A program made the position numbers and the translations under genes. The notes under the pieces were generated by a model, which saw only the letters and a program-made list of their open reading frames with translations, was not told the DNA's origin and ran no database searches. Source: Leucothrix arctica (GTDB taxonomy: Bacteria; Pseudomonadota; Gammaproteobacteria; Thiotrichales; Thiotrichaceae). Taken from it: a stretch of 64,000 nucleotides of DNA. The stretch lies in contig NZ_QGKL01000019.1 of assembly GCF_003172895.1 (NCBI RefSeq), positions 62,001 to 126,000 on the forward strand, written 5' to 3'. Below, piece after piece: positions 1 through 64,000 of this stretch; within the stretch, counting starts at the first letter, position 1, and each line of letters begins with the position of its first letter.

Positions 1-81
1 TACCTGTAAATCTGAAATATTAAGTGCAGGCAAGCCAATTGACTCTAATCGCCCAATGATTATTTTATCTTTAGATTTCAT
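1..81 (-). CDS. ATP-dependent zinc protease family protein (RimB-like), N-terminal fragment cut by window edge
   Basis: Only the first 27 codons are inside the window, reading leftward from an ATG at 79-81. The translation opens MKSKDKIIIGRLESIGLPAL, the start typical of the putative ATP-dependent zinc protease family (PF05618), which is a retropepsin-like fold despite its name. The gene begins one base after the stop of the upstream metallohydrolase, so the two are almost certainly co-transcribed and probably translationally coupled. In Pseudomonas the homologous protease RimB works with RimK on ribosomal protein S6 modification, and the rimK gene here lies two genes upstream. The catalytic Asp-Thr-Gly region is outside the window, so the call rests on the N-terminus and on context. 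Confidence 0.75.
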   Translation of the reverse strand, partial: MKSKDKIIIGRLESIGLPALNISDLQV

Positions 82-82
82 A

Positions 83-1111
83 TTAAGACCTATTATCACC
101 CGCATCAGGCAACAGTAACTCCTGAACGTTTTCTATATGCTCTGCGATCTCTTGATCACTTTCATCAAAATACGCAATATGGAACATCGCTTCCCCTTCT
201 TGAACAAGAGGAATGTTTTGTTTACCGATCAATATACCTGAACGTGATGCAATCACTGAATCAAGCACCTCACCATACGGGCTGCCAATTTCAGCTAGCA
301 CCTGCCCTTTCGTAATTTGATCACCCAAGTCCACGATATTATTCACAATACCACTGGCGTTAGCTCTCACCCACTGACTGCCGTTAGCAATAAAAGGCGT
401 TCTCTTTTTCTTAGCGGTACTTTTTCTCTTCATGCCAAGGTGCTGCAAGATATTAACAATCCCCTTCATACCCGCTCGAATAGAAAACTCATCAAAACGT
501 AATGCTTCACCTGCTTCATACAGCAAGATTTTTGTTTCATTCTTCACCGCTGACTCTCTCAGTGAGCCATCAACAAGATTAGAATTTAACACTACTGGTA
601 CACCAAAAATCTCAGCCAATTCCTTAGTCTCAGAACAGGACATATCTGCTCTGATCTGAGGTAGGTTGGAGCGATGAATCGCACCAGTATGCAAATCAAT
701 ACCGTAATCACAGTGCTTCACAATTTCATTCAAGAAAATATGAGCCACCCGCCCCGCTAAAGAACCTTTAGCGGAGCCAGGGAAGCAACGATTTAAATCA
801 CGTCGGTCTGGCATATAACGACTTTGATTAACCACGCCATAAACATTCACCATTGGCACTGCAATAAGCGTACCGTTAGAAATTTTCAGCTTATTTTGGC
901 TAATCAATCGTCTAATAATCTCAATACCGTTGAGCTCATCACCATGAACCGCAGCACTAATAAAAATAGTAGGCCCCGGCTTTTTAGCACGAATAATATG
1001 AACAGGGAGAGACACCTCAGCATCTGTGTACAACTTCGCTACAGGTAGCTCAATTTTTCTTTGTTCCCCCGGTAATATTTCAAACTCACCAATACGTAAA
1101 ATGTCCATCAT
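83..1111 (-). CDS. Succinylglutamate desuccinylase/aspartoacylase family metallohydrolase
   Basis: 342 residues, M14-like zinc hydrolase of the AstE/aspartoacylase family (PF04952). The zinc site is visible as HGDELNG (His56, Glu59) and DLHTG (His141). The substrate-binding DLNRCFPG stretch is at 105-112, and a beta-rich biotinyl-like C-terminal domain follows from about residue 240. The family cleaves amide bonds of N-acyl amino acids or glutamyl-type conjugates. It lies between rimK (14 bp upstream) and a zinc protease (1 bp downstream). This three-gene layout suggests a role in handling poly-glutamate or another RimK-linked amide, but the substrate cannot be read from sequence. Start: two adjacent ATGs; the first is used here. 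Confidence 0.85.
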   Translation of the reverse strand: MMDILRIGEFEILPGEQRKIELPVAKLYTDAEVSLPVHIIRAKKPGPTIFISAAVHGDELNGIEIIRRLISQNKLKISNGTLIAVPMVNVYGVVNQSRYMPDRRDLNRCFPGSAKGSLAGRVAHIFLNEIVKHCDYGIDLHTGAIHRSNLPQIRADMSCSETKELAEIFGVPVVLNSNLVDGSLRESAVKNETKILLYEAGEALRFDEFSIRAGMKGIVNILQHLGMKRKSTAKKKRTPFIANGSQWVRANASGIVNNIVDLGDQITKGQVLAEIGSPYGEVLDSVIASRSGILIGKQNIPLVQEGEAMFHIAYFDESDQEIAEHIENVQELLLPDAGDNRS

Positions 1112-1125
1112 TCAATATCCTGTTA

Positions 1126-2031
1126 TTAACCTGTACCGCGAGTTTTTGTGCTGTGTGGCTTTGCATTCTTTTCTAAGAACTCAAACACCATTTTAGCCAC
1201 ATCTTTACCCGTCGCTTTTTCAATACCTTCCAAGCCTGGAGAAGAGTTAACTTCCATCACCATCGGACCATTTTGCGAGCGAAGTAAGTCTACACCACAT
1301 AAATTTAGCCCCATGATTTTAGCAGCATTAACCGCTGTTTCACGCTCTTCTTTAGACAACTTAACAACTTCTGCAGAACCACCACGATGTAGGTTTGAAC
1401 GGAACTCACCTTCAGCACCTTGACGCTTCATCGCAGCAACAACCTTACCGCCAATAACTAAACAACGAATGTCTGCACCACCTGCTTCTTTAACAAACTC
1501 TTGAACCAAGATATTCGCCTTTAAGCCCATAAATGCTTCGATGATTGCCTCTGCTGACTTAGCAGTATCAGCCAATACCACACCGATACCTTGAGTACCT
1601 TCTAATAGCTTGATAACGACCGGCGCACCACCTACATTCTTAATCAAGTCTTTAACGTTGTCAGACTTACTAGCGAAACCCGTACGTGGCAAACCAATAC
1701 CTTTTCGAGACAACAACTGCAACGAACGAAGCTTGTCACGTGAGCGACTGATTGCCACAGACTCGTTGATATTAAACGTACCCATCATCTCAAACTGACG
1801 TGCAACGGCAGTACCGTAGAAAGTCACTGACGCGCCAATACGAGGAATGATTGCATCGTACTCAGGTAGTTCTTTACCGTGGTAACGTACTGTTGGACGA
1901 CTACTTGTGATGTCCATGTAGCAACGTAATGTATCGATAATATCAACTTCATGACCCATTGCTTCACCTGCTTCTTTCAAACGGCGAGTGGAGTAAAGGT
2001 TCTTGTTTCTAGATAAAATTGCGATTTTCAT
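1126..2031 (-). CDS. rimK: RimK family ATP-grasp alpha-L-glutamate ligase
   Basis: 301 residues, matching E. coli RimK in length. RimK adds glutamate residues to the C-terminus of ribosomal protein S6 and can make poly-alpha-glutamate. The N-terminus [20 protein letters not shown] is the classical RimK start. I placed the start at 2031, because the 19 extra residues of the longer open frame are not conserved-looking and overlap the promoter region. The ATP-grasp core is present, with the GTQGIGV glycine loop, the [17 protein letters not shown] stretch and the metal-binding [14 protein letters not shown] near the C-terminus. First gene of a minus-strand operon with the metallohydrolase and zinc protease, divergent from a LysR-type regulator. 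Confidence 0.93.
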
Positions 2032-2127
2032 AACTGCGTCCTTGTTGGGGTAGTGGAAGATTTGCGCGCAGTGTATAGTCGAGATCATGATCAGTAAAAC
2101 GCTATATTTCGTTAAGTTTGATAGAAT

Positions 2128-2137
2128 TAATCGATTA
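2128..2137. promoter_or_regulatory. Palindrome TAATCGATTA in the rimK/LTTR divergent intergenic region
   Basis: A perfect 10-bp palindrome lies in the 126-bp gap between the divergent rimK and LysR-type genes. LysR regulators usually bind short dyads (T-N11-A type) in such intergenic regions, so this is a plausible operator. The assignment is inference from position only. Confidence 0.35.
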
Positions 2138-2157
2138 GACTACCTTAAGGATTTTTG

Positions 2158-3006
2158 ATGAAAATTGAGCTATTGCAAACCTTTTTGGAAGTGAGCAGGA
2201 CACTGCATTTTCGTCATGCGGCTGAAAATCTATTTATTACACAATCAGCAATCAGTTCGAGAATTAAGCTATTAGAAGAAGACCTTGGCGTACTTCTATT
2301 CGACCGTAGCAAGAAGCATCTCAAGATCACTCCCGAAGGCCATCGCCTAATCAAGCATGCCAACGAGATGCTACTCGTCTGGCAAAAAGCCAAGATGGAT
2401 GTTGGGATGGCCGACCACGATTCACATCAGTTAGTGATCGGTTCAATCATGTCTATCTGGGATATTGTGTTGCAGGACTGGCTGAAGAAGATTCATCGCA
2501 ATTACGATGATATTAGCCTATTTACCAATACCTACTCGCCTATCGAGTTACGCAAGAGCGTATTGAGTCGAGTGATTGACGTGGCGTTCCTGTTTGACCC
2601 ACCCTTTGTAGAAGACTTAATCACCGAGAAAGTAGCGACCGTACCGCTGCAATTGGTCACAACGGACGAGAAGCTGGCGTCGACGCTATCGTCGCAAGAT
2701 AACTACATTATGGTGGATTATGGGGAATCAATAAATGCGCAATATAGACGTGACTTTCAGAGTGAAGTCGCGTCAAAACACTATATTAGCCAACCCCGCA
2801 TAGCGCTAAACTTCCTGCTAGATGCGGGGGGGAGTGCTTACTTGCCTCGACAAATGTCGTTTGAATATATCCAAAGTGGTAAGCTGTTTGTCGTAGAAAA
2901 TGCACCAAAATACGAACGGGAAGTGTTTGCCGCGTACCTTGAGAAAAGTCATAAGGTGGAGCTGATAGAGCGGACTATTCAGCTGTTTCCTCATGTAGCG
3001 GTTTAA
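2158..3006 (+). CDS. LysR-family transcriptional regulator, HdfR-like
   Basis: 282 residues. The N-terminal winged helix-turn-helix (residues 1-60) starts MKIELLQTFLEVSRTLHF and continues AAENLFITQSAISSRIKLLE, very close in pattern to E. coli HdfR. It is followed by a substrate-binding domain (about 90-280) that begins in HdfR style with a short IGSIMSIWD segment. HdfR represses flhDC in enterics, but no flagellar genes are seen here. The more likely target is the divergent rimK operon 126 bp away. I chose ATG 2158 over the adjacent TTG at 2155; a TAAGGA-like Shine-Dalgarno lies just upstream. Its 3' end overlaps the convergent gene by 32 bp. Confidence 0.88.
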   Translation: MKIELLQTFLEVSRTLHFRHAAENLFITQSAISSRIKLLEEDLGVLLFDRSKKHLKITPEGHRLIKHANEMLLVWQKAKMDVGMADHDSHQLVIGSIMSIWDIVLQDWLKKIHRNYDDISLFTNTYSPIELRKSVLSRVIDVAFLFDPPFVEDLITEKVATVPLQLVTTDEKLASTLSSQDNYIMVDYGESINAQYRRDFQSEVASKHYISQPRIALNFLLDAGGSAYLPRQMSFEYIQSGKLFVVENAPKYEREVFAAYLEKSHKVELIERTIQLFPHVAV

Positions 3007-3352
3007 TCTTAACAATCTTAGTCAATTTCAACTTTTTCTCAAGCCCAGTGAAGCTTTTCGGTAGTTTAGCAATGATTTTTTCGACCTCCGATAAGTCAGA
3101 TATCCCTTGATGGGACCTAAACTCATCGCTGTCCTTTATCTTGATCGGCATATCAATCGTGACAAGATCAAATTCATCGACAATAAACTGAATGGTTTGA
3201 CCTTCGCTATCCACTAAACCAAAAAAATCATCTTTTTCTACCAACACCAGTCGTGCAATTTTAGATGCGGCATACGGATTAACAACGATATAGTCAGGGG
3301 CAGATACATCTTCGTCCGTTCCGTAATTGCAGTAAAAACAATTCAATTTCAT
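2975..3352 (-). CDS. Hypothetical protein, 125 aa
   Basis: A soluble protein of 125 residues that I do not recognise. It begins MKLNCFYCNYGTDEDVS, with a CxxC-like Cys-Phe-Tyr-Cys at positions 5-8. It contains a mixed alpha/beta stretch and ends in a lysine-rich tail. No signal peptide or membrane segment is visible. The 3' end runs 32 bp into the convergent LysR gene. That is unusual but tolerable, and the reading frame has a normal amino acid composition throughout. No terminator separates the convergent pair. Real-gene confidence is moderate because no family motif supports it. Confidence 0.6.
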   Translation of the reverse strand: MKLNCFYCNYGTDEDVSAPDYIVVNPYAASKIARLVLVEKDDFFGLVDSEGQTIQFIVDEFDLVTIDMPIKIKDSDEFRSHQGISDLSEVEKIIAKLPKSFTGLEKKLKLTKIVKIKPLHEETAE

Positions 3353-3402
3353 ACCGTACCTCTCACATCTTTAAGGAGTCATTAATGAGTGTAAATCCGC
3401 TG

Positions 3403-3786
3403 TTAGTTTAGCACTCTATCAGAACTAGATTGACGCCTAACGCGTGTTTGCTTCTCGTTGTCTAGAATCGCCTGCGACTCTAACCCAGACAGTGGCACTC
3501 TATGATCACGTATAATCTCACCATCTGCGATTAACGACAAATAGCGAGAACAACATACTCTTAAAAAAGATGTAAAATTACCAATATCATGATCAGCATC
3601 CAATGACTCAAGGTATAACTTAGTAATCATTTGGTTGACGGTCATGTGGTCGCGACCTGCCATTTCTTCCAATGTTTCCCAGAAAAACTCTTCTAAGCGA
3701 ATTGACGTTACTACACCCTCTATTCGTAACGATTTAGTTCGACTCGTCCAAAGGTAACTGTCTGCATTGATAAAAAGTTGACACAT
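3403..3786 (-). CDS. Ribbon-helix-helix domain protein
   Basis: 127 residues. The sequence from MCQLFINADSYLWTSRTKSL through GVVTSIRLEEFFWETLEEMA fits the RHH_4 type (PF13467): a short beta strand that pairs in a dimer and inserts into the DNA major groove, then two helices (residues about 25-65). The 40 C-terminal residues are polar and probably disordered. It could be a small transcriptional regulator. It lies alone between a hypothetical gene and a DJ-1 family gene, 17 bp downstream of the latter on the same strand, so the two may be co-transcribed. The target is unknown. Confidence 0.8.
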   Translation of the reverse strand: MCQLFINADSYLWTSRTKSLRIEGVVTSIRLEEFFWETLEEMAGRDHMTVNQMITKLYLESLDADHDIGNFTSFLRVCCSRYLSLIADGEIIRDHRVPLSGLESQAILDNEKQTRVRRQSSSDRVLN

Positions 3787-3803
3787 AACGACTCCATAAT
3801 TGA

Positions 3804-4361
3804 TTAAAACAAAGCAACAAATTGTCTAAGCATAGCAGGATGAGCAGGCCATGCGGGAGCTGTCACTAGATTTCCATCAGTCACAGCGCCATCCATTGGC
3901 AAAACGACATAGATTCCACCCGCCATTGTTACTTCAGGTTCACACGCTGGGTATGCTGATACTTTCTTACCTTCAATCACTTTTGCCGCAGTCAATAACT
4001 GTGCACCATGACAAACTGCCGCAATAGGTTTGTTATGAATTGAAAAGTGCTGAATAAGCTCGATCACTGCGGAGTTTAAGCGAAGGTACTCAGGCGCACG
4101 ACCACCGGGGATATACAGTGCGTCGTAATCATCAACTAAAATATCATCAAATGTAGCGTTTAATACAAACTTATGACCTGGTTTTTCAGTGTAAGTCTGG
4201 TCGCCTTCAAAGTCATGAATGGCTGTTGAAATAGTATCGCCCGTTTTTTTGTCTGGGCAGACTGCATCAACATCATGACCCATCGCAAGCAAGGCTTGAA
4301 ACGGCACCATGTTTTCGTAGTCTTCAACAAAGTCACCCGTAATCATTAATACTCTAGCCAT
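3804..4361 (-). CDS. DJ-1/PfpI family protein
   Basis: 185 residues, the usual length for the DJ-1/ThiJ/PfpI superfamily of glutamine-amidotransferase-like proteins. The nucleophile elbow [10 protein letters not shown] places the reactive cysteine at residue 117, and the conserved acidic partner is Glu13 in GDFVEDYE. The [10 protein letters not shown] segment (85-94) and the pair TAPAWPAHP near the end are typical of PfpI-like members. Members act as glyoxalases/deglycases, proteases or redox sensors, and the sequence does not decide between them. The neighbourhood of small stress proteins (RHH, Nudix, luciferase-like) fits a protective role. Confidence 0.88.
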
Positions 4362-4456
4362 GTTCCTCTCCTTGTCAGTAAAACTATTCCTAGTAAATAG
4401 TAAAACATAGACGAAGATTCACTGGGTATTAGTGGGCTACTACTCGACTAATATAA

Positions 4457-4792
4457 TCACTTCTTACCGATATAAAACAAAATTTCGGCACGCTTCGGGT
4501 GATCTTTAACCCAAGCCTTTATATCGTCCAACCTTGCCATATCCGTCTCTCCAAAAATCGTAGTGAAGCGATCTTTTAGGATATTGGCACTGACTTCTTT
4601 GCGCACTTTACGCTGCCATGAATCGGTAAATACTGACGGGATTTTCTTCGATAGCTTGAGTGACTTAAGCAACTCCCATTCCCCACCATCCACCCATGCT
4701 TCATCACAACTACTACAAAGATCTAGACGATTTTTACTGTGTCCAGAAATCTTGTATTTAGTCATCAGTTTCGAACACTTAGGACATGACAT
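4457..4792 (-). CDS. TFIIB-type zinc finger (zf-TFIIB) domain protein
   Basis: 111 residues. The N-terminus holds a four-cysteine zinc ribbon: CPKC at 3-6 and CSSC at 26-29, with the WVDGGEWELL continuation typical of PF13453. The remaining two thirds are helical and basic with no motif I know. Such small zinc-ribbon proteins are widespread and mostly uncharacterised; nucleic acid or protein binding is assumed. The gene stands alone between DJ-1 and Nudix genes on the same strand. Confidence 0.8.
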   Translation of the reverse strand: MSCPKCSKLMTKYKISGHSKNRLDLCSSCDEAWVDGGEWELLKSLKLSKKIPSVFTDSWQRKVRKEVSANILKDRFTTIFGETDMARLDDIKAWVKDHPKRAEILFYIGKK

Positions 4793-4844
4793 AGCCGCAA
4801 AACTATCTGAGTCTGGTTACTTATCGTCAACGTAGTATAACAAC

Positions 4845-5246
4845 TTACACCATCAACCCTTCCGCTTTGAGCCACTCCATTGCCTTAATTGATCCTAGCG
4901 AGCAACGGTGTCTATCTTCAAAAGCAATAAATGCGATCTCTTCAATCTCAGCATCGGCTACAAGTTCGCCAGTATAGTCAGCGTAATAGCAGGTCAGCTT
5001 AACGTCGATATCCGTATTTTTCCCATCCGCAGGTGCTTTAAACGTTTCAGCATATGTAATGGTATCGGTAACCAGATCTACCGTTATTTCTTCTTGAATT
5101 TCACGCACCAGTGCTTGCTCATCAGTTTCACCCTGCTCTCGCTTACCACCGGGAATATAAAACAATGTTTTATCTTTTGAACGCGCAGTCAGTAATTTGC
5201 CATCACGAACATACAACCACGCTAACTTATCTATTTCCTTTTTCAC
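4845..5246 (-). CDS. Nudix hydrolase
   Basis: 133 residues. The Nudix box lies at 34-56, running from GGKREQGETD through REIQEE. The catalytic REx2EE core (Arg49, Glu50, Glu53, Glu54 region) is intact, but the usual glycine near the end of the box is replaced by threonine (EEITV). The family hydrolyses nucleoside diphosphates linked to another moiety, and MutT-like sanitation is one option. The sequence does not define a substrate. Opening residues MKKEIDKLAWLYVRDGKLL are typical for small Nudix proteins in this size class. Confidence 0.87.
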   Translation of the reverse strand: MKKEIDKLAWLYVRDGKLLTARSKDKTLFYIPGGKREQGETDEQALVREIQEEITVDLVTDTITYAETFKAPADGKNTDIDVKLTCYYADYTGELVADAEIEEIAFIAFEDRHRCSLGSIKAMEWLKAEGLMV

Positions 5247-5276
5247 AAAAACGCCCTTTTATAAATATGTGGTTTG

Positions 5277-5624
5277 TTATAGTTCGTTAAACTCAGCGAC
5301 ATCACTATAAATAACCTCCCATTCGCAGGCTGACATTTCAGCATACAAGTCAGTACTTGGAGATAATTTGCTATACAACTTAGGTTGATCAACCTTCATT
5401 CGCTCAAACAGCACTTGTTCAGACTTCTTAATCTTGTCCTTCGTAACGGCCAATAATTTTTCAGTGGATACTGCGATACCAAAAGCACTAAAACCCGAAG
5501 CACAATACAGCGTAAAGGCGTAGAGACCGTCCTTGTGCAGTGTGTCTTTAACCTCGTTATATTTGTTCTCTAACCCAGCCGCAAGACACTCTACAAACTG
5601 AACTTTAACTTGTTCAATGTTCAT
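5277..5624 (-). CDS. DUF4303-like protein
   Basis: 115 residues from the ATG at 5624. The upstream alternative at 5642 adds only six residues. The pattern of an N-terminal helix, then [17 protein letters not shown], and a C-terminal [16 protein letters not shown] resembles the DUF4303/SMI1-type small proteins, a family often carried as immunity or accessory proteins. The family assignment is tentative. The start codon overlaps the end of the upstream luciferase-like gene by 11 bp, indicating translational coupling. Confidence 0.65.
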
Positions 5625-6621
5625 GACATGCAGCCGCCGCAATACTCAAAGACTTCAATCGACTTTGTGTATCGTGAATATCACATGCCAACATAAACTC
5701 ATCCGCACCGGTCAAATCCAACAAATTCTGCAACCCTTTACGCACCGTCTCTGGACCACCAATTACCGCTGCTGCTAAAAAATCATCAATAGCCGCTTTG
5801 GCTTGTGGCGGGATACTCTCTGCAAAATTTTCCACCGGCTTAGGCAGTGAACCTAACTGTCCCGTCAATAAATCAAGAATTCGCTGGTATGTACTGCTGG
5901 CTAAAAACTCGGCTTCTTCATCAGTATCAGCCGCAATCAACGGTACACCAATAATCACATAAGGCTTGGCTAAGGTAGCCGAAGGTTTAAATGACTTACG
6001 ATATAGCTCTACCGCTTGAAGCAACATACGCGGTGCAAAGTGTGAGCCAAAGGCATAAGGAAGACCACGCTCTGCGGCCAACTGAGCGGAAAACAAACTA
6101 CTGCCCAATAACCAAATCGGAACATTCGTCCCTGCACCCGGCATTGCAATAATGCTCTGCCCTGGTTTTGGCTCTGCAAGTAGCTGCTTTAACTCACTCA
6201 CTTCACGAGGAAAGTCTGCGTCCGTTTCTACTTTGTTACGACGCAACGCGCGCATCGTATTCTGATCTGTTCCCGGTGCACGCCCAAGTCCTAGGTCAAT
6301 ACGGTCAGGATATAGCTCTGCCAATGTACCAAAGGCCTCAGCCACCACTAAAGGCGCGTGATTCGGAAGCATGATGCCGCCCGAGCCAACCCTCATGGTG
6401 TTAGTTTTGCTGGCAATATGCCCCACCAAAACAGCCGTTGCTGAGCTAGCAATACCGCGCATATTATGGTGTTCAGCTAACCAATAACGTTTGAAACCAA
6501 TGCTCTCTGCATGTTGGGCTGTTTCTACACTCACTTGTAACGCTTGAGCCACAGTGCCACCTTCACGAATGGTGACTAGGTCCAACATAGACAGCGATGT
6601 ATTTGATAATGAATTTGCCAT
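5614..6621 (-). CDS. LLM-class flavin-dependent oxidoreductase, YhbW-like
   Basis: 335 residues, identical in length to E. coli YhbW. Bacterial luciferase-like TIM barrel of the MsnO8-type subfamily. Diagnostic stretches are [12 protein letters not shown] at the start, [20 protein letters not shown] (41-60), [17 protein letters not shown] and [10 protein letters not shown]. These enzymes use FMNH2 and O2 to oxidise small organic substrates; the natural substrate of YhbW is not known. The gene is followed with overlap by a DUF4303-like gene and preceded by the katG terminator, so it begins a new transcription unit. Confidence 0.92.
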
Positions 6622-6641
6622 GCGTTACTCCAACCAAGACC

Positions 6642-6678
6642 AAAAAAAAATCCCCACACTGTATTAACAGTATGGGGA
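6642..6678 (-). terminator. Rho-independent terminator of katG
   Basis: On the minus strand a 12-bp stem (TCCCCATACTGT/ACAGTGTGGGGA, one mismatch, TAAT-type loop) is followed by nine T residues. It sits 26 bp after the katG stop codon and before the YhbW-like gene. Confidence 0.9.
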
Positions 6679-6703
6679 CATTTGAGCGTTTAACTAGAGC
6701 GGT

Positions 6704-8890
<2,187 letters not shown>

Positions 8891-8962
8891 TCAACGTCCT
8901 AAGGTGTGACTACTATTAACTATACGGCGCTATTTGTGAAACAGTTGCCTTGTATCGTTACA

Positions 8963-9001
8963 ATAGACCTTATCTATCAAGGTAAGTATTGTGATAGATA
9001 A
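8963..9001. promoter_or_regulatory. Putative OxyR site and 10-bp inverted repeat upstream of katG
   Basis: ATAG at 8963-8966 and CTAT at 8974-8977 are exactly 7 bp apart, the OxyR half-operator spacing. A second ATAG occurs at 8994. The same region contains a perfect 10-bp inverted repeat TTATCTATCA (8970-8979) / TGATAGATAA (8992-9001). It lies between the end of the Usp-fusion gene and katG, about 115 bp before the katG start. The inverted repeat may alternatively end Usp transcription, although no T-run follows. Confidence 0.55.
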
Positions 9002-9002
9002 A

Positions 9003-9872
9003 TCATTTATCTGTCGTGAACGAAGCGCTATTTACCGGAACAATTAACACATCACAACGACTATGGTTTTGAACATAGTGCGTGGTAGAACCCATTAGCT
9101 TGTTTAAGCCCTTCTTTTTCTTCGCCCACATGATCACTAAATCAGACCGGTGTGCTTCAAGAAAAGAAACGATGCCAGAGTCTGTATTACCTGAAATCAC
9201 TTTAGTTTTTAGTGCAAAGTCAGTCTCTAGCTCACTCACAAATAATTTCATCTGTGCTTCAGCGGCGTCGATATGATGCTGGCTTTGCTTCTCAACGATG
9301 TCTTCACCAATGAGTGAACTACCAATCGCATCACCGTATAGTGCCAATGCACTGTCTTCTTGAACAACATTTAATAACGTCAATGTCGCGTCGTAGTTAC
9401 CTGCCATTTCGATGGCACGCTTACAGGCATGTGCTGAATACTTAGAAAAATCGACTGCAACTACAATATGTTGATAAGGCAGTAATTTGTCAGCCGCCAC
9501 CTCGACGTCTTCTTTATTACGAAGCCAGTCCCATGCATCTTGCAGGTTTTCACGGTTAAAATAACGAACTTCGCCTGGCGCTATGAATGGTTTAGCAAAC
9601 CAAGCCATCCAGTGCTCCCACGACTTATCACCAACAAGCGCAATACGCTCAAAGCTGGTTGAGTGCTCCATACCAAACTTGTAGTCATCCTTTGCTGCCG
9701 CCAGATCCCAACCTCTAAAATTTTCAAACTCGAATAAAATGGAGACCTTTTCAAACTCATTAATTTGCGCTTCTAATTTTGGTAAAAAGTTCTGATAATC
9801 TTCATGACTTAACCTACCTGAAGCACGAACCGCAATGGTGTTGTCGTCAAATACAGGGATAAATTGCAACAT
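9003..9872 (-). CDS. SpoIIAA-like (STAS-fold) / universal stress protein fusion
   Basis: 289 residues in two parts. Residues 1-120 form a SpoIIAA-like domain (PF11964), recognisable from FEFENFRGWDLAAAKDDYKF and a DAWDWLR ending. Residues about 130-285 are a UspA domain, from HIVVAVDFSKYSAHACKRAI to GSTTHYVQNHSRCDVLIVPV, where the G-S/T phosphate-binding motif of ATP-binding Usp proteins appears as GSTTHYV. The two domains are normally separate proteins; a second stand-alone SpoIIAA-like protein is encoded at 59299-59664. The gene is upstream of katG on the same strand and has an OxyR-type operator in front. This suggests a role in peroxide stress. What the N-terminal domain senses is unknown. 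Confidence 0.85.
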   Translation of the reverse strand: MLQFIPVFDDNTIAVRASGRLSHEDYQNFLPKLEAQINEFEKVSILFEFENFRGWDLAAAKDDYKFGMEHSTSFERIALVGDKSWEHWMAWFAKPFIAPGEVRYFNRENLQDAWDWLRNKEDVEVAADKLLPYQHIVVAVDFSKYSAHACKRAIEMAGNYDATLTLLNVVQEDSALALYGDAIGSSLIGEDIVEKQSQHHIDAAEAQMKLFVSELETDFALKTKVISGNTDSGIVSFLEAHRSDLVIMWAKKKKGLNKLMGSTTHYVQNHSRCDVLIVPVNSASFTTDK

Positions 9873-9980
9873 ACTAATACTTCCTTAAATCGTTAATAAT
9901 TAGAGAGCGTTGTTATCTGAACAACGATGTAGTTTAACTACATATTGAACCTATTATTCGATATGTGTAACTGTTAGCGT

Positions 9981-10006
9981 CTATTGCAGCGATAGACATT
10001 TCCTAT
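9981..10006. promoter_or_regulatory. Putative OxyR operator between the Usp-fusion and FKBP genes
   Basis: The tetranucleotides CTAT (9981-9984), ATAG (9992-9995) and CTAT (10003-10006) are spaced by exactly 7 bp each. That is three of the four elements of the OxyR consensus ATAG-N7-CTAT-N7-ATAG-N7-CTAT. The site is 109 bp upstream of the Usp-fusion start and 142 bp upstream of the divergent FKBP gene, so it could act on either or both. Confidence 0.6.
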
Positions 10007-10147
10007 CAAACTTGAGGTCATCTAAAACTTATATAAAGGATTACAAGCACTTCATGTGGCTCGCATTGGCATGGTATCGACTACCTAATCAGGGCATAAT
10101 ATTGCACATTCTAAAATCATTATAGTTATCTAAAACAGGGGAAAACC

Positions 10148-10624
10148 ATGGGTTTAAAAGGACTTCGTTCAACTACAGCGCTTATCTCAGTAGCCGTTTT
10201 ACTAACTGCTTGCGGTGGTAATGGAAGCAATGACACTAAGTCAATGGAAGCGGCTGCACTGGCGGCCACTCAAGCTGACGTTAGCTTTCAAAAGATTGAT
10301 ACTGTTGTCGGTACGGGCGCTACAGCTACGGCTGGTCAAACAGTAACAGTACATTACACCGGTTGGTTGTATGACACGTCTGCGCCTGAGAACAAGGGTA
10401 AGAAATTTGATAGCTCGGTTGATCGCGGTCAGCCGTTTGTATTCCCATTGGGAGCTGGCAAAGTGATTAAGGGCTGGGAAAATGGTTTTTCAGGGATGAA
10501 AGTTGGCGGTAAACGTACGCTAATCATTCCATCTGAAATGGGCTATGGTTCACGTGGTGCGGGAAGCTCTATCCCAGGTAATGCGACGTTGTTATTTGAT
10601 GTTGAGATGCTAGGCGTTAAGTAA
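10148..10624 (+). CDS. FKBP-type peptidyl-prolyl cis-trans isomerase lipoprotein
   Basis: 158 residues. The lipoprotein signal peptide has the lipobox LLTAC, with the lipidated cysteine at residue 21. The FKBP domain occupies about 48-158 and shows the expected VTVHYTGWLYD, KKFDSSVDRGQPF, GAGKVIKGWENG and IPSEMGYGSRGAG motifs, including the Tyr, Asp, Phe and Trp residues of the prolyl-binding pocket. It would catalyse proline isomerisation of envelope proteins from a membrane anchor. Asp after the lipid cysteine is absent (CGGN), so outer-membrane sorting is expected. It is divergent from the Usp-fusion gene and ends at its own terminator. Confidence 0.94.
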   Translation: MGLKGLRSTTALISVAVLLTACGGNGSNDTKSMEAAALAATQADVSFQKIDTVVGTGATATAGQTVTVHYTGWLYDTSAPENKGKKFDSSVDRGQPFVFPLGAGKVIKGWENGFSGMKVGGKRTLIIPSEMGYGSRGAGSSIPGNATLLFDVEMLGVK

Positions 10625-10635
10625 CACCCAGATCT

Positions 10636-10668
10636 ATGGAGCTGCACACTGTGTACGCTCCATTTTTT
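10636..10668 (+). terminator. Rho-independent terminator after the FKBP gene
   Basis: The stem ATGGAGC (10636-10642) / GCTCCAT (10657-10663) is followed by six T residues, 12 bp after the stop codon. Confidence 0.88.
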
Positions 10669-10676
10669 GCCGCTTG

Positions 10677-10967
10677 TTAGCGCCTGCTAACATTGGTGGC
10701 AAAGGTTGTGCCGTAAAAGACATGTGCTGCTAGTAAGCAAAGCCCCAGAGTGCCTATAGAGGTTGATGTCGCCCATAAAAGATATATGGCATACACGTGA
10801 CCGATGACAAGTACAAACCAGAGGATGAGTCCAATATCGCCTAGCAGCTTGCTATGCGTCTCTCTGAAGTTACTGATCCCAAAACCCCAAGCTAGGAACG
10901 TCCACATGATTAGCCAACCAATGACCATGGTGAAAAATAGGTTTGTGAAGATTTCAGACCAGGGCAT
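10677..10967 (-). CDS. Small integral membrane protein, 96 aa, unknown function
   Basis: Three hydrophobic segments are visible: about residues 8-28 (rich in Phe, Met, Ile, Trp), 44-66 (IGLILWFVLVIGHVYAIYLL) and 70-88. Short basic or polar loops lie between them, and the tail TNVSRR places the C-terminus probably in the cytoplasm. I do not recognise a family. The gene is convergent with FKBP and shares the terminator region. It is upstream of nothing obviously related. Confidence 0.65.
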   Translation of the reverse strand: MPWSEIFTNLFFTMVIGWLIMWTFLAWGFGISNFRETHSKLLGDIGLILWFVLVIGHVYAIYLLWATSTSIGTLGLCLLAAHVFYGTTFATNVSRR

Positions 10968-10996
10968 TTAGGCTACCTTTGATGGGTTAACGTAAG

Positions 10997-11311
10997 TTAT
11001 TGACCTTTTAAAATAGCCTTTTTAATAATTGTTGCAACTGTTTTTGATGAAATATTGCGATCTTGGCAGTATTTTGATTTTAACCAAACAGACAATGGCT
11101 TTTGCCCTTTACTCTGCTTACAGCCCCAACAACATATTGCAATATTATCACTGCTTAACATATCTGCACCCTTACTAATCTTACCCAAGCTAGCACATGA
11201 GTATTTAGACTCTTTCACAGGGGTAAATTCGGTACGACAGTAGACGCAGACTTTGTCTCTAGCCCTGAGTTCCTGCTCTAGCGCATCAGGAATATTCCAA
11301 GTATTTGCCAT
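10997..11311 (-). CDS. HNH-like zinc-binding protein lacking the catalytic histidine
   Basis: 104 residues. It follows the layout of a small HNH endonuclease family: MANTWNIPDALEQELRARDK, a CVYC knuckle at 22-25, then AICCWGCKQSKGQKPLSVWL carrying the second CxxC, and the tail KYCQDRNISSKTVATIIKKA. In family members I know, the segment between the knuckles carries Trp-Glu-His, which supplies the metal-binding or general-base histidine. Here the corresponding bases encode SLGKI, so the His is gone. The zinc fold may be kept while nuclease activity is probably lost. The protein sits at the edge of a degraded defence region. Confidence 0.7.
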   Translation of the reverse strand: MANTWNIPDALEQELRARDKVCVYCRTEFTPVKESKYSCASLGKISKGADMLSSDNIAICCWGCKQSKGQKPLSVWLKSKYCQDRNISSKTVATIIKKAILKGQ

Positions 11312-11441
11312 GATTGTTCCGCCTTAGGCCTAAAGGTAGTTAATACATTAAATACGTAACAACCTATGGTGTCTAAAACACATACTTTGAAAGTAGCATT
11401 GTTGCAAAAAGGTAAATAAGCGTTGAGTCGTCACATTATTC

Positions 11442-12486
11442 TCAACCATGACCTTCGGGGCTTGAAAGCAGCCATCGCCACAAAGGAACAATATCAATAC
11501 GCTTGCCGTCGATTTCAATCTGCTCATGGCGATGCTGGGTCACTAGCTCTGCCCTATCCAGCTTCATGTATTTCATTGCTTCCAGCAAACCATTAATTTC
11601 ACGATCATAAGTCTTAGTCCCTTCAATATTCACACTCACATTAACTAAGCGAGCCTGAGTACCGGGCACATAAAAATCCACCTCCTGAACTTCCTTATAG
11701 TAATAAACCTCTCAATGATGACGGCGTAACTGTAAGAAAACCACGTTTTCATAAAGCTTACTAAAATCACTGGACAGCGAGGTATCCAGAAGTGTTTTAA
11801 AGCCATTGTCTATCGCATAAATTTTGCGAGGCTTGCGCTGCTCTTCTGGCGCTGAATTTCTAAAAATGGGCACTGAAAACAACGCGTAGGCATCTTCAAG
11901 ATAGGTAAAGTATTGATAAAGCGTGTCTTTACTAATCTTATGCCCTAAGCCTTTGTACTCATTGAACAGTTTATTGATGCTGGCCGGCATACCAATATTA
12001 CTCAGTGAATACTTGATCAGGTGTCGCAGTAAGTGCGTGTTCTTAATGTCATATCGTTCGATTAGGTCACGATAGATAATTAAATCCAAATAGTCGCGCC
12101 AGATGCGTTAACGTACGACCTCTTAAGCTAGTCGCAATCTCTTTGCTTAACAGACGTGAAGAAGAGCCTGTCACAAAAACACGGACATTCAAGGTGTCAT
12201 GAATACGGCGTATATAGCGCTCCCAGTTTGGAATATTTTGTACTTCATCCAGAAACAAATATACCTGCTCATCACGCTTATCGGGGTAAACCACGTTATG
12301 CGGATCGACTGTTTTTCTCAGTTCATTGATTAAGCCGTAGCATAAATGTGTCTTACCGCAACGACGTACACCAATGAGGGAGACTATTTTTGGGCTGTCT
12401 AATGGGATTTTATAATCGCGCTCCACAACTGATTTTGGTTTAGTTTCTTGGAAGTCGGTGATTAAGCGCTGAAACAATGCTTTCAT
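11442..12486 (-). pseudogene. Shattered AAA+ ATPase (AAA_14/DUF4143 family)
   Basis: Three separate open segments reconstruct one protein. The first (12486 down to 12067) has Walker A GVRRCGKTH, Walker B YLFLDEVQNIPNWERY and TGSSSRLLSKEIATSLRGR. The second (12089 to 11712) carries IIYRDLIERYDIKN and the DUF4143 core. The third (to 11442) ends DGKRIDIVPLWRWLL. Compared with intact relatives the GGFPE segment, about 80 residues after SLRGRTL, is deleted with loss of frame. A stretch before Walker B also seems missing, and a further frameshift occurs near 11700, where EVYYYKEVQEVDFYV reads in the other frame. The family is common in mobile and defence regions; this copy is clearly dead. Confidence 0.88.
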
Positions 12487-12618
12487 TGCTTCCTCCCAGA
12501 GAAGGAAAGAAAGGCAAATTATAGACTTTTAGGAAGAGAAAGATTAGCCTCCAGCTAACCCTCTTATGCATCTTACCGTCAGTCGAAGATCCCTTATTGC
12601 TAAGTGGCGCGGGACAAT

Positions 12619-12897
12619 TTATTCGTACCCCATGCCAAGCTCTTGAGCTTGATCAGCCAGCTCCTCCAACACTTTAAGCCGAGACTGATCTTCCTGCTTT
12701 TTATAGCCGATTACATCTTTAATTTTAACCACTACAAGGCTTTCAGCACCTACCCTACGAAATGGAATTTCACCCTTACTCAACAACTCGTCGAGATACG
12801 GCTGACTAACATTTAAGAAATCAGCCGCCTGTTGAGTGCTTTGATAGTGCTCAATTTTTTGGGCAGTTGGAAATTGAACCACATTTGAACGAGCCAT
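12619..12897 (-). CDS. Excisionase-type HTH antitoxin, apparently without its toxin
   Basis: 92 residues. The MerR/excisionase-like helix-turn-helix occupies about 19-66: STQQAADFLNVSQPYLDELL, then GEIPFRRVG. Proteins of this form are usually the antitoxin partner of a PIN-domain toxin encoded immediately downstream. Here the downstream DNA holds only 130 bp and then the broken ATPase, so the cognate toxin looks lost. It lies 37 bp downstream of an AbrB/VapC pair, so it may instead be a third component of that operon. DNA binding is well supported; the partner assignment is not. Confidence 0.72.
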   Translation of the reverse strand: MARSNVVQFPTAQKIEHYQSTQQAADFLNVSQPYLDELLSKGEIPFRRVGAESLVVVKIKDVIGYKKQEDQSRLKVLEELADQAQELGMGYE

Positions 12898-12934
12898 ACC
12901 CTTTCCCTTCTAAAGCTTATAAATAACCTTTGAA

Positions 12935-13333
12935 TCAAGCACTCAATATAACTTTGAACTCAGGCGTTAGATTCAACTTGTTAGCAGCCTTACAAAAAGC
13001 GGTATCAAATGTATGTAAAACACTATCTCCACAAATGCACAGATGAATAGCATCAGCGAAATCTGCACCTAAGCGATACCAACTTAAAGATAGCTCAACC
13101 TCATGAGCGTTTTCTATTGTGAGATTTTCAGTCAGTGCCGCTTGTTCAAAAAAATCGGCAATATCTGAACGCGCTAGTTTATAAACAGAACGTAGTACCC
13201 ACTCAGTCTCTAGTAGCACCGTGCGAGAAACAAACACCTCATTTTCCATCAGTAGCTTTTCAGCAATATCAGCTTGTTGCTGATCATCGTTTGTTGCAAT
13301 ACGGACGAATAAGTTTGTATCAAAAGCGATCAT
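12935..13333 (-). CDS. vapC: PIN-domain toxin (VapC-like)
   Basis: 132 residues from the ATG at 13333, where the sequence begins MIAFDTNLFVRIATNDD. The longer frame upstream has no support and would sit inside the antitoxin gene. PIN-domain acidic residues are in place: Asp5 in FDTN, Glu in LLETEWVLRS, Asp in ADFADAIHL and Asp near LHTFDTAFCK. The expected activity is a metal-dependent RNase that cuts tRNA or rRNA. The start overlaps the upstream AbrB-type antitoxin by 14 bp, the usual tight antitoxin-first arrangement. Confidence 0.9.
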   Translation of the reverse strand: MIAFDTNLFVRIATNDDQQQADIAEKLLMENEVFVSRTVLLETEWVLRSVYKLARSDIADFFEQAALTENLTIENAHEVELSLSWYRLGADFADAIHLCICGDSVLHTFDTAFCKAANKLNLTPEFKVILSA

Positions 13334-13574
13334 TGCTGTACTCCACTGGCTTACAAAGTTGCTCAGTAGGAATAGCCTCACCACTATATTTAAGAAAACC
13401 TCGCAGTGATTTAACGGGTTGCTTTTTTGCCTGAGTTTTCGTGCGAAGCATGACGCCTTGCTCTGTCATAACTAGCATCAATTCCACACCATTACCCCAA
13501 TGTAGATCATCTCTGACCTCTTTTGGAATCACTATTTGTCCCTTGCTGGACACTTTAACTGTTGCTAATTTCAT
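13320..13574 (-). CDS. vapB: AbrB/MazE-type antitoxin (VapB-like)
   Basis: 84 residues from ATG 13574; the frame opens two codons earlier at a TTG, which I rejected. The swapped-hairpin AbrB domain is MKLATVKVSSKGQIVIPKEV followed by RDDLHWGNGVELMLVM (residues 1-50). The tail carrying RGFLKYSGEAIPTEQL is the toxin-binding part. It neutralises the downstream PIN toxin and is expected to autoregulate the operon. The gene overlaps vapC by 14 bp. Confidence 0.9.
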   Translation of the reverse strand: MKLATVKVSSKGQIVIPKEVRDDLHWGNGVELMLVMTEQGVMLRTKTQAKKQPVKSLRGFLKYSGEAIPTEQLCKPVEYSNDRF

Positions 13575-13783
13575 ACACAAACCCTTAAGTAAGTCAAAAT
13601 GTAAGCTTTCATGATGAAGCTAAATATAACTATAAATCCTCTATGATTAATTATCAATTAAAGACTTACTTTTCGTCTTACTTTTTTAAACGGCTATGTA
13701 ATCTCACATTTTGATATTATGAAATCAAACATTGGTCTAAAAACTTCAAATGCTTCGGGTGGTAAACTGGGAACAACTTCTTT

Positions 13784-14986
13784 TTAAAAAGAGGTTTTAT
13801 CTCCATCGAATTTAACTTGCTCACCACCAGGTGATGGCTCAGTTTTAAAGTATGTACCCTGATTCACAGCGCCATAAAATAAATATTCTATTGCACAATT
13901 GGAGCTTCCCCAAAAAGTTGTTTTGATCTGGTAGTCTCTATAAACTTGACGGTGAATCACATCATTTTTTGGGATTGGTAACATAAAGGCATAAGACGTA
14001 TCACCATCTTTATTTTCCCACTTTTTGAGCATTCCGGCATCAGGGTCGTCTTGCAAAGTATCCCCATTTAAGCGATTCCAATGGTTATAAGCTTGATCAA
14101 AATCAAACAATGAAAAAATAGGACGCCCACTCATTTCAGCATGAATACGTTTATCTTTTTCTTCAGGCCCCGTGAGTCCCTGATATAAACCGAGATAGAT
14201 CTCATAGGCTGGGTCTATTTTGCGGTTCTTGATTTTGGTCATGACTGAGCCAAACGGCTTGAAGTCATTCACCTGTGTTTGGTCGGCGAGTATGTTTCTA
14301 TCGACTAAGAATAAAACACGTTTAACGCGCTTGGCTTTCCATAAGCGCCAGATAATCTGGAACGTGGTGTAGGTTTTGCCAGTGCCTGTAGCCATAACGA
14401 GCAGTAGACGTTTCTCTCCCTTTGACACTTTCTCTATCACGCGATTGATCGCTTCGGCCTGATAGTAACGAGGTTCTTTGCCCGACCCATCATCAAAGTA
14501 AGGCTGAGTGACCAGCGATTCGTGTTCGTCTTCAATGCCACGATAACTTTTGTATCGCTCCCATAGTATTTCTGGGGACGGGAACTCATCCATTGAAAGC
14601 TCAATTTCAATATTTTCACTTTGCAATGGGAATTTATTGTGTGAGGCAAAACCATCGCCATTGGAGCTGTAAACACTAGGTACTTCAAGAATATCGGCAT
14701 AGCCCAGTGCTTGTTGCATACCGTCGCTAATGGTCTTGTTATTTTCTTTGGCTTCCACAACGGCAACGGGCACGCCTTTCTCTTTTTGCAGCACGTAGTC
14801 AGCGAATTTTTTCTTCTTTTTATTTCGAGACGATAAGTTACCTCGGACAATCACTGGGCCTGGAGTTAGTGTCACTTCTCGTCTAATTTGAGTCATTTCA
14901 TCCCAGCCAGCTTTAACTAAAGCGGGAGTGATGAACTTGGCTTTGATGTCAGATTCACTGAGTGTTTTCTTTTCCTTACTGTCCAT
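13784..14986 (-). pseudogene. Truncated, chimeric type I restriction endonuclease subunit R (HsdR) fragment
   Basis: 400 residues against roughly 800-1000 in intact HsdR. Residues 1-275 are clear HsdR: the nuclease core DYVLQKEKGVPVAVVEAKEN (Asp...Glu-x-Lys), then PRYYQAEAINRVIE and Walker A VMATGTGKTYTTF, then LFLVDRNILADQTQ. After GLYQGLTGPEEKDKR the expected DEAH and helicase motifs never come. Instead a different sequence follows, including IFSLFDFDQAYNHWN, a Toprim-like Asp-x-Asp pattern, and LMLPIP-like AFMLPIPKND, ending at residue 400. I infer a deletion that fused two defence genes. No hsdM or hsdS is present in the window. It is unlikely to be a working nuclease, though the fusion frame is open. 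Confidence 0.8.
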
Positions 14987-15349
14987 TTACGCTTCCCTAT
15001 TTAGCCAGTTGGACTTTGAATGATGTTATATATAAAACATCAATTTTGAGTAGTGTTGTGCAATATAACACCCAAACAGACAACAAGGGAGTGGCTGGAT
15101 AACAATAGTAGGTGCGGGTATCGTTTCATTCTTGCTGAGCTGTTGCTGTCTTTGACTTGAACTGTAACAACGTATTCTGCTTGCTAGAACTAGCCAAAAA
15201 GCCAATTAGTGTTGGCTTAACCAAAAAAAAGCCATGAACGAGTCATGGCTTTTTTCTAACTATCTGCTATCAATGGCATAAACTAGGGTCACTAACTCAA
15301 CCATCTGAAGTATCAATTGGACATATGTCTAACTAAGGCTCCAATAACG
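14987..15349. other. 363-bp intergenic stretch without a gene
   Basis: No coding frame with sensible composition was seen on either strand. The only clear structures are two adjacent stem-loops at its upper end (see the terminator at 15223-15255; the other pairs AGCCAA with TTGGCT at about 15199-15217). The boundary probably separates the degraded restriction patch from the sulP neighbourhood. Confidence 0.6.
15223..15255. terminator. Bidirectional rho-independent terminator
   Basis: The stem GCCATGA (15231-15237) / TCATGGC (15243-15249) is flanked by a run of A on the left and six T on the right, so it can terminate from both sides. On the minus strand it lies about 95 bp after the 15350-15601 gene. 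Confidence 0.82.
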
Positions 15350-15601
15350 CTATTTAAGCTTCGATGCCCAAATAGCAATACGATGTTTCATGCTTAGCTG
15401 AGAGATCTGATCTTGTGGCAACGGCTGTATGATTTTATCATGTACCAACAACCGATATATGTACTCTATTTTGTCGGCAGCAGAGTCAGTGGGTTCAAAC
15501 TCAACCACCCCTCTTTCTTCCCCGTACTTCATTCCCTCAAGTATTGCCTTTTTCACCATCTCTTTTTCATTTTTCATTTTTTTCATAGTTAGATTGGCCA
15601 T
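15350..15601 (-). CDS. Small hypothetical protein, DUF5062-like
   Basis: 83 residues. The core YRLLVHDKIIQPLPQDQ followed by KHRIAIWASKLK resembles the DUF5062 family of small helical proteins found in marine gammaproteobacteria. The N-terminus is lysine-rich and helical. There is no signal peptide or membrane segment. Function is not known for the family. It lies downstream of sulP on the same strand, 53 bp away, and is followed by the bidirectional terminator. Confidence 0.65.
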   Translation of the reverse strand: MANLTMKKMKNEKEMVKKAILEGMKYGEERGVVEFEPTDSAADKIEYIYRLLVHDKIIQPLPQDQISQLSMKHRIAIWASKLK

Positions 15602-15654
15602 TGATTAATGTCGCTACAGTATGTGCATAAACACTAAGCAATGGCAAATTCAAC

Positions 15655-17454
15655 CTACTTTTTATAGTCCTCTAACGGGATCAATTCTAGCGGCTCTCCG
15701 CCTCTCAGCGGTGGCCAACGACACTCGTCAAATACACGGAACTGGCAGGACTGGCATTTCACGTGATCAAGCGCCACAGTCGTAATCTTTTTTATCGCTT
15801 CACTCTTCTTTTCAAAAAAGTACTGCGCACCAATGTGCTCATCAAAATGCCCACGATGGATAAAGTTGTTTACCGTTGGTTTTAACTCAGCAAAGTACAG
15901 TCCACCACCCTTCTCTTGAATACGGTCGGACTCTTGCTCAATCATCTCTGCGCCCGTCATATCAATGAAGTTAACGCCCGTACCGATCACCAATATGTGT
16001 TTAATACCCTGCTTTTCAGTGATATTAAACAAGTGGTTTTGAATATGATTGGCTGAACCGAAATAGACTGACATATCAATACGAATAATTTTTAACTGAG
16101 GACACTCATCCAAGTTTCGACGATCGTTATTAACCAGCGTACGTTTCTTACCTAGAGGGTCAAGGTCCGTTGCAAGGCTCACAATATGCGGTATAGACGT
16201 TCTTGCGAGGAAAATCACAAGTGACATCAACACCCCCAAATAGATTGCAAACTCTAGCTCTAAGAACAACGTCGACAAGAAAGTCGTCAATAAAATACTG
16301 CTTTCAGAACGACTTGTTTCAAACACTTTCTTAATCGTTTTCAAATCAACTAAGTTATAGGCCACTAATAAAATAATGCCGCCCATTGCCGCCGTGGGGA
16401 GAAAACGAGTCAGTGGGGCAATCAATAGAATAATCAAAGCCAATATCACTGCCGCAAAAATCGCCGACAAAGGTGTTTGAGCGCCCGCACTGTAGTTCAC
16501 ACCCGAACGTGTAAAGGAGCCTGAACCCGCATAACTAGAAAAGAAACTACCCACGACATTCGACATGCCCTGCCCAAAAAACTCTTGGTTTCCGTCAATA
16601 CGCTGATGCGACTTGGACGCTATCGCACGACTAATCGACACTGCTTCAATCAAACCTAGCAACGCTACAGCAAAGGCTTGGGGTGCAAGGTTCTTGATTG
16701 ACTCAAGTGAAAAGTCAGGTGATGAAAAAGGGGGTAAATGTGCAGGGATTTCAGCAACAAAATCGATACCTGCTGACTCGCCACCCAAGGCCATAGCCAC
16801 TAAACCACCAATGATCAATGCATTTAGCATATTGGGCAGCTTAGGAACGAAGAGCTTAATCAAAATGGCGCTGACTAACGTCACGATACTCACAAGGAGA
16901 ATGGATAGATTCACAAATGGCAACTGTTTGAATATCGCTATCCACGTATAGATAAACGACTCACCACGATCGACGTTAACTCCAAGCACATACTTCATTT
17001 GGCTACTTGCAATAAGAATAGCCGCACCTGCAGTGAAACCAATGACCACCGTATGCGAGACAAAGTTAACCAATACACCCAGTCTTGCGAGTGCAAATGC
17101 CAACTGGTAGACACCCGCCAAAAACGTGATGGTTAATGCATTTTGAATGTACTCAGGGCTACCTGGCTCAATGCCACCACTGTTTAAAGTGGAGAATATA
17201 ACGATAGAAATGGCCGTGGTCGGCCCCGATATCAGATGGAAGGACGAGCCAAACAAAGCCGCGATGATGGGCGTCACCATGGCGGTATAGAGTCCATACT
17301 CCGGTGGTAAACCAGCAATGGTTGCAAAGGCAACACCTTGTGGCAAAACAATAACCGCGCCAGTAACGCCTGCTAACAAGTCAGCTTTTAAGCTTTCTTT
17401 GGTAACGCGTGGCCATAGAATAAATGGGAATAGGAAATTTAGAAGCGCAGTCAT
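15655..17454 (-). CDS. SulP family inorganic anion transporter with STAS domain
   Basis: 599 residues. The membrane domain (about 1-420) opens with WPRVTKESLKADLLAGVTGA and contains VLPQGVAFATIAGLPPEYGL, the SulP signature, then GPTTAISIVIFS and SFTRSGVNYSAGAQTPLSAI. A cytoplasmic STAS domain follows (about 445-555; IRIDMSVYFGSANHIQNHLF, FIDMTGAEMI). SulP proteins carry sulfate, bicarbonate or similar anions by Na+ or H+ symport. The C-terminal 35 residues add a CQSCQFRVFDECRWPPLRGG cysteine cluster that ordinary SulP proteins lack, possibly a small metal or redox site. The substrate cannot be deduced. Confidence 0.93.
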   Translation of the reverse strand: MTALLNFLFPFILWPRVTKESLKADLLAGVTGAVIVLPQGVAFATIAGLPPEYGLYTAMVTPIIAALFGSSFHLISGPTTAISIVIFSTLNSGGIEPGSPEYIQNALTITFLAGVYQLAFALARLGVLVNFVSHTVVIGFTAGAAILIASSQMKYVLGVNVDRGESFIYTWIAIFKQLPFVNLSILLVSIVTLVSAILIKLFVPKLPNMLNALIIGGLVAMALGGESAGIDFVAEIPAHLPPFSSPDFSLESIKNLAPQAFAVALLGLIEAVSISRAIASKSHQRIDGNQEFFGQGMSNVVGSFFSSYAGSGSFTRSGVNYSAGAQTPLSAIFAAVILALIILLIAPLTRFLPTAAMGGIILLVAYNLVDLKTIKKVFETSRSESSILLTTFLSTLFLELEFAIYLGVLMSLVIFLARTSIPHIVSLATDLDPLGKKRTLVNNDRRNLDECPQLKIIRIDMSVYFGSANHIQNHLFNITEKQGIKHILVIGTGVNFIDMTGAEMIEQESDRIQEKGGGLYFAELKPTVNNFIHRGHFDEHIGAQYFFEKKSEAIKKITTVALDHVKCQSCQFRVFDECRWPPLRGGEPLELIPLEDYKK

Positions 17455-17699
17455 AACAAGAATCTGATAACAAAGTAAATGCGAAAGTAGTCTACGCCCA
17501 TCAAGTATGGAATGTTAGGTCAAATAACACGTTTACCAATACTTAAACATTGATTTAGTTACGAGAGGACTTTTTATTTAAAATTTTGTAAAAAATAAAT
17601 CCAATCTTTTCGAGATAATCGTGCACCAGACAAGATGTTGCCATTCACAGCGCCAGAGTCGATTGCTATAGCTGCTGAATAACCATTAGAGGTTAGGCA

Positions 17700-17737
17700 A
17701 TAATAAAGCCGATGATTCTTTAGTGAGTCATCGGCCT
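17700..17737 (-). terminator. Terminator downstream of the DUF6435-like gene
   Basis: The perfect 8-bp stem GCCGATGA (17708-17715) / TCATCGGC (17728-17735) is followed on the minus strand by TTTATT. It lies 34 bp after the stop codon of the small gene at 17770-17946. Confidence 0.75.
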
Positions 17738-17769
17738 TTGTGTGTTCACGCAAGTATGCTGTTGCAAAA

Positions 17770-17946
17770 CTACTTAGCAGCAGCTTCCAACTCATCAATC
17801 TCTGTTTTAATCTTTTCGGCTTCAGCGGTTATTTTTGAATAGGTACGAATATCCCCTCCACGCTGCGCGTGCATCGCCTCTTCTAGCTTTGCATTGTAAC
17901 TCTTACGAAGTTTCTTCAGTGGATCAGACTTGAACATTGAAAACAT
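17770..17946 (-). CDS. DUF6435 family small protein
   Basis: 58 residues, below the usual ORF-length cutoff. The translation begins MFSMFKSDPLKKLRKSYNAK, then LEEAMHAQRGGDIRTYSKI, and ends in a helical acidic tail TEIDELEAAAK. This is the pattern of the short DUF6435 proteins (MFSLFKKDPxKKLxKxY...). It is a cytoplasmic, highly charged, two-helix protein of unknown function. A terminator follows 34 bp downstream. The frame has good composition throughout and a credible stop, so I regard it as real. Confidence 0.8.
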   Translation of the reverse strand: MFSMFKSDPLKKLRKSYNAKLEEAMHAQRGGDIRTYSKITAEAEKIKTEIDELEAAAK

Positions 17947-18289
17947 GGCTTATCTCGATAGTTAGTTTTCTTATGTTATACAGATAATTACTCAACAACG
18001 ACAAAGACCGTACTGACAGTACCTACACTTAGTACTAACTAGTACTGACACATAACTAGAGACGCTTGGAACAGTACCAATGCCATTCGAGTCGTTGCAT
18101 AAATGATGCGTATAAGTAAATAACATGCAGCTATTGTTGCACCTCACTCGTCTAGTTATTGAAACTCAAAAATTACATAACTGGAGTATTAAGCCTTGAT
18201 AAGTTCCTCTTTACGCTACATTTGCAACCAAGACGCCACTTCTAGCGTTATTAAGATTAGCACTTTTTTTGGTAACAATATGCTTGTAT

Positions 18290-18466
18290 TGCCCTCGCTG
18301 CCTGTGGTGGAACACGACCAATGCTTGGCGGAGGCGCACTGTTTACCCTGACGGACCTTGCCACAAGAACCCAAAACGATTGGGCCGAGATCCACGGGAA
18401 CAAAGTCATAGCGTAATTATTATGCTGTGAGCGATAGGCTGGGGGTTCTGCCTCCCCTTTTTCCCC
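18290..18466 (+). ncRNA. Possible structured RNA of unknown class ending in a terminator
   Basis: The 555 bp between the DUF6435-like gene and the sigma factor contain no coding frame, but the right-hand part is more GC-rich and structured than ordinary spacer here. CGCTG-CCTGTGG (18296-18307) can pair with CCACGGG (18392-18398) and TAGCG (18409-18413). Inside are hairpins CCAA/TTGG (about 18318-18328) and CCCAA/TTGGG (about 18370-18384). It ends with GGGG-loop-CCCC-TTTTT near 18450-18466. I compared it by eye with 6S, 4.5S and RNase P RNA and found no convincing match. The left part (17947-18289) holds nothing I can identify. Direction and boundaries are inferred. Confidence 0.35.
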
Positions 18467-18501
18467 AGCCTGTCATTTCATTTATCAACTGGCTACTACA
18501 A

Positions 18502-19002
18502 ATGCTTGATAAAAAACAATTAAACCAGCTTTACCGTTTCGCTATATCGTTAACCCATCAAGATGATCAAGCGTATGACCTGTTACAAAGCTGTGTAGAA
18601 AAGTACTTAAAGCAAAAACACCGTGAAATAGCTAACCCTATGGCTTATATGAAACAAACCATTCGTAATGAATTTATTGATCAAACACGAAAACAGCGTT
18701 TTCAGTTTGAGCTTAGACCCGAAGTCATTGAATCCATTGATTACGAACAGTCGCAACAAGAAACATCGTTAGAAGACCTTCACATTCAACAAGAAGAAGT
18801 TGAGTCTTTACTGTGTACGTTGTTGCCAGATGAACGAGAGTTATTATATTTGTGGGCAGTGGTTGAATACACGATTGATGAAATAGCCATACTCAAACAA
18901 GTGCCACGTGGGACGCTATCGTCTAAACTGCATCGCTTAAAGAAGCGCATACAGTTGCAGCAAAGCAGCGACAATGTCCTGCACCTCAAGGTAAAGTCAT
19001 GA
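18502..19002 (+). CDS. ECF-type RNA polymerase sigma factor
   Basis: 166 residues from ATG 18502. The open frame extends 25 codons upstream to a GTG, but those residues run through the hairpin of the preceding structured region, so I reject them. Region 2 spans MLDKKQLNQLYRFAISLTHQ to YMKQTIRNEFIDQTRKQRF. Region 4 is LLPDERELLYLWAVVEYTID followed by EIAILKQVPRGTLSSKLHRL, the HTH that reads the -35 element. The next gene overlaps by 4 bp and encodes a membrane protein, the typical sigma/anti-sigma arrangement. Confidence 0.88.
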   Translation: MLDKKQLNQLYRFAISLTHQDDQAYDLLQSCVEKYLKQKHREIANPMAYMKQTIRNEFIDQTRKQRFQFELRPEVIESIDYEQSQQETSLEDLHIQQEEVESLLCTLLPDERELLYLWAVVEYTIDEIAILKQVPRGTLSSKLHRLKKRIQLQQSSDNVLHLKVKS

Positions 19003-19607
19003 AACACTCTCAAAAAAACACATTGGATAAGGCGTTAAAAACGCACTATGAAGCGAAGTCGCTATCCGCTGATCAGCTAGATACCTTGATGACTATGCAG
19101 GCGACTGCAGAAGAGAATTTGCTAACCCGTTTATTGAAAGATTTTAGAGGGTATCGTTACGCATTTTATGCAACTGCGTGTTTGTTACTCATGACCTTAG
19201 TCGTGTCATTTAGCTTGCTAAACCGCCCACCGCTAGCAGAGCGTATTATGCATGAGATTGCCTATAATCATCAGCAAGAAATGCCCATAGAAATAGCTTC
19301 TAACTCACTAATAAGCATTGGTGAATACTTAAATAAACTTAAGTTTCCTTTAATTAATTCAAGCTCTCTAAGTCCACAAAACTGGCAATTATTAGGCGGT
19401 CGCTATTGCTCTATTAATGGCAAGCTCGCCGCTCAGCTAAAGGTTAAAAACCTGCAAGATAATAAAACCTACACCCTGTACCAAGCTGCGGTAGGTAGTG
19501 ATATTTCGAAGGTATTAACCGCTGCCAAAGAGCAAGCGATTGAAGGGATCACTGTATCTATTTGGCAAGAGAAAGGCTTATTGCTAGGACTTGCTCACTC
19601 TAACTAG
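18999..19607 (+). CDS. Membrane protein, probable anti-sigma factor
   Basis: 202 residues. The cytoplasmic N-terminus (1-48) is followed by one membrane segment at about 50-72 (YAFYATACLLLMTLVVSFSL) and a periplasmic domain of 130 residues containing LLGGRYCSINGKLAAQLKV and a beta-rich end. It starts within the sigma gene (ATGA overlap), so it is translationally coupled and probably binds and inhibits that sigma factor. The short N-terminus has no zinc-binding HxxxCxxC motif, so it is not of the ZAS type. The signal it responds to is unknown. The 3' end overlaps the convergent GNAT gene by 8 bp. Confidence 0.72.
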   Translation: MKHSQKNTLDKALKTHYEAKSLSADQLDTLMTMQATAEENLLTRLLKDFRGYRYAFYATACLLLMTLVVSFSLLNRPPLAERIMHEIAYNHQQEMPIEIASNSLISIGEYLNKLKFPLINSSSLSPQNWQLLGGRYCSINGKLAAQLKVKNLQDNKTYTLYQAAVGSDISKVLTAAKEQAIEGITVSIWQEKGLLLGLAHSN

Positions 19608-20139
19608 CGCTGTAGTCTTTCGCCAATAACTCATAAAACTCAATACTCGCAAACTTGTCGCCGCAGCTACCCTCTCGGCGCTCGGTGTGCTTCATCCCCA
19701 GCTTTGTGATGACGTTGCCAGAGCTAGGGTTTGCCGTCAGGTGTCTTGCATAAACACAGGTTAACTCAAGGTCGATAAAGCCATGCGCTATCATTGCCCT
19801 GCCTGCCTCGGTACAGTATCCCTTACCCCAAGACTCTACACCTAACCAATAGCCTAACTCTGCTTCGCTATTTGGCAATAGCTTGTACGTCATCGCACCG
19901 ATCACTAGGTTCGTGTCTTTCTCCACCAAAGCGAAGATAACATTTTCAGCGTTTTCATATCGTTGCTGACTATCCTGAATCCAAGTAATCGCACCATTCT
20001 CTGGATAAGGGTGCGGGATATTAGAAACCATGTCTGAGATGCGCTTATCATCCACAATAGATTGCACGCGAGGTGCGTCTTCATCTGTAAATGCTCTAAG
20101 GATTAGTCTTTCTGTATTTAATGTTGCTTGTGGCTTCAT
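19600..20139 (-). CDS. GNAT family N-acetyltransferase, RimJ/RimL type
   Basis: 179 residues, Acetyltransf_3 family. It begins TLNTERLILRAFTDEDAPRV, has GYWLGVESWGKGYCTEAGRA as the acetyl-CoA-binding motif A, and FIDLELTCVYARHLTANPSS followed by ITKLGMKHTERREG as motif B. These enzymes acetylate N-termini of ribosomal proteins or small amines; the acceptor here is not predictable. It is convergent with the sigma/anti-sigma operon. Confidence 0.9.
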   Translation of the reverse strand: MKPQATLNTERLILRAFTDEDAPRVQSIVDDKRISDMVSNIPHPYPENGAITWIQDSQQRYENAENVIFALVEKDTNLVIGAMTYKLLPNSEAELGYWLGVESWGKGYCTEAGRAMIAHGFIDLELTCVYARHLTANPSSGNVITKLGMKHTERREGSCGDKFASIEFYELLAKDYSAS

Positions 20140-20344
20140 TTTCGCGCTCTATAGTCTCGATTATATAATTCACTATAGACTGAAGTCTTTGGCCGTGGAA
20201 GCCAAGCTGTATAATTTTACAGCTGAATAATTTAATAAAACTGTCATAATCCTAACTTAATCCAAATTGAACACTAATTAAGCAATTAGCTGAAAGGCAA
20301 GTGCTACCGAGCTGCACACCCCTAGTATTGATGCTATCAACACG

Positions 20345-20379
20345 CTTATCCACAGCTACTGTGCATAACCTTGGATAAG
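20345..20379. promoter_or_regulatory. DnaA-box-like cluster within an inverted repeat
   Basis: A perfect DnaA box TTATCCACA lies at 20346-20354. TGTGCATAA at 20360-20368 is its inverted form with one mismatch. CTTATCC (20345-20351) pairs with GGATAAG (about 20373-20379). The 298-bp gap holding it has no gene. The dyad could bind DnaA or another regulator; no origin-type AT-rich unwinding region or origin genes are nearby. Confidence 0.4.
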
Positions 20380-20437
20380 CTATTTCACCAATCTTAGGCC
20401 AATTAAAATCAGACTAATCAATACCCACCAAACACCA

Positions 20438-21598
20438 TCAGGCTAACTTTCGAATAGGGATTAACACAAAGACTGACACTAGCATTGCAGCAGAGGCTAT
20501 GTATAAACCAATACTGTAATCACCGCTGTCTTTTGCTAACCAACCCACAACCGAGGGCGAAATGATCTGAGCAATACCGTAGGTAATCGTCATTTTACCC
20601 ATCATTTTAGCGGGCTTAGTCGGGTAGTAACGCCCTGCCATAGACAATACCAAGCTCACCACACCGATAAAGGTAAAGCCAAATAACACGGCACCAGAGA
20701 TTGCCATGAATAGGTTATTTTCAGCTAGAGGCAGCAAGATACTGACCGCCTGAAGCAGTGAGGCTGCAATCAAAGCATTCACATCACCAATGCGACGTGC
20801 CACCAAGTCCCAAACGATACAGGCTGGCGCTGCACCGATACCAAGGATCATAAACGTCCAAGCGCCTAACCCTGCCAAACTAGGCTGCTGGTCAATGATG
20901 GATACGATAAACGTCGAGCTAACCACCATGCCTACGCCAGCACAAAAGTAAGACAGCATAAACAAGCGCATGAATAAGTCGCTAGGCGGCGAGTCAACCA
21001 ACGTCTGGCCACTGTTGCTGACACCACTAGTGTCAGGTCGAGGTAACCATGCCCAAGCCGGTATAAGCAGCACCACGCCTAATACAGTTAATAGATACCA
21101 CTGTGTTTGCCAGTCAAATGAGCGACTAGCCAACTCGACAAGTAGTGAACAAATGATGATACCCAAGCCCATGCCTGAGAAATGAATGCCTAACTCCGAG
21201 CGGTGACCGTTACGAATCAACCAATTCATAATAAGGCCAGAGGCTAGTAACAAGCCTGCTGCACTTGAGAGGCCTGCAAAGAAGCGCAGTATTGACCATA
21301 GCCAAATATTGTCGGTGAGGCCCATGCCTAAAGTAGATACGACTGCCACGATTAGACCAATGCGGTAGAGTTTATCTTTCAGCACTAAACTACTGATTTG
21401 TGATGCAATGATGGCACCAGAGAGGTAGCCTACATAGTTGATCGTCGCCAACCAACCTGCTTCATAAATGCCCAAGCCCGCCTGCTGCTGCATGATGGGC
21501 AAAATGGGGGTATAGGCAAAGCGTGCAATGCCGACCAATACAATTAAACTCATGATACCTGCGGTAAGTACCCGTAAACGCTCGACACTAGCTGACAT
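20438..21598 (-). CDS. MFS transporter, YbfB/YjiJ family
   Basis: 386 residues from ATG 21598 (MSASVERLRVLTAGIMSLIV). The 21 extra upstream residues of the longer frame are not membrane-protein-like and were rejected. The GIARFAYTPILPIMQQQAGL motif near the start and WLATINYVGYLSGA are hallmarks of the YbfB/YjiJ subfamily. About twelve hydrophobic segments are visible. It is presumably a proton-coupled exporter, substrate unknown. A strong hairpin separates it from the RND genes upstream on the same strand, so it has its own promoter or depends on readthrough. Confidence 0.88.
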   Translation of the reverse strand: MSASVERLRVLTAGIMSLIVLVGIARFAYTPILPIMQQQAGLGIYEAGWLATINYVGYLSGAIIASQISSLVLKDKLYRIGLIVAVVSTLGMGLTDNIWLWSILRFFAGLSSAAGLLLASGLIMNWLIRNGHRSELGIHFSGMGLGIIICSLLVELASRSFDWQTQWYLLTVLGVVLLIPAWAWLPRPDTSGVSNSGQTLVDSPPSDLFMRLFMLSYFCAGVGMVVSSTFIVSIIDQQPSLAGLGAWTFMILGIGAAPACIVWDLVARRIGDVNALIAASLLQAVSILLPLAENNLFMAISGAVLFGFTFIGVVSLVLSMAGRYYPTKPAKMMGKMTITYGIAQIISPSVVGWLAKDSGDYSIGLYIASAAMLVSVFVLIPIRKLA

Positions 21599-21656
21599 AA
21601 CCACCTCTTGATACAGACAACCGAGCGTGCTCGCGTAACTGCAAATAACCACAAGT

Positions 21657-21680
21657 GGCAAGCCTGAAGTCAGGCTTGCC
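21657..21680 (-). terminator. Strong hairpin after the RND operon
   Basis: A perfect 11-bp stem GGCAAGCCTGA (21657-21667) / TCAGGCTTGCC (21670-21680) with a 2-base gap lies 14 bp after the RND pump stop on the minus strand. The following bases are not T-rich, so termination may be partial or the element may protect the mRNA 3' end. Confidence 0.6.
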
Positions 21681-21694
21681 TATTTTATAAGGTG

Positions 21695-24600
21695 CTAAGC
21701 AACCATCTGAGTTTCATCAGGCTCCTTTTCACCAATTTCAACGAATCCAATATCTTCCATAATGCCGTAAAGTGCTGGAAGTACTAATAAAACTAGTAGC
21801 GTTGCAGACATCATTCCGAACACAACACTTGTTACCAGAGGCACGAGTATCTGCGCTTGAAGACTTGTCTCAAACAGTAACGGCATCATCCCTGCAACAG
21901 TGGTAACAGAGGTCATAAACACCGCCCTAAAGCGATCATGCACCGCCTGTGTCGCAGCTTCATGCAAAGACATTCCCTCTGCACTTCGGTACTTCACAAA
22001 CTCTACGAGCAAGATCGAGTCATTCACTACGATACCTGCAAGCGACACGAAACCGATCATGCTCGGCATCGTGAAGTCGAGGCCCATAAAAATATGCCCC
22101 CAAATCACACCGATCAAAGCCAATGGAATATTGATCATGACCAACAGTGGTTCTCGGTAGTTTTTAAACTGCAAACTCAACAGCAAATACACCCCGAGTA
22201 ATGCCAGCACAAAACCAACGAGCATCGAGCTATTAGTCTCTTTACCGCTTGCAACCTCACCTTCCAAACTCACCGTTACACTCGGAAAACGTTCTTTAAA
22301 CTCAGGCAAGAAACGTGTCGTTAAGTCAGCAAGCACTTCCGTGGTATTTGCCTTAACGGCGTCAATATCACCGTATACATTAATCACTCGATTACGATTC
22401 ACATGACCGATACGCGCATATTCGCGCTTCTCTTCTATGATAACCAAACTATCCAGTGGAATAGCATCGCCAGAACTAGTAATGATCATGAAATTATCAA
22501 AGTCGGCTAATGCATGGGCCTTTTGGTTATCCATTTTCACTTGAATTTCGTAAGCTTCGCGTCCTTGAAAAATATCATCAACCTTGACGCCTTCGTAGGC
22601 GGCACGTAGCTGCGATGCGACATCTTGCGAAGTAACTCCCGAGCTCAATGCGCCCGGCTTTAAGGTAAAGGTAAATTGCGGCTTACCCGGACGTAGATTA
22701 TCCGTGAGGTTGTAAACACCGTCGTAACCCGACAACCAATTTTGTATATCCCAAGATGCTTTTGACATTTCATCAAGGTCATTACCAATCAAACGTATAT
22801 CAATCGCTCGACCTGCAGGGCCGGTGCTGGGCTCTTTAAACTGCATACTGATGGCAATTGGTACATCACCCGTATTTTCCCGCCAGCGTGGAATAAACTC
22901 TCGAAGAGTCGTGTTTCGAAATTCCGTTTCTAAGAAATCCACACTAATGGTCGCAATGTGCGTACCACTCTCAGACGAGTCAGCATTGGTGTTGTAAGAG
23001 ACTTTAATGTTCTTCACCAAGCTCTGGTCGTTCTGATCTGCGAACTCTTGCTGTGTCTCCTCTAAGCTCTTCAGTAAAATATCCACCACTGATTCTGTTT
23101 TAGCAAGCGGTGCGCCCTGTGCCAATAGAATACGCGCTTCCAGAATATTGCCTTCCAAGCTAGGGAACGCCTTAAACTTCAAGTTACCTGTAGCAATCAT
23201 CCCTATAGAGATAATCAGCAAGCCAATGGCAATACCGACAGTGGCATAACGGAAGCGAATGGCAAATGCGCCAAGCTTTGTCGCGCTATTACGAAGCTTC
23301 AAAAAGTTATCTTCAAACCAGACGCGCCAACGCATTGGCTTCTTTTCGTGCGCATGTTCGAGTGCGTGCTTTAGATGATGCGGTAAGACTAAAAAGGCTT
23401 CGAGCAAACTGACGGTTAATACCGACAACAGCACGACAGGCAATACCCCGAGCACTTGCCCAATATCCCCCTTCATAAACAGCAAACTACCAAACAACAA
23501 GGCAGAGGTTAGGAACGATGAAAACACACCGCCAATGACGCGCTGAGTGCCCACAATAACCGCCTCTTGCGGGTCATTGGTTTTCTTATATTCGTGGGCA
23601 ATACTTTCGGATAACACGATAGCATCATCCATCAAGATACCAATCGCCATCAACAGCGCGACCATTGAGATCATATTGATACTCACACCCAGCCAGCTCA
23701 TCATCGCTAAGCCACCCAAAAACGACACGGGTAAGCCGAGTGCTATCCACATGGTATAGCGCCAAGTGAAGAACAAAAACAGCACGAAACTGGCTAAAAT
23801 CAAGCCCTGCCAAGCGTTCTTACTCAAGAGCTGTAAACGATCATTCACCACCGACGCACGATCATTACTGAGAATAATTTTAGTAGACGACGGAAGAATC
23901 TCATTCTCCAAATCCACAAATCCTTTTACCGAGTCAAATACCTTAATGGTGTCATCAATTCGGTTCTTGCTGACCTGTAAAATAGCCGCTCGTTGACCAT
24001 TAAACTCTATACGCTCTTCTTCCAAATCAAAGCGATCTACGACGCGCGCAATATCACCAAGACGAACCTCGCCCCCTTTATCAGTATTGAGGATAACTAA
24101 GTCGGCTAACTCTTCAACGGTCTTTCGCGCGTTAGAAAAGCGGATCTGGTAGTCCTTATCCACACTGTTGATCGTACCTGCGGGCAAATCAACCGCTTGC
24201 GCTTGAATAAGACTGGCAACATTTTGAATACTCAGCCGATATTTCAACATCGTATTGGCGTCAATCAACACATTTAGCTGATGCGTTGAGAAACCCTGCA
24301 CTTTAACAATCGGTACACCCGGAATGGCTAACAAGCGATTACGATAATCTTCAGCAAGTGCCTTTAGCTCCGATGCTGTTAGGCCTTCGGAAGTAATCGC
24401 CACATCAACTACTTGATCAGTACGCCCAACCTTGACCACCGTTGGATCTTCTACCTCTGAAGGAAAGTCACTGATAGTATCGACAGCCGAAATGATATCA
24501 TCTTCAAACTGCTTTATATCGCCACCTTCCTGCATGGTGAGGGTCAACACACCTAGGTTGTCTCGTGCTTCACAGGTCTGTTCATCGACGAAGCTAATGC

Positions 24601-24811
24601 CATCGGTCGCATCTTCAAAACGAGTACAAATAGCTTCTTCAACATCCGCAGTACTCGCTCCGGGATACACAGCCGTGACATTAAATGTATTCAATTCCAG
24701 CGCCGGAAAGGTCTCTTTATTGAGTCCTGGCAGTGTCGCCAAACCAACCGCCACAATCGCGACCATGAGAATATTGGAGGCGGTAGGATGCTCCGCAAAA
24801 AAGCGAATCAT
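21695..24811 (-). CDS. RND efflux transporter inner-membrane subunit
   Basis: 1038 residues, AcrB/MexB-like size. It starts MIRFFAEHPTASNILMVAIV and has YPGASTADVEEAICTRFEDA, the GxSxxDVE-type motif of RND pumps. The pore transmembrane region includes LLMAIGILMDDAIVLSES, carrying the paired Asp residues of TM4 (proton relay), and a C-terminal set ending in SVVFGMMSATLLVLLVLPAL. It resembles the branch of AcrB-like pumps close to metal-independent multidrug exporters rather than CusA. It overlaps the adaptor gene by 4 bp (ATGA). No TolC-type outer-membrane gene is nearby, so a distant TolC is presumably used. Confidence 0.94.
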   Translation of the reverse strand: MIRFFAEHPTASNILMVAIVAVGLATLPGLNKETFPALELNTFNVTAVYPGASTADVEEAICTRFEDATDGISFVDEQTCEARDNLGVLTLTMQEGGDIKQFEDDIISAVDTISDFPSEVEDPTVVKVGRTDQVVDVAITSEGLTASELKALAEDYRNRLLAIPGVPIVKVQGFSTHQLNVLIDANTMLKYRLSIQNVASLIQAQAVDLPAGTINSVDKDYQIRFSNARKTVEELADLVILNTDKGGEVRLGDIARVVDRFDLEEERIEFNGQRAAILQVSKNRIDDTIKVFDSVKGFVDLENEILPSSTKIILSNDRASVVNDRLQLLSKNAWQGLILASFVLFLFFTWRYTMWIALGLPVSFLGGLAMMSWLGVSINMISMVALLMAIGILMDDAIVLSESIAHEYKKTNDPQEAVIVGTQRVIGGVFSSFLTSALLFGSLLFMKGDIGQVLGVLPVVLLSVLTVSLLEAFLVLPHHLKHALEHAHEKKPMRWRVWFEDNFLKLRNSATKLGAFAIRFRYATVGIAIGLLIISIGMIATGNLKFKAFPSLEGNILEARILLAQGAPLAKTESVVDILLKSLEETQQEFADQNDQSLVKNIKVSYNTNADSSESGTHIATISVDFLETEFRNTTLREFIPRWRENTGDVPIAISMQFKEPSTGPAGRAIDIRLIGNDLDEMSKASWDIQNWLSGYDGVYNLTDNLRPGKPQFTFTLKPGALSSGVTSQDVASQLRAAYEGVKVDDIFQGREAYEIQVKMDNQKAHALADFDNFMIITSSGDAIPLDSLVIIEEKREYARIGHVNRNRVINVYGDIDAVKANTTEVLADLTTRFLPEFKERFPSVTVSLEGEVASGKETNSSMLVGFVLALLGVYLLLSLQFKNYREPLLVMINIPLALIGVIWGHIFMGLDFTMPSMIGFVSLAGIVVNDSILLVEFVKYRSAEGMSLHEAATQAVHDRFRAVFMTSVTTVAGMMPLLFETSLQAQILVPLVTSVVFGMMSATLLVLLVLPALYGIMEDIGFVEIGEKEPDETQMVA

Positions 24812-26205
24812 GGTGTAACCTCACCTGACGCTTCCTTACGAAGTTGAGCAACTTCTTCAGGAACTTCAATGGCTTTGATAGGAACCCCAGAAATCACTGG
24901 AATCAAATCACTCACAATAATGCGATCGCCTACTGACACACCACTTTCAATGACAACCAAATTACCTTGCGTGGTTGCAACCTTGACGGGACGTATTTCA
25001 AGCTTGTTTTCCGTGTTAACCAAATAGACACGACCTTCATGAATCGCCTTACGAGGAATCACAATACGCTGCTGCGCACCCGCCTTGAAATCAACCGCAA
25101 CATACAAACCTTTCAGTAGCGGTGGTTTCTTACCCGGCACAATGCCTTGGTAAGGGTTTTGAACTTGCACCGTAAAGCTCACGGTATCCGTCGTCGAATC
25201 AACAGATTCACCGATGCGCACCAACTTAGCTGGCCATGACGAAACCATCGCCCCGCTCGCCAAATGCACCGTCGCCTCAAGGTTGATATTATTCATCGCA
25301 GCCAATCTTTCCGGTGCTGTCGCGATATTGTCTGCAAAACTCACCGTGCCCCTTAACAGTTGCCCAGCATGTTTAATCGATAACTGTGCCTCGACCTCAA
25401 TCGCATTCGTTCCCAAGGCCTCAAACAACTGCGAGCCTGCCGAAACAAAGGCCCCTTCTTCCGCTAATACCTCGCCTATTCGTGCATCAAAGGGAAGCGT
25501 CACCGAGGTACGAGAAAGTGTATCGGTATTTTCAGCAATGGTACTTTTGGACTGTGATATCTGAGCATTGATAGCCGCACGACGACTGGTAAAGGTATCT
25601 AAGTTGCCTTGAATATCCTGTACAGAAGCTTGAAGTTGCAACACTTTTTGCTGCTCAGCATCCAAGGTTGAACGTGCAACGACTCGTTTCTTCCATAAGG
25701 TATTCACTCGGCCGTATTCTTGTTGCCCTAACGTCAGGTTTCGTTTAGCAATGTTCAGCGAGTTCCGAGCACTTCGCTCTTCCGCCGCTAACTGCGCTAA
25801 AGAGGACTGAGTATTAGCCAGACCCGCCTTGCTTTGCCCTAACGAGATCTCATAGCTAGTCGGCTCGATACGAAGCACTATCGTCCCTTTGGCAATACTG
25901 CCACCCTGTTTTAAATCGGGATGAATATAAGTAACCTTGCCGCCCACCTCAGCCTTATAATTTAGATTCACCGACGGTTCGACGCTGCCATATCCCACCG
26001 CTTGAGCACGAAATGGCAGCGACTCAACCGTGATGACATGAGCTAGTTTTTCTGGGAACGTTCTAAGCTCATGCTCTAACGGCTTTTTACTCTGCGCCAT
26101 CCCTCGAACTATTAACACTGCGGCAATAATTGCCAATGGTAGTAATAGCATTTTTAGAGAGAATTTCTTCTTCGATGCTATTGGCTGTTCATTTTCACTA
26201 CTCAT
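24808..26205 (-). CDS. RND efflux periplasmic adaptor (membrane fusion protein)
   Basis: 465 residues. One N-terminal transmembrane anchor (about 17-35; LLLPLAIIAAVLIVRGMA) is followed by a lipoyl/barrel-sandwich half at VNLNYKAEVGGKVTYIHPDL. A long coiled-coil hairpin (about 120-215; QSSLAQLAAEERSARNSLNI) comes next, then the second lipoyl half (SVTLPFDARIGEVLAEEGAF) and the beta-barrel and membrane-proximal domains. It links the inner-membrane pump encoded just downstream with an outer-membrane channel. First gene of the two-gene efflux operon. Confidence 0.93.
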   Translation of the reverse strand: MSSENEQPIASKKKFSLKMLLLPLAIIAAVLIVRGMAQSKKPLEHELRTFPEKLAHVITVESLPFRAQAVGYGSVEPSVNLNYKAEVGGKVTYIHPDLKQGGSIAKGTIVLRIEPTSYEISLGQSKAGLANTQSSLAQLAAEERSARNSLNIAKRNLTLGQQEYGRVNTLWKKRVVARSTLDAEQQKVLQLQASVQDIQGNLDTFTSRRAAINAQISQSKSTIAENTDTLSRTSVTLPFDARIGEVLAEEGAFVSAGSQLFEALGTNAIEVEAQLSIKHAGQLLRGTVSFADNIATAPERLAAMNNINLEATVHLASGAMVSSWPAKLVRIGESVDSTTDTVSFTVQVQNPYQGIVPGKKPPLLKGLYVAVDFKAGAQQRIVIPRKAIHEGRVYLVNTENKLEIRPVKVATTQGNLVVIESGVSVGDRIIVSDLIPVISGVPIKAIEVPEEVAQLRKEASGEVTP

Positions 26206-26252
26206 AAATTCTTCTTTATTTTTAAGTATTAATTGTTAGGGAATATAACCGC

Positions 26253-27542
26253 TTAATGAAGCTTCATCTTAGGCTTCACCGTATTACCAATTTTATGTGC
26301 CAACCAAACTGCCGCACCACCAAACCAACCGTGAATAGCAATCTGATGCATGCGATACAACGACACGTAAACCAACCGTGCAAGGTGCCCCTCAACAAAC
26401 ATCGAGCCTTTCGACAAGTTGCCCATCAAGCTACCGACGGTACTGTAAGTACTAAGATTAACTAAAGAACCATAATCACTATAAACAAAGTCTTTTAACG
26501 CTTTATTTTTACGGGATAACATTATGTTTTTACAAACGAGAGAAGCCATCTGATGTGCTGATTGTGCGCGTGGTGGCACCCAGCTTTCATCCGCCATTTG
26601 GCAGCCACAACAGTCGCCAATCACATAGACACTATCGTCATTGGTACTCTGTAGTGTCGACTTAACCACGATCTGACCCATTCGATTAGTCTCGAAAAAG
26701 TCCATTTCACGAATGAAGTCCGGCGCTTTTACCCCGGCCGCCCACACCGTCAAATGCGCATCAATGCGACTGCCATCAGCAGTAATAAACCCATTCTCAT
26801 CCGCTTCAACAATGCGCGTATCTACCTTAACCGTCACACCCAGCTTCTCAAGCTCAAGACGAGCACTTTCAGCAATACGCTCAGGCAATGCTGGCAATAT
26901 GCGTGGACCTGCTTCAATCAAAGTAATCGTGGGTGGTTGTGGTGCAGTCGTAGACAGATCATACATTTTCATCAAATCAGCCACGTGATGTAGCTCGGCA
27001 GATAACTCAACGCCTGTCGCGCCGCCACCCACAATCGCTAATTTTAGCTGCCCTGCTTCATCGGGCTGATACACACGCATGAACTGATCCAGCATCGACT
27101 CATGAAAGTACTCAGCCTGTCTGTGTGAATCTAGGAAATAACAGTTATCTGCAACACCTTTAGTACCAAAGTCATTACTGACACTTCCCACAGCCATCAC
27201 TAGCGTGTCATAGGTGACTTCACGCTCAGGCAATATCAATTTACCTTTATTGCTCATCAGAGGTGCAAGCTTAATCGACTTGGCCGCTGGATCCATGCCT
27301 ATCATCGTGCCAAGTTGGAACTGATAGTGGTGACGCGTCGCATGAGCATGGTAAACCACACCGTCAGTACTACGGTCCAAGGCACCTGTTGCAAGCTCAT
27401 GTAACAAAGGCTTCCAAATATGCGTACGGGTTTGATCAACCAATATGATATTGGCCTTTTTCTTTTTACCGAGCTTGTTGCCGAGACTAGTCGCTAGTTC
27501 AAGTCCACCCGCTCCGCCGCCTACAATGACGATAGTTTCCAT
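26253..27542 (-). CDS. ndh: Type II NADH:quinone oxidoreductase (NDH-2)
   Basis: 429 residues. The FAD-binding Rossmann motif is at the very start (VIVGGGAGGLELATSLGN). The NADH-binding GxGxxG is at about 168-190 (LAIVGGGATGVELSAELHH), and the FAD-contacting VYVIGDCCG is near residue 305. The C-terminus has the amphipathic, weakly hydrophobic region that anchors NDH-2 to the inner membrane (LYRMHQIAIHGWFGGAAVWL). It would pass electrons from NADH to quinone without pumping protons. It sits 19 bp downstream of a second FAD-dependent oxidoreductase gene on the same strand. Confidence 0.93.
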   Translation of the reverse strand: METIVIVGGGAGGLELATSLGNKLGKKKKANIILVDQTRTHIWKPLLHELATGALDRSTDGVVYHAHATRHHYQFQLGTMIGMDPAAKSIKLAPLMSNKGKLILPEREVTYDTLVMAVGSVSNDFGTKGVADNCYFLDSHRQAEYFHESMLDQFMRVYQPDEAGQLKLAIVGGGATGVELSAELHHVADLMKMYDLSTTAPQPPTITLIEAGPRILPALPERIAESARLELEKLGVTVKVDTRIVEADENGFITADGSRIDAHLTVWAAGVKAPDFIREMDFFETNRMGQIVVKSTLQSTNDDSVYVIGDCCGCQMADESWVPPRAQSAHQMASLVCKNIMLSRKNKALKDFVYSDYGSLVNLSTYSTVGSLMGNLSKGSMFVEGHLARLVYVSLYRMHQIAIHGWFGGAAVWLAHKIGNTVKPKMKLH

Positions 27543-27561
27543 TATAATTACTCATAAGTTT

Positions 27562-29166
27562 TTAAGAATTCTCATTGATCGACAACGCCATCGCTTCAGC
27601 GATTTTAATGCCATCAATTGCAGCTGACATAATGCCACCTGCGTAACCTGCACCCTCACCCGCGGGGAATAGGCCTTGTGTATTTATGCTTTGGAAATTA
27701 GCATCACGCTTGATATTGATAGGTGCAGAAGTACGCGTCTCAACACCTGTTAACAACGCATCTTCAAGTGCAAAACCCTTTATTTTTCGGTTAAATGCAG
27801 GAATTGCTTCACGTATTGCTTCAATACAAAAATCAGGTAATGAGTCTGCCAAATCCGTTAATTTAATGCCCGGTGTGTAGGATGGTTTTACCGACCCTAA
27901 CGCCTTTGAAGGAACGCCTTTCATGAAGTCACCGACACGCTGAGCAGGTGCATCGTAGTTCTCTCCACCCATCACATAGGCACGACTTTCTAACTCACGT
28001 TGGAAGTCTAAACCGGCCAATGGCCCACCCGGATAATCTGATGGGTCGATACCAACTACCACCGCACTATTCGCATTACGCTCGTTTCGTGAGTACTGAC
28101 TCATACCATTGGTAACAACGCGCCCAACCTCAGACGTCGCTGCCACCACTGTGCCACCTGGGCACATACAGAAGCTATACACCGAACGACCATTTTTGCA
28201 GTGATGCACTAACTTATAGTCAGCCGCACCTAAGATTTCGTTACCCGCATTCTTTCCAAAACGTGCCGCATCAATCGCAGACTGCTGATGCTCGATACGA
28301 AAACCCACTGAGAATGGTTTCGCTTCGATATAAACACCACGGTCATGCAACACTTGGAAAGTGTCACGTGCACTGTGACCAATCGCCACGGCAATGTGCT
28401 TAGACTTAATCACCTCACCTGATGACAAGGTCAGCCCTGTGACTTGGCCGTCTTCTATATGCAGATCATCCATTCTAGAACTAAAGCGAATTTCACCACC
28501 TAACTCGATGATCTTAGCGCGCATTTTCTCAACCATAGTCACCAATTTGTAGGTACCAATGTGAGGCTTACTCACAAACAAGATCTCGTCGGGTGCACCC
28601 GCTTCTACAAATTCATCCAGCACTTTTCGTGAGTAATGCTTAGGATCTTTGACTTGGCTATAGAGTTTTCCGTCAGAAAACGTCCCAGCACCACCTTCAC
28701 CAAACTGTACATTTGACTCTGTATTAAGCTCTTTTTTACGCCAGAAACCAAACGTATCTTTGGTACGCTCTCGCACTTCTTTCCCACGTTCTAGCACAAT
28801 CGGTTTGTAACCCATCTGCGCCAAAACTAACCCTGTCAACAAACCACAAGGTCCAAAACCTACGACCACAGGACGCTCTTTTAAATCTGTCGGCGCTTTC
28901 GCCACAAATTTATAAGTCATGTCAGGGCTTTCTTTTACTAATTGGTCAGCAATGAATTTTTCGATGAGAAACGCATTATCCGTCGTATCTACATCCAACG
29001 TGTAGATAAGAAAAATATTGGTCTTTTTACGGGCATCATAACCGCGACGAAACACATTGAAGCTCAACAACTGCTTTTGCTGGATTCCCAACGTTTTAAG
29101 CACAATATCGTTCAATGCTTGTTCATCATGGTCTAGGGGTAGTTTTACATTGCTCAGGCGGATCAT
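27562..29166 (-). CDS. FAD-dependent oxidoreductase of the COG2509 type
   Basis: 534 residues from the ATG encoding MIRLSNVKLPLDHDEQALND; an in-frame ATG four codons upstream (29178) is an equal alternative. An N-terminal alpha/beta domain (about 1-95) precedes the FAD-binding fold PVVVGFGPCGLLTGLVLAQM. Further motifs are QFGEGGAGTFSDGKLYSQVK, FCMCPGGTVVAATSE with a paired-cysteine loop, and GLFPAGEGAGYAGGIMSAAI near the C-terminus. The family is widespread and annotated as an uncharacterised FAD/NAD(P) dehydrogenase. It probably forms a unit with ndh immediately downstream. Confidence 0.85.
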   Translation of the reverse strand: MIRLSNVKLPLDHDEQALNDIVLKTLGIQQKQLLSFNVFRRGYDARKKTNIFLIYTLDVDTTDNAFLIEKFIADQLVKESPDMTYKFVAKAPTDLKERPVVVGFGPCGLLTGLVLAQMGYKPIVLERGKEVRERTKDTFGFWRKKELNTESNVQFGEGGAGTFSDGKLYSQVKDPKHYSRKVLDEFVEAGAPDEILFVSKPHIGTYKLVTMVEKMRAKIIELGGEIRFSSRMDDLHIEDGQVTGLTLSSGEVIKSKHIAVAIGHSARDTFQVLHDRGVYIEAKPFSVGFRIEHQQSAIDAARFGKNAGNEILGAADYKLVHHCKNGRSVYSFCMCPGGTVVAATSEVGRVVTNGMSQYSRNERNANSAVVVGIDPSDYPGGPLAGLDFQRELESRAYVMGGENYDAPAQRVGDFMKGVPSKALGSVKPSYTPGIKLTDLADSLPDFCIEAIREAIPAFNRKIKGFALEDALLTGVETRTSAPINIKRDANFQSINTQGLFPAGEGAGYAGGIMSAAIDGIKIAEAMALSINENS

Positions 29167-29512
29167 TCGGACTCTCATACACTCATAGGCTAGACGCGTA
29201 GAATATACCTATGCGCGTATGATTAAAACTAATAAGCGTGTTGAAATTTGAGACAAGCCAGTACAAAAAAACAGTAATTTATACTTACTTTAAAGTTTTG
29301 CCGAACATAGAGCTCTTCTCGATCAAATAATGAGTTACTGAGGAGAAGTGCACTAAAGCAGGATTTTTTGTGCAGATTGAGATTTCAAATTGAGTCATCC
29401 AAAACTTTTGCATTACAATAGCCCTTTATATACAAATAACTAGCAGTTATACATTGAAACACTAGAACCAAAGATTTCAGAATAATTATTCTAGATAGGT
29501 AGAATCAGCAAA
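29167..29512. other. About 345-bp AT-rich intergenic region with a palindrome before the next gene
   Basis: No coding frame was seen. The one clear structure is a perfect 14-bp palindrome AGAATAATTATTCT at 29479-29492, 20 bp before the ATG of the membrane protein gene at 29513. It could be a repressor site in that gene's promoter. Confidence 0.4.
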
Positions 29513-29992
29513 ATGTCATTACAGAAAAAGATAAAAATTTGGCTCTCTCTTTTTATATTAGGCCTATTCATCAGCGGTATCACGGCAATCTCACTAGATT
29601 TGGAGATGCAAATTGCTAGCAAGCTATTTGGTTCTGGCACCATGATGGACAGCTACTTTCCCGATTTTTCACAGTGGATAGATAGAATATCAGCAGGACT
29701 CACTGACACGTATTCAAAGTATCCTTTTATTGCTTATGGTACTGACTGGTTGGCGTTTGCTCACGTTGTATTAGCAATACTGTTCTTTGGTCCTCTTAAA
29801 GACCCAGTGAAAAACATCTGGGTGATCGACTTCGGCATTATCTGCTGCATTTTAGTTGTGCCATTCGCCATCATTTTTGGGCAAGTCAGAGACCTTCCTT
29901 ACGTATGGACAGTCATTGACTCTTCATTTGGTGTATTTGGAATTATACCGTTGTTGATTGTCCGCAAGTACATCAAGCAATTAGAAAAGTAA
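29513..29992 (+). CDS. Membrane protein, 159 aa, unknown function
   Basis: Four hydrophobic segments are visible (about 9-27, 78-94, 103-123 and 132-150), separated by a periplasmic-looking loop with DFSQWIDRISAGLTDTYSKY. The N-terminus MSLQKKIKIWLSLFILGLFI is a typical basic-then-hydrophobic start, preceded by an AGGTAG-like ribosome site. I do not recognise a family. It is followed 10 bp later by a small soluble protein gene on the same strand, so the two form an operon. A palindrome just upstream may control it. Confidence 0.68.
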   Translation: MSLQKKIKIWLSLFILGLFISGITAISLDLEMQIASKLFGSGTMMDSYFPDFSQWIDRISAGLTDTYSKYPFIAYGTDWLAFAHVVLAILFFGPLKDPVKNIWVIDFGIICCILVVPFAIIFGQVRDLPYVWTVIDSSFGVFGIIPLLIVRKYIKQLEK

Positions 29993-30002
29993 TGTTCAAA
30001 AC

Positions 30003-30344
30003 ATGAAGTATGAATACAGTGATAACTTAGAAGAGTTAGTAACCTACGGTTTTGATGAAATTGACTCCAGTGAACAGGTCGAGGTGAATCTTAAAGACCT
30101 GATGTATGTCTTTTCTACGCTTCAAGAATACCAACGTTTTTTTCATCAACCATCACACTACCAAAGCATTGATGACATTGAGAACTTTCTTGGCTCTGTT
30201 AAAGACCAAAAGGCTTATAGACTGCTGCATAATTCGATACATAAAAAAATGCAATTAATGCTACCGACACACATAAGTGATAAATATGATGAAGGTAGCT
30301 TTGATAGTCCTAAATTACCGTTCTACTTCAAAATGCAAAAATAA
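30003..30344 (+). CDS. Hypothetical soluble protein, 113 aa
   Basis: An acidic, helical protein (MKYEYSDNLEELVTYGFDEI...) without signal peptide, membrane segment or any motif I recognise. It starts 10 bp after the four-segment membrane protein gene and is very likely co-transcribed with it. It may be a cytoplasmic partner of that protein. The 3' end meets the convergent exporter gene 17 bp away without a visible terminator. Confidence 0.62.
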   Translation: MKYEYSDNLEELVTYGFDEIDSSEQVEVNLKDLMYVFSTLQEYQRFFHQPSHYQSIDDIENFLGSVKDQKAYRLLHNSIHKKMQLMLPTHISDKYDEGSFDSPKLPFYFKMQK

Positions 30345-30361
30345 ATAGAACGGTTACTCAA

Positions 30362-31627
30362 TCAACCCGAGCGCAAAACCCGCTGTCTCGGCGGCAAGAT
30401 AACATTAGCAAATATCAGTCCGGCCACGATACCCATAAAGATCATCAGTGCCTGACTGCTGCTACCCGAGTTAGCAACTATTTCTTGTCCTGTCAGCACA
30501 CTATTCAAGCCGATGAAAACCTTACTACCCGGCACTAGTACCAAAATTCCTGGTAACAATGCGATGTGCGACGGTGTCATTTTAATACGTGCATACATAT
30601 TGGCGTACAAACCTGCAGCCATCGCACCGATCAAACCACCTAGCTCCGTGCCAAATAAGTCACTACCAATAATCACTGCGATATACGCAACCACACCACA
30701 AAGTAGCGCCCAAAACGCGTCAGACAGTCGCACATTAAAGATAACCACAAACGACGCAGACAATCCTAGTACCGCACTGTAGTGAACCCATAACGGTAAA
30801 TACGGCACACCTGGGTGAACATCTATCTGCCAAAAAAGCGTCCCTAGCGCTAAACCAAACGCCGCGCCGAAGTACAGTTTAAATAGCATCATCACCGAGT
30901 CCATAATGCGCGCTGTACCTGACAGTAAGTCACGCGCTGCAAGCTCACGTAACCCCAAGGTCAACGACAAACCGGGAATAAACGCTATGATGCTGGATAA
31001 CACCACCACGCCAATATTTATCTGTAACCCATACCCTGCCACTGCACTCGCTAAGAAGCCAACTAATAACGCAGCCAATGGTTCTAGTGTTTCTTCAATA
31101 CGTTGGTTCTTATTGGACAGCAATACCAAGAGGTAAACAAACCAACCTAAGAAAAGCGATACCACGATATCCAAAAAGCCTGTCCCACACACACCCGCAA
31201 AACTAGCAGCGGTCGCACCACGCGCTAAAAACTGCACGGCAGGATGGTAAACATTCGGTGAATTACGAATTGCGTCTAACTGTTTAACACCTTCATCAAG
31301 GTCAAGCTCATGCGTGATCACCTGCTCCGCAAGGTCATGCGACAAGGCCAAACGATTTAAATCAATATCACCCGGCTTGACTCGTGCAATGTGTGTCGTT
31401 TGACTTTCATTGATATCGTCATCTAACCAGAAAATGAAACTCATGGATGTTGGGTTAATCAGAAATGATCCATTTAAACCCAGCAAATAAGTCGTTTCAC
31501 TAAGCAACCGCTCAAGATGATGCGAATGTGTCCCGTAAGCGTGCATGGTTTTACCCAAACGGATAATAAACCGTTGAGTACGCGCAATATCGTCAGGGTG
31601 TATGAGTGGCGTTCGTAGTGGTTGCAT
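30362..31627 (-). CDS. Threonine/serine exporter family protein (ThrE-like), copy A
   Basis: 421 residues from ATG 31627 (MQPLRTPLIHPDDIARTQRF). The longer frame upstream adds 20 residues without support. The cytoplasmic N-terminal domain (1-115) contains GKTMHAYGTHSHHLERLLSE, as in DUF1212/ThrE proteins, followed by about ten membrane helices including the repeated PGLSLTLGLRELAARDLLSG and LLPGILVLVPGSKVFIGLNS. ThrE of Corynebacterium exports threonine and serine. The adjacent gene at 31749-33011 is a close paralogue with the same domain order, so this is a tandem duplication. Confidence 0.88.
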   Translation of the reverse strand: MQPLRTPLIHPDDIARTQRFIIRLGKTMHAYGTHSHHLERLLSETTYLLGLNGSFLINPTSMSFIFWLDDDINESQTTHIARVKPGDIDLNRLALSHDLAEQVITHELDLDEGVKQLDAIRNSPNVYHPAVQFLARGATAASFAGVCGTGFLDIVVSLFLGWFVYLLVLLSNKNQRIEETLEPLAALLVGFLASAVAGYGLQINIGVVVLSSIIAFIPGLSLTLGLRELAARDLLSGTARIMDSVMMLFKLYFGAAFGLALGTLFWQIDVHPGVPYLPLWVHYSAVLGLSASFVVIFNVRLSDAFWALLCGVVAYIAVIIGSDLFGTELGGLIGAMAAGLYANMYARIKMTPSHIALLPGILVLVPGSKVFIGLNSVLTGQEIVANSGSSSQALMIFMGIVAGLIFANVILPPRQRVLRSG

Positions 31628-31748
31628 TGGAAGTATCTGATTAAACGTAAAAAAGAAGCGCATCATACTCATACAAGCTGCTAGCAACTAGCAAAACTTT
31701 GAGTATCAATGCGCGACTATTTTTAACACACAAACACTTTTTTAAAAC

Positions 31749-33011
31749 TTAACCAGACGTCAAAATTCGCTGTCTAGGCGGCAAAATCACATTCGCAAAC
31801 ATCAATCCCGCGATGAGTGCCATAAAAATCAGAAGCACTTGGCTACCGCTAGCGGCATTCGCCACGATATCTTGACCTGACACCATGCTGTTCAAACCGA
31901 TAAATGCTTTACTACCGGGGACTAAAATGACGATTCCGGGTAATAATACGATGTGCGACGGGGTATGTTTAATGCGTCCATACACGTTAGCGTACAAACC
32001 AACGATCAACGCGCCAACCAGCCCACCGAGTTCAATCCCAAACAGATGGTTACCCAGCAATAGGCCCATATAAGCAATCACACCGCACAATAAAGACCAA
32101 AAAGCATCGGAAAGACGCACATTGAAAATAACAAGTAGCGTCGCTGACAGTGGCAAAACGGAAAGATGAATCATCCATGTGGGTAAATACGACTCTGCTG
32201 CGTGTGGCTCTATCACCCAAAACAAAGTCCCTAGCGCAAGACCGAAAGCCGCGCCAAAGTAGAGTTTAAATAGCATCATAACCGCGTCCATAATCCGCGC
32301 AGTCCCTGATACTAAGTCACGTGCCGCAAGCTCTCGCAAGCCGAGAGTCAACGATAACCCAGGAATAAAGGCGATAATGCCCGATAGCACAATGACGCCA
32401 ATATTGACCTCAAAGCCATAGCCCGCCAAAGCGCTCGCGAGAAAGCCTAGCAACAATGCTGACATAGGCTCTAGCATCTCTTCGACACGTTTATTTTTAC
32501 TGGCCAGTATTACTAAGAAGTAGACGATCCAACCAAAAAACAGTGATGCGATAATGTCTAAATAGCCTGTCCCGCAGATAGCCGCAAAGCCTGCCGACGT
32601 AAAACCCCACGCTAAAAACTGCAACCAAGGGCTATAAACATTAGGCACTCGCTGAATACTCTCTAACTGCTTAACACCTTCTTCTAGATCTATTTCACCA
32701 TCAAGAACCTGTTCTGCAAGGTCATGCGTCAAGGCCAAACGGTTTAGGTCTACGCCACCGGGTTGAACACGCGCGGTGTAAGTGGTTTGGTGATGCTCCT
32801 CATTATCTAGCCAAAAAATGAAACTCATCGCCGTTGGACTAATCAGAAATGATCCGTTTAGCCCCAGCAAATAAGTGGTTTCATTGAGCAACTGCTCTAA
32901 ATGATGTGAGTGTGTCCCGTAAGAATGCATGGTTTTACCCAAGCGGATAAGAAACCGCTGGGTACGTACAATATCGTCAGGATTAGTTAGGGGTTTGCGT
33001 TGATGTTCCAT
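31749..33011 (-). CDS. Threonine/serine exporter family protein (ThrE-like), copy B
   Basis: 420 residues. Same architecture and length as the gene directly downstream. It starts MEHQRKPLTNPDDIVRTQRF, has GKTMHSYGTHSHHLEQLLNE, and carries the identical PGLSLTLGLRELAARDL and LYFGAAFGLALGTLFW stretches in the membrane part. It is first in the pair, with about 120 bp between its stop and the start of copy A, so both may come from one transcript. Divergence is concentrated in the N-terminal domain and loops, which suggests changed specificity or regulation. Amino acid export is the likely role. Confidence 0.88.
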   Translation of the reverse strand: MEHQRKPLTNPDDIVRTQRFLIRLGKTMHSYGTHSHHLEQLLNETTYLLGLNGSFLISPTAMSFIFWLDNEEHHQTTYTARVQPGGVDLNRLALTHDLAEQVLDGEIDLEEGVKQLESIQRVPNVYSPWLQFLAWGFTSAGFAAICGTGYLDIIASLFFGWIVYFLVILASKNKRVEEMLEPMSALLLGFLASALAGYGFEVNIGVIVLSGIIAFIPGLSLTLGLRELAARDLVSGTARIMDAVMMLFKLYFGAAFGLALGTLFWVIEPHAAESYLPTWMIHLSVLPLSATLLVIFNVRLSDAFWSLLCGVIAYMGLLLGNHLFGIELGGLVGALIVGLYANVYGRIKHTPSHIVLLPGIVILVPGSKAFIGLNSMVSGQDIVANAASGSQVLLIFMALIAGLMFANVILPPRQRILTSG

Positions 33012-33103
33012 GCGAGTAATTAGTTAGATATTTCAAAGAAAACATCATACTCACCATAAGCCCCTACTATCTAGCATTTTTTCAGCAAGACAAGCTGCAA
33101 AAG

Positions 33104-33715
33104 TTAAGACGCGACCCAACGTCCTTCAACCAATAGTTGGTCACCTGAAAAGACCTGCCCTACAAAACGCGCACCCTTTTCAATCACACCAACACCCTTT
33201 GGCGTACCCGTCATGATGACATCAGTATCTTGAAGCGTTAGAAAACTAGTCACTTCCGCCAAAATTGTTTCAGGCTTATACATCATCAACTCGACACCGC
33301 CCTGTTGAATCAACTCATCATTAATAAACAACTTAAGGCTTAGCGTTGAAATATCATCAGAATAGCTCACAAAATCACTAAACACCGCAGAGCCATCAAA
33401 TGCCTTAGCGCGTTCCCACGGCAAACCCTTGCCCTTCAAACGTGACTGCGTTTCGCGCTTGGTTAAGTCCAAACCAAAACCCACCGCCGCCAACTGCCCG
33501 CTCTGCACCATAAAGCACAACTCACCTTCATAGTGAATCGGCTCGTCAGTGCCCGAGATTAAGTCTTTTGAAATCGCAGAGTTAGGTTTGAGAAAGACCA
33601 CTGGCTCTGTCGGTATTTCGTTATTTAACTCTTGGATATGTTCCACATAATTACGACCAATACACACGACTTTCGTTGGACGCACCACGTAGTTATCAAG
33701 TGTTAACATATTCAT
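33104..33715 (-). CDS. Fumarylacetoacetate hydrolase family protein
   Basis: 203 residues, FAA_hydrolase fold of the short YcgM/FAHD1 type. The metal-binding and active-site motifs are VVCIGRNYVEHIQELNNEIP, VVFLKPNSAI, then IHYEGELCFMV (Glu ligands), and the C-terminal IMTGTPKGVG. FAHD1-like members act on acylpyruvates or oxaloacetate. The start codon overlaps the stop of the upstream glutathione S-transferase by one base (TAATG), implying coupled translation. Together with the GST this could belong to an aromatic or organic-acid breakdown unit. Confidence 0.9.
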   Translation of the reverse strand: MNMLTLDNYVVRPTKVVCIGRNYVEHIQELNNEIPTEPVVFLKPNSAISKDLISGTDEPIHYEGELCFMVQSGQLAAVGFGLDLTKRETQSRLKGKGLPWERAKAFDGSAVFSDFVSYSDDISTLSLKLFINDELIQQGGVELMMYKPETILAEVTSFLTLQDTDVIMTGTPKGVGVIEKGARFVGQVFSGDQLLVEGRWVAS

Positions 33716-34389
33716 TATTGTGACTCCGTATTGGGAAAAGTAACTGCATCATGGCTCTCTTGCCATTGCTCATATTTAGGCATAATACTAAGAAACATCT
33801 CGGAAGCTAACCAGTGTGACAACCAACGCTGTACGGCGGGGTAATCTGCCTCATCAAACCAACGCTTATCAACATGAGCGAACTGCCTTACAAACGGCAT
33901 GATCGCGATATCCGCAAAACTTGGTTTGCTGCCAAATAAGTAAGTCGTCGCTGCTAAACGTTGCTCTAGCTTGGCAATAAACAACTCACCCTGCTGACGG
34001 TAATCCGTCTCACTTTGCTCTGGAAAACGATTGGCATACTTATAACGGTCTAAATTGTCTTTAAACTCGCCATCATTCTCTTTTACCATTACCAACATTT
34101 CTGCGAGTTGATTTTCATCAGCGAGTAACTGCTGCGGATCGTTTAATCGCAACGCCCACAACGCGATATCCAAACTCTCTTCCAGCAAGCCACCCTCAGC
34201 CAACTGCAACACTGGCACAGTGCCTTTCGGACTAAGCGCCAGCATCTGTTCAGGCTTATCACGCAACACCACTTCACGCAGCTCGACTTGTTGCCCTGCA
34301 TAGACAATAGCCAAACGCGCCCGCATCGCATAGGGACAACGACGGAAAGAATATAAAATAGGTTTCAAAACACGGTACTCGTTATTCAA
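33715..34389 (-). CDS. Glutathione S-transferase family protein
   Basis: 224 residues. The thioredoxin-fold N-terminus ILYSFRRCPYAMRARLAIVY places a cysteine at residue 18, as in omega or glutaredoxin-like GSTs. It is followed by SPKGTVPVLQL and EESLDIALWAL, the glutathione-binding SNAIL/TRAIL-type element. The C-terminal all-helical domain follows from about 90 (FADIAIMPFVRQFAHVDKRW). Cysteine-type GSTs carry out thiol transfer or dehalogenation. One-base overlap with the downstream FAA hydrolase gene, and 15 bp from the hydroxyacid dehydrogenase upstream, so the three look like one operon. Confidence 0.9.
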   Translation of the reverse strand: MNNEYRVLKPILYSFRRCPYAMRARLAIVYAGQQVELREVVLRDKPEQMLALSPKGTVPVLQLAEGGLLEESLDIALWALRLNDPQQLLADENQLAEMLVMVKENDGEFKDNLDRYKYANRFPEQSETDYRQQGELFIAKLEQRLAATTYLFGSKPSFADIAIMPFVRQFAHVDKRWFDEADYPAVQRWLSHWLASEMFLSIMPKYEQWQESHDAVTFPNTESQ

Positions 34390-34404
34390 ACAACAATTAA
34401 GCGA

Positions 34405-35367
34405 CTAGCCCAGTAAGTTACGTGGCTCACCACGCTCAAATGCTTCGATATTATCAATCAATTGATCAGCCAATGTCTGCATCGCACCCTCACTCGCCCA
34501 CGCCACATGCGGTGTCAGCAATACCTGCGGTAAGTCAGCGATTTGCATAATAGGTGAATCAAGCGGTGCAGGCTCTTGCTCTGTCACGTCAATACCTGCC
34601 CCAGCAATACTGCCTGAACGAATGGCATCCGCCAAGGCTTGTTCATTGACCAAACCACCACGTCCCGTATTAATCACTAAAGCGGTGTTTTTCATGCCGC
34701 TTAGGAAGTCAGCATCAATGATATTTTTCGTTTCATCAGTTAGCGGGCAATGCAACGTTAGCACGTCCACCTCATCTCGAAACTGCTCCAGCGATACTAC
34801 CTCACCATGATCTGGCGCTTGGCGAATATGTTGGTTTAGGTACATCACATTCATACCAAAAGCCTGAGCAATACGACCCACAGATTGTCCCAATATTCCT
34901 GCACCAATAATGCCGAGGTTTGAACCCGCTAAGTCTAAAATCGGTCGATTGAAGAAACAGAACTGTTCAGAGCGAACCCACTCACCATCAATCACCTGTT
35001 GGCGATATTCAACCAAGTTACGGCGTAACGCTAAGATCATCGCGAAGGTATGCTCAGGTACTGTATTAGTCGCATAACCACGGATATTACACGCAGCCAC
35101 ACCCTGTGCTTTACACGCAGCAAGGTCAATAATGTTATAGCCCGTTGCTGCGACTGCAATCAGCTTTAGCGCTGGTAGTTGCGCTAACATATCGGCAGTG
35201 ATCACAACCTTGTTACTAACCGCAATGGTTGCACCTTGAAGTCGCTCAACCACCTGCTCAGGCGCTGTCTTTTCAAACGACTGCCACTCGTGGGCAAAGC
35301 TTGGACGTCTGACACTAATGCTAGGCGCGATAGTAGCGCTGTCTAGAAATACAATTTTTGGGGTCAT
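34405..35367 (-). CDS. D-2-hydroxyacid dehydrogenase (glycerate dehydrogenase-like)
   Basis: 320 residues. The NAD-binding motif is LGIIGAGILG (GxGxxG at 155-160). The catalytic residues are Arg236 in NTGRGGLVNE, Glu265 in DVTEQEP and His287 in LTPHVAWAS. The substrate-binding segment AVAATGYNIIDLAACKAQGV is typical of hydroxypyruvate/glycerate dehydrogenases (HprA-like), which makes reduction of hydroxypyruvate or glyoxylate the leading guess. First gene of a probable three-gene operon with GST and FAA hydrolase. Confidence 0.9.
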   Translation of the reverse strand: MTPKIVFLDSATIAPSISVRRPSFAHEWQSFEKTAPEQVVERLQGATIAVSNKVVITADMLAQLPALKLIAVAATGYNIIDLAACKAQGVAACNIRGYATNTVPEHTFAMILALRRNLVEYRQQVIDGEWVRSEQFCFFNRPILDLAGSNLGIIGAGILGQSVGRIAQAFGMNVMYLNQHIRQAPDHGEVVSLEQFRDEVDVLTLHCPLTDETKNIIDADFLSGMKNTALVINTGRGGLVNEQALADAIRSGSIAGAGIDVTEQEPAPLDSPIMQIADLPQVLLTPHVAWASEGAMQTLADQLIDNIEAFERGEPRNLLG

Positions 35368-35482
35368 ATTTAACTCTAGTAATTAGGATGATTTTTTCTT
35401 GATATCAACTAACTCATGAGCCCCAAAATAACACATTTACTTTGAAGTAAGCTTATCTTTGAATCGTCACTGCACGTTTATG

Positions 35483-35977
35483 TCAAAAAGACTCCCACCA
35501 CTTATCAACCCAAGTTTGTTCATTTGACTCGTCCTTTTTGGCCGCTGACTTTGCCCGTGGGTTTCCAGCCGCACGTCGTCGCATGAGACTCGCATTCTTT
35601 TTATTCAGTGTTTCTACTTCTTGTTTTAACGTTTCGTTCTGCGCTTGTGAAGCTTTCAGGTCTTTTCTCAGTTGCCTGACTTGTAACTTCAACTTATCAA
35701 CCTCACCCACTACTATCTTTGATGTAGCTGTCGTTCTAGCTTTAGTCGTTACAGGCTTCCTTGTACGTGACTTAGCCGCTGGTGCAGCTGTCGTGCTAGC
35801 TCTAGTCGCTGCTGGCTTTCTTGTACGTGACTTAGCCACTGGTGTCGTTGTCGCTTTAGCTTTAGTCGCTGCGGGCTTCCTTGTACGCGAATTAGCCGCT
35901 GGTTTAGTCACTGGCTTTTTTGTATCAGATGATTCAGTTGCAACCTCGGGCGCTTTCTTTCTCGTGGGTTTTGTCAT
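35483..35977 (-). CDS. Lysine/alanine/threonine-rich repeat protein with C-terminal coiled coil
   Basis: 164 residues in three parts. Residues 1-88 are extremely basic and low-complexity, with the unit KSRTRKPAATKA repeated about four times at a spacing near 20 residues (TRKPAATKAKA, TRKPAATRAST, TRKPVTTKART). Residues 88-130 form a coiled coil (VDKLKLQVRQLRKDLKASQA). The tail RRAAGNPRAKSAAKKDESNE is basic and ends WVDKWWESF. The tail resembles the H1-like DNA-compacting proteins such as AlgP or HctB. DNA or polyanion binding is likely, but the coiled coil and aromatic end are unusual. No neighbour hints at function. Confidence 0.72.
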   Translation of the reverse strand: MTKPTRKKAPEVATESSDTKKPVTKPAANSRTRKPAATKAKATTTPVAKSRTRKPAATRASTTAAPAAKSRTRKPVTTKARTTATSKIVVGEVDKLKLQVRQLRKDLKASQAQNETLKQEVETLNKKNASLMRRRAAGNPRAKSAAKKDESNEQTWVDKWWESF

Positions 35978-36124
35978 ACGAAATTCTGCCTTTATTCTGA
36001 AAAGAGCATTTGCTCAGGAATAAAAGCATCAAATACGACTTCGACAATATAGAAAAAAACTCAAAGACTATGGGTCTAATTAAACAGACACAAGGTCACA
36101 ACTACCCATTCAATTACATAAAAT

Positions 36125-36664
36125 TCAATATGATAGCCATTTTTTAGACATTCTCAGCATAGACTCTTCTTGGGTATATTCCGAGATACGACTGGTCTCG
36201 ACCCAACTCAAGTCATGCGACTCATCGCTCACAATGTAGTCGTCACTGCCTATGGCTCGCACCGCAAAGCGAACATCATAATGAAGATGCTCTGGCTCAT
36301 CACCGCGCGCAGGTATCGGGTGAATATCAATATCAAAAATAGCCGGTGAAACAGCCTCAAACTCAGCCAAGCCAGACTCTTCTTCCACTTCCAATAATGC
36401 CGCTTTCAAAATATCCGTCTCGCCATCGGCATGACCACCGAGTTGAAGCCACTTATTTAGCTTTTTATGGTGCGTCAATAACGTGTGCGTACCCGCTTGA
36501 TTAACCACCCAAGCAGACCCCGTTACATGACCTATTAACAAAGTACGTTCAAAGCAGTCAGGGTTATTATTGACGAATACAATTAGCTGGTGAATGGCTT
36601 CCGCCTCTTCTGGGCAGCGCATACGGTAATCGACAAGTAGCTCTAACAATGGCCTTCTATGCAA
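36125..36664 (-). CDS. Nudix hydrolase with non-canonical box
   Basis: 179 residues. The Nudix region is WLQLGGHADGETDILKAALL followed by EVEEESGL. The Glu-Glu pair and final glycine are present, but the arginine of the REx2EE motif is leucine (ALLEVEEESG). The N-terminal 50 residues are helical and include a CxxE segment. A PARGDEPEHLHYDVRFAVRA stretch after the box is typical of the COG1051-like branch. Loss of the Arg may reduce catalysis, but some active relatives also vary here. Substrate unknown. Confidence 0.82.
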   Translation of the reverse strand: MHRRPLLELLVDYRMRCPEEAEAIHQLIVFVNNNPDCFERTLLIGHVTGSAWVVNQAGTHTLLTHHKKLNKWLQLGGHADGETDILKAALLEVEEESGLAEFEAVSPAIFDIDIHPIPARGDEPEHLHYDVRFAVRAIGSDDYIVSDESHDLSWVETSRISEYTQEESMLRMSKKWLSY

Positions 36665-36706
36665 AATTAAATCCTTTTAAAAAACACATAATAATCAAAC
36701 TTAAAA

Positions 36707-37138
36707 CTAACTCTTAATCTTCCAAAAACGTTGCATCTCAATAAAGATAAACGATGCCGTCCAAGTAATCAGCACCAAGCCCGTTAGCGCCTCTAAGCCG
36801 ACCAAATAACGAATATCCCCCATCGGCACAATGTCACCAAAGCCCAGCGAAGTGTAGGTAGTAAATGAGAAGTAGCTTGCGTCCATCACGCTACCTCCAA
36901 AGTTACCTTCTAGTGTCCCGTAACGGCCACTTTTAACCATAAAATAGTAAGCAAAAGCAAACATCCATACTTCAATAACATGAGCGGTTAGCGCCCCAAA
37001 AACACTAATTACAATACGCGCTCTAGGTCGCAGAAAAGTCAGCTTCGGTATTAATCTCGTTAAACGATAAAGCCCTTCATAGTGCACCAGCACCACACTC
37101 GCAATGAGTAAGCTATTTATTATAAGAATTTCAATCAT
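36707..37138 (-). CDS. Two-transmembrane ion channel (potassium channel pore family)
   Basis: 143 residues, Ion_trans_2 family. The pore helix and selectivity filter read SFTTYTSLGFGDIVP, with TSLGFGD at about 96-102 corresponding to the TVGYGD filter of K+ channels (Leu for Val and Phe for Tyr are common in this small-protein branch). Hydrophobic segments lie at about 4-19, 43-67 and 110-134. There is no cytosolic RCK domain, so gating is not evident. It lies alone between the Nudix and YcaQ-type genes. Confidence 0.85.
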   Translation of the reverse strand: MIEILIINSLLIASVVLVHYEGLYRLTRLIPKLTFLRPRARIVISVFGALTAHVIEVWMFAFAYYFMVKSGRYGTLEGNFGGSVMDASYFSFTTYTSLGFGDIVPMGDIRYLVGLEALTGLVLITWTASFIFIEMQRFWKIKS

Positions 37139-37184
37139 ATCTAAAGACTACTCACATCCACTTATAAAGTCATCAAGCGCACAC

Positions 37185-38393
37185 CTACATTACAGACGCT
37201 AAGACAGCCTGAAAACGCTCGGTTAACGGCTTAGGATGCGCCTTAATCAAGGAAACCGAGTCACATTGTTGAAACTGACAAAAGTCCTTAATGGCTTTAG
37301 CAAATGCGTCAATCACTTGCTCGTCATCAAACTCATGCGACTCAAAGTGTAAAAAACGAATCTCTAAATGACGGTCTTTACGGTGTGCTTTGCAATCCAT
37401 TCGCCCAATAAACTGGTCACGATAAAGTAGCGGCAATGAGAAATAACCATACTGACGCTTAGCCGCAGGCACGTAACACTCAATCAAATACTCATATTGA
37501 AACAGCGCTTTAAGTCGGTCACGCTGAATCACGCAATTATCAAACGGTGACAAGATAACCAAGCGGTTACTCACGCGAGGAAGCAGACGCTCAAGCGCAC
37601 CAGAGGCTAAGAAATACACCTCGCCACTACTCAACTCGACTTGCTCTAAAAGCCCCTGCGCCAGCCTGTCATTCATCAACGCTTTTACCGCATTGCGCAG
37701 CACCGTATTTCGACGAAGATAAGTCACTCCTTTAACGGACACCAACCCATGACAGCGTAACTGTTGATCTAATAGGTGCGCTGCGAACGCTTCGACACTA
37801 GGTGACTCCGTGTTGACGTGTGATGGCAATACCCGCTCAGTGAGATCATATTTCTTTTGAAAACCTTCACGGTCACACACCATGAGGTCGCCCTGCATAT
37901 ACAACTGTTCCAGCGCCTTTTTAGCGGGCTTCCAGTCCCACCAACCTTCACGCTTCACCGTGTTTGTTTCCAAGTCACGTGAGCGCAATGGCCCTTCCGC
38001 TTCTATACGCAGCAACAACTCCGCCATGAGTTTAAGGTCTGGGTCTTTGTACCAATGAACTTGACCACTTTTAAGCGCCTGCTTATAAGGCAAAGAAAAG
38101 CGAAAGTCATCAATCGGCAAAAATGCAGCGGCATGTGACCAATACTCAAACACATCACCATCGACCAATAATTGATTAGTCATGTCAGGCGTAAAGTTAG
38201 GCACTCTTGAGCGCAGCACATGATTATGCGCGCGCTCCACCACAGAGATCGTGTCGATCTGAATATAACCAAGATGACTAATCGCCTTGCGCGCGCCCGC
38301 TAACCCTAGCCCATAAGGTTTCGCTTGCAGCAAACCCTGTGACGATAACGCGAGGCGACGTAAACGCGTCTTCATTTGGTTATTGGCAGTCAT
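37185..38393 (-). CDS. YcaQ/AlkZ-like winged-helix DNA glycosylase
   Basis: 402 residues, HTH_42 family (PF06224), usual length. The catalytic QxD motif of YcaQ is at 45-47 (GYIQIDTISVVERAHNHVLR), followed by the WSHAAAFLPIDDFR and SRDLETN winged-helix regions and a C-terminal beta-barrel domain. YcaQ of E. coli unhooks DNA interstrand crosslinks by base excision, and the AZL branch with QxD removes alkylated bases. The retained Gln and Asp support activity. It is 5 bp downstream of the GyrI-like gene on the same strand. Confidence 0.9.
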   Translation of the reverse strand: MTANNQMKTRLRRLALSSQGLLQAKPYGLGLAGARKAISHLGYIQIDTISVVERAHNHVLRSRVPNFTPDMTNQLLVDGDVFEYWSHAAAFLPIDDFRFSLPYKQALKSGQVHWYKDPDLKLMAELLLRIEAEGPLRSRDLETNTVKREGWWDWKPAKKALEQLYMQGDLMVCDREGFQKKYDLTERVLPSHVNTESPSVEAFAAHLLDQQLRCHGLVSVKGVTYLRRNTVLRNAVKALMNDRLAQGLLEQVELSSGEVYFLASGALERLLPRVSNRLVILSPFDNCVIQRDRLKALFQYEYLIECYVPAAKRQYGYFSLPLLYRDQFIGRMDCKAHRKDRHLEIRFLHFESHEFDDEQVIDAFAKAIKDFCQFQQCDSVSLIKAHPKPLTERFQAVLASVM

Positions 38394-38398
38394 TGTTA

Positions 38399-38848
38399 TT
38401 ACTTAATGGCGATATAAATTTCAACTTCATCAGCGCCTTTGTAAAACTCAAAGTCCGTAGTAAAGCTACGCTCTTCCTGACAATCACTCGCCGTAAAATG
38501 CGCCCAAACCTCACCCCAAAGACCGATTACCGCCTGAGGCATTTGCCCCTGTGCTGAAAATATTAGGTACTTTCCAGCTTCAATCTGTACTTCCACCGAG
38601 TCAGCTAAGCTGTCTTTTGACAAAGTATTGGCACAGGCAATCACATCAAACGCGCCCGTGTGGTCTGACTCGTAGTTGGTGTATACCCCGTAAACCTTCG
38701 ACTGAGCCGTTAGGTTTGGTAGCGCGACTGTGAAGAACTTCTCCCAAACTTTTCCTAATTTGGCGGTCGATGGGTCTTGCTCATTGGCATTGGTCGTTCG
38801 TACGGAAAAACCAACCGCATTGATTTCTGGGATAGTTTGAGTGTTCAT
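38399..38848 (-). CDS. GyrI-like / AraC-type effector-binding domain protein
   Basis: 149 residues, a stand-alone GyrI-like small-molecule-binding domain (beta-alpha duplicated fold). It shows INAVGFSVRTTNANE, the VYGVYTNYESDHTGAFDVIA segment and ALIGLW-like AVIGLWGEVWAHF in the second repeat, ending FEFYKGADEVEIYIAIK. Such proteins bind hydrophobic drugs or inhibit gyrase. Directly upstream of a crosslink-repair glycosylase gene (5 bp), which suggests a shared role in coping with DNA-damaging compounds. Confidence 0.85.
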   Translation of the reverse strand: MNTQTIPEINAVGFSVRTTNANEQDPSTAKLGKVWEKFFTVALPNLTAQSKVYGVYTNYESDHTGAFDVIACANTLSKDSLADSVEVQIEAGKYLIFSAQGQMPQAVIGLWGEVWAHFTASDCQEERSFTTDFEFYKGADEVEIYIAIK

Positions 38849-38942
38849 AATTTTCCTTGTGGCAGCAGCGCTAGTAACTTAATAGGGGGACAGATTATAA
38901 CCGATGGCAACATTATAAAGTGAGTCTTATATGGTTAGCCTA

Positions 38943-40953
38943 AGTGTGCCGAAAAGAGTTGGCAGTGAACATGGTATTACAGGTGCTGCAAAGGTCTTTC
39001 TGTTTCTAAGCTGCCTGTTCGGCAGTGAACGGTAAAGATCAATTTTTAACTGCTGAAGTTAATTTCTAAGCTGCCTGTTCGGCAGTGAACCACAATCAGT
39101 AGTGATCGTTGGATCTGGCTCATTTCTAAGCTGCCTGTTCGGCAGTGAACATCCCAGTGGTGCGGCTCATGTTCGGTGACGCTTTCTAAGCTGCCTGTTC
39201 GGCAGTGAACGCTATCTTCATCCTGTCCAAACTCCCCCCTTCGTTTCTAAGCTGCCTGTTCGGCAGTGAACAAATCATTCCGTTTGAGCGTCCTGACGAG
39301 GTGTTTCTAAGCTGCCTGTTCGGCAGTGAACGAAGCGATAAAGCGCGATAGGGATCAGTTGTGTTTCTAAGCTGCCTGTTCGGCAGTGAACAGTTGTGGA
39401 ACTTTGCAGCTGAGTTAATGCGTTTTCTAAGCTGCCTGTTCGGCAGTGAACGCCACGACAGCACTTGCTGTTATAGATTGGGATTTCTAAGCTGCCTGTT
39501 CGGCAGTGAACAAACAAATGGAATTCAAGCGCGGCTGGTAAGTTTTCTAAGCTGCCTGTTCGGCAGTGAACGTGACCATGAAATTACTCTTGCCGTTATG
39601 GGCTTTCTAAGCTGCCTGTTCGGCAGTGAACGAGGATATGAAAGAATGGGTTGCTGATATGACTTTCTAAGCTGCCTGTTCGGCAGTGAACTGGGTGCTT
39701 CAACGGCTGTTCCCAATAACGACTTTCTAAGCTGCCTGTTCGGCAGTGAACACGTCAAACACAACGAACAACAATTTTGATGATTTCTAAGCTGCCTGTT
39801 CGGCAGTGAACGTTTTAAATACGACATCAAGCTTTCGCTCTTCTTTCTAAGCTGCCTGTTCGGCAGTGAACTCATCTTGAATAGCGTGATAGCCCATTTT
39901 GGCTTTCTAAGCTGCCTGTTCGGCAGTGAACGGTATTACTGGTGATGTGGTTCAGGTGAAAGTTTTCTAAGCTGCCTGTTCGGCAGTGAACATGAGTCAG
40001 CGAGTGCAGTCATTCATTACGACTTTCTAAGCTGCCTGTTCGGCAGTGAACACTCAGAAGATGATAAACGGACTGCGTTGATAAATTTCTAAGCTGCCTG
40101 TTCGGCAGTGAACCTTTTTTAGATGCAGCACAGAAGGTGCTAGGATTTCTAAGCTGCCTGTTCGGCAGTGAACTAAAGCGCAACGCTGCTAAGCCTCGTA
40201 TAACGTTTCTAAGCTGCCTGTTCGGCAGTGAACACCAAAGTATCAACTGGCGCTTTTCTTTCCCTTTTCTAAGCTGCCTGTTCGGCAGTGAACCATAAGA
40301 CGGCCCTGTACCGAACTGTGTCTTATTTCTAAGCTGCCTGTTCGGCAGTGAACATTGCCGCTCCCAGTAGTTACGCTTCTTTTCATTTCTAAGCTGCCTG
40401 TTCGGCAGTGAACTAGTATTCATCTATTGGGTTTCCTCTTGTCGGTTTCTAAGCTGCCTGTTCGGCAGTGAACGTCATTGGAGTTTAAGTACCCATCTAT
40501 GAAGATTTCTAAGCTGCCTGTTCGGCAGTGAACTTGCATCTGCCCCGCCTGCACCTTGCAATAGTTTTCTAAGCTGCCTGTTCGGCAGTGAACCTTTAGT
40601 ACGGCGAAAACACGGCAAACTTTTATTTCTAAGCTGCCTGTTCGGCAGTGAACCAAAAAACATTGCAAAGTAATACTTGGGGATGTTTCTAAGCTGCCTG
40701 TTCGGCAGTGAACTCAGAAGATGACAAGCGCTCTGCGATGGATGCTTTCTAAGCTGCCTGTTCGGCAGTGAACAAATATGCCAGTGTGGTGTACCGTCGT
40801 GGTGTTTTCTAAGCTGCCTGTTCGGCAGTGAACATCGGTACAACTAACCAAGACGAATATCTGAATTTCTAAGCTGCCTGTTCGGCAGTGAACTTAGTGA
40901 AGATGGCTTTAGAGTTTCAGCGTCCTTTCTAAGCTGCCTGTTCGGCAGTGAAC
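38943..40953 (-). CRISPR. Type I-F CRISPR array: 33 intact repeats plus a degenerate terminal repeat
   Basis: The 28-bp repeat, read on the minus strand, has the I-F form GTTCACTGCC-GAACA-GGCAGC-TTAGAAA, with a 5-bp CTGCC/GGCAG stem for Cas6f and an 8-base CTTAGAAA handle. Intact repeats start at 39003, 39063, 39123, 39183, then every 60 bp from 39244 to 40024 (14 copies) and from 40086 to 40926 (15 copies). All 33 are identical by eye. Spacers are 32 bp, except 33 bp at 39211-39243 and 34 bp at 40052-40085. The leader-distal repeat (38943-38970) keeps only its first ten minus-strand bases. Leader side is the cas6f end. The array therefore runs on the same strand as, and downstream of, the cas operon. 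Confidence 0.98.
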
Positions 40954-41084
40954 TGCAATTATTTCACAATAATCACAGTTAAAACAATCAATTAAGCCAG
41001 ATTAACACTGTTTTACCAATGTAAATCTGGCTCAAGCTAAGTTACTGATTTTTAAAGAACTTAATTTACATCAAAAATTAAGGG
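40954..41084 (-). promoter_or_regulatory. CRISPR leader between cas6f and the array
   Basis: 131 bp of AT-rich sequence between the cas6f stop and the first repeat. It should hold the crRNA promoter and the adaptation signals. Two dyads are visible: CTTAATTT/AAATTAAG (41060-41082), directly after cas6f, and AGCCAGATT (40995-41003) / AATCTGGCT (41024-41032). Neither is followed by a clean T-run, so they may be weak terminators or protein sites. Confidence 0.7.
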
Positions 41085-41684
41085 TCAAAACAAAGGTACT
41101 GAACTCTTTGAAGCTAGGCCATAAGTGCTAAAGCCTTCGCTCATTGTTAAATCACTAGTCTCAGAAAAACCAATGGTTAAAGGGTACTTCTCCCCTGAAC
41201 CTAAGCTCTTCATAGTAATAAAAGGAAAACGATAAACCTCTTTTTCACTTTGCTTACGTTCTTTATCACTCTCGAAGTATGCTAAAGCCATGTCATAACT
41301 AATTGATAGCCTTTTAGCTCTACGTCTAGCAAGACGCTCGTTTGATCCTTTTTCAAATAACCTTTTGAAGCAACCATACCCCTTCAACTCAGAAGGTACT
41401 TCCTTAACATCTTTACAATGTACATAGTCTGTTAAGCGCGCTAGCCAACGTGAAAGATCTAAAGAACTTAGCTGCTCTTTAGTTTCAGCAAAGACCCTCA
41501 ACTTGCTTCCAAGGCTATGTTTCTCCAATCGATAATCTGGGAATGACACACCTATTTTGAGCCTATTATTAGCCTCTTTCTGCTCAACAAGTGCCAAATG
41601 AACTTGTTGGTAAACACGTTCCCACAAGTAATAAACACTCATATCAGCATCGGGCAATAAAGTAAGTTCCACATAATATTTCAT
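41085..41684 (-). CDS. cas6f: Type I-F CRISPR endoribonuclease Cas6f/Csy4
   Basis: 199 residues from ATG 41684 (MKYYVELTLLPDADMSVYYL). The open frame continues 13 codons further into cas7f, which I rejected. Cas6f cuts the pre-crRNA at the base of the repeat stem and stays bound to the crRNA. The catalytic His29 of the characterised Pseudomonas Csy4 is conserved at the same number here (VYQQVHLALV). The arginine-rich helix that reads the stem is RLARRRAKR (about 118-126), and the C-terminal GFSTYGL is typical. Last gene of the cas operon, 4 bp after cas7f, directly before the leader. Confidence 0.96.
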   Translation of the reverse strand: MKYYVELTLLPDADMSVYYLWERVYQQVHLALVEQKEANNRLKIGVSFPDYRLEKHSLGSKLRVFAETKEQLSSLDLSRWLARLTDYVHCKDVKEVPSELKGYGCFKRLFEKGSNERLARRRAKRLSISYDMALAYFESDKERKQSEKEVYRFPFITMKSLGSGEKYPLTIGFSETSDLTMSEGFSTYGLASKSSVPLF

Positions 41685-41688
41685 GCGA

Positions 41689-42714
41689 TTACTCCTTACC
41701 GCTTTCACCAAAGACACCACCACGAACTAATACACCCATTACATAATGCTCTTCCTCTTGGCTTTCTAGCTTTTCACCTTGAGCAAACTTATCAAACAAC
41801 GTGAAGAAATCAGCCTTCACTTTAGGGTTACGATAAGCCTTACCTAAGTTAGTTACTGCGCCATACGGCTCTATAGCTATCGGCCCAACATTCAGCGTTT
41901 CAAAGTCAGGGTACCAAGTATCAATAGTACGTAATGCATTACCAACCTTCTGTGAGTGCATCCCTGCAACATCATTTATATGATAAAGAATTTTACTTTT
42001 TCCACCCTTTGAGTTGCCCTTATCAAGCACTAACTCTTCACTTGGGTACACGTCTTGAGCTTTACCTATTTGCGCAAACGCATTAATTTCTAGCAGTAAA
42101 AAACTAGTTTTCCCTGATAGTGCATCAGCAATTTTAGCCGCTAGTGCTTCAAGTTCGGTAGTGCTAGCATCAAAGTTACGCGTGCTGAATGCTGTTGAGT
42201 CAAACACCCAAGCCTCATCACTATTAGACACCTTAACGTGTACCTCTAGCTTTTCCGAACCAACACGGTTTCTCCACAAAAAGCGACCACTAGCAATATT
42301 AGTTGCGTAACGACGAGCAAGCTCAGTAAAGCCCTTTTCTTCAATATAACCTTTCGCCGCAGCACTATAACTAGCTAAAAACACTTCGCTGTTACAAGCA
42401 GATGGCTGCTCAACACCACTTAGTACCTTAAGTGTAAAACTCAACTTAAGCGTGTCTTGCTCTGGTGCTAGTGCACAGCTATCTACACGCTGTAAGTTAG
42501 GTTTTTCAACTTCAGCATTTAGCTTCAAAGGATCGTTTTTAATAGCCGCTTTCAAGCGATTTGAAATAGTTCCCCTAACTGATTTCTCCTTAAGTTTTAG
42601 TGGAGATACAGTATCGTTACGCCCCTCCCAAGTAGTCCCATACATGAAGCCATCAGAAGGCACTAATTTTTTTTCAAATGCGAGTACAGATGCAACGTTT
42701 TCTTTCTTAGCCAT
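41689..42714 (-). CDS. cas7f: Type I-F CRISPR backbone protein Cas7f/Csy3
   Basis: 341 residues, the usual Csy3 length. Six copies form the helical backbone of the Csy (Cascade) complex along the spacer part of the crRNA. Diagnostic segments are LAFEKKLVPSDGFMYGTTWE near the start, ARRYATNIASGRFLWRNRVG in the middle, and IEPYGAVTNLGKAYR towards the end. Gap of 18 bp from cas5f and 4 bp to cas6f, in the standard operon order. Confidence 0.96.
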   Translation of the reverse strand: MAKKENVASVLAFEKKLVPSDGFMYGTTWEGRNDTVSPLKLKEKSVRGTISNRLKAAIKNDPLKLNAEVEKPNLQRVDSCALAPEQDTLKLSFTLKVLSGVEQPSACNSEVFLASYSAAAKGYIEEKGFTELARRYATNIASGRFLWRNRVGSEKLEVHVKVSNSDEAWVFDSTAFSTRNFDASTTELEALAAKIADALSGKTSFLLLEINAFAQIGKAQDVYPSEELVLDKGNSKGGKSKILYHINDVAGMHSQKVGNALRTIDTWYPDFETLNVGPIAIEPYGAVTNLGKAYRNPKVKADFFTLFDKFAQGEKLESQEEEHYVMGVLVRGGVFGESGKE

Positions 42715-42732
42715 GAGATATTCCTTTATAAA

Positions 42733-43626
42733 TTAATGAGTCGGTTTATTTTGTCGACAAAGATATAAATTATTTTCAGCATCAACATCGTAATGCCACA
42801 AGATTTGATCAAGTTCGCTCAACCGATACGGCATAACAAACTCGCCTAAAGTAATAATGCTTTCTGCAAAACGATGGGGTGTATCAGCATCGCGCTGTTG
42901 CAACGCTTGCCCCAGCTCTGAAATGCCATGAAAACCTGTCGCAACAGGAACAATCCAGCCTTTAGTTTCACGGCTGCTTTCCCAAGTCACTTTCTCTTTT
43001 TCATCTTGTTGACTCGCATGAGTCACTTTCAAGTAATCTAGTAACGCATCAATGCCGTCTTGCCCTTCTGCCATTGATTGTTCCATCAAGTCTTTACGCT
43101 CTAATAAGCAATGACCTGGCATTAAGCGGCGAAGTAATTGGCGCTCTTCAGTATTGCTATCAACCGTCACTAACTCACAAGATGATGACCAATCAGAAGT
43201 TAAAATATCCCCCCCTGCTAGCTTCATCTTCCCTTGCAGACAAGCATCAACAACATCTCGCAACTCATCAAAATCAACAAAGCCCAAGTCATCAATTTCA
43301 ATCAACAATGAAACAGTCAAATGAATACGTGCTTCTTCGATAAACGAAGGACGGTTACCTGCTTTATCTAAAGGGTTTCCCGTTCCGATAATGGAGTGAA
43401 CATAATCGTTTTCTCCTTTATGAGTTTGTAGGTCGAAATCATGACAAGAAACAGCCATGCTTTTGAACTCAATATCCTCAAAATCTTGCGCTTGAACGTG
43501 ACGTTGCAGGGCGTGCATCGCTCCTACCCACGCCGTCATAGCAGGGAACCCTATGGTATAAGGGCTAGAAAGTGCATTCGCGTTATGAATACGAATATTG
43601 GGAATCAGTAAGAAATCTCTACTCAC
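42733..43626 (-). CDS. cas5f: Type I-F CRISPR protein Cas5f/Csy2
   Basis: 297 residues, Csy2 family. It starts MSRDFLLIPNIRIHNANALS and continues PYTIGFPAMTAWVGAMHALQ, the characteristic N-terminus. Later comes LMPGHCLLERKDLM and a C-terminal AESIITLGEFVMPYRLSELD. With Cas8f it caps the 5' handle of the crRNA. The start overlaps the cas8f stop by 4 bp. Confidence 0.95.
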   Translation of the reverse strand: MSRDFLLIPNIRIHNANALSSPYTIGFPAMTAWVGAMHALQRHVQAQDFEDIEFKSMAVSCHDFDLQTHKGENDYVHSIIGTGNPLDKAGNRPSFIEEARIHLTVSLLIEIDDLGFVDFDELRDVVDACLQGKMKLAGGDILTSDWSSSCELVTVDSNTEERQLLRRLMPGHCLLERKDLMEQSMAEGQDGIDALLDYLKVTHASQQDEKEKVTWESSRETKGWIVPVATGFHGISELGQALQQRDADTPHRFAESIITLGEFVMPYRLSELDQILWHYDVDAENNLYLCRQNKPTH

Positions 43627-44870
43627 AACAACGCCTCCTTACATTGATCAATAATAGATTCAAAGTGTGGCAGTTGGTCATCTCCCAGACCCACTTCTTT
43701 CTTCTTTGTCACTACATCTTTATAGGCTTTAGATAACCACTTAGCTAACTCAAAACTGATCACATCAAAACAAGCTTTGTCGTCTTTTCGGTCTCCGCCA
43801 TATTGTTGATCCAGCCATATTTTTTGTGGCTTTGGCAACGCATCGCAACTCTCTGAGTTTGACCAGCCTGCATCTAAACTTCGTAGTGTCCATACCTGAT
43901 CGACTACTTGGTAAATGATACTTCTTAGTACTGAATCACGCTTATGTCGTATATGAACATTGTTAGCATCACTAACAAGCAACTTATGCAAAGTTTGAAA
44001 CTCTTCGGTGTACCTTTTTGCCCACAAGACTTCTTTGAAAAAGCTCTCTTTGGGTCGTCTAATCTTTCGTTTTTCAAGCTTAGGCGGTAACGAAGGTAGC
44101 AAGTAAGCTGCACCACCATTTTGACTATTCAGCACGCTAATGTTTTGCGGCTTTGTACCGCCAAAACCAATCACACTCAAATCAAAGACATCCGACAATG
44201 TAAGTTCACTGTATTGATTTTTCTTACGTGCTTCCCTTGCCTCTTTTGCCTCATCAGAGAATCGCAACGTATTAATCCGCTCCTTCAATTTGTACATAAC
44301 ATTTGAAGGCGTAAGGATCGACAACAGGTGATAGTCATCGTCAACAGGAAAGTAAACTTGCTTCACTTTTCCGCTTGTCTTTACCGCGTTTTCATCGCTT
44401 TGTTTTATGGCTAGTAGACCATCAGATATTTCAAGAAAAGTTGTATCAGGAAAACTGAACTGCGTTTCTATCTCAGGCGTTTGTGCTTCAAGATGCTCTA
44501 AGACTGTTTGTTTATCCTTAAGCTCAATACTCAAAAACTTATAAACATCCATTGCCGCCGCATTCCCAAAGACGTCTAGTCCCACTTCCACATTGCCTGT
44601 ACGAAGATAGCCATCTGCTTTCCTCTCTGCTGTGGCAATAACAGGGCTAATCTTGGCGCTTGGGTGACTAAACTTCCCTGGGTGGCTCACCAAAGAAAGT
44701 TGCTGCGCTCGCTTAGCAGCATCAGGCAACCAACTACTGAGGGAAAAAGTACTGGCCGCCTTTCTCTCAAAATCAGCTTGCTCTTCTGCTGAGGTATTAC
44801 TTTTAATTTTCTTCTTCAGCCAAACTTCTTTTCGTTCATCAAGAAATTGCTGAATCGCAGGATCTAACAT
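43623..44870 (-). CDS. cas8f: Type I-F CRISPR large subunit Cas8f/Csy1
   Basis: 415 residues, in the normal Csy1 range. It starts MLDPAIQQFLDERKEVWLKK. The region TFSLSSWLPDAAKRAQQLSL and HPGKFSHPSAKIS matches the conserved N-terminal Csy1 pattern, and GFGGTKPQNISVLNSQNGG is the central family motif. Cas8f reads the CC/GG PAM and helps recruit Cas2-3. Lies 38 bp after the cas2-3 gene and overlaps cas5f. Confidence 0.95.
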   Translation of the reverse strand: MLDPAIQQFLDERKEVWLKKKIKSNTSAEEQADFERKAASTFSLSSWLPDAAKRAQQLSLVSHPGKFSHPSAKISPVIATAERKADGYLRTGNVEVGLDVFGNAAAMDVYKFLSIELKDKQTVLEHLEAQTPEIETQFSFPDTTFLEISDGLLAIKQSDENAVKTSGKVKQVYFPVDDDYHLLSILTPSNVMYKLKERINTLRFSDEAKEAREARKKNQYSELTLSDVFDLSVIGFGGTKPQNISVLNSQNGGAAYLLPSLPPKLEKRKIRRPKESFFKEVLWAKRYTEEFQTLHKLLVSDANNVHIRHKRDSVLRSIIYQVVDQVWTLRSLDAGWSNSESCDALPKPQKIWLDQQYGGDRKDDKACFDVISFELAKWLSKAYKDVVTKKKEVGLGDDQLPHFESIIDQCKEALL

Positions 44871-44908
44871 TGAGACTCCTTGAAACTATTAATCATTTAA
44901 TATCCTTT

Positions 44909-47900
44909 TCAACTAGCAGCCTTAACCATTCCAAGTTGACTACAGTAAACATAACCCGCTTCATTCACTTCATCGCCATAAATAGGAAGACTGATTTCGC
45001 CAAATATCAACGCTGCTTTTTCTGGACTGCGAGTGGTCACTTCCCCAAGCAATTTCTCATAGTCACGTATCAGCCATAACCGCTTTTCTTCTTCAGGACT
45101 CAGCTCTTCCCTTCTAATGCCATATTCTTTTTCTCTAACAATTGGCTCTTCGTCAAAACGTAAACTCTTTTCAGCAAAGACCCATTTGTCATCTTTAGGA
45201 ATTTGATACAAAGTAATCTGGTTCCCTCCTTCACGAAATGGCGTGAAGTGTTGCGGCATTCCCGTCAACCACCAACAGCCACGTAACCAACCTTCTAACG
45301 CTTCAGGCCCTAATTTTTCATAAGCAGTAAGTAGCTGATGAATAGCTTCATGCTCTAAATCTGCGAGATTTTCTTTAGGATTAAGCTGCTTACTCCTAGT
45401 TATTCTTGGTTGCGCATCGAGCTTTTTCTTAAGCTCTTCAACATCAACCAACTGCTTTAAATCATGAAATGCTAGTAGGTTGTCAATTGACTCGTAACCC
45501 GGATAACAGAAAGCAGGTTTGCCATTATCAACCAAGCCTTTGAAGTTATATTGCATTAACGCAATGTTATCTTGCTCAATATCTTGGCCTGAATCTCTAT
45601 GACGCAGTACTCGACCTGCTAACTGAATGATAGAGCGATAAGAAGAAGGCTCTACTACCGCCCAGTCAAAGTCATGATCTCGCCCAACCTCTTCGACAGG
45701 CGTTGCCACCAAAATGAAAATCACATTAGGCGCGGTAATATGCTTTAAATGTTGCTTGATAATAGGGTTTTGGAAAATTGCTTGAGGATTATCTTTGTCA
45801 CGCTTCAACACAGCATCCAAGTGTTTTTCTTGCTCACTGCGTATCAATAAAATTTGCTGACTGTGGTAAGCCATTGCTCTGACCTCTACGCCATCTGGCC
45901 ATTCTTCACCTAACAAATACTTAGTCAAATCAACACATGGTTTAATGTTGGCCACTCTTACAACACCAAAGCTCACCTGTTTTTGTGATTGTTCATCTAA
46001 AACAGAATGCTGTTGATGCTTTGTCGCAATGGCCTTTTGTACTTCACCATAAGCTTGCTGTCTCGCGGCATCGCTATCATCTTCAGTTGTCTGAACAGGT
46101 ATGACGATAGCTTTACGTTTTACTTTTTCCGCACTCAGTTTTGTGACTCGTTTGCTAACAAACTTTTCATGAGCAACCTTATAATCACTCATTCCATGAT
46201 CGTCACTAGCACCATTCACACTGACTACCTGAGTTACAAATTCATCAACCCATGCACAGCCTATAATTGGACTGATATTTCTAGTGGTGGAAAAGACAGC
46301 CCAACCTGCTTGATAAGCATTGTAATAACCTTCAGCTAAATCAGGAGGAATTGTTGCAGAGGAAATCATCACCTTGCGCCCTAACATCCCTGCTAAGTGA
46401 ATTAAGCGCCCAATGGCGATTAGATCTTTTCCATCAAAATCGTCAATTTCATCAATCACTAAATCTGACGACATCAGACGCAATGTGGGAAGGATATAGC
46501 GTCCGCCACGTTTGGTTTCTGTCGCCGCCATCATGTGATCAATCGTGCAACTCAATACGGGCGCGTATAAAAACTGACGATCTTTCTTGGTTGTTAAAAC
46601 GGTCTGTAAATCGTCTTGAGGAATAGTGGTTTCAAAATCTATTTCATTATCTAAAAGTGCTTCCAAAGACTCTGAGCCGTAATCATCAATTGCCTCCTGA
46701 TCTACTCCGCGCTTATTTTTATTGTGCAAATCAAGAACGGCTCGTGATCCAATTAAAACAGCTAACTCGTCATTGCTAAGACCAATACGTTCACGGTACT
46801 CATCGCCCGTTTGAAGTGTTAGCGTTCTAAGGCCCAACGCAAGAACAAAACGTAAGCTGTCCATCTGAGGAGACAGTGCCCGCATGATTTTTCCATTGGC
46901 AAATGTTTTTCCTTTACCCGTACTCGCCATATTTACCGCAAAAAAACCAAAATGATCAGGATCTTGTTTCTCTTGAGCACTGCGCCATGACATAATTTTA
47001 CTTGCCGCCGTATCCTGCCAACGAAACTTATCAGGACTTTTCTGCTTCAACGCTTTTACGTCATAAGCTCTTTCTAGCTCACTGTTCTTACTTTCAAATG
47101 CAGGAAGTAAATGAGCGGTTCGTACTGCCTGCTTTGCTACTCCAACTAAGTGTTCATCCAATTGCTGTTTAAGTTCTTTGGTTTCTCTATCTGTATTCGC
47201 AAAGAGCTTTAGGTCACTCTTCCACTTTGTAGATGACGGTTGCGAAGAGTAATAGTGATCACCCAGCATTAATGCTAAACGCGATTGATTTAAAATAAGG
47301 CGCCAACTTCCATCCACTAATGCAGACTCCAATAGTGGTAAACAATCTAAAAGTTTTTTTGCTGTTTTCTGGGTGTAACTGAGCCATGCTTTGGAATCAC
47401 TTGGTAAGCCATTTTCATATTTGAAACATTCAGCTAAACCTTCTGAAAAATCTTCCTCATCAAACTTATTTTCATAACCCCATTTTTGCGTGATAGCGCT
47501 AAAAAGCTTTTGGATATCTGACTGAGGAAGCGCCTTATCTTTGTAATTTCTTTCTGAATGCTTCTGTCTATCATTTAGCAAAGGCAAACGGTGATGAGAG
47601 ACTATCAACCACCCTAACATTGAGGCTGCATTGGGTAATTTGGCTAGTGGCTTTAGCTTTGCCAAATCCTTCTCAGACTTCTTATCACCGATCGAGCTTA
47701 AGTCTTGAGCGTATATTTCCCCTTTTGCCAAACGGCTGAGCCACTCTTCATCTGAAGCTTCTTTATCTCCCATGTTTATGTAGAAGTTAAGAAACAACAG
47801 AGAAATCCATTCATGACGTAGCGGGTCACCAATGATTTTGTTTTCTTTCAACTTGTTCTGGAAAAAAACAGAAGCCTTACCCCAGTCATGAAACAGGGCC

Positions 47901-48256
47901 GCCATTGCAGTCAAAGACTTTATCAAAGGCAAATAATGCCAATCATTCTCCCACTGGGTATTCATAATTGTTTTACGCGTACGGTTGACTGGAACATTGC
48001 CGTAATAGTCAAAACGACTCCGATTCCCCACAATCCAAACCAACTCACTACGACTACGCGACCGTATCCAATGACAACTCACCGCCGTATTCTTACTCGC
48101 GGTCTTACGCAGCAGCTTCTTAACCGCATCCAGCCCCTCATTAGTTATCACCGTTTGCCATGTGCGCATCCCAATACGGTTGGCAAACGCATCTAACACC
48201 CGACGTGTTTTGGGTAGTGCTTTCTTTTCGCACTCACAAACAAATGTGACCATCAT
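44909..48256 (-). CDS. cas3: Type I-F Cas2-Cas3 fusion (adaptation subunit, HD nuclease and helicase)
   Basis: 1115 residues. The N-terminal Cas2-like domain (about 1-95; MMVTFVCECEKKALPKTRRV) is fused to Cas3, as in all type I-F systems. The HD nuclease signature is LTAMAALFHDWGKASVFFQN with His123-Asp124. The SF2 helicase follows, with Walker A MASTGKGKTFANGK, DEAD-like LVIDEIDDFDG and motif III ISSATIPPD. Later QLAGRVLRHRD is motif VI. It joins Cas1 for spacer capture and degrades target DNA. The start overlaps the cas1 stop by 4 bp (ATGA), and two adjacent ATGs are available. Confidence 0.97.
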   Translation of the reverse strand: MMVTFVCECEKKALPKTRRVLDAFANRIGMRTWQTVITNEGLDAVKKLLRKTASKNTAVSCHWIRSRSRSELVWIVGNRSRFDYYGNVPVNRTRKTIMNTQWENDWHYLPLIKSLTAMAALFHDWGKASVFFQNKLKENKIIGDPLRHEWISLLFLNFYINMGDKEASDEEWLSRLAKGEIYAQDLSSIGDKKSEKDLAKLKPLAKLPNAASMLGWLIVSHHRLPLLNDRQKHSERNYKDKALPQSDIQKLFSAITQKWGYENKFDEEDFSEGLAECFKYENGLPSDSKAWLSYTQKTAKKLLDCLPLLESALVDGSWRLILNQSRLALMLGDHYYSSQPSSTKWKSDLKLFANTDRETKELKQQLDEHLVGVAKQAVRTAHLLPAFESKNSELERAYDVKALKQKSPDKFRWQDTAASKIMSWRSAQEKQDPDHFGFFAVNMASTGKGKTFANGKIMRALSPQMDSLRFVLALGLRTLTLQTGDEYRERIGLSNDELAVLIGSRAVLDLHNKNKRGVDQEAIDDYGSESLEALLDNEIDFETTIPQDDLQTVLTTKKDRQFLYAPVLSCTIDHMMAATETKRGGRYILPTLRLMSSDLVIDEIDDFDGKDLIAIGRLIHLAGMLGRKVMISSATIPPDLAEGYYNAYQAGWAVFSTTRNISPIIGCAWVDEFVTQVVSVNGASDDHGMSDYKVAHEKFVSKRVTKLSAEKVKRKAIVIPVQTTEDDSDAARQQAYGEVQKAIATKHQQHSVLDEQSQKQVSFGVVRVANIKPCVDLTKYLLGEEWPDGVEVRAMAYHSQQILLIRSEQEKHLDAVLKRDKDNPQAIFQNPIIKQHLKHITAPNVIFILVATPVEEVGRDHDFDWAVVEPSSYRSIIQLAGRVLRHRDSGQDIEQDNIALMQYNFKGLVDNGKPAFCYPGYESIDNLLAFHDLKQLVDVEELKKKLDAQPRITRSKQLNPKENLADLEHEAIHQLLTAYEKLGPEALEGWLRGCWWLTGMPQHFTPFREGGNQITLYQIPKDDKWVFAEKSLRFDEEPIVREKEYGIRREELSPEEEKRLWLIRDYEKLLGEVTTRSPEKAALIFGEISLPIYGDEVNEAGYVYCSQLGMVKAAS

Positions 48257-49212
48257 GAGGCAGCATCACCTTGGCTAATCGTTTTCACACAATCAAACAT
48301 AAAGTCCAAAGTCTTGTGCTGGGTGAAGTTCTGCAAACATTGCTGACGAAACTCTTGTTCAGTTGCGCCTTCTTTCGCGCAAATAAACGCCCACGGTAGT
48401 ATCAGGGTATCTTTCACCAAATCAGCCACGTCAAACACCAACGCGCCACGCCGTGTTTTTCCATGAAGTACCGCAAAGCCGTGTGGAATACCCAACACCC
48501 AAAGCGTTGTCGCGGCTAGGCCATAAGCGAGGTAGTTACCGTGATTTAAAAATGCGTTCGCGTCATCAACACTGTCATGCTGGCGAACGAAGTCTTTTTG
48601 TTTGGTACGGTTTGCGGCTATTTTGTAGAGGCTTTTGGTGAGCTGGGCTTCGATAAGCAGTAGGTTTTGTACACTGTCACTATCCGCTATTTTAGAAGAA
48701 AATCGTTCCAATGCTTTAGCAATATCTGGGTCTTCAACATTGAATCCTTCATTTTTCAAATCGCGGTCTTTTGACCAGACTTGCTGCATGTAGGTGATAC
48801 GAAACTGCTGGACTTGTTTTGCGGCGGCGAGTCGTTTTTCATCATCAAACCAAAACTTCATCCACCCTTGAATGTATTCTGTGGGTCGGTATTCGCTTTG
48901 TGGGGATAACCACTCGACTTCGCTTGCCGCTATTAACGGCGTTCCCCCACTACCACTAAAACCGATCAACACACCAGCAGATGCCAACATGCGCACCGCT
49001 GCTTGCGTGATGGATGTACCTGTTCCAAGTAGGATGCAGGTGGTGTTGGCAATGGGGATATTCCAGTACTGTTTTTCTACTTTCTCTTCCGTGAAAAATA
49101 AGACACGCCCGTCTTTTTGCATGACACGGCATTTTTCCAAATAGTAGATATTGACGCGTTTTGAGTGCAGTATTGCTTTTAAGTCTGTAAGGTAATCCAA
49201 GATTACACCCAT
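48253..49212 (-). CDS. cas1: Type I-F CRISPR integrase Cas1
   Basis: 319 residues. Cas1 integrates new spacers at the leader end. Probable catalytic residues are Glu188 (LLIEAQLTKSLYK), His250 (GFAVLHGKTRRGALVF) and the Asp residues of DVADLVKD (261-268), matching the Glu-His-Asp triad of I-F Cas1. GTGTSITQAAVRMLASAGV (64-82) is the conserved N-terminal beta-sheet region. First gene of the operon, so the operon promoter lies within 49213-49522. There is no good Shine-Dalgarno before its ATG; an inverted repeat occupies that place. Confidence 0.97.
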   Translation of the reverse strand: MGVILDYLTDLKAILHSKRVNIYYLEKCRVMQKDGRVLFFTEEKVEKQYWNIPIANTTCILLGTGTSITQAAVRMLASAGVLIGFSGSGGTPLIAASEVEWLSPQSEYRPTEYIQGWMKFWFDDEKRLAAAKQVQQFRITYMQQVWSKDRDLKNEGFNVEDPDIAKALERFSSKIADSDSVQNLLLIEAQLTKSLYKIAANRTKQKDFVRQHDSVDDANAFLNHGNYLAYGLAATTLWVLGIPHGFAVLHGKTRRGALVFDVADLVKDTLILPWAFICAKEGATEQEFRQQCLQNFTQHKTLDFMFDCVKTISQGDAAS

Positions 49213-49216
49213 TTAT

Positions 49217-49233
49217 CTTGATTTAATATCAAG
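49217..49233. promoter_or_regulatory. Inverted repeat at the cas1 ribosome-binding region
   Basis: CTTGAT (49217-49222) and ATCAAG (49228-49233) form a dyad 4 bp upstream of the cas1 start codon. It could be a repressor operator overlapping the translation start, or a small hairpin limiting cas1 translation. Confidence 0.45.
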
Positions 49234-49370
49234 CCATTTTGGCATAACTAAAAACATTATTGAATTAATTCTAATCAACAATTAAATTTATATAAGTGTT
49301 GTTCGTTCGAGCACTTTGAAATGCAATTATTAGAGCACTACTTTGACATGGTAGGGGTCAGTAAGGGAAA

Positions 49371-49398
49371 TTCTTAAGCTGCCTGCACGGCAGTTAAC
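49371..49398 (-). repeat. Solitary variant CRISPR repeat upstream of cas1
   Basis: This 28-bp element matches the array repeat at 23 of 28 positions. On the minus strand it reads GTTAACTGCC-GTGCA-GGCAGCTTAAGAA. The CTGCC/GGCAG stem recognised by Cas6f is intact; two changes are in the loop, one in the 5' flank and two (a swapped pair) in the handle. It is about 160 bp upstream of cas1 in array orientation and has no second repeat near it. It is either a relic of a second array or a regulatory mini-CRISPR. Confidence 0.85.
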
Positions 49399-49407
49399 GG
49401 TTCTCCT

Positions 49408-49503
49408 TATACATACCTGACGATTTTTGAAGATAGCCAGTATGGCGCAGTTGTTTCACTCGATCGTCACCTTGGGAAAAACTTCAAAGCCGGTAAGTTC
49501 TAA
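49408..49503 (+). pseudogene. Possible C-terminal gene remnant beside the solo repeat
   Basis: Immediately after the solo repeat a plus-strand frame reads YTYLTIFEDSQYGAVVSLDR, then HLGKNFKAGKF and a stop at 49501-49503. Composition is protein-like, but there is no start codon and no family I recognise. It could equally be chance. The rest of the 310-bp cas1 upstream region is AT-rich promoter DNA. Confidence 0.3.
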
Positions 49504-49522
49504 GACTTACCTATCATCACCC

Positions 49523-49978
49523 TTAAACAATAAATTTGGTCATGCTGGGGTCTTTGGCTTGCAAGCCTTCTGCTATCGCTGAGGCTGGATCAATCAACTC
49601 AAAGTCTTCAAACTCAAACCCTGGCCCAACCGAACACCCCACCAACACCTTCTTACCCATTGGCTGTGCTGCCTGCCAATAGCCTGCCGGTACCACATAG
49701 CAAAAAGCACCTGACGCCGCTGACAACTCAATCTTTTCAACAACACTCTCCGAGCCATCCCAAATATAAAGATAAAGCCCAGTGCCTTGATACAAGTTCC
49801 AAACCTCATCAGCTTGTACCTTATGAAAGCGACTCACCTCGCCTTTATTCAATGAAAAATAGATATGGGTTAACGCAGAGCGCCCAACACCATCGGCTCG
49901 GGTAATACGCTCCACAGAACGGAAAACTTCTTGGAAGCGTCCACCTTCGGTGTGTTCGATTAGATTATTTGGCTTCAT
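49523..49978 (-). CDS. Cupin domain protein, DUF985 (Cupin_5) family
   Basis: 151 residues, PF06172. It begins NLIEHTEGGRFQEVFRS, then ALTHIYFSLNKGEVSRFHKV with metal-site histidine, DEVWNLYQGTGLYLYIWDGS, and VVPAGYWQAAQPMGKKVLVG followed by GPGFEFEDFEL. This is the standard DUF985 order. Members are small metal-binding beta-barrels of uncertain enzymology; some act on sugar nucleotides or oxidised purines. The gene borders the CRISPR locus, 20 bp from the putative remnant, but is not expected to be part of it. Confidence 0.9.
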   Translation of the reverse strand: MKPNNLIEHTEGGRFQEVFRSVERITRADGVGRSALTHIYFSLNKGEVSRFHKVQADEVWNLYQGTGLYLYIWDGSESVVEKIELSAASGAFCYVVPAGYWQAAQPMGKKVLVGCSVGPGFEFEDFELIDPASAIAEGLQAKDPSMTKFIV

Positions 49979-50237
49979 GAGAGTTTGCTACTTAGTTTAT
50001 TTATGTTGATGGTACATTATTTTTACTACGCAATAGGCCAATGTCTGGCTTGTTGTTTGGTAAATTCGAGTACCTGACTATCTTTATAGTTGTGTAAAAA
50101 ACTAACTTACCATTTCTTTACATCCCCATAACAGACACTTACATGGTTTCGCTGCAAACTACATCCATCGACTAAGCAAATGACTTAGACGAACAACTTA
50201 AATATTAAAAACAACATACTTAAATAAGGATATAACC

Positions 50238-50624
50238 ATGAAAATTTTAAACGCAGCAATCGTAACAACAGTTCTAGCACTTGGCCTTGCAGGTAACTCA
50301 ATGGCAGCACCAAGCCATGCTGATACGCTTAAAATGCAGAAGTCTGCACAGAGCAAACATCAGAAAGCGAAGCAGCCAGCTAAGAAAATCATTGTTCAAA
50401 AGAAAGCGCAGAAGCAAGTGGTTAAGCGCGTTGTAAAAGTTGTATCTAAAAGAGCACCGGTCAAGAAAGTAGCAAACCGCTCTTACCGTGTTCGTCCGGG
50501 TGACACGCTGTCTCGCATAGCGGCTCGTAACCATGTATCAGTACAAAAGCTGGTTAAGTTAAACCAACTTTGGGGCAAGAAAGCGAACAACCTACGTGTA
50601 GGTATGTTTATCCGCCTCGCTTAA
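50238..50624 (+). CDS. Secreted LysM-domain protein, copy 1
   Basis: 128 residues. The signal peptide MKILNAAIVTTVLALGLAGN has probable cleavage after NSMA (residue 23). A strongly basic linker (about 30-80; runs of KKxxxQKKAQKQVVKRVVK) leads to one C-terminal LysM domain (83-128; YRVRPGDTLSRIAARNHVSV). It should bind peptidoglycan, with the basic linker possibly contacting anionic polymers. It shares its signal peptide, ribosome site (AGGATATAACCATG) and terminator with the paralogue at 56826. Confidence 0.92.
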   Translation: MKILNAAIVTTVLALGLAGNSMAAPSHADTLKMQKSAQSKHQKAKQPAKKIIVQKKAQKQVVKRVVKVVSKRAPVKKVANRSYRVRPGDTLSRIAARNHVSVQKLVKLNQLWGKKANNLRVGMFIRLA

Positions 50625-50645
50625 TTAAGAATTAAGCCACTCAAC

Positions 50646-50685
50646 AAAAAGGCAGTAATCGTCGGGGGATGATTACTGCCTTTTT
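50646..50685 (+). terminator. Terminator of LysM copy 1 (repeat family member 1)
   Basis: The stem GGCAGTAATC (50651-50660) / GATTACTGCC (50671-50680) is flanked by A-run and T-run. The same hairpin occurs at 56553-56596 and 57309-57347 with changes only in the loop. Confidence 0.92.
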
Positions 50686-50817
50686 GTATCTGGAGTAAAC
50701 GTATCCGATAACGCACATCCATGAGCTCAATAGTAAAACGGAAAAATTAAGTCAAACCTTCATATAAAACCACTATTAGTGATATATTAATTCCTTATTG
50801 CATAAGGAGTAGACGTC

Positions 50818-52866
50818 ATGGAACAAATAATAAAAATTTCCACACCCTTGATTCTTTCTTTCCTGCTGGCCGCGTGTGGCAGTTCAGATAAAGCAGCAGT
50901 TGATACAAGCGACGAAGATAATGACTCTAGCGGTGGAACGCTAACGCTTAAAACCGCTACTTCCGATGCAGCACTAGAAACACAAATAAAAGCGTCGTTA
51001 TTCACCAGCTACGGCACCATCAATAATCCCTACACTTACGCTTTAGAAAGTGGCACCGTCGCAGAAGCGGTTGCCGACTCGTTAGACAGCGCAGTACCAG
51101 ACACCTCATCAACCAACACCCAAGAATCCTCAGTCGATGAAGCAGACCGTGTAAAAACAGATGGCAACTACCTCTACGTCAGCTCTGTCACCCAACCTAG
51201 CATTAGTATATTTAAAGCTGAAACAGGCGCTGCACCACTGGTAGCCAAGCAGTCACTCGCAACACTCAATGACGTCACGATCTCTGGACTTTATTTACGT
51301 GACGCTGAAGATCAGATAATCGCGATTTCGGGCGATGGACAAAATCCATACTTTCTCGGTGATATGTGGTTCGGCCCTTACTACTGGCAAAGCCGCACAA
51401 CGGAAGTGTTTGACCTTGATGTTAGTGATCCCACAGCCCCTGCTCAACAATCCAAGCTAAGCATTGACGGTCAGCTCATCAGTAGTCGAAGAATTGGCTC
51501 TTATTTGTACCTGGCCACGCGCCACACGCCTTATGCAGACGGCCTTATTGCTTACCCTAGCTCTGAAGATGACGTTACAACAAACAAAGATATTATTAAT
51601 ACGGCTAGTTTGAGCGACCTACTTCCAAGCTACCAAATAGACGATGGCGCTAAGCAAAATTTGTTTGAAAGTGGCGATTGCTTCTTAACTGACTACGACG
51701 ATGCAAACAACTCACAAAGCAGCATTATCAGTGTTGTTGCCATCAACCTAGACGCCGCATCGCCTGTGCCTGAAGCGACGTGTTTTGTGGGTGACGCAGA
51801 AACGCTTTACGTCTCAGAAAAGGCGTTATACCTAGCGACCACAGGCTTCCGATACGACACAACTGATGGTGTTTCGACTTATAGCGGCGTACAAACAACG
51901 GAAATCCATAAGTTTGCGCTTGATGGCACCGACGCTGACTACAAAGGTTCAACAAGCGTTTCAGGGCACTTGGGCTGGCAGCAAGACTTAAAACCATTCC
52001 GCATGAGTGAATACAACGATGTGTTACGCATCATCACATATACCGGCGCTCAACAAAGCAGCGTTGACTCCCCCGCTCACCTTTACACCGTGGCAGAAAA
52101 TGCAACGGGCGATGCGCTTGAAGTGATCGGTGAGTTACCCAACGAAAACCGTCCCGACCCACTTGGCAAAACAGGCGAGCAGATTTACGCGTCACGCTTT
52201 ATTGGAGACAAAGGCTATCTCGTGACCTTCCGCGCTACCGACCCACTCTATGTGATTGACCTGTCTAACCCTGCTGATCCATTCATTGCTAGCGCACTTG
52301 AGATTGACGGTTACTCCGACTACTTGCACCCAGTGGGTGAAAATTACCTGTTAGGCATTGGCAAGGATGCGATTGCAGATACGTCATCAAGTACGGGCGG
52401 TAATACTGACGATGGTCGTGGTGCGTGGTATCAAGGGGTGAAGCTGTCATTAATTGATATCAGTAATCCACAAGACCCTTTTGAGAAAGAGACGATCATT
52501 ATTGGTGGCCGAGGTACTGAAACGGCGGTGTCACAAAGTCATCATGCATTGACGACATTGCAGTCGGGTACAACGTTGAAAATGGCGCTGCCCGTTAGTG
52601 TGCATGAGACTGAGAGTTCAAATACTTACTATGATGAAAGTGACCCGCGTTATTTCTATCGATGGACACGTGACGAGCTTTATCGTTTGAATATCGATAC
52701 GGAAAATGGCGAGATTTCTTTACTGCCTAGTATTGTTGGGCAGAGTCGTGATTCTGAGAATTACTATTACACACAGTATGCGTTGGATCGCTCGGTGATG
52801 ATTGGGGATGAGGTTTATTATCTTCATGAGGATGAGGTTTTGACTACGGCGGATGTTGTTGAGTAA
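50818..52866 (+). CDS. Beta-propeller domain lipoprotein (PF09826 type)
   Basis: 682 residues. The lipoprotein signal LILSFLLAACGSS puts the lipid on Cys20. An acidic low-complexity linker (28-45) follows, then the hallmark SSVDEADRVKTDGNYLYVSS (about 103-122) of the secreted beta-propeller family. Further blades include WQQDLKPFRMSEYNDVLRII and YASRFIGDKGYLVTFRATDP. Related proteins are cell-surface propellers in archaea and bacteria with unknown ligands. The gene is not in an operon; the next downstream feature is a dead recombinase on the other strand. Confidence 0.88.
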   Translation: MEQIIKISTPLILSFLLAACGSSDKAAVDTSDEDNDSSGGTLTLKTATSDAALETQIKASLFTSYGTINNPYTYALESGTVAEAVADSLDSAVPDTSSTNTQESSVDEADRVKTDGNYLYVSSVTQPSISIFKAETGAAPLVAKQSLATLNDVTISGLYLRDAEDQIIAISGDGQNPYFLGDMWFGPYYWQSRTTEVFDLDVSDPTAPAQQSKLSIDGQLISSRRIGSYLYLATRHTPYADGLIAYPSSEDDVTTNKDIINTASLSDLLPSYQIDDGAKQNLFESGDCFLTDYDDANNSQSSIISVVAINLDAASPVPEATCFVGDAETLYVSEKALYLATTGFRYDTTDGVSTYSGVQTTEIHKFALDGTDADYKGSTSVSGHLGWQQDLKPFRMSEYNDVLRIITYTGAQQSSVDSPAHLYTVAENATGDALEVIGELPNENRPDPLGKTGEQIYASRFIGDKGYLVTFRATDPLYVIDLSNPADPFIASALEIDGYSDYLHPVGENYLLGIGKDAIADTSSSTGGNTDDGRGAWYQGVKLSLIDISNPQDPFEKETIIIGGRGTETAVSQSHHALTTLQSGTTLKMALPVSVHETESSNTYYDESDPRYFYRWTRDELYRLNIDTENGEISLLPSIVGQSRDSENYYYTQYALDRSVMIGDEVYYLHEDEVLTTADVVE

Positions 52867-52892
52867 TAGGGTCTATGTGGTGCTTTTTAAAA

Positions 52893-53322
52893 TCAGTCTG
52901 CTTTTAAAACATTGCAGACACCAGCAACAGATACACCTACCTGCTTTGCTATATCCACTTTACTAACACCCTGCTCTACCAGTGCCAGTATCTCAGGCTT
53001 CTTTGCCTGTGCTGTTGGCTTGCGTCCAGTGTATGCACCTTTAGCCTTAGCCGCTGCAATACCTTCAAGTTGTCGCTCTTTTCTAATATGAGTTTCAAAC
53101 TCAGCAAAGGTTGCAGCATTCCAAGGAAGGCGCGACCGTGTGGCGTACTGGTATCTAGACTTTGATCAAGTACCATAAGGTTAATTTCTCGCGTCCCTTA
53201 GTTGTTGTCCCGCTTTGCTTGTCGCTGAATACCTTGTCACAACCTGCGCCCTGTACTCTTTTTAACTGAGTAGTTGAATCTTGATCTAATGATGAAACGC
53301 GAATATATTCAACTAATAACAT
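52893..53322 (-). pseudogene. Serine recombinase (Tn3-resolvase type) with deleted catalytic middle
   Basis: The N-terminus is intact from 53322 (YIRVSSLDQDSTTQLKRVQG, including the catalytic-Ser region, then VFSDKQSGTTTKGRE). The frame then jumps straight to VLDQSLDTSTPHGRAF, so about 60 residues of the catalytic core are missing. A further one-base frameshift follows (GML...FAEFETHIRKERQLEGI). The DNA-binding tail is still readable to a stop at 52893: GAYTGRKPTAQAKKPEILAL, then VSKVDIAKQVGVSVAGVCNV. It marks past mobile-element activity next to the accessory genes at 53.6-55.4 kb. Confidence 0.9.
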
Positions 53323-53581
53323 TATAAAATATTCTAAATAAGCCCTGAGATGTTTTTGTAACTACTTCTAAAAACTATAAAAAAACCCTATTTATAGACT
53401 ACTCGATACCCTAACAACCTTCTAACAAGGGTGTACTCTAAATGTAAATTCGAATGTTGCACCTAAGCGTTAATCACCTTAGGAAGGTTATGTTAATCTG
53501 GATTCCGTTTATTACACGTTATGTAATCAATACAGGTGTATTTATACGTAAGGATATAGTGCATCAACATCAAGGATAGAT

Positions 53582-54043
53582 ATGTCAAATACTACATTCG
53601 GCGAAGTTATTAGCAGAATCTCAACCGAAAAAGAATACTTGTTAGCATTGGGTGCTTGTGTTCTTCAATTAATCTCTGCCGAATGGAATGCGGCTTACTG
53701 CTGTGAGCGTATGCAACCGGATTATATTAGAGATGTGTCTGATCCTGACCAGAGAATTATGGCAAGGAATATAGCTGAGAAACTAGTTAGTCTAACAAAG
53801 AATCTCCCAGATTCAGATGATAAATCTGAGCTAACAAATGCAGCGGATATTTTCCTTTCTTTGGTAAAAGAAGAAAGGAATTTTCTATACCATTCTCATC
53901 CAATATCCTACGATGGAAAGACGGCGTTAAAAAAGAATCAAAGAATATTTACCATCGAAGAATTAAAAGAAACTACAGTCAGAGCCTTTGACTGTAGTGG
54001 AGTTCTCAATAAATCGCTGCATGGTTTTCTCAGGCAGCCATGA
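53582..54043 (+). CDS. Unknown protein A, 153 aa, with HEPN-like Arg-x4-His motif
   Basis: A soluble, mostly helical protein that I do not recognise. Helices at about 13-45 and 62-100 lead into the segment LVKEERNFLYHSHP, where Arg99-Asn100 and His104 form an RNxxxH pattern as found in HEPN RNases. The C-terminal 45 residues (FTIEELKETTVRAFDCSGVL) form further helices. No catalytic motif of another class is visible. It is the first of three same-strand genes that each show a related motif near the end of a helix. Upstream lie 259 bp of AT-rich spacer and a dead recombinase. The call HEPN-like is inference from one motif. Confidence 0.6.
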   Translation: MSNTTFGEVISRISTEKEYLLALGACVLQLISAEWNAAYCCERMQPDYIRDVSDPDQRIMARNIAEKLVSLTKNLPDSDDKSELTNAADIFLSLVKEERNFLYHSHPISYDGKTALKKNQRIFTIEELKETTVRAFDCSGVLNKSLHGFLRQP

Positions 54044-54050
54044 CAAGCTA

Positions 54051-54068
54051 AACATAACGAATTATGCG
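54051..54068 (+). repeat. Motif ACATAAC...TTATGCG after gene A, repeated after gene C
   Basis: ACATAACGAATTATGCG directly after gene A is echoed by ACATAACATCCGATTATGCG at about 55534-55553, 130 bp after gene C. Each can form a small CATAA/TTATG hairpin, and the second is followed by another dyad CGAAGC...GCTTCG. They may be cassette boundaries or simply transcription terminators. Confidence 0.4.
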
Positions 54069-54215
54069 TAGTTACTGTGATTACTAATTGTGTTTTAGTA
54101 GCGCTATTTAACCACTATTTCGCGTGCTAATATCAGGTGAAATCATATTAATGGTATGTTTAATGAATGAAGAAATGGCACCTGAGCTCTATGCAAACAC
54201 CGGCAGTAATCAGTA

Positions 54216-54782
54216 ATGATGAGCATAACCTATAAGATCAACAAAGCTATTCGTATGACAACAGCACTCGAGAATTTCTGGTCAAGCTCTAGAGGATGGG
54301 CTCCTGAGTCAGCTGCTGAATTGCTAGCAGAAGCAAGACTTGATCGACAAATATCTTTTGCGCATACACTGTCAGATTATCTTGAACCTTTTCCGGAGGG
54401 CTCAGCTGAGGCTCGTATAATTCTTGGGTATACAACGTTACGAAGCATGGCTGAAGGAGCATTGAAGTTATTCTTTTCCGTTTGGTTTGAGGATTATCAG
54501 GCAGATGTAGACGCAGCGAGACGCAAAGGAGAACTAGTATCACCAGAAGATGTGAAGTTTGACTATCTGATATTTTTGTATGTTAGTAAGTTTGGTAACC
54601 AGTATCAAGATTTTCTTAGACAAGTTCAATACCGAGGGAATGCAATCCATCATTTCAAACATCGAGATATTGGCACTCAACAAGAGTTAATTGCAGACAT
54701 TGAAAGTTATTGTGATTTCTTAACAGCTATTAATGATGGACTGCCGTATCCAGATGAGATGTATAACCCAGCTCTAGCCTAA
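54216..54782 (+). CDS. Unknown protein B, 188 aa, with HEPN-like Arg-x4-His motif
   Basis: Helical and soluble; not recognised by family. TLRSMAEGALKLFFSVWFED (75-94) resembles the first core helix of HEPN/DUF4145-type proteins. VQYRGNAIHHFKHRDIG carries Arg140-x4-His145 at the corresponding later position. The start is uncertain: ATG 54216 and the next codon ATG are available, as is ATG 54255 (MTTALENFWSSSRGWAPESA), and none has a clear ribosome site. It lies 172 bp after protein A and 60 bp before protein C. Charged, Gly-poor composition suggests a cytoplasmic protein. Confidence 0.6.
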   Translation: MMSITYKINKAIRMTTALENFWSSSRGWAPESAAELLAEARLDRQISFAHTLSDYLEPFPEGSAEARIILGYTTLRSMAEGALKLFFSVWFEDYQADVDAARRKGELVSPEDVKFDYLIFLYVSKFGNQYQDFLRQVQYRGNAIHHFKHRDIGTQQELIADIESYCDFLTAINDGLPYPDEMYNPALA

Positions 54783-54842
54783 CTAAACGTTCGCCATCCC
54801 GATAAGGCTGGTGAGGAAAGACTTTAAATAGCAAAGGAAACT

Positions 54843-55406
54843 ATGAAGATAATATCGGGCTTAATTAGTATTATATTTATTATTCTAGCTTCTCTACATA
54901 TTTTTGTAGATGCAGTAACAATTGATGTGATCGCAATTATGCTAATTGTTTTGGCTTCTTTACCTTGGACACTACCCTACCTAAAATCTTTTGAGCTTCC
55001 AGGTGGGGTAAAAATTGAATTAAAAGATGTACAAACTGCAATTGAAAAAGTGTCTGGAGGTGACGACGAACCTTCGGTAGAAACATCAGATTATGATTAT
55101 CTAAAGGTAATATCTGCTCACGACCCAAGTCTTGCTCTTGTAGCAATTCGCATTGAAATTGAAAAAGCTGTCCGCTCTACACTTGATAGTGAGGAACGCC
55201 CAATTCCTTTATCGAGAGCTATTAATGAGTTAATTTCAAACGGCACCATTACACGAAGTATTGCTTCAGGTTTAACAGAATTTATACAATTAGGTAATCA
55301 AGCTGCTCATGGAGTTGAGGTTGATGCTCAAGCAGCAGACTATGTAATTGAAAATGCAGCAAATATATTAAAACCATTTAAAGAACAATTAGCTAATGCC
55401 AATTAA
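54843..55406 (+). CDS. Unknown membrane protein C, 187 aa, DUF4145/HEPN-like C-terminus
   Basis: Two closely spaced hydrophobic helices (about 3-20 and 28-46) anchor it. The motif FELPGGVKIELKDVQTAIEK (50-69) follows, then a helical cytoplasmic domain. Its LALVAIRIEIEKAVRSTLD helix and FIQLGNQAAHGVEVDAQAAD segment (Asn152...His156) closely resemble DUF4145-type HEPN domains, where the usual text is RNxAAHG. Here the Arg position is Gly, so ribonuclease activity is doubtful and a binding role is possible. It is preceded by an AAAGGAAAC ribosome site, so the start is secure. Last gene of the three. Confidence 0.68.
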   Translation: MKIISGLISIIFIILASLHIFVDAVTIDVIAIMLIVLASLPWTLPYLKSFELPGGVKIELKDVQTAIEKVSGGDDEPSVETSDYDYLKVISAHDPSLALVAIRIEIEKAVRSTLDSEERPIPLSRAINELISNGTITRSIASGLTEFIQLGNQAAHGVEVDAQAADYVIENAANILKPFKEQLANAN

Positions 55407-55531
55407 CAAGTAGCTGCATCGAAAAAACTACTCGCTCTCGCTCGCATTTTTCCGCTGAGCAATGCGTAAGAAAGGTATTCAAACCTAACCAAAGTCTTCT
55501 TTTTTTGATCGTTTGAATGATTCCAGGTACT

Positions 55532-55553
55532 AGACATAACATCCGATTATGCG
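55532..55553 (+). repeat. Second copy of the ACATAAC...TTATGCG motif
   Basis: Companion of the element at 54051-54068; the two enclose genes B and C. The loop differs in length by three bases. No other copy was noticed in the window. Confidence 0.4.
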
Positions 55554-55646
55554 AAGCTACGAGGACGACTTTCCGCTTCGTATGGTTTCAAAGAAACGAC
55601 TCCATCAAGTTGTAAATCTCTAGCAAGGGTATATCCTAGCCACTAA

Positions 55647-56471
55647 TTATTTTAACGCCTTAGAAAGCTCGTAATTTATAGTTAAGCGAAGCTCACTTTC
55701 AGAGTCCATATAATAGTCTCCTTCATTCCAATCTCCCCCCATATAGCCTTGTGTTAAAAATGGTTTAATCGCATTTTTAGCCTCTAGTTGGCGTATTGCC
55801 TTGATTAATTTGACCTTATTGATCGGGATTTTTTTACCGCTATAACCTGAAAATACTGGGCAGGCTTTGATAAAAGAATCAAACAACGCTGTACCGGTTT
55901 TGAATTTTATAAATTCTGATGAAGAACCATCATAGCTCGGAAGCGGTGGTTCAATTTGTTTTGTTGCCGCTGTATATTTAATGTCAGCAAAGGTTTTGTA
56001 GAAGCCATGAAATTCACAAGGGCTGATAGCGGGAAGAACACCAACTAGCTGCTTTTCTAACTGGGGTCTTATCTCGACTTTTGAATTGCTATTTTTCTTG
56101 CTTGGGCCAGCTTTTGCTATACGCATATTAATGCCAGCCTTAGCGTGGTTAAGGCCAAACTTTTCCAATGCTGACTTCATCTTTTCATAGTTGGTGTTTA
56201 GCTCTAGGCCACCAAATTTTCCATAATAATAGGCTGGAAGTTTCTTATCGGCAGAGTCATCGGAAACATGAATTACTGGGCAATCTTGAGTGAATTTTTT
56301 TATTTTTTGCTGATCATCAGTTGATCTGTAAATCTTTGCATTTTGCCCATCACCTAGCGTTGCTATTTCATAATCAAAAAGATCATCAAGAATACCATGT
56401 ATATTGCAAGCAGGAGCAGAGAGTGCACTCGATGCGCCGAACAGAGAAAAAAGCAGAATTAATGTTTTCAT
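55647..56471 (-). CDS. Secreted protein with two homologous CxxHG...CPV halves, unknown function
   Basis: 274 residues. Signal peptide MKTLILLFSLFGASSALSA, cleavage about residue 19. Two halves share a pattern: Cys22-x2-His25-Gly ... Cys64-Pro-Val, and Cys152-x2-His155-Gly ... Cys204-Pro-Val. Each is followed by a lysine-rich helix (MKSALEKFGLNHAKAGINMR and VKLIKAIRQLEAKNAIKPFL). I infer an internal duplication of a disulfide-linked or metal-binding module of about 100 residues in the periplasm. No family recognised. It is on the opposite strand to the surrounding accessory genes and has no partner gene. Confidence 0.72.
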   Translation of the reverse strand: MKTLILLFSLFGASSALSAPACNIHGILDDLFDYEIATLGDGQNAKIYRSTDDQQKIKKFTQDCPVIHVSDDSADKKLPAYYYGKFGGLELNTNYEKMKSALEKFGLNHAKAGINMRIAKAGPSKKNSNSKVEIRPQLEKQLVGVLPAISPCEFHGFYKTFADIKYTAATKQIEPPLPSYDGSSSEFIKFKTGTALFDSFIKACPVFSGYSGKKIPINKVKLIKAIRQLEAKNAIKPFLTQGYMGGDWNEGDYYMDSESELRLTINYELSKALK

Positions 56472-56552
56472 TTTTACTGACCGGTGATGGGGTAATTATG
56501 AGTATAGTTAGTAAATCATAGCTGTGCTGTTATATACGGTTTTTAGATACCC

Positions 56553-56596
56553 AAAAAAAAGGCAGTAATCGTCAAAGGATAATTACTGCCTTTTTT
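56553..56596 (+). terminator. Orphan copy of the LysM-gene terminator (repeat family member 2)
   Basis: A-run, GGCAGTAATC (56561-56570), loop, AATTACTGCC (56581-56590), T6. The stem has one mismatch relative to the other copies. No plus-strand gene precedes it within this 354-bp gap, so it appears to be left from a lost gene copy. The remainder of the gap is the promoter region of LysM copy 2. Confidence 0.88.
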
Positions 56597-56825
56597 CATT
56601 TCACAACTTGATGCGATACCAAAGATAAACCTGTGCTCCTAACGGACTAAAAAGCAGTCTTGCAAAGTCAACAGACCAAGCTGAGTAATGCTTTTAAACC
56701 ATACCAATCACAACCAAAAAACCATTACACAATCTTTACAAATACATAGCACAAACTTACACAAATGAGGTTCATGATACATCCATAAGTTAAACACCCC
56801 TCCCATTGGAAAAAAGGATATAACC

Positions 56826-57287
56826 ATGAAAATTTTAAACACAGTGATCGTGACATCAGTACTAGCGCTTGGCCTTGCAGGTAACTCAATGGCTGCACCT
56901 AGCCAAGTTCAGTTGCTTAAAATACAACAGCAAACGGCTCAAGCTAATAAACAAGCAGCACAGCAGAGAGCAGCTCAAATTCAACGTCAGGCTGCACAGC
57001 AAAAAGTAGTTCAGGCTAGACAGCAAGCGATAAAGGCACAGCAGCTACAGGCTGCTAAACAAAAAGCCGCTCAAGCTCAGCAACAAGCAGCTAAGAAACG
57101 CGTTGTTGTTCAAAAAGTACCAAGTAAGCAAGTGGCGCAAAGTAACTACCGTGTAGCGACAGGCGATACGCTATACCGCATTGCACAACGTAATAACGTT
57201 TCAGTAGAGACACTGGTTAAGCTAAACGGCCTTTGGGGCAGCAAAGCTAGCAACCTAAGCATAGGTGCAATCATTCGTCTTAAATAA
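56826..57287 (+). CDS. Secreted LysM-domain protein, copy 2
   Basis: 153 residues. The signal peptide MKILNTVIVTSVLALGLAGN is nearly identical to copy 1. The linker (about 33-105) is different in character: Gln/Ala-rich with QQAAQ-type repeats (AAQQRAAQIQRQAAQQKVVQ) that probably form a long helix, instead of the Lys-rich linker of copy 1. The C-terminal LysM domain is YRVATGDTLYRIAQRNNVSV onwards (about 108-153). It binds peptidoglycan. Same ribosome site and terminator as copy 1, 6.6 kb away. Confidence 0.92.
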   Translation: MKILNTVIVTSVLALGLAGNSMAAPSQVQLLKIQQQTAQANKQAAQQRAAQIQRQAAQQKVVQARQQAIKAQQLQAAKQKAAQAQQQAAKKRVVVQKVPSKQVAQSNYRVATGDTLYRIAQRNNVSVETLVKLNGLWGSKASNLSIGAIIRLK

Positions 57288-57308
57288 TAACGAATCATAG
57301 CGCGCAAT

Positions 57309-57347
57309 AAAAAGGCAGTAATCGTCAGAGGATGATTACTGCCTTTT
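57309..57347 (+). terminator. Terminator of LysM copy 2 (repeat family member 3)
   Basis: GGCAGTAATCGTC (57314-57326) pairs with GATGATTACTGCC (57331-57343), flanked by A5 and T4. It is near-identical to the hairpin after LysM copy 1. Confidence 0.9.
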
Positions 57348-57422
57348 GCATTAAGCCGTCTGTACTTTATGATAAAGTGACTTTCATCATTTCACTCCAA
57401 CCAATAACGGATCTTAAACACT

Positions 57423-57509
57423 ATGCTAAATTTTATTAAAGCCAATATGCTTTGGGTAGTCGTGGGTTGTGTATTGCTCGCTGCCTATATTTTTTCCGCA
57501 ACGGCTTAG
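57423..57509 (+). CDS. Very small single-span membrane protein, 28 aa
   Basis: The frame reads MLNFIKANMLWVVVGCVLLA, then AYIFSATA and a stop: a short basic N-terminus and one complete transmembrane helix. It is too short for usual gene finders. The frame is clean, with no alternative use of this 200-bp gap, and the composition is exactly that of bacterial small membrane proteins. A GGATCTT-like ribosome site lies 8 bp before the ATG. Regulatory binding to a larger membrane protein is a common role of such peptides; the partner is unknown. Confidence 0.5.
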   Translation: MLNFIKANMLWVVVGCVLLAAYIFSATA

Positions 57510-57546
57510 CCACAAAACCACCCTGTTTGCATTCGGCTTTCTACGC

Positions 57547-58284
57547 TTACGACTTCAAGAAGCCCTGCTTCTGACAAAACGCTAACAAATGCTCACGCTT
57601 TTTCAACTGGACTGCCGCTGCTGTTTGCTCAGACCAGTTACTCGCTTTCTGGTTATCGCCACGACTTAGGTAGTACTCGTGTATCTGTTGGTCATAAGCG
57701 TCCACATCAGACTGACAACGAGTCGCATCGTACTTGTCTTTATGAAGTACCACTTCAACCGGTAAACGAGGCTTCAAGTCAGGCTCAGCATCTGGCCAAC
57801 CTAGACACATTCCAAACACCGGAATAACTTGCTCTGGTAATTCTAATAATTCAGCCACCTGCGCTGGATCATTACGAATGCCGCCAATAAACACCGCGCC
57901 TAAGCCTTCTGACTCAGCGCCTAGCATCAAGTTTTGCGCCATTAGCGCAGCATCCATTGTTGCCGCTAGGAAGTGCTCAGTATTCCCTTCTAACTCACCT
58001 AAGCCTTGTTTGATCGAGGCATATTCAACCCGCGACAAGTCAGCACAAATCACCAAAAACTCAGATGCAGCTGCTACCCATGTTTGCCCACCGGCTAACG
58101 TTGCGATTTTCTGACGCGTGTCCACATCAGTCACTTGTACTAGCGAGTACGCTTGAATGAAGCTTGACGTTGCCGCACCTTGGGCACATCGAATCAGCTT
58201 GTATAAAAGCTCAGGCTCAATCGCCTTATCTTTGTATTTACGAATAGATTTATGAGCGAGCTGAGCATCTAAAATTGGGTTCAT
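57547..58284 (-). CDS. nfsA: NfsA-type oxygen-insensitive NADPH nitroreductase
   Basis: 245 residues, FMN-dependent nitroreductase family. The FMN-binding N-terminus HKSIRKYKDKAIEPELLYKL, then CAQGAATSSFIQAYSLVQVT, the GLGAVFIGGIRNDPAQVAEL segment and FGMCLGWPDAEPDLKPRLPV are all characteristic of NfsA/Frp. It performs two-electron reduction of nitroaromatics and quinones with NADPH. The C-terminal tail (LKKREHLLAFCQKQGFLKS) is the usual helical clamp. Monocistronic. Confidence 0.93.
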   Translation of the reverse strand: MNPILDAQLAHKSIRKYKDKAIEPELLYKLIRCAQGAATSSFIQAYSLVQVTDVDTRQKIATLAGGQTWVAAASEFLVICADLSRVEYASIKQGLGELEGNTEHFLAATMDAALMAQNLMLGAESEGLGAVFIGGIRNDPAQVAELLELPEQVIPVFGMCLGWPDAEPDLKPRLPVEVVLHKDKYDATRCQSDVDAYDQQIHEYYLSRGDNQKASNWSEQTAAAVQLKKREHLLAFCQKQGFLKS

Positions 58285-58308
58285 AATCGTCCACCTATTA
58301 ATTTCACC

Positions 58309-58346
58309 TAAAAAAAAAGCTACCCACCCTAAAAGGATAAGTAGCT
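58309..58346 (-). terminator. Terminator of the SHOCT-domain gene
   Basis: On the minus strand AGCTAC (58341-58346 side) pairs with GTAGCT and is followed by eight T residues. It lies 54 bp beyond the stop of the gene at 58400. Confidence 0.75.
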
Positions 58347-58399
58347 GATTATTTTATTACAGTTGTTATACGAACCTTGGGTGTCGGTTCTTACAAAAC

Positions 58400-59161
58400 T
58401 TATAGTCGAGCAAGTAGCTCTGACTTTTTCTTACCGTATTCTTCATCAGTCAATATGCCTGCTTTGTTTAGCTCAGACAGTTTATTGATCAATGCAAACG
58501 TCTCATCTGACGCGCCATTATTGACAGCGGGTGCAGGTGTGAAAGCTGGCTCAGACATAGGTGCTGGTGCTGGCTCAACAAAGTTATTATTGGGTTGTTG
58601 CGGCTTGTTGCCTGCACCGTTACCAGAAACAATTGGCAAGCTACTGACAGGAATAGTCCCGAACTGGCTACTAAAAGTCAGTGAGTCATTACCACCTTGC
58701 TGCTGGCTAACGCCACCAATCTGGTTATCAAGTGTGTCATAAACCGTTACTTGGCCATTCACTTCTACTGCTAGTCTGCCGTTAAAAACAGCGTAGCGTG
58801 TATTGTTTTGTCCACCACTACTAAACGGTGCGCCTAGCTCACTCGGCCACCACTGATTAGAGCCCGGAGTGCCCGCAGGAATAGTCGGAAACATTTCGTT
58901 ATTTGCGAGTGCGTTTGACAAGTCGTTACATAGGTTATTAACCGTTGCTTGTAAGCCTTGGTTAAACATGTCGCCAACCATCGTCATTCCACCACGCATC
59001 CACTGGCCACCCCCACCCAACTCAGGGCAGTTAAATTGTGCCATAGAACCTGAGCCATTATTTACTGCAACTAACATGTGTACGACGGCATCCGTACTTA
59101 GATTATAGCGATTAGACAACTCGTTAACGATACGTTGTCCGGTGTTAGTAAGGCTTTGCAT
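58400..59161 (-). CDS. SHOCT domain-containing protein
   Basis: 253 residues from ATG 59161 (MQSLTNTGQRIVNELSNRYN); the longer upstream frame was rejected. The N-terminal third contains SNRYNLSTDAVVHMLVAVNN and a glycine-rich GGGGQWMRGGMTMVGDMFNQ segment. The middle (NTRYAVFNGRLAVEVNGQVT) is a beta-type region followed by a Pro/Asn-rich linker. The last 30 residues INKLSELNKAGILTDEEYGK are a classical SHOCT module, a short helical pair found at protein ends. This architecture is typical of uncharacterised SHOCT proteins that may bind membranes or oligomerise. No signal peptide. Confidence 0.82.
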   Translation of the reverse strand: MQSLTNTGQRIVNELSNRYNLSTDAVVHMLVAVNNGSGSMAQFNCPELGGGGQWMRGGMTMVGDMFNQGLQATVNNLCNDLSNALANNEMFPTIPAGTPGSNQWWPSELGAPFSSGGQNNTRYAVFNGRLAVEVNGQVTVYDTLDNQIGGVSQQQGGNDSLTFSSQFGTIPVSSLPIVSGNGAGNKPQQPNNNFVEPAPAPMSEPAFTPAPAVNNGASDETFALINKLSELNKAGILTDEEYGKKKSELLARL

Positions 59162-59298
59162 AAGGTTCTCTTTATATTGAAAATATAGAATGTAGTGGAT
59201 CAAGCCTTGATAATAGCACCTCTAAAAAAAACCGTGATGCTTTACTTCATTACTATTCAAAAATAAACAAATGCGTGTCTGATTATTGACTAATAAAG

Positions 59299-59664
59299 CT
59301 AACTGTCTAGCCAAGCTTCGGCTTCTGCCACTTGGTCTAAGTCAAATGCTTTTATGTCGATACCTGGAATGACGGCACCTTTGATTTCACTGGCTTTTTG
59401 CAGCCATGATCGGTCAGTGAGTACCGCGGCACGGTCAAATTTCCCGAGGAGTCCAAATAGCGCTGGCAGACGTGTGAACTCTACGCCAATTGCGCCGAGT
59501 GATGGGAGGTGTAGATCAATGATGGTATAGCGCATTTTTCCGTGTTTGACGCTTTCAGATTTTGCTATCAAATCATCAAGTGCAAACTTCATGCTTTCAG
59601 CATCTAGCTTGCCACTGATTTCAATATCTACACGGTTTTCACCCTTTGATGTCACATTAAACAT
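59299..59664 (-). CDS. SpoIIAA-like STAS-fold protein
   Basis: 121 residues from ATG 59664 (MFNVTSKGENRVDIEISGKL). Key segments are LDAESMKFALDDLIAKSESV, then RYTIIDLHLPSLGAIGVEFT and a terminal DLDQVAEAEAWLDS. It matches PF11964, the SpoIIAA-like family, and corresponds to the N-terminal half of the fusion protein at 9003-9872. The usual phosphorylatable serine of true SpoIIAA is not evident. Likely a small ligand- or membrane-associated regulator; partner unknown. Confidence 0.82.
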   Translation of the reverse strand: MFNVTSKGENRVDIEISGKLDAESMKFALDDLIAKSESVKHGKMRYTIIDLHLPSLGAIGVEFTRLPALFGLLGKFDRAAVLTDRSWLQKASEIKGAVIPGIDIKAFDLDQVAEAEAWLDS

Positions 59665-59751
59665 GGCGCTCTCCTCTGTATTTGTAAGTCTCCTACAACG
59701 ACCAATATACGTTATATCGAGCACTTTAACATTAGCAAGCGCCTTTACCCC

Positions 59752-60270
59752 TCAGTGCTTAGGTACTTCCACCACGATTGTCTCTGCTAGGTAGTCATGT
59801 AGGCAGCGACGGTCTTCTCGAAAGATAAATAGTCCATCCACCAGACCAATGATTGAGCCAATCACAGGGATTTGAAATACTAAGGTTTGTGGTAAATAGC
59901 GTACACTAAAGACTTTCCAAAGCGGCAATATCTGCTCACTTTCTCTATCGACTATTTTAATCTTCAACAGTCTTTTGCCAATCGTTTGACCGTATTTAGC
60001 GAGAAAATTACCGTGCAGTACTAGGTACATCACCAGCCCAAAGACGACGATCACAAGCGAATCAAAAATAGTCAGTGTCAGCTCTGTCGACTTCTCCCAA
60101 AACCCCATGTAATACAAAAATGGCAGTGACACGACCAAGCCAATACCCGCATCAATAATAAACGCTAGAAATCTGTCTGACTTAGTCGCCAGTTGAAGTC
60201 CTTTTGACGCATCATTTATTGGGTCTGACAGTTGTGCTTTAGGCGGTGCAAAAACGTCTTCTGAATCCAT
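59752..60270 (-). CDS. RDD family membrane protein
   Basis: 172 residues. A cytoplasmic N-terminus (1-30) precedes the RDD core: KSDRFLAFIIDAGIGLVVSL (Arg and Asp of the first helix), a second helix with FDSLVIVVFGLVMYLVLHG, GQTIGKRLLKIKIVDRESEQ, and the late Asp of CLHDYLAETIVV. RDD proteins are small multi-span proteins, some of which act as Na+(Li+)/H+ antiporters, but most are of unknown function. It is 88 bp downstream-oriented from the SpoIIAA-like gene start and may share its transcript. Confidence 0.9.
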   Translation of the reverse strand: MDSEDVFAPPKAQLSDPINDASKGLQLATKSDRFLAFIIDAGIGLVVSLPFLYYMGFWEKSTELTLTIFDSLVIVVFGLVMYLVLHGNFLAKYGQTIGKRLLKIKIVDRESEQILPLWKVFSVRYLPQTLVFQIPVIGSIIGLVDGLFIFREDRRCLHDYLAETIVVEVPKH

Positions 60271-60463
60271 TCTTTATTACCTTAATCTGTGGGGTTTAGT
60301 CGTAGAACACGAGGCGATGAGTTTACAGTAGCTTCATCGCTATATAAATGAAGTCAACTTAACGACACATCGATACCGCACACATCATGCGACAAAACAC
60401 AACTTTCCCGCTAGTATACGCACTGCTGTATAACTGGCTTTTACTTACCAAAGGAATCACCGA

Positions 60464-60895
60464 ATGCTTGGATCGTTACTGTTTATCGCTGCGCTTGTTA
60501 CATGTGTTGGCTTACTGACTGCTATATACCGACGTCAACCGTTGAAGCGACTAACATTGATTAAGCCAGGTATCGTGTTTTTTCCTAAATACATTGCGGC
60601 TTATACGCGCAGTGACGCTGATGTAGCGTTGACTATTGGGCAGTTAGGTTTTCGTAGAAACGAAATGACGGGGTTGTATTCTCGCGGCACGATGCGTACA
60701 GGGTTAAACACTAAGTCCATCAAGCTGACTATTTCAATGGATTATGAGAAAAAAGAGATTTCTATCTACTCTTCATTTTTCGGTATTTTGTTTGATAATG
60801 GTGACATTTGGCAATTAGCACATGATGCAATCAATGGACTAGAAGTTGAGAAAGACAGAACACAAGCGTTGGTTGATCTGTTTGATAATAAGTAA
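60464..60895 (+). CDS. Membrane-anchored hypothetical protein, 143 aa
   Basis: One N-terminal transmembrane helix (about 2-21; MLGSLLFIAALVTCVGLLTA) is followed by a basic junction YRRQPLKR. A soluble domain of 120 residues follows, including FFPKYIAAYTRSDADVALTI and SIKLTISMDYEKKEISIYSS. The positive-inside rule puts the domain in the cytoplasm. I do not recognise the family. It is upstream of thiD on the same strand with a 51-bp gap but has no obvious link to thiamine metabolism. Confidence 0.68.
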   Translation: MLGSLLFIAALVTCVGLLTAIYRRQPLKRLTLIKPGIVFFPKYIAAYTRSDADVALTIGQLGFRRNEMTGLYSRGTMRTGLNTKSIKLTISMDYEKKEISIYSSFFGILFDNGDIWQLAHDAINGLEVEKDRTQALVDLFDNK

Positions 60896-60946
60896 TAAAT
60901 ATTCCCCCACAACTAATCCAATAAACTGCCCACGCTAGGAGCTTTT

Positions 60947-61795
60947 ATGTCAAGCCACACCGCAACATCTACTCAACCGTTATCAACGCCCATTGTGTTA
61001 ACAATTGCTGGCTCTGACAGCGGTGGTGGCGCGGGTATTCAAGCGGATATAAAAGCAATTTCAGCAACGGGTAGTTTTGCCTGTTCTGCGATCACTGCCA
61101 TTACTGCGCAAAACACCCTTGGCGTCTCGGCCATCTTCCCTATTCCACTTGAGCATATCGAAAAGCAACTCGACGCTGTGTTTACGGATTTGAATGTGAT
61201 TGCCGTTAAAGTCGGCATGCTGGCAGACACTGACATCATTAAAGTAGTAGCTGCGAAAATCAAACAGTACAATCCTCAGTTTGTCGTCATTGACCCTGTC
61301 ATGGTGGCAACAAGTGGCGATATGCTGTTGAAAGAGTCAGCGGTTGCTACGTTAAAATCAGTGCTATTCCCACTAGCCGACTTGATTACCCCCAACTTAC
61401 CAGAAGGCGCTGCCTTAACGGGTATGAGCGTTCCACAGGATGAGTTGGACATGGAGAAGATGATTGGCCAACTGCGTGACTTGAACGTCAACGCAGTGCT
61501 ATTAAAAGGCGGGCATTTAGAAGCTAATCAGAACAGTAACGACTTGCTTATCTTCCCTGATGAGGTTCACTCCTTGAGTGCAAAACGTATCGCCACTAAA
61601 AACACACATGGCACAGGCTGCACGCTGTCTTCGGCTATCGCGTCTTACTTAGCGCAAGGTAATGATTTGATACAGTCCGTTAAGTTGGGTAAACGATACA
61701 TCTCTGAGGCCATTGCTCACGCTGATGAGCTAAGTATTGGCCAAGGTCATGGCCCAGTGAATCACTTTTACGACGGGCATTTAGCGGTTCGTTGA
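60947..61795 (+). CDS. thiD: Hydroxymethylpyrimidine/phosphomethylpyrimidine kinase
   Basis: 282 residues, ribokinase fold. It phosphorylates HMP and HMP-P in thiamine synthesis. Motifs are LTIAGSDSGGGAGIQADIKA at the N-terminus (substrate site), VIDPVMVATSGDMLL, DLITPNLPEGAALTG and the anion hole/catalytic KNTHGTGCTLSSAIASYLAQ with its catalytic Asp replaced by the usual Cys-Thr context of ThiD. The first 13 residues before the core are extra and poorly conserved-looking. No TPP riboswitch was seen in the 51-bp leader, so TPP control at this gene is unlikely. Confidence 0.94.
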   Translation: MSSHTATSTQPLSTPIVLTIAGSDSGGGAGIQADIKAISATGSFACSAITAITAQNTLGVSAIFPIPLEHIEKQLDAVFTDLNVIAVKVGMLADTDIIKVVAAKIKQYNPQFVVIDPVMVATSGDMLLKESAVATLKSVLFPLADLITPNLPEGAALTGMSVPQDELDMEKMIGQLRDLNVNAVLLKGGHLEANQNSNDLLIFPDEVHSLSAKRIATKNTHGTGCTLSSAIASYLAQGNDLIQSVKLGKRYISEAIAHADELSIGQGHGPVNHFYDGHLAVR

Positions 61796-61806
61796 GTTGT
61801 TCAGAC

Positions 61807-62526
61807 TCACGATGACGCGGTTAGCATAAAGCCATACATACCGAGTACAAAACCTAGTACTGCACCCATGGGTGGGCCCCAGTGATTTTCGAGTCTCACT
61901 TTGGGCGCTAAGTCTTGGAAAATGGAATAAAGAATGCCGCCTGCTGCAAACAGCATAATCATCGAAATAACGTCAGGTTGTCGGTCTAGCCATAGGTAGC
62001 CTGTCACTCCGGCTATCGGGCCTAGCAGTGACATAACGCTAAAGGTAATGATGATCTTTCTAGGGTTGTAGGTTGCGTTAGTGTTTAACTCTCGATACGC
62101 GCTAAACCCTTCCGGGATGTTTTGTAGCGCAATTAAACCTGCCAATAAATAGGCACTGTTACTGCCCGTTGCAAAGGCTGCACCGAGTGCGATGGACTCT
62201 GGAATGAAATCAGTTAACATTGCCGCTAACTGAGTGGCTGGGGTATTTATTTTCTTTAGGTAGATATCCAGCAGCATAAAACACAAACCGCCTGCAACAA
62301 ACCAAAAACAGACATTTAAAGGGCTCAGTGTTGCGATCCCTTCTGGGACTAATACAAGTGCGACGGCAGACAATAATGCACCGCCCCCGAAGGCTAGGAC
62401 GCTATGTTCAAAGCCTTCACCTATCCACTTTTCGTTCATCTCTTCGATGTATGCCATGACCGCACCAAACGCCATCGCCAAACCCGCGAACAGTGTCGTC
62501 GCGATAACCATAAACAAAAGAGACAT
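61807..62526 (-). CDS. ZIP family divalent metal transporter
   Basis: 239 residues with about seven to eight hydrophobic segments. The metal-path helices carry ALLSAVALVLVPEG, LTDFIPESIALGAAFATG and LIALQNIPEGFSAYRELN, containing paired Glu and Asn residues, in place of the HNxPEG motif of classical ZIP helices IV-V. Loss of the histidines suggests a specificity shifted away from zinc or a different polarity of ligands. Import of a divalent cation is the family role. Convergent with thiD. Confidence 0.8.
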   Translation of the reverse strand: MSLLFMVIATTLFAGLAMAFGAVMAYIEEMNEKWIGEGFEHSVLAFGGGALLSAVALVLVPEGIATLSPLNVCFWFVAGGLCFMLLDIYLKKINTPATQLAAMLTDFIPESIALGAAFATGSNSAYLLAGLIALQNIPEGFSAYRELNTNATYNPRKIIITFSVMSLLGPIAGVTGYLWLDRQPDVISMIMLFAAGGILYSIFQDLAPKVRLENHWGPPMGAVLGFVLGMYGFMLTASS

Positions 62527-62592
62527 ACATTAACCTGTATTCAAATGTTGCCCTGAACTAGGGCGTCGAGGGCAACACTTGTAGTCTACTTT

Positions 62593-62682
62593 TTAGATAC
62601 GTACAAGCACACTTTCTAACTTACGACGAGACTTAGGCAAGTTGGCATTGCAATAACCTTCCTCAAGACGGTAGCCTATACG
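62593..62682 (-). pseudogene. C-terminal remnant of an unidentified minus-strand gene
   Basis: A minus-strand frame reads [20 protein letters not shown], then KLESVLVRI and stop (62593-62595), with protein-like composition and no start codon. It stops making sense at about 62690, exactly where the oppositely oriented HxlR fragment begins. No family was recognised. Confidence 0.5.
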
Positions 62683-62683
62683 T

Positions 62684-62818
62684 GGAAAATGGAAAGGCGT
62701 GATTCTTTATCATTTACTTGTAGATACGATTCGTTTTAACGGACTTAAACGACAAATACCGTGTGTTACGCAACGGATGTTGACTAAACAACTTCATGAG
62801 CTTGAGGCTACTGCTTAA
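62684..62818 (+). pseudogene. HxlR-family transcriptional regulator, C-terminal fragment
   Basis: The plus-strand frame reads [20 protein letters not shown], then [20 protein letters not shown], then EATA and stop. This is the core of the HxlR winged helix (GGKWK...FxELxRxIPGVTQRMLTxQLRELExDG). The 5' part (upstream of Gly-Lys-Trp) and the end after ELEA are missing, so the gene is dead. Together with the back-to-back minus-strand remnant it marks a deletion between divergent genes. Confidence 0.8.
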
Positions 62819-63384
62819 TTACACCACTGACTCTCACACGGGACACCATCATGGTCGCCATCCATCTTAGTACCTGAACAGTTTTGTACATAAAATTTGG
62901 CTTCTGCACACGAAGTAACTTCACTGCAGTAGACCTTACCTCTACAACTAAACTGGCTTTTCACAATTTTTGTGAACACTGGCGTTTCATGTGATGCTTC
63001 ACTAACTAGGGTTTGAGCTTGGACTTCAACAACTATTTGTCGTTGATAAACTTCATATCCAATCACTGCTACAGCGATTAGGCCGAGCACAGTTAATAAA
63101 CCACTAAAGAAACTTTTTGGCTGAGCCTCTTGCGCTGGGAGTTGCTTTGACACTCTGCTTCTGGATGTTAAATCAGTTGAGGCGACACCACGAATTTGGG
63201 CCTGCGTAGCCCTTACCTTGCCATTGTTATCTGTGTGACATTGAAAAGTAAGAACATCACCGACGACTGGACGGCGACTCATTTTCTTTAACGCTGAAAT
63301 GTGAACAAAAACATCTTTAGCACCTGGTGAGCTAATAAAGCCGAAACCTTTATCCCCATTCCAGACTTTTAATCGTCCTTCCAT
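62815..63384 (-). CDS. Cold-shock domain / transmembrane / excalibur fusion protein
   Basis: 189 residues from ATG 63384. Residues 1-66 are a cold-shock domain with RNP1-like KGFGFI and RNP2-like VFVHISAL ([20 protein letters not shown]). A polar linker leads to one membrane helix at about 92-113 ([20 protein letters not shown]). Residues 146-188 are an excalibur calcium-binding motif: [20 protein letters not shown], then [10 protein letters not shown] with the DxDxDG loop at 175-180 and three cysteine pairs. The expected topology is a nucleic-acid-binding domain inside and a Ca2+-binding disulfide-rich domain outside. Similar fusions are annotated in databases but not understood. Confidence 0.9.
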
Positions 63385-63551
63385 AATAAACACACTCTTA
63401 TATTGTTATTTTTATTCGTAAAGACTTATTATTAATCTTTGTGGTGTTATTTTATATATCGATTATTCATAGTACAAAAGAATAGAAAGAAATGCTCATC
63501 AAATTAACGGCTTTATTGGTTTTTTGTTGGCTAAAGCCCATGCTTTCGGAA

Positions 63552-64000
63552 CTAAGCCAAATGTCCTACCTTCACATAAATCAATGCACCATCATCTTTA
63601 GTAAATGGCGTATGTTGGCTCAAGTGCGGGTTACGTAACCAAGTACCTGTTGGGTATTCACCATGCTCATCGTAAAACGTACCAGACAGTACAAATATCT
63701 CTTCACCACCCCAGTGCTGATGCGGCTGGAACTTTGTATTGGGTGCCCACTTAACTAACGCAACCGACTCATAACTAAAACTGTGTAGTGGCATAACGGT
63801 TAATCCATCAACTAACCCTTGCCGCCATTCTGTTGTTAACGTGTCGATAGCTTTTTGCTCTGTATCTTCAGCATCGAATTGATCCAGTTTGACAAAAATC
63901 GTCGCCCCTGCTTCTCCAATACGCGGTGTATGGGAAGTGCCGATTGGGTTTCTGACATAAGTGCCAGCAGGATAGATTGCATGCTCATCTGCAAATGCGC
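63552..64000 (-). CDS. Double-cupin protein, ChrR-like, 5' end beyond the window
   Basis: The frame is open from the right window edge to a stop at 63552, so 149 codons are visible and the start is outside. Two similar cupin units are seen. The first has HAIYPAGTYVRNPIGTSHTP and GATIFVKLDQF. The second has FQPHQHWGGEEIFVLSGTFY, TGTWLRNPHLSQHTPF and GALIYVKVGHLA. The HxH...E...H metal motif is complete only in the second. This is the ChrR-type cupin found in zinc-binding anti-sigma factors and in stand-alone proteins; no sigma-binding N-terminal domain can be checked here. Confidence 0.85.
   Translation of the reverse strand, partial: AFADEHAIYPAGTYVRNPIGTSHTPRIGEAGATIFVKLDQFDAEDTEQKAIDTLTTEWRQGLVDGLTVMPLHSFSYESVALVKWAPNTKFQPHQHWGGEEIFVLSGTFYDEHGEYPTGTWLRNPHLSQHTPFTKDDGALIYVKVGHLA

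Follow-up and report, generated by a model that had tools for sequence, protein, structure and literature searches.

Do three neighbouring genes of Leucothrix arctica, named A, B and C here, form one undescribed defence system, or did they reach the same chromosomal site separately? The question arose from an initial annotation of a 64,000 nucleotide stretch of contig NZ_QGKL01000019.1 (positions 62,001 to 126,000 of the forward strand; this whole stretch is called the window below), which described the genes as a small cassette of two potential HEPN-type RNases and a membrane-anchored, probably inactive partner. The three ORFs are found on the plus strand exactly where that annotation had placed them and code for proteins of 153, 188 and 187 amino acids. 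The motifs that it had read are likewise present: R99-N100 together with H104 in A, R140 together with H145 in B, and GNQAAHG, which lacks the Arg, in C. All features of the locus are listed in Table 1.

Table 1. Features of the locus. Positions refer to the window.
Feature	Position	Strand	Evidence
Serine recombinase (resolvase) remnant, split over several frames, middle part missing	52893..53361	-	Pfam Resolvase and HTH_7 on separate fragments
Gene A, 153 aa, predicted HEPN-like, R99-N100-x3-H104	53582..54043	+	ORF, 6 invariant homologues, model
dif-like motif copy 1, ACATAAC...TTATGCG, arms 4 bp apart	54052..54068	+	
21-codon ORF, stop codon TAA overlapping the start codon of B	54151..54216	+	Sequence
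Gene B, 188 aa, predicted HEPN-like, R140-x4-H145 and E80-x3-K84	54216..54782	+	
Gene C, 187 aa, hydrophobic N-terminus followed by DUF4145; His present, Arg absent	54843..55406	+	
attC-like integron recombination site, starting at the C stop codon, with GTA instead of GTT in the right box	55402..55474	+	
dif-like motif copy 2, same orientation as copy 1, arms about 7-8 bp apart	55534..55553	+	

Co-occurrence of the families was analysed with profiles of A, B and C on 62 loci outside the window (48 for B, 9 for A and 5 for C), each comprising some kilobases. Two of the three families were found together at none of these loci, except that on two E. kobei plasmids a distant DUF4145 gene, 14% identical to C, lies two genes before the A homologue. 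The trio is thus not a conserved block. Searches that covered 63 to 349 genomes returned few members of each family, and comparison of the three families with hhalign revealed no significant profile-profile link. In the window, A and B are 172 bp apart, B and C 60 bp. The initial annotation had named homologues that never co-occur as the outcome of a gene-neighbourhood search that would speak against a cassette, and this is largely what was found. Because the families do not co-occur in the 62 loci, A is separated from B by this distance and C ends on its own attC site, neither the view of the genes as one cassette or system nor a shared function of A, B and C is supported.

Gene B belongs to an unnamed family with more than 45 members in bacteria and one archaeon. 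Homologues were found at 44 places in genomes sampled with one per species, from Bacillota to Planctomycetota and in one Methanoregula MAG, and they are also located on plasmids of Geobacillus, Massilia, Sphingobium and Rhizobium. The nearest homologue is a gene of a Chlorobaculum MAG with 64% identity. An alignment of 41 sequences showed that E80, Y94, P110, N142 and H145 are invariant (41/41), while R140 is present in 38 and K84 in 35 sequences; the Rx4-6H motif of the HEPN superfamily is therefore conserved in the B family. The position after R140 is occupied by Arg in 39 of the 41 sequences and by Gly only in the window gene and its closest relative. Upstream of B, the junction with the 21-codon ORF reads TAATG and a clear ribosome-binding site is not seen; the short ORF is possibly involved in translational coupling, or it is a remnant.

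HEPN proteins carry the Rx4-6H motif where helix 3 ends and an acidic residue, often as part of Ex3[KR], in helix 2, with a variable insert between them (PMC3710099). The AlphaFold model of B (34 sequences, pLDDT 92, pTM 0.89) is nearly all helical, with E80 and K84 in helix 61-89, R140 and H145 closing helix 131-146 and a last long helix at 155-175. This corresponds to the HEPN layout, the helix numbering being our own reading. A Foldseek comparison of the model with the PDB and a viral library, run without a HEPN positive control, gave no significant match of any kind.

Gene A had no match in 62 genomes of the same order, and its homologues are encoded on three plasmids and three viral contigs. 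On the Photobacterium plasmid the homologue adjoins genes for a BsuBI/PstI-type restriction enzyme and a methylase. R99, N100 and H104 are invariant across six A sequences, which corresponds to an Rx4-6H motif with a polar residue after the Arg. E34 is invariant in the same six sequences and is not followed by Lys or Arg at +4; the Ex3[KR] motif occurs in many, not all, HEPN families. The motif ends the penultimate helix (79-104) of the A model (4 sequences, pLDDT 79). This weaker model gave no significant Foldseek match in the PDB, again in a search without a HEPN positive control.

The bare R-x4-6-H pattern is found in 11 of 25 similar-sized ORFs of the window; presence of the motif alone is therefore weak evidence, and it is its conservation within the families that carries the case. 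Searches of A and B against Pfam, NCBIfam, PADLOC and PHROGs returned no family beyond weak noise; the B family, conserved at HEPN-type catalytic positions, is missing from all four libraries. The HEPN models of Pfam matched single members alone, at noise level, the PADLOC models for known defence systems gave weak noise and no match, and an Rfam search revealed nothing relevant. Since Foldseek retrieved no solved HEPN structure for either protein, we infer the HEPN fold of A and B from motif and layout. The HEPN-like nature proposed earlier is thus well supported for B, by conserved motif and model layout, and moderately for A, by the invariant RNxxxH and its place at the end of the penultimate helix; the fold assignment itself is indirect for both. 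As the founder of a new family of solo HEPN RNases, B is a good candidate and A a weaker one.

No constant partner gene was found among the neighbours of the B homologues. The genes upstream of the plasmid homologues had been considered as partners and were dropped, as they do not align with one another. Members of the family were met beside Gabija, Thoeris, McrBC, Lamassu-like and type I R-M genes. A Gemmataceae MAG has the gene order HsdM-HsdS-[B]-Ymh-GajA, and a GajA-like gene is located near the homologue in Xanthobacter. The B homologue is adjoined by ThsB in Pseudomonas sp. GM80, by McrC in a Bacteroidetes MAG and by an LmuB-like SMC protein in an alphaproteobacterial MAG. These neighbours were chosen by eye among approximately 40 loci without a background rate and are therefore guilt by association. 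Searches of viral contigs and phage records identified no homologue of B, and viral contigs contained none of C. In several Bacillaceae (five loci) the homologue lies within or next to the region of the flagellin gene, which appears to be a hot spot for insertions; in one of them, Aquibacillus, it is broken into pieces. That B founds a widespread unnamed HEPN RNase family (Pseudomonadota, Bacillota, Planctomycetota, Chlorobi and an archaeal MAG) of single-gene anti-phage effectors, which would move among defence islands, plasmids and variable chromosomal sites, is a possible reading that we put forward tentatively.

For C, previously listed without a recognised family, Pfam identified a match to DUF4145 (PF13643), which is a HEPN family, with E=8.9e-6 and 26.1 bits against a curated cut-off of 23.1. 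The reported loss of the Arg and the hydrophobic N-terminus were both seen. Mean Kyte-Doolittle values are approximately 2.6 at residues 3-21 and 20-38, and C and the three other members of its subfamily have kept the motif His and lack the Arg of catalytic DUF4145 proteins. The best PDB matches of the C family profile are HepN toxins, with marginal E values of 0.04-0.06. Since the His is kept and the Arg is absent, a role in RNA binding or sensing is more likely for C than RNase activity. Membrane-anchored DUF4145 proteins were already described in 2013 (PMC3710099); C is a protein of this known kind, carried as an integron cassette.

Partial copies of the element at the end of C, 80-87% identical, were found in the same genome and in one relative, beside unrelated genes (for an HNH protein and a UDG-like gene). 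The copy after the HNH gene is 83% identical over 71 bp to the estX-aadA2 interval of a class 1 integron, the location of the estX attC, and a covariance model trained on the window site plus three copies of the genus recovers the estX attC at 83 bits. The site directly after C is thus a homologue of the estX attC found in class 1 integrons. The assumed attC stem shows pairing in 81% of the cells, compared with 26-48% when slid; the shuffle control (71/500, with four sequences) was not significant. The right box reads GCGTAAG in the window and GCGTTAG in the estX attC, so that the GTT is not intact and the site may be inactive.

Within the window, the covariance model, which covers one attC subtype, detected no site after A or B and no second site with which the one after C could form an array or CALIN (at least two clustered attC). 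With a single attC found, and with the dif-like motif being another kind of element, the idea of a full integron array at this site was dropped. Scans with a strict attC consensus and for relaxed hairpins lacked specificity, and neither yielded a clean attC for A or B. On another contig (C44, 1-3452) the genome encodes an integron integrase adjacent to lysS and preceded by an IS91-like copy. This IS91-like element contains a transposase and a tyrosine recombinase, the latter present in three identical genome copies (contigs C7, C34 and C44). Isolated single attC sites of the genome are located near position 180955 of contig C25 (UDG-like gene) and near 50715 of contig C6 (HNH gene), far from the integrase and outside an array. 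In the work of Darracq et al. and Getz et al., as summarised in PMC12409362, expression of Vibrio integron cassettes conferred anti-phage activity for approximately 10-16% of those tested, so that a defence role for such genes would be plausible. A membrane DUF4145 gene in the form of a cassette would fit the view of integrons as stores of stress and defence genes (PMC12409362).

Lateral acquisition, which the initial annotation had deduced from the neighbouring recombinase and a flanking repeat, is supported. The serine recombinase is indeed dead, a minus-strand pseudogene in several frames; an intact relative of 182 amino acids is encoded in a genome of the same genus (G028, locus L098, 5344-5892). 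The repeated motif was confirmed as well, and none of 100 shuffled windows contained it. ACATAAC...TTATGCG occurs in three copies genome-wide, two of them as the direct repeats at this locus, and it is also found near a HicB antitoxin gene of the same genome. Its arms are identical to those of a 19-bp sequence resembling the dif site of the genus, the identity as dif being our reading. In relatives the motif marks the boundary between a left flank that is shared and a right flank that differs, and it adjoins type I hsdR genes. The motif may be a site of the Xer type, or it may mark where an integrating element ends. In genome G028 the element of window positions 55466-55555 is found again (locus L097, 4760-5797), there next to the gene of a YhcG/DUF1016 nuclease. 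The whole variable stretch is flanked by two LysM-domain genes that resemble each other and lie on the same strand (50238-50624 and 56826-57287), and their DNA has further similarity in the same genome (contig C37, 252367-252799). Type I-F CRISPR genes cas2-3 and cas1 are located at 44909-49212 of the window, with Cas1fv as the best-scoring model for Cas1.

Taken together, A, B and C are probably three independently mobile accessory genes that were gathered at a variable chromosomal site, B being a stand-alone HEPN-type RNase, A a similar protein and C a membrane DUF4145 cassette. Separate acquisition is favoured over one new defence system because the families turn up separately and C ends on an integron site. 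The trio could still be a single abortive-infection or toxin system, in which two active HEPN RNases are restrained by an inactive membrane partner that senses infection. The genes are adjacent on one strand, the gap between B and C is short, with both genes between the two motif copies, and the E. kobei plasmids carry an A homologue two genes after a DUF4145 gene. This would be quite improbable in view of three families that are not found together elsewhere, the distance between A and B, the B homologues without a constant partner and the attC that terminates C.

A smaller unit, in which B and C form a mobile element of 1.5 kb between dif-like direct repeats, inserted by XerCD or by a recombinase like the decayed neighbour, with A arriving earlier or separately, is also unlikely. 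The repeats enclose exactly B and C, their arms equal those of the dif candidate, and the junctions in the relatives would fit; however, the arm spacings of 4 and about 7-8 bases differ from the usual Xer spacer of 6 bases, an empty site was not seen and C carries its own attC. We consider it unlikely, too, that A and B fall outside the HEPN proteins altogether and are small helical proteins of other function, with an R-x4-H incidental to RNase activity. The frequency of the bare motif among small ORFs and the lack of a significant match to any HEPN family, in fold or in sequence, are consistent with this possibility, whereas in the B family, which is spread over many phyla, the motif forms the block of highest conservation and is paired with Ex3K in an earlier helix, and RNxxxH is invariant in the A family.

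In the favoured explanation, B would most likely act as a stand-alone, metal-independent RNase of the HEPN type; in its model R140 and H145 close the penultimate helix, and E80 lies on a helix before it. We infer that it would dimerise and, once some trigger fires, probably cut tRNA or mRNA as an abortive-infection or dormancy effector, possibly in phage defence. A, the smaller protein, would be of the same general type. C would be a membrane-anchored DUF4145 protein, more likely binding or sensing RNA than cleaving it, which came in as an integron gene cassette with its attC still attached. An unlikely three-gene system thus leaves the list of candidates, and the sharper target is B, a compact one-gene family.

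Compared with known RNases of the HEPN superfamily (PMC3710099; PrrC/RloC, RnlA/LsoA, Abi proteins and MNT-HEPN toxins), A and B share the Rx4-6H motif at the end of the predicted penultimate helix and the mobile and defence contexts, and B in addition the Ex3K in an earlier helix. They differ from them in that they match no curated HEPN family and no solved HEPN structure by Foldseek and have no known regulatory partner or fused domain. After the Arg, B has Gly or Arg and not the usual Asn, Asp or His. C resembles the membrane-anchored DUF4145 proteins of V. cholerae and others (PF13643) in its hydrophobic N-terminus and its C-terminal HEPN-type domain, which scores above the cut-off; unlike these, its subfamily lacks the motif Arg, and it has two hydrophobic segments with LPW/LPGG instead of a single helix with the WP signature. 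Neither A, B nor C matches the sequence of the integron-cassette HEPN protein (PDB 3jrt), and the attC in the window is single and has an altered right box, but C shares with that protein the arrangement of a HEPN-type gene followed by attC. B likewise gives no match to the model of the Ymh HEPN family (PF09509), whose gene is nevertheless the direct neighbour of a B homologue in the type I R-M/Gabija neighbourhood of the Gemmataceae MAG.
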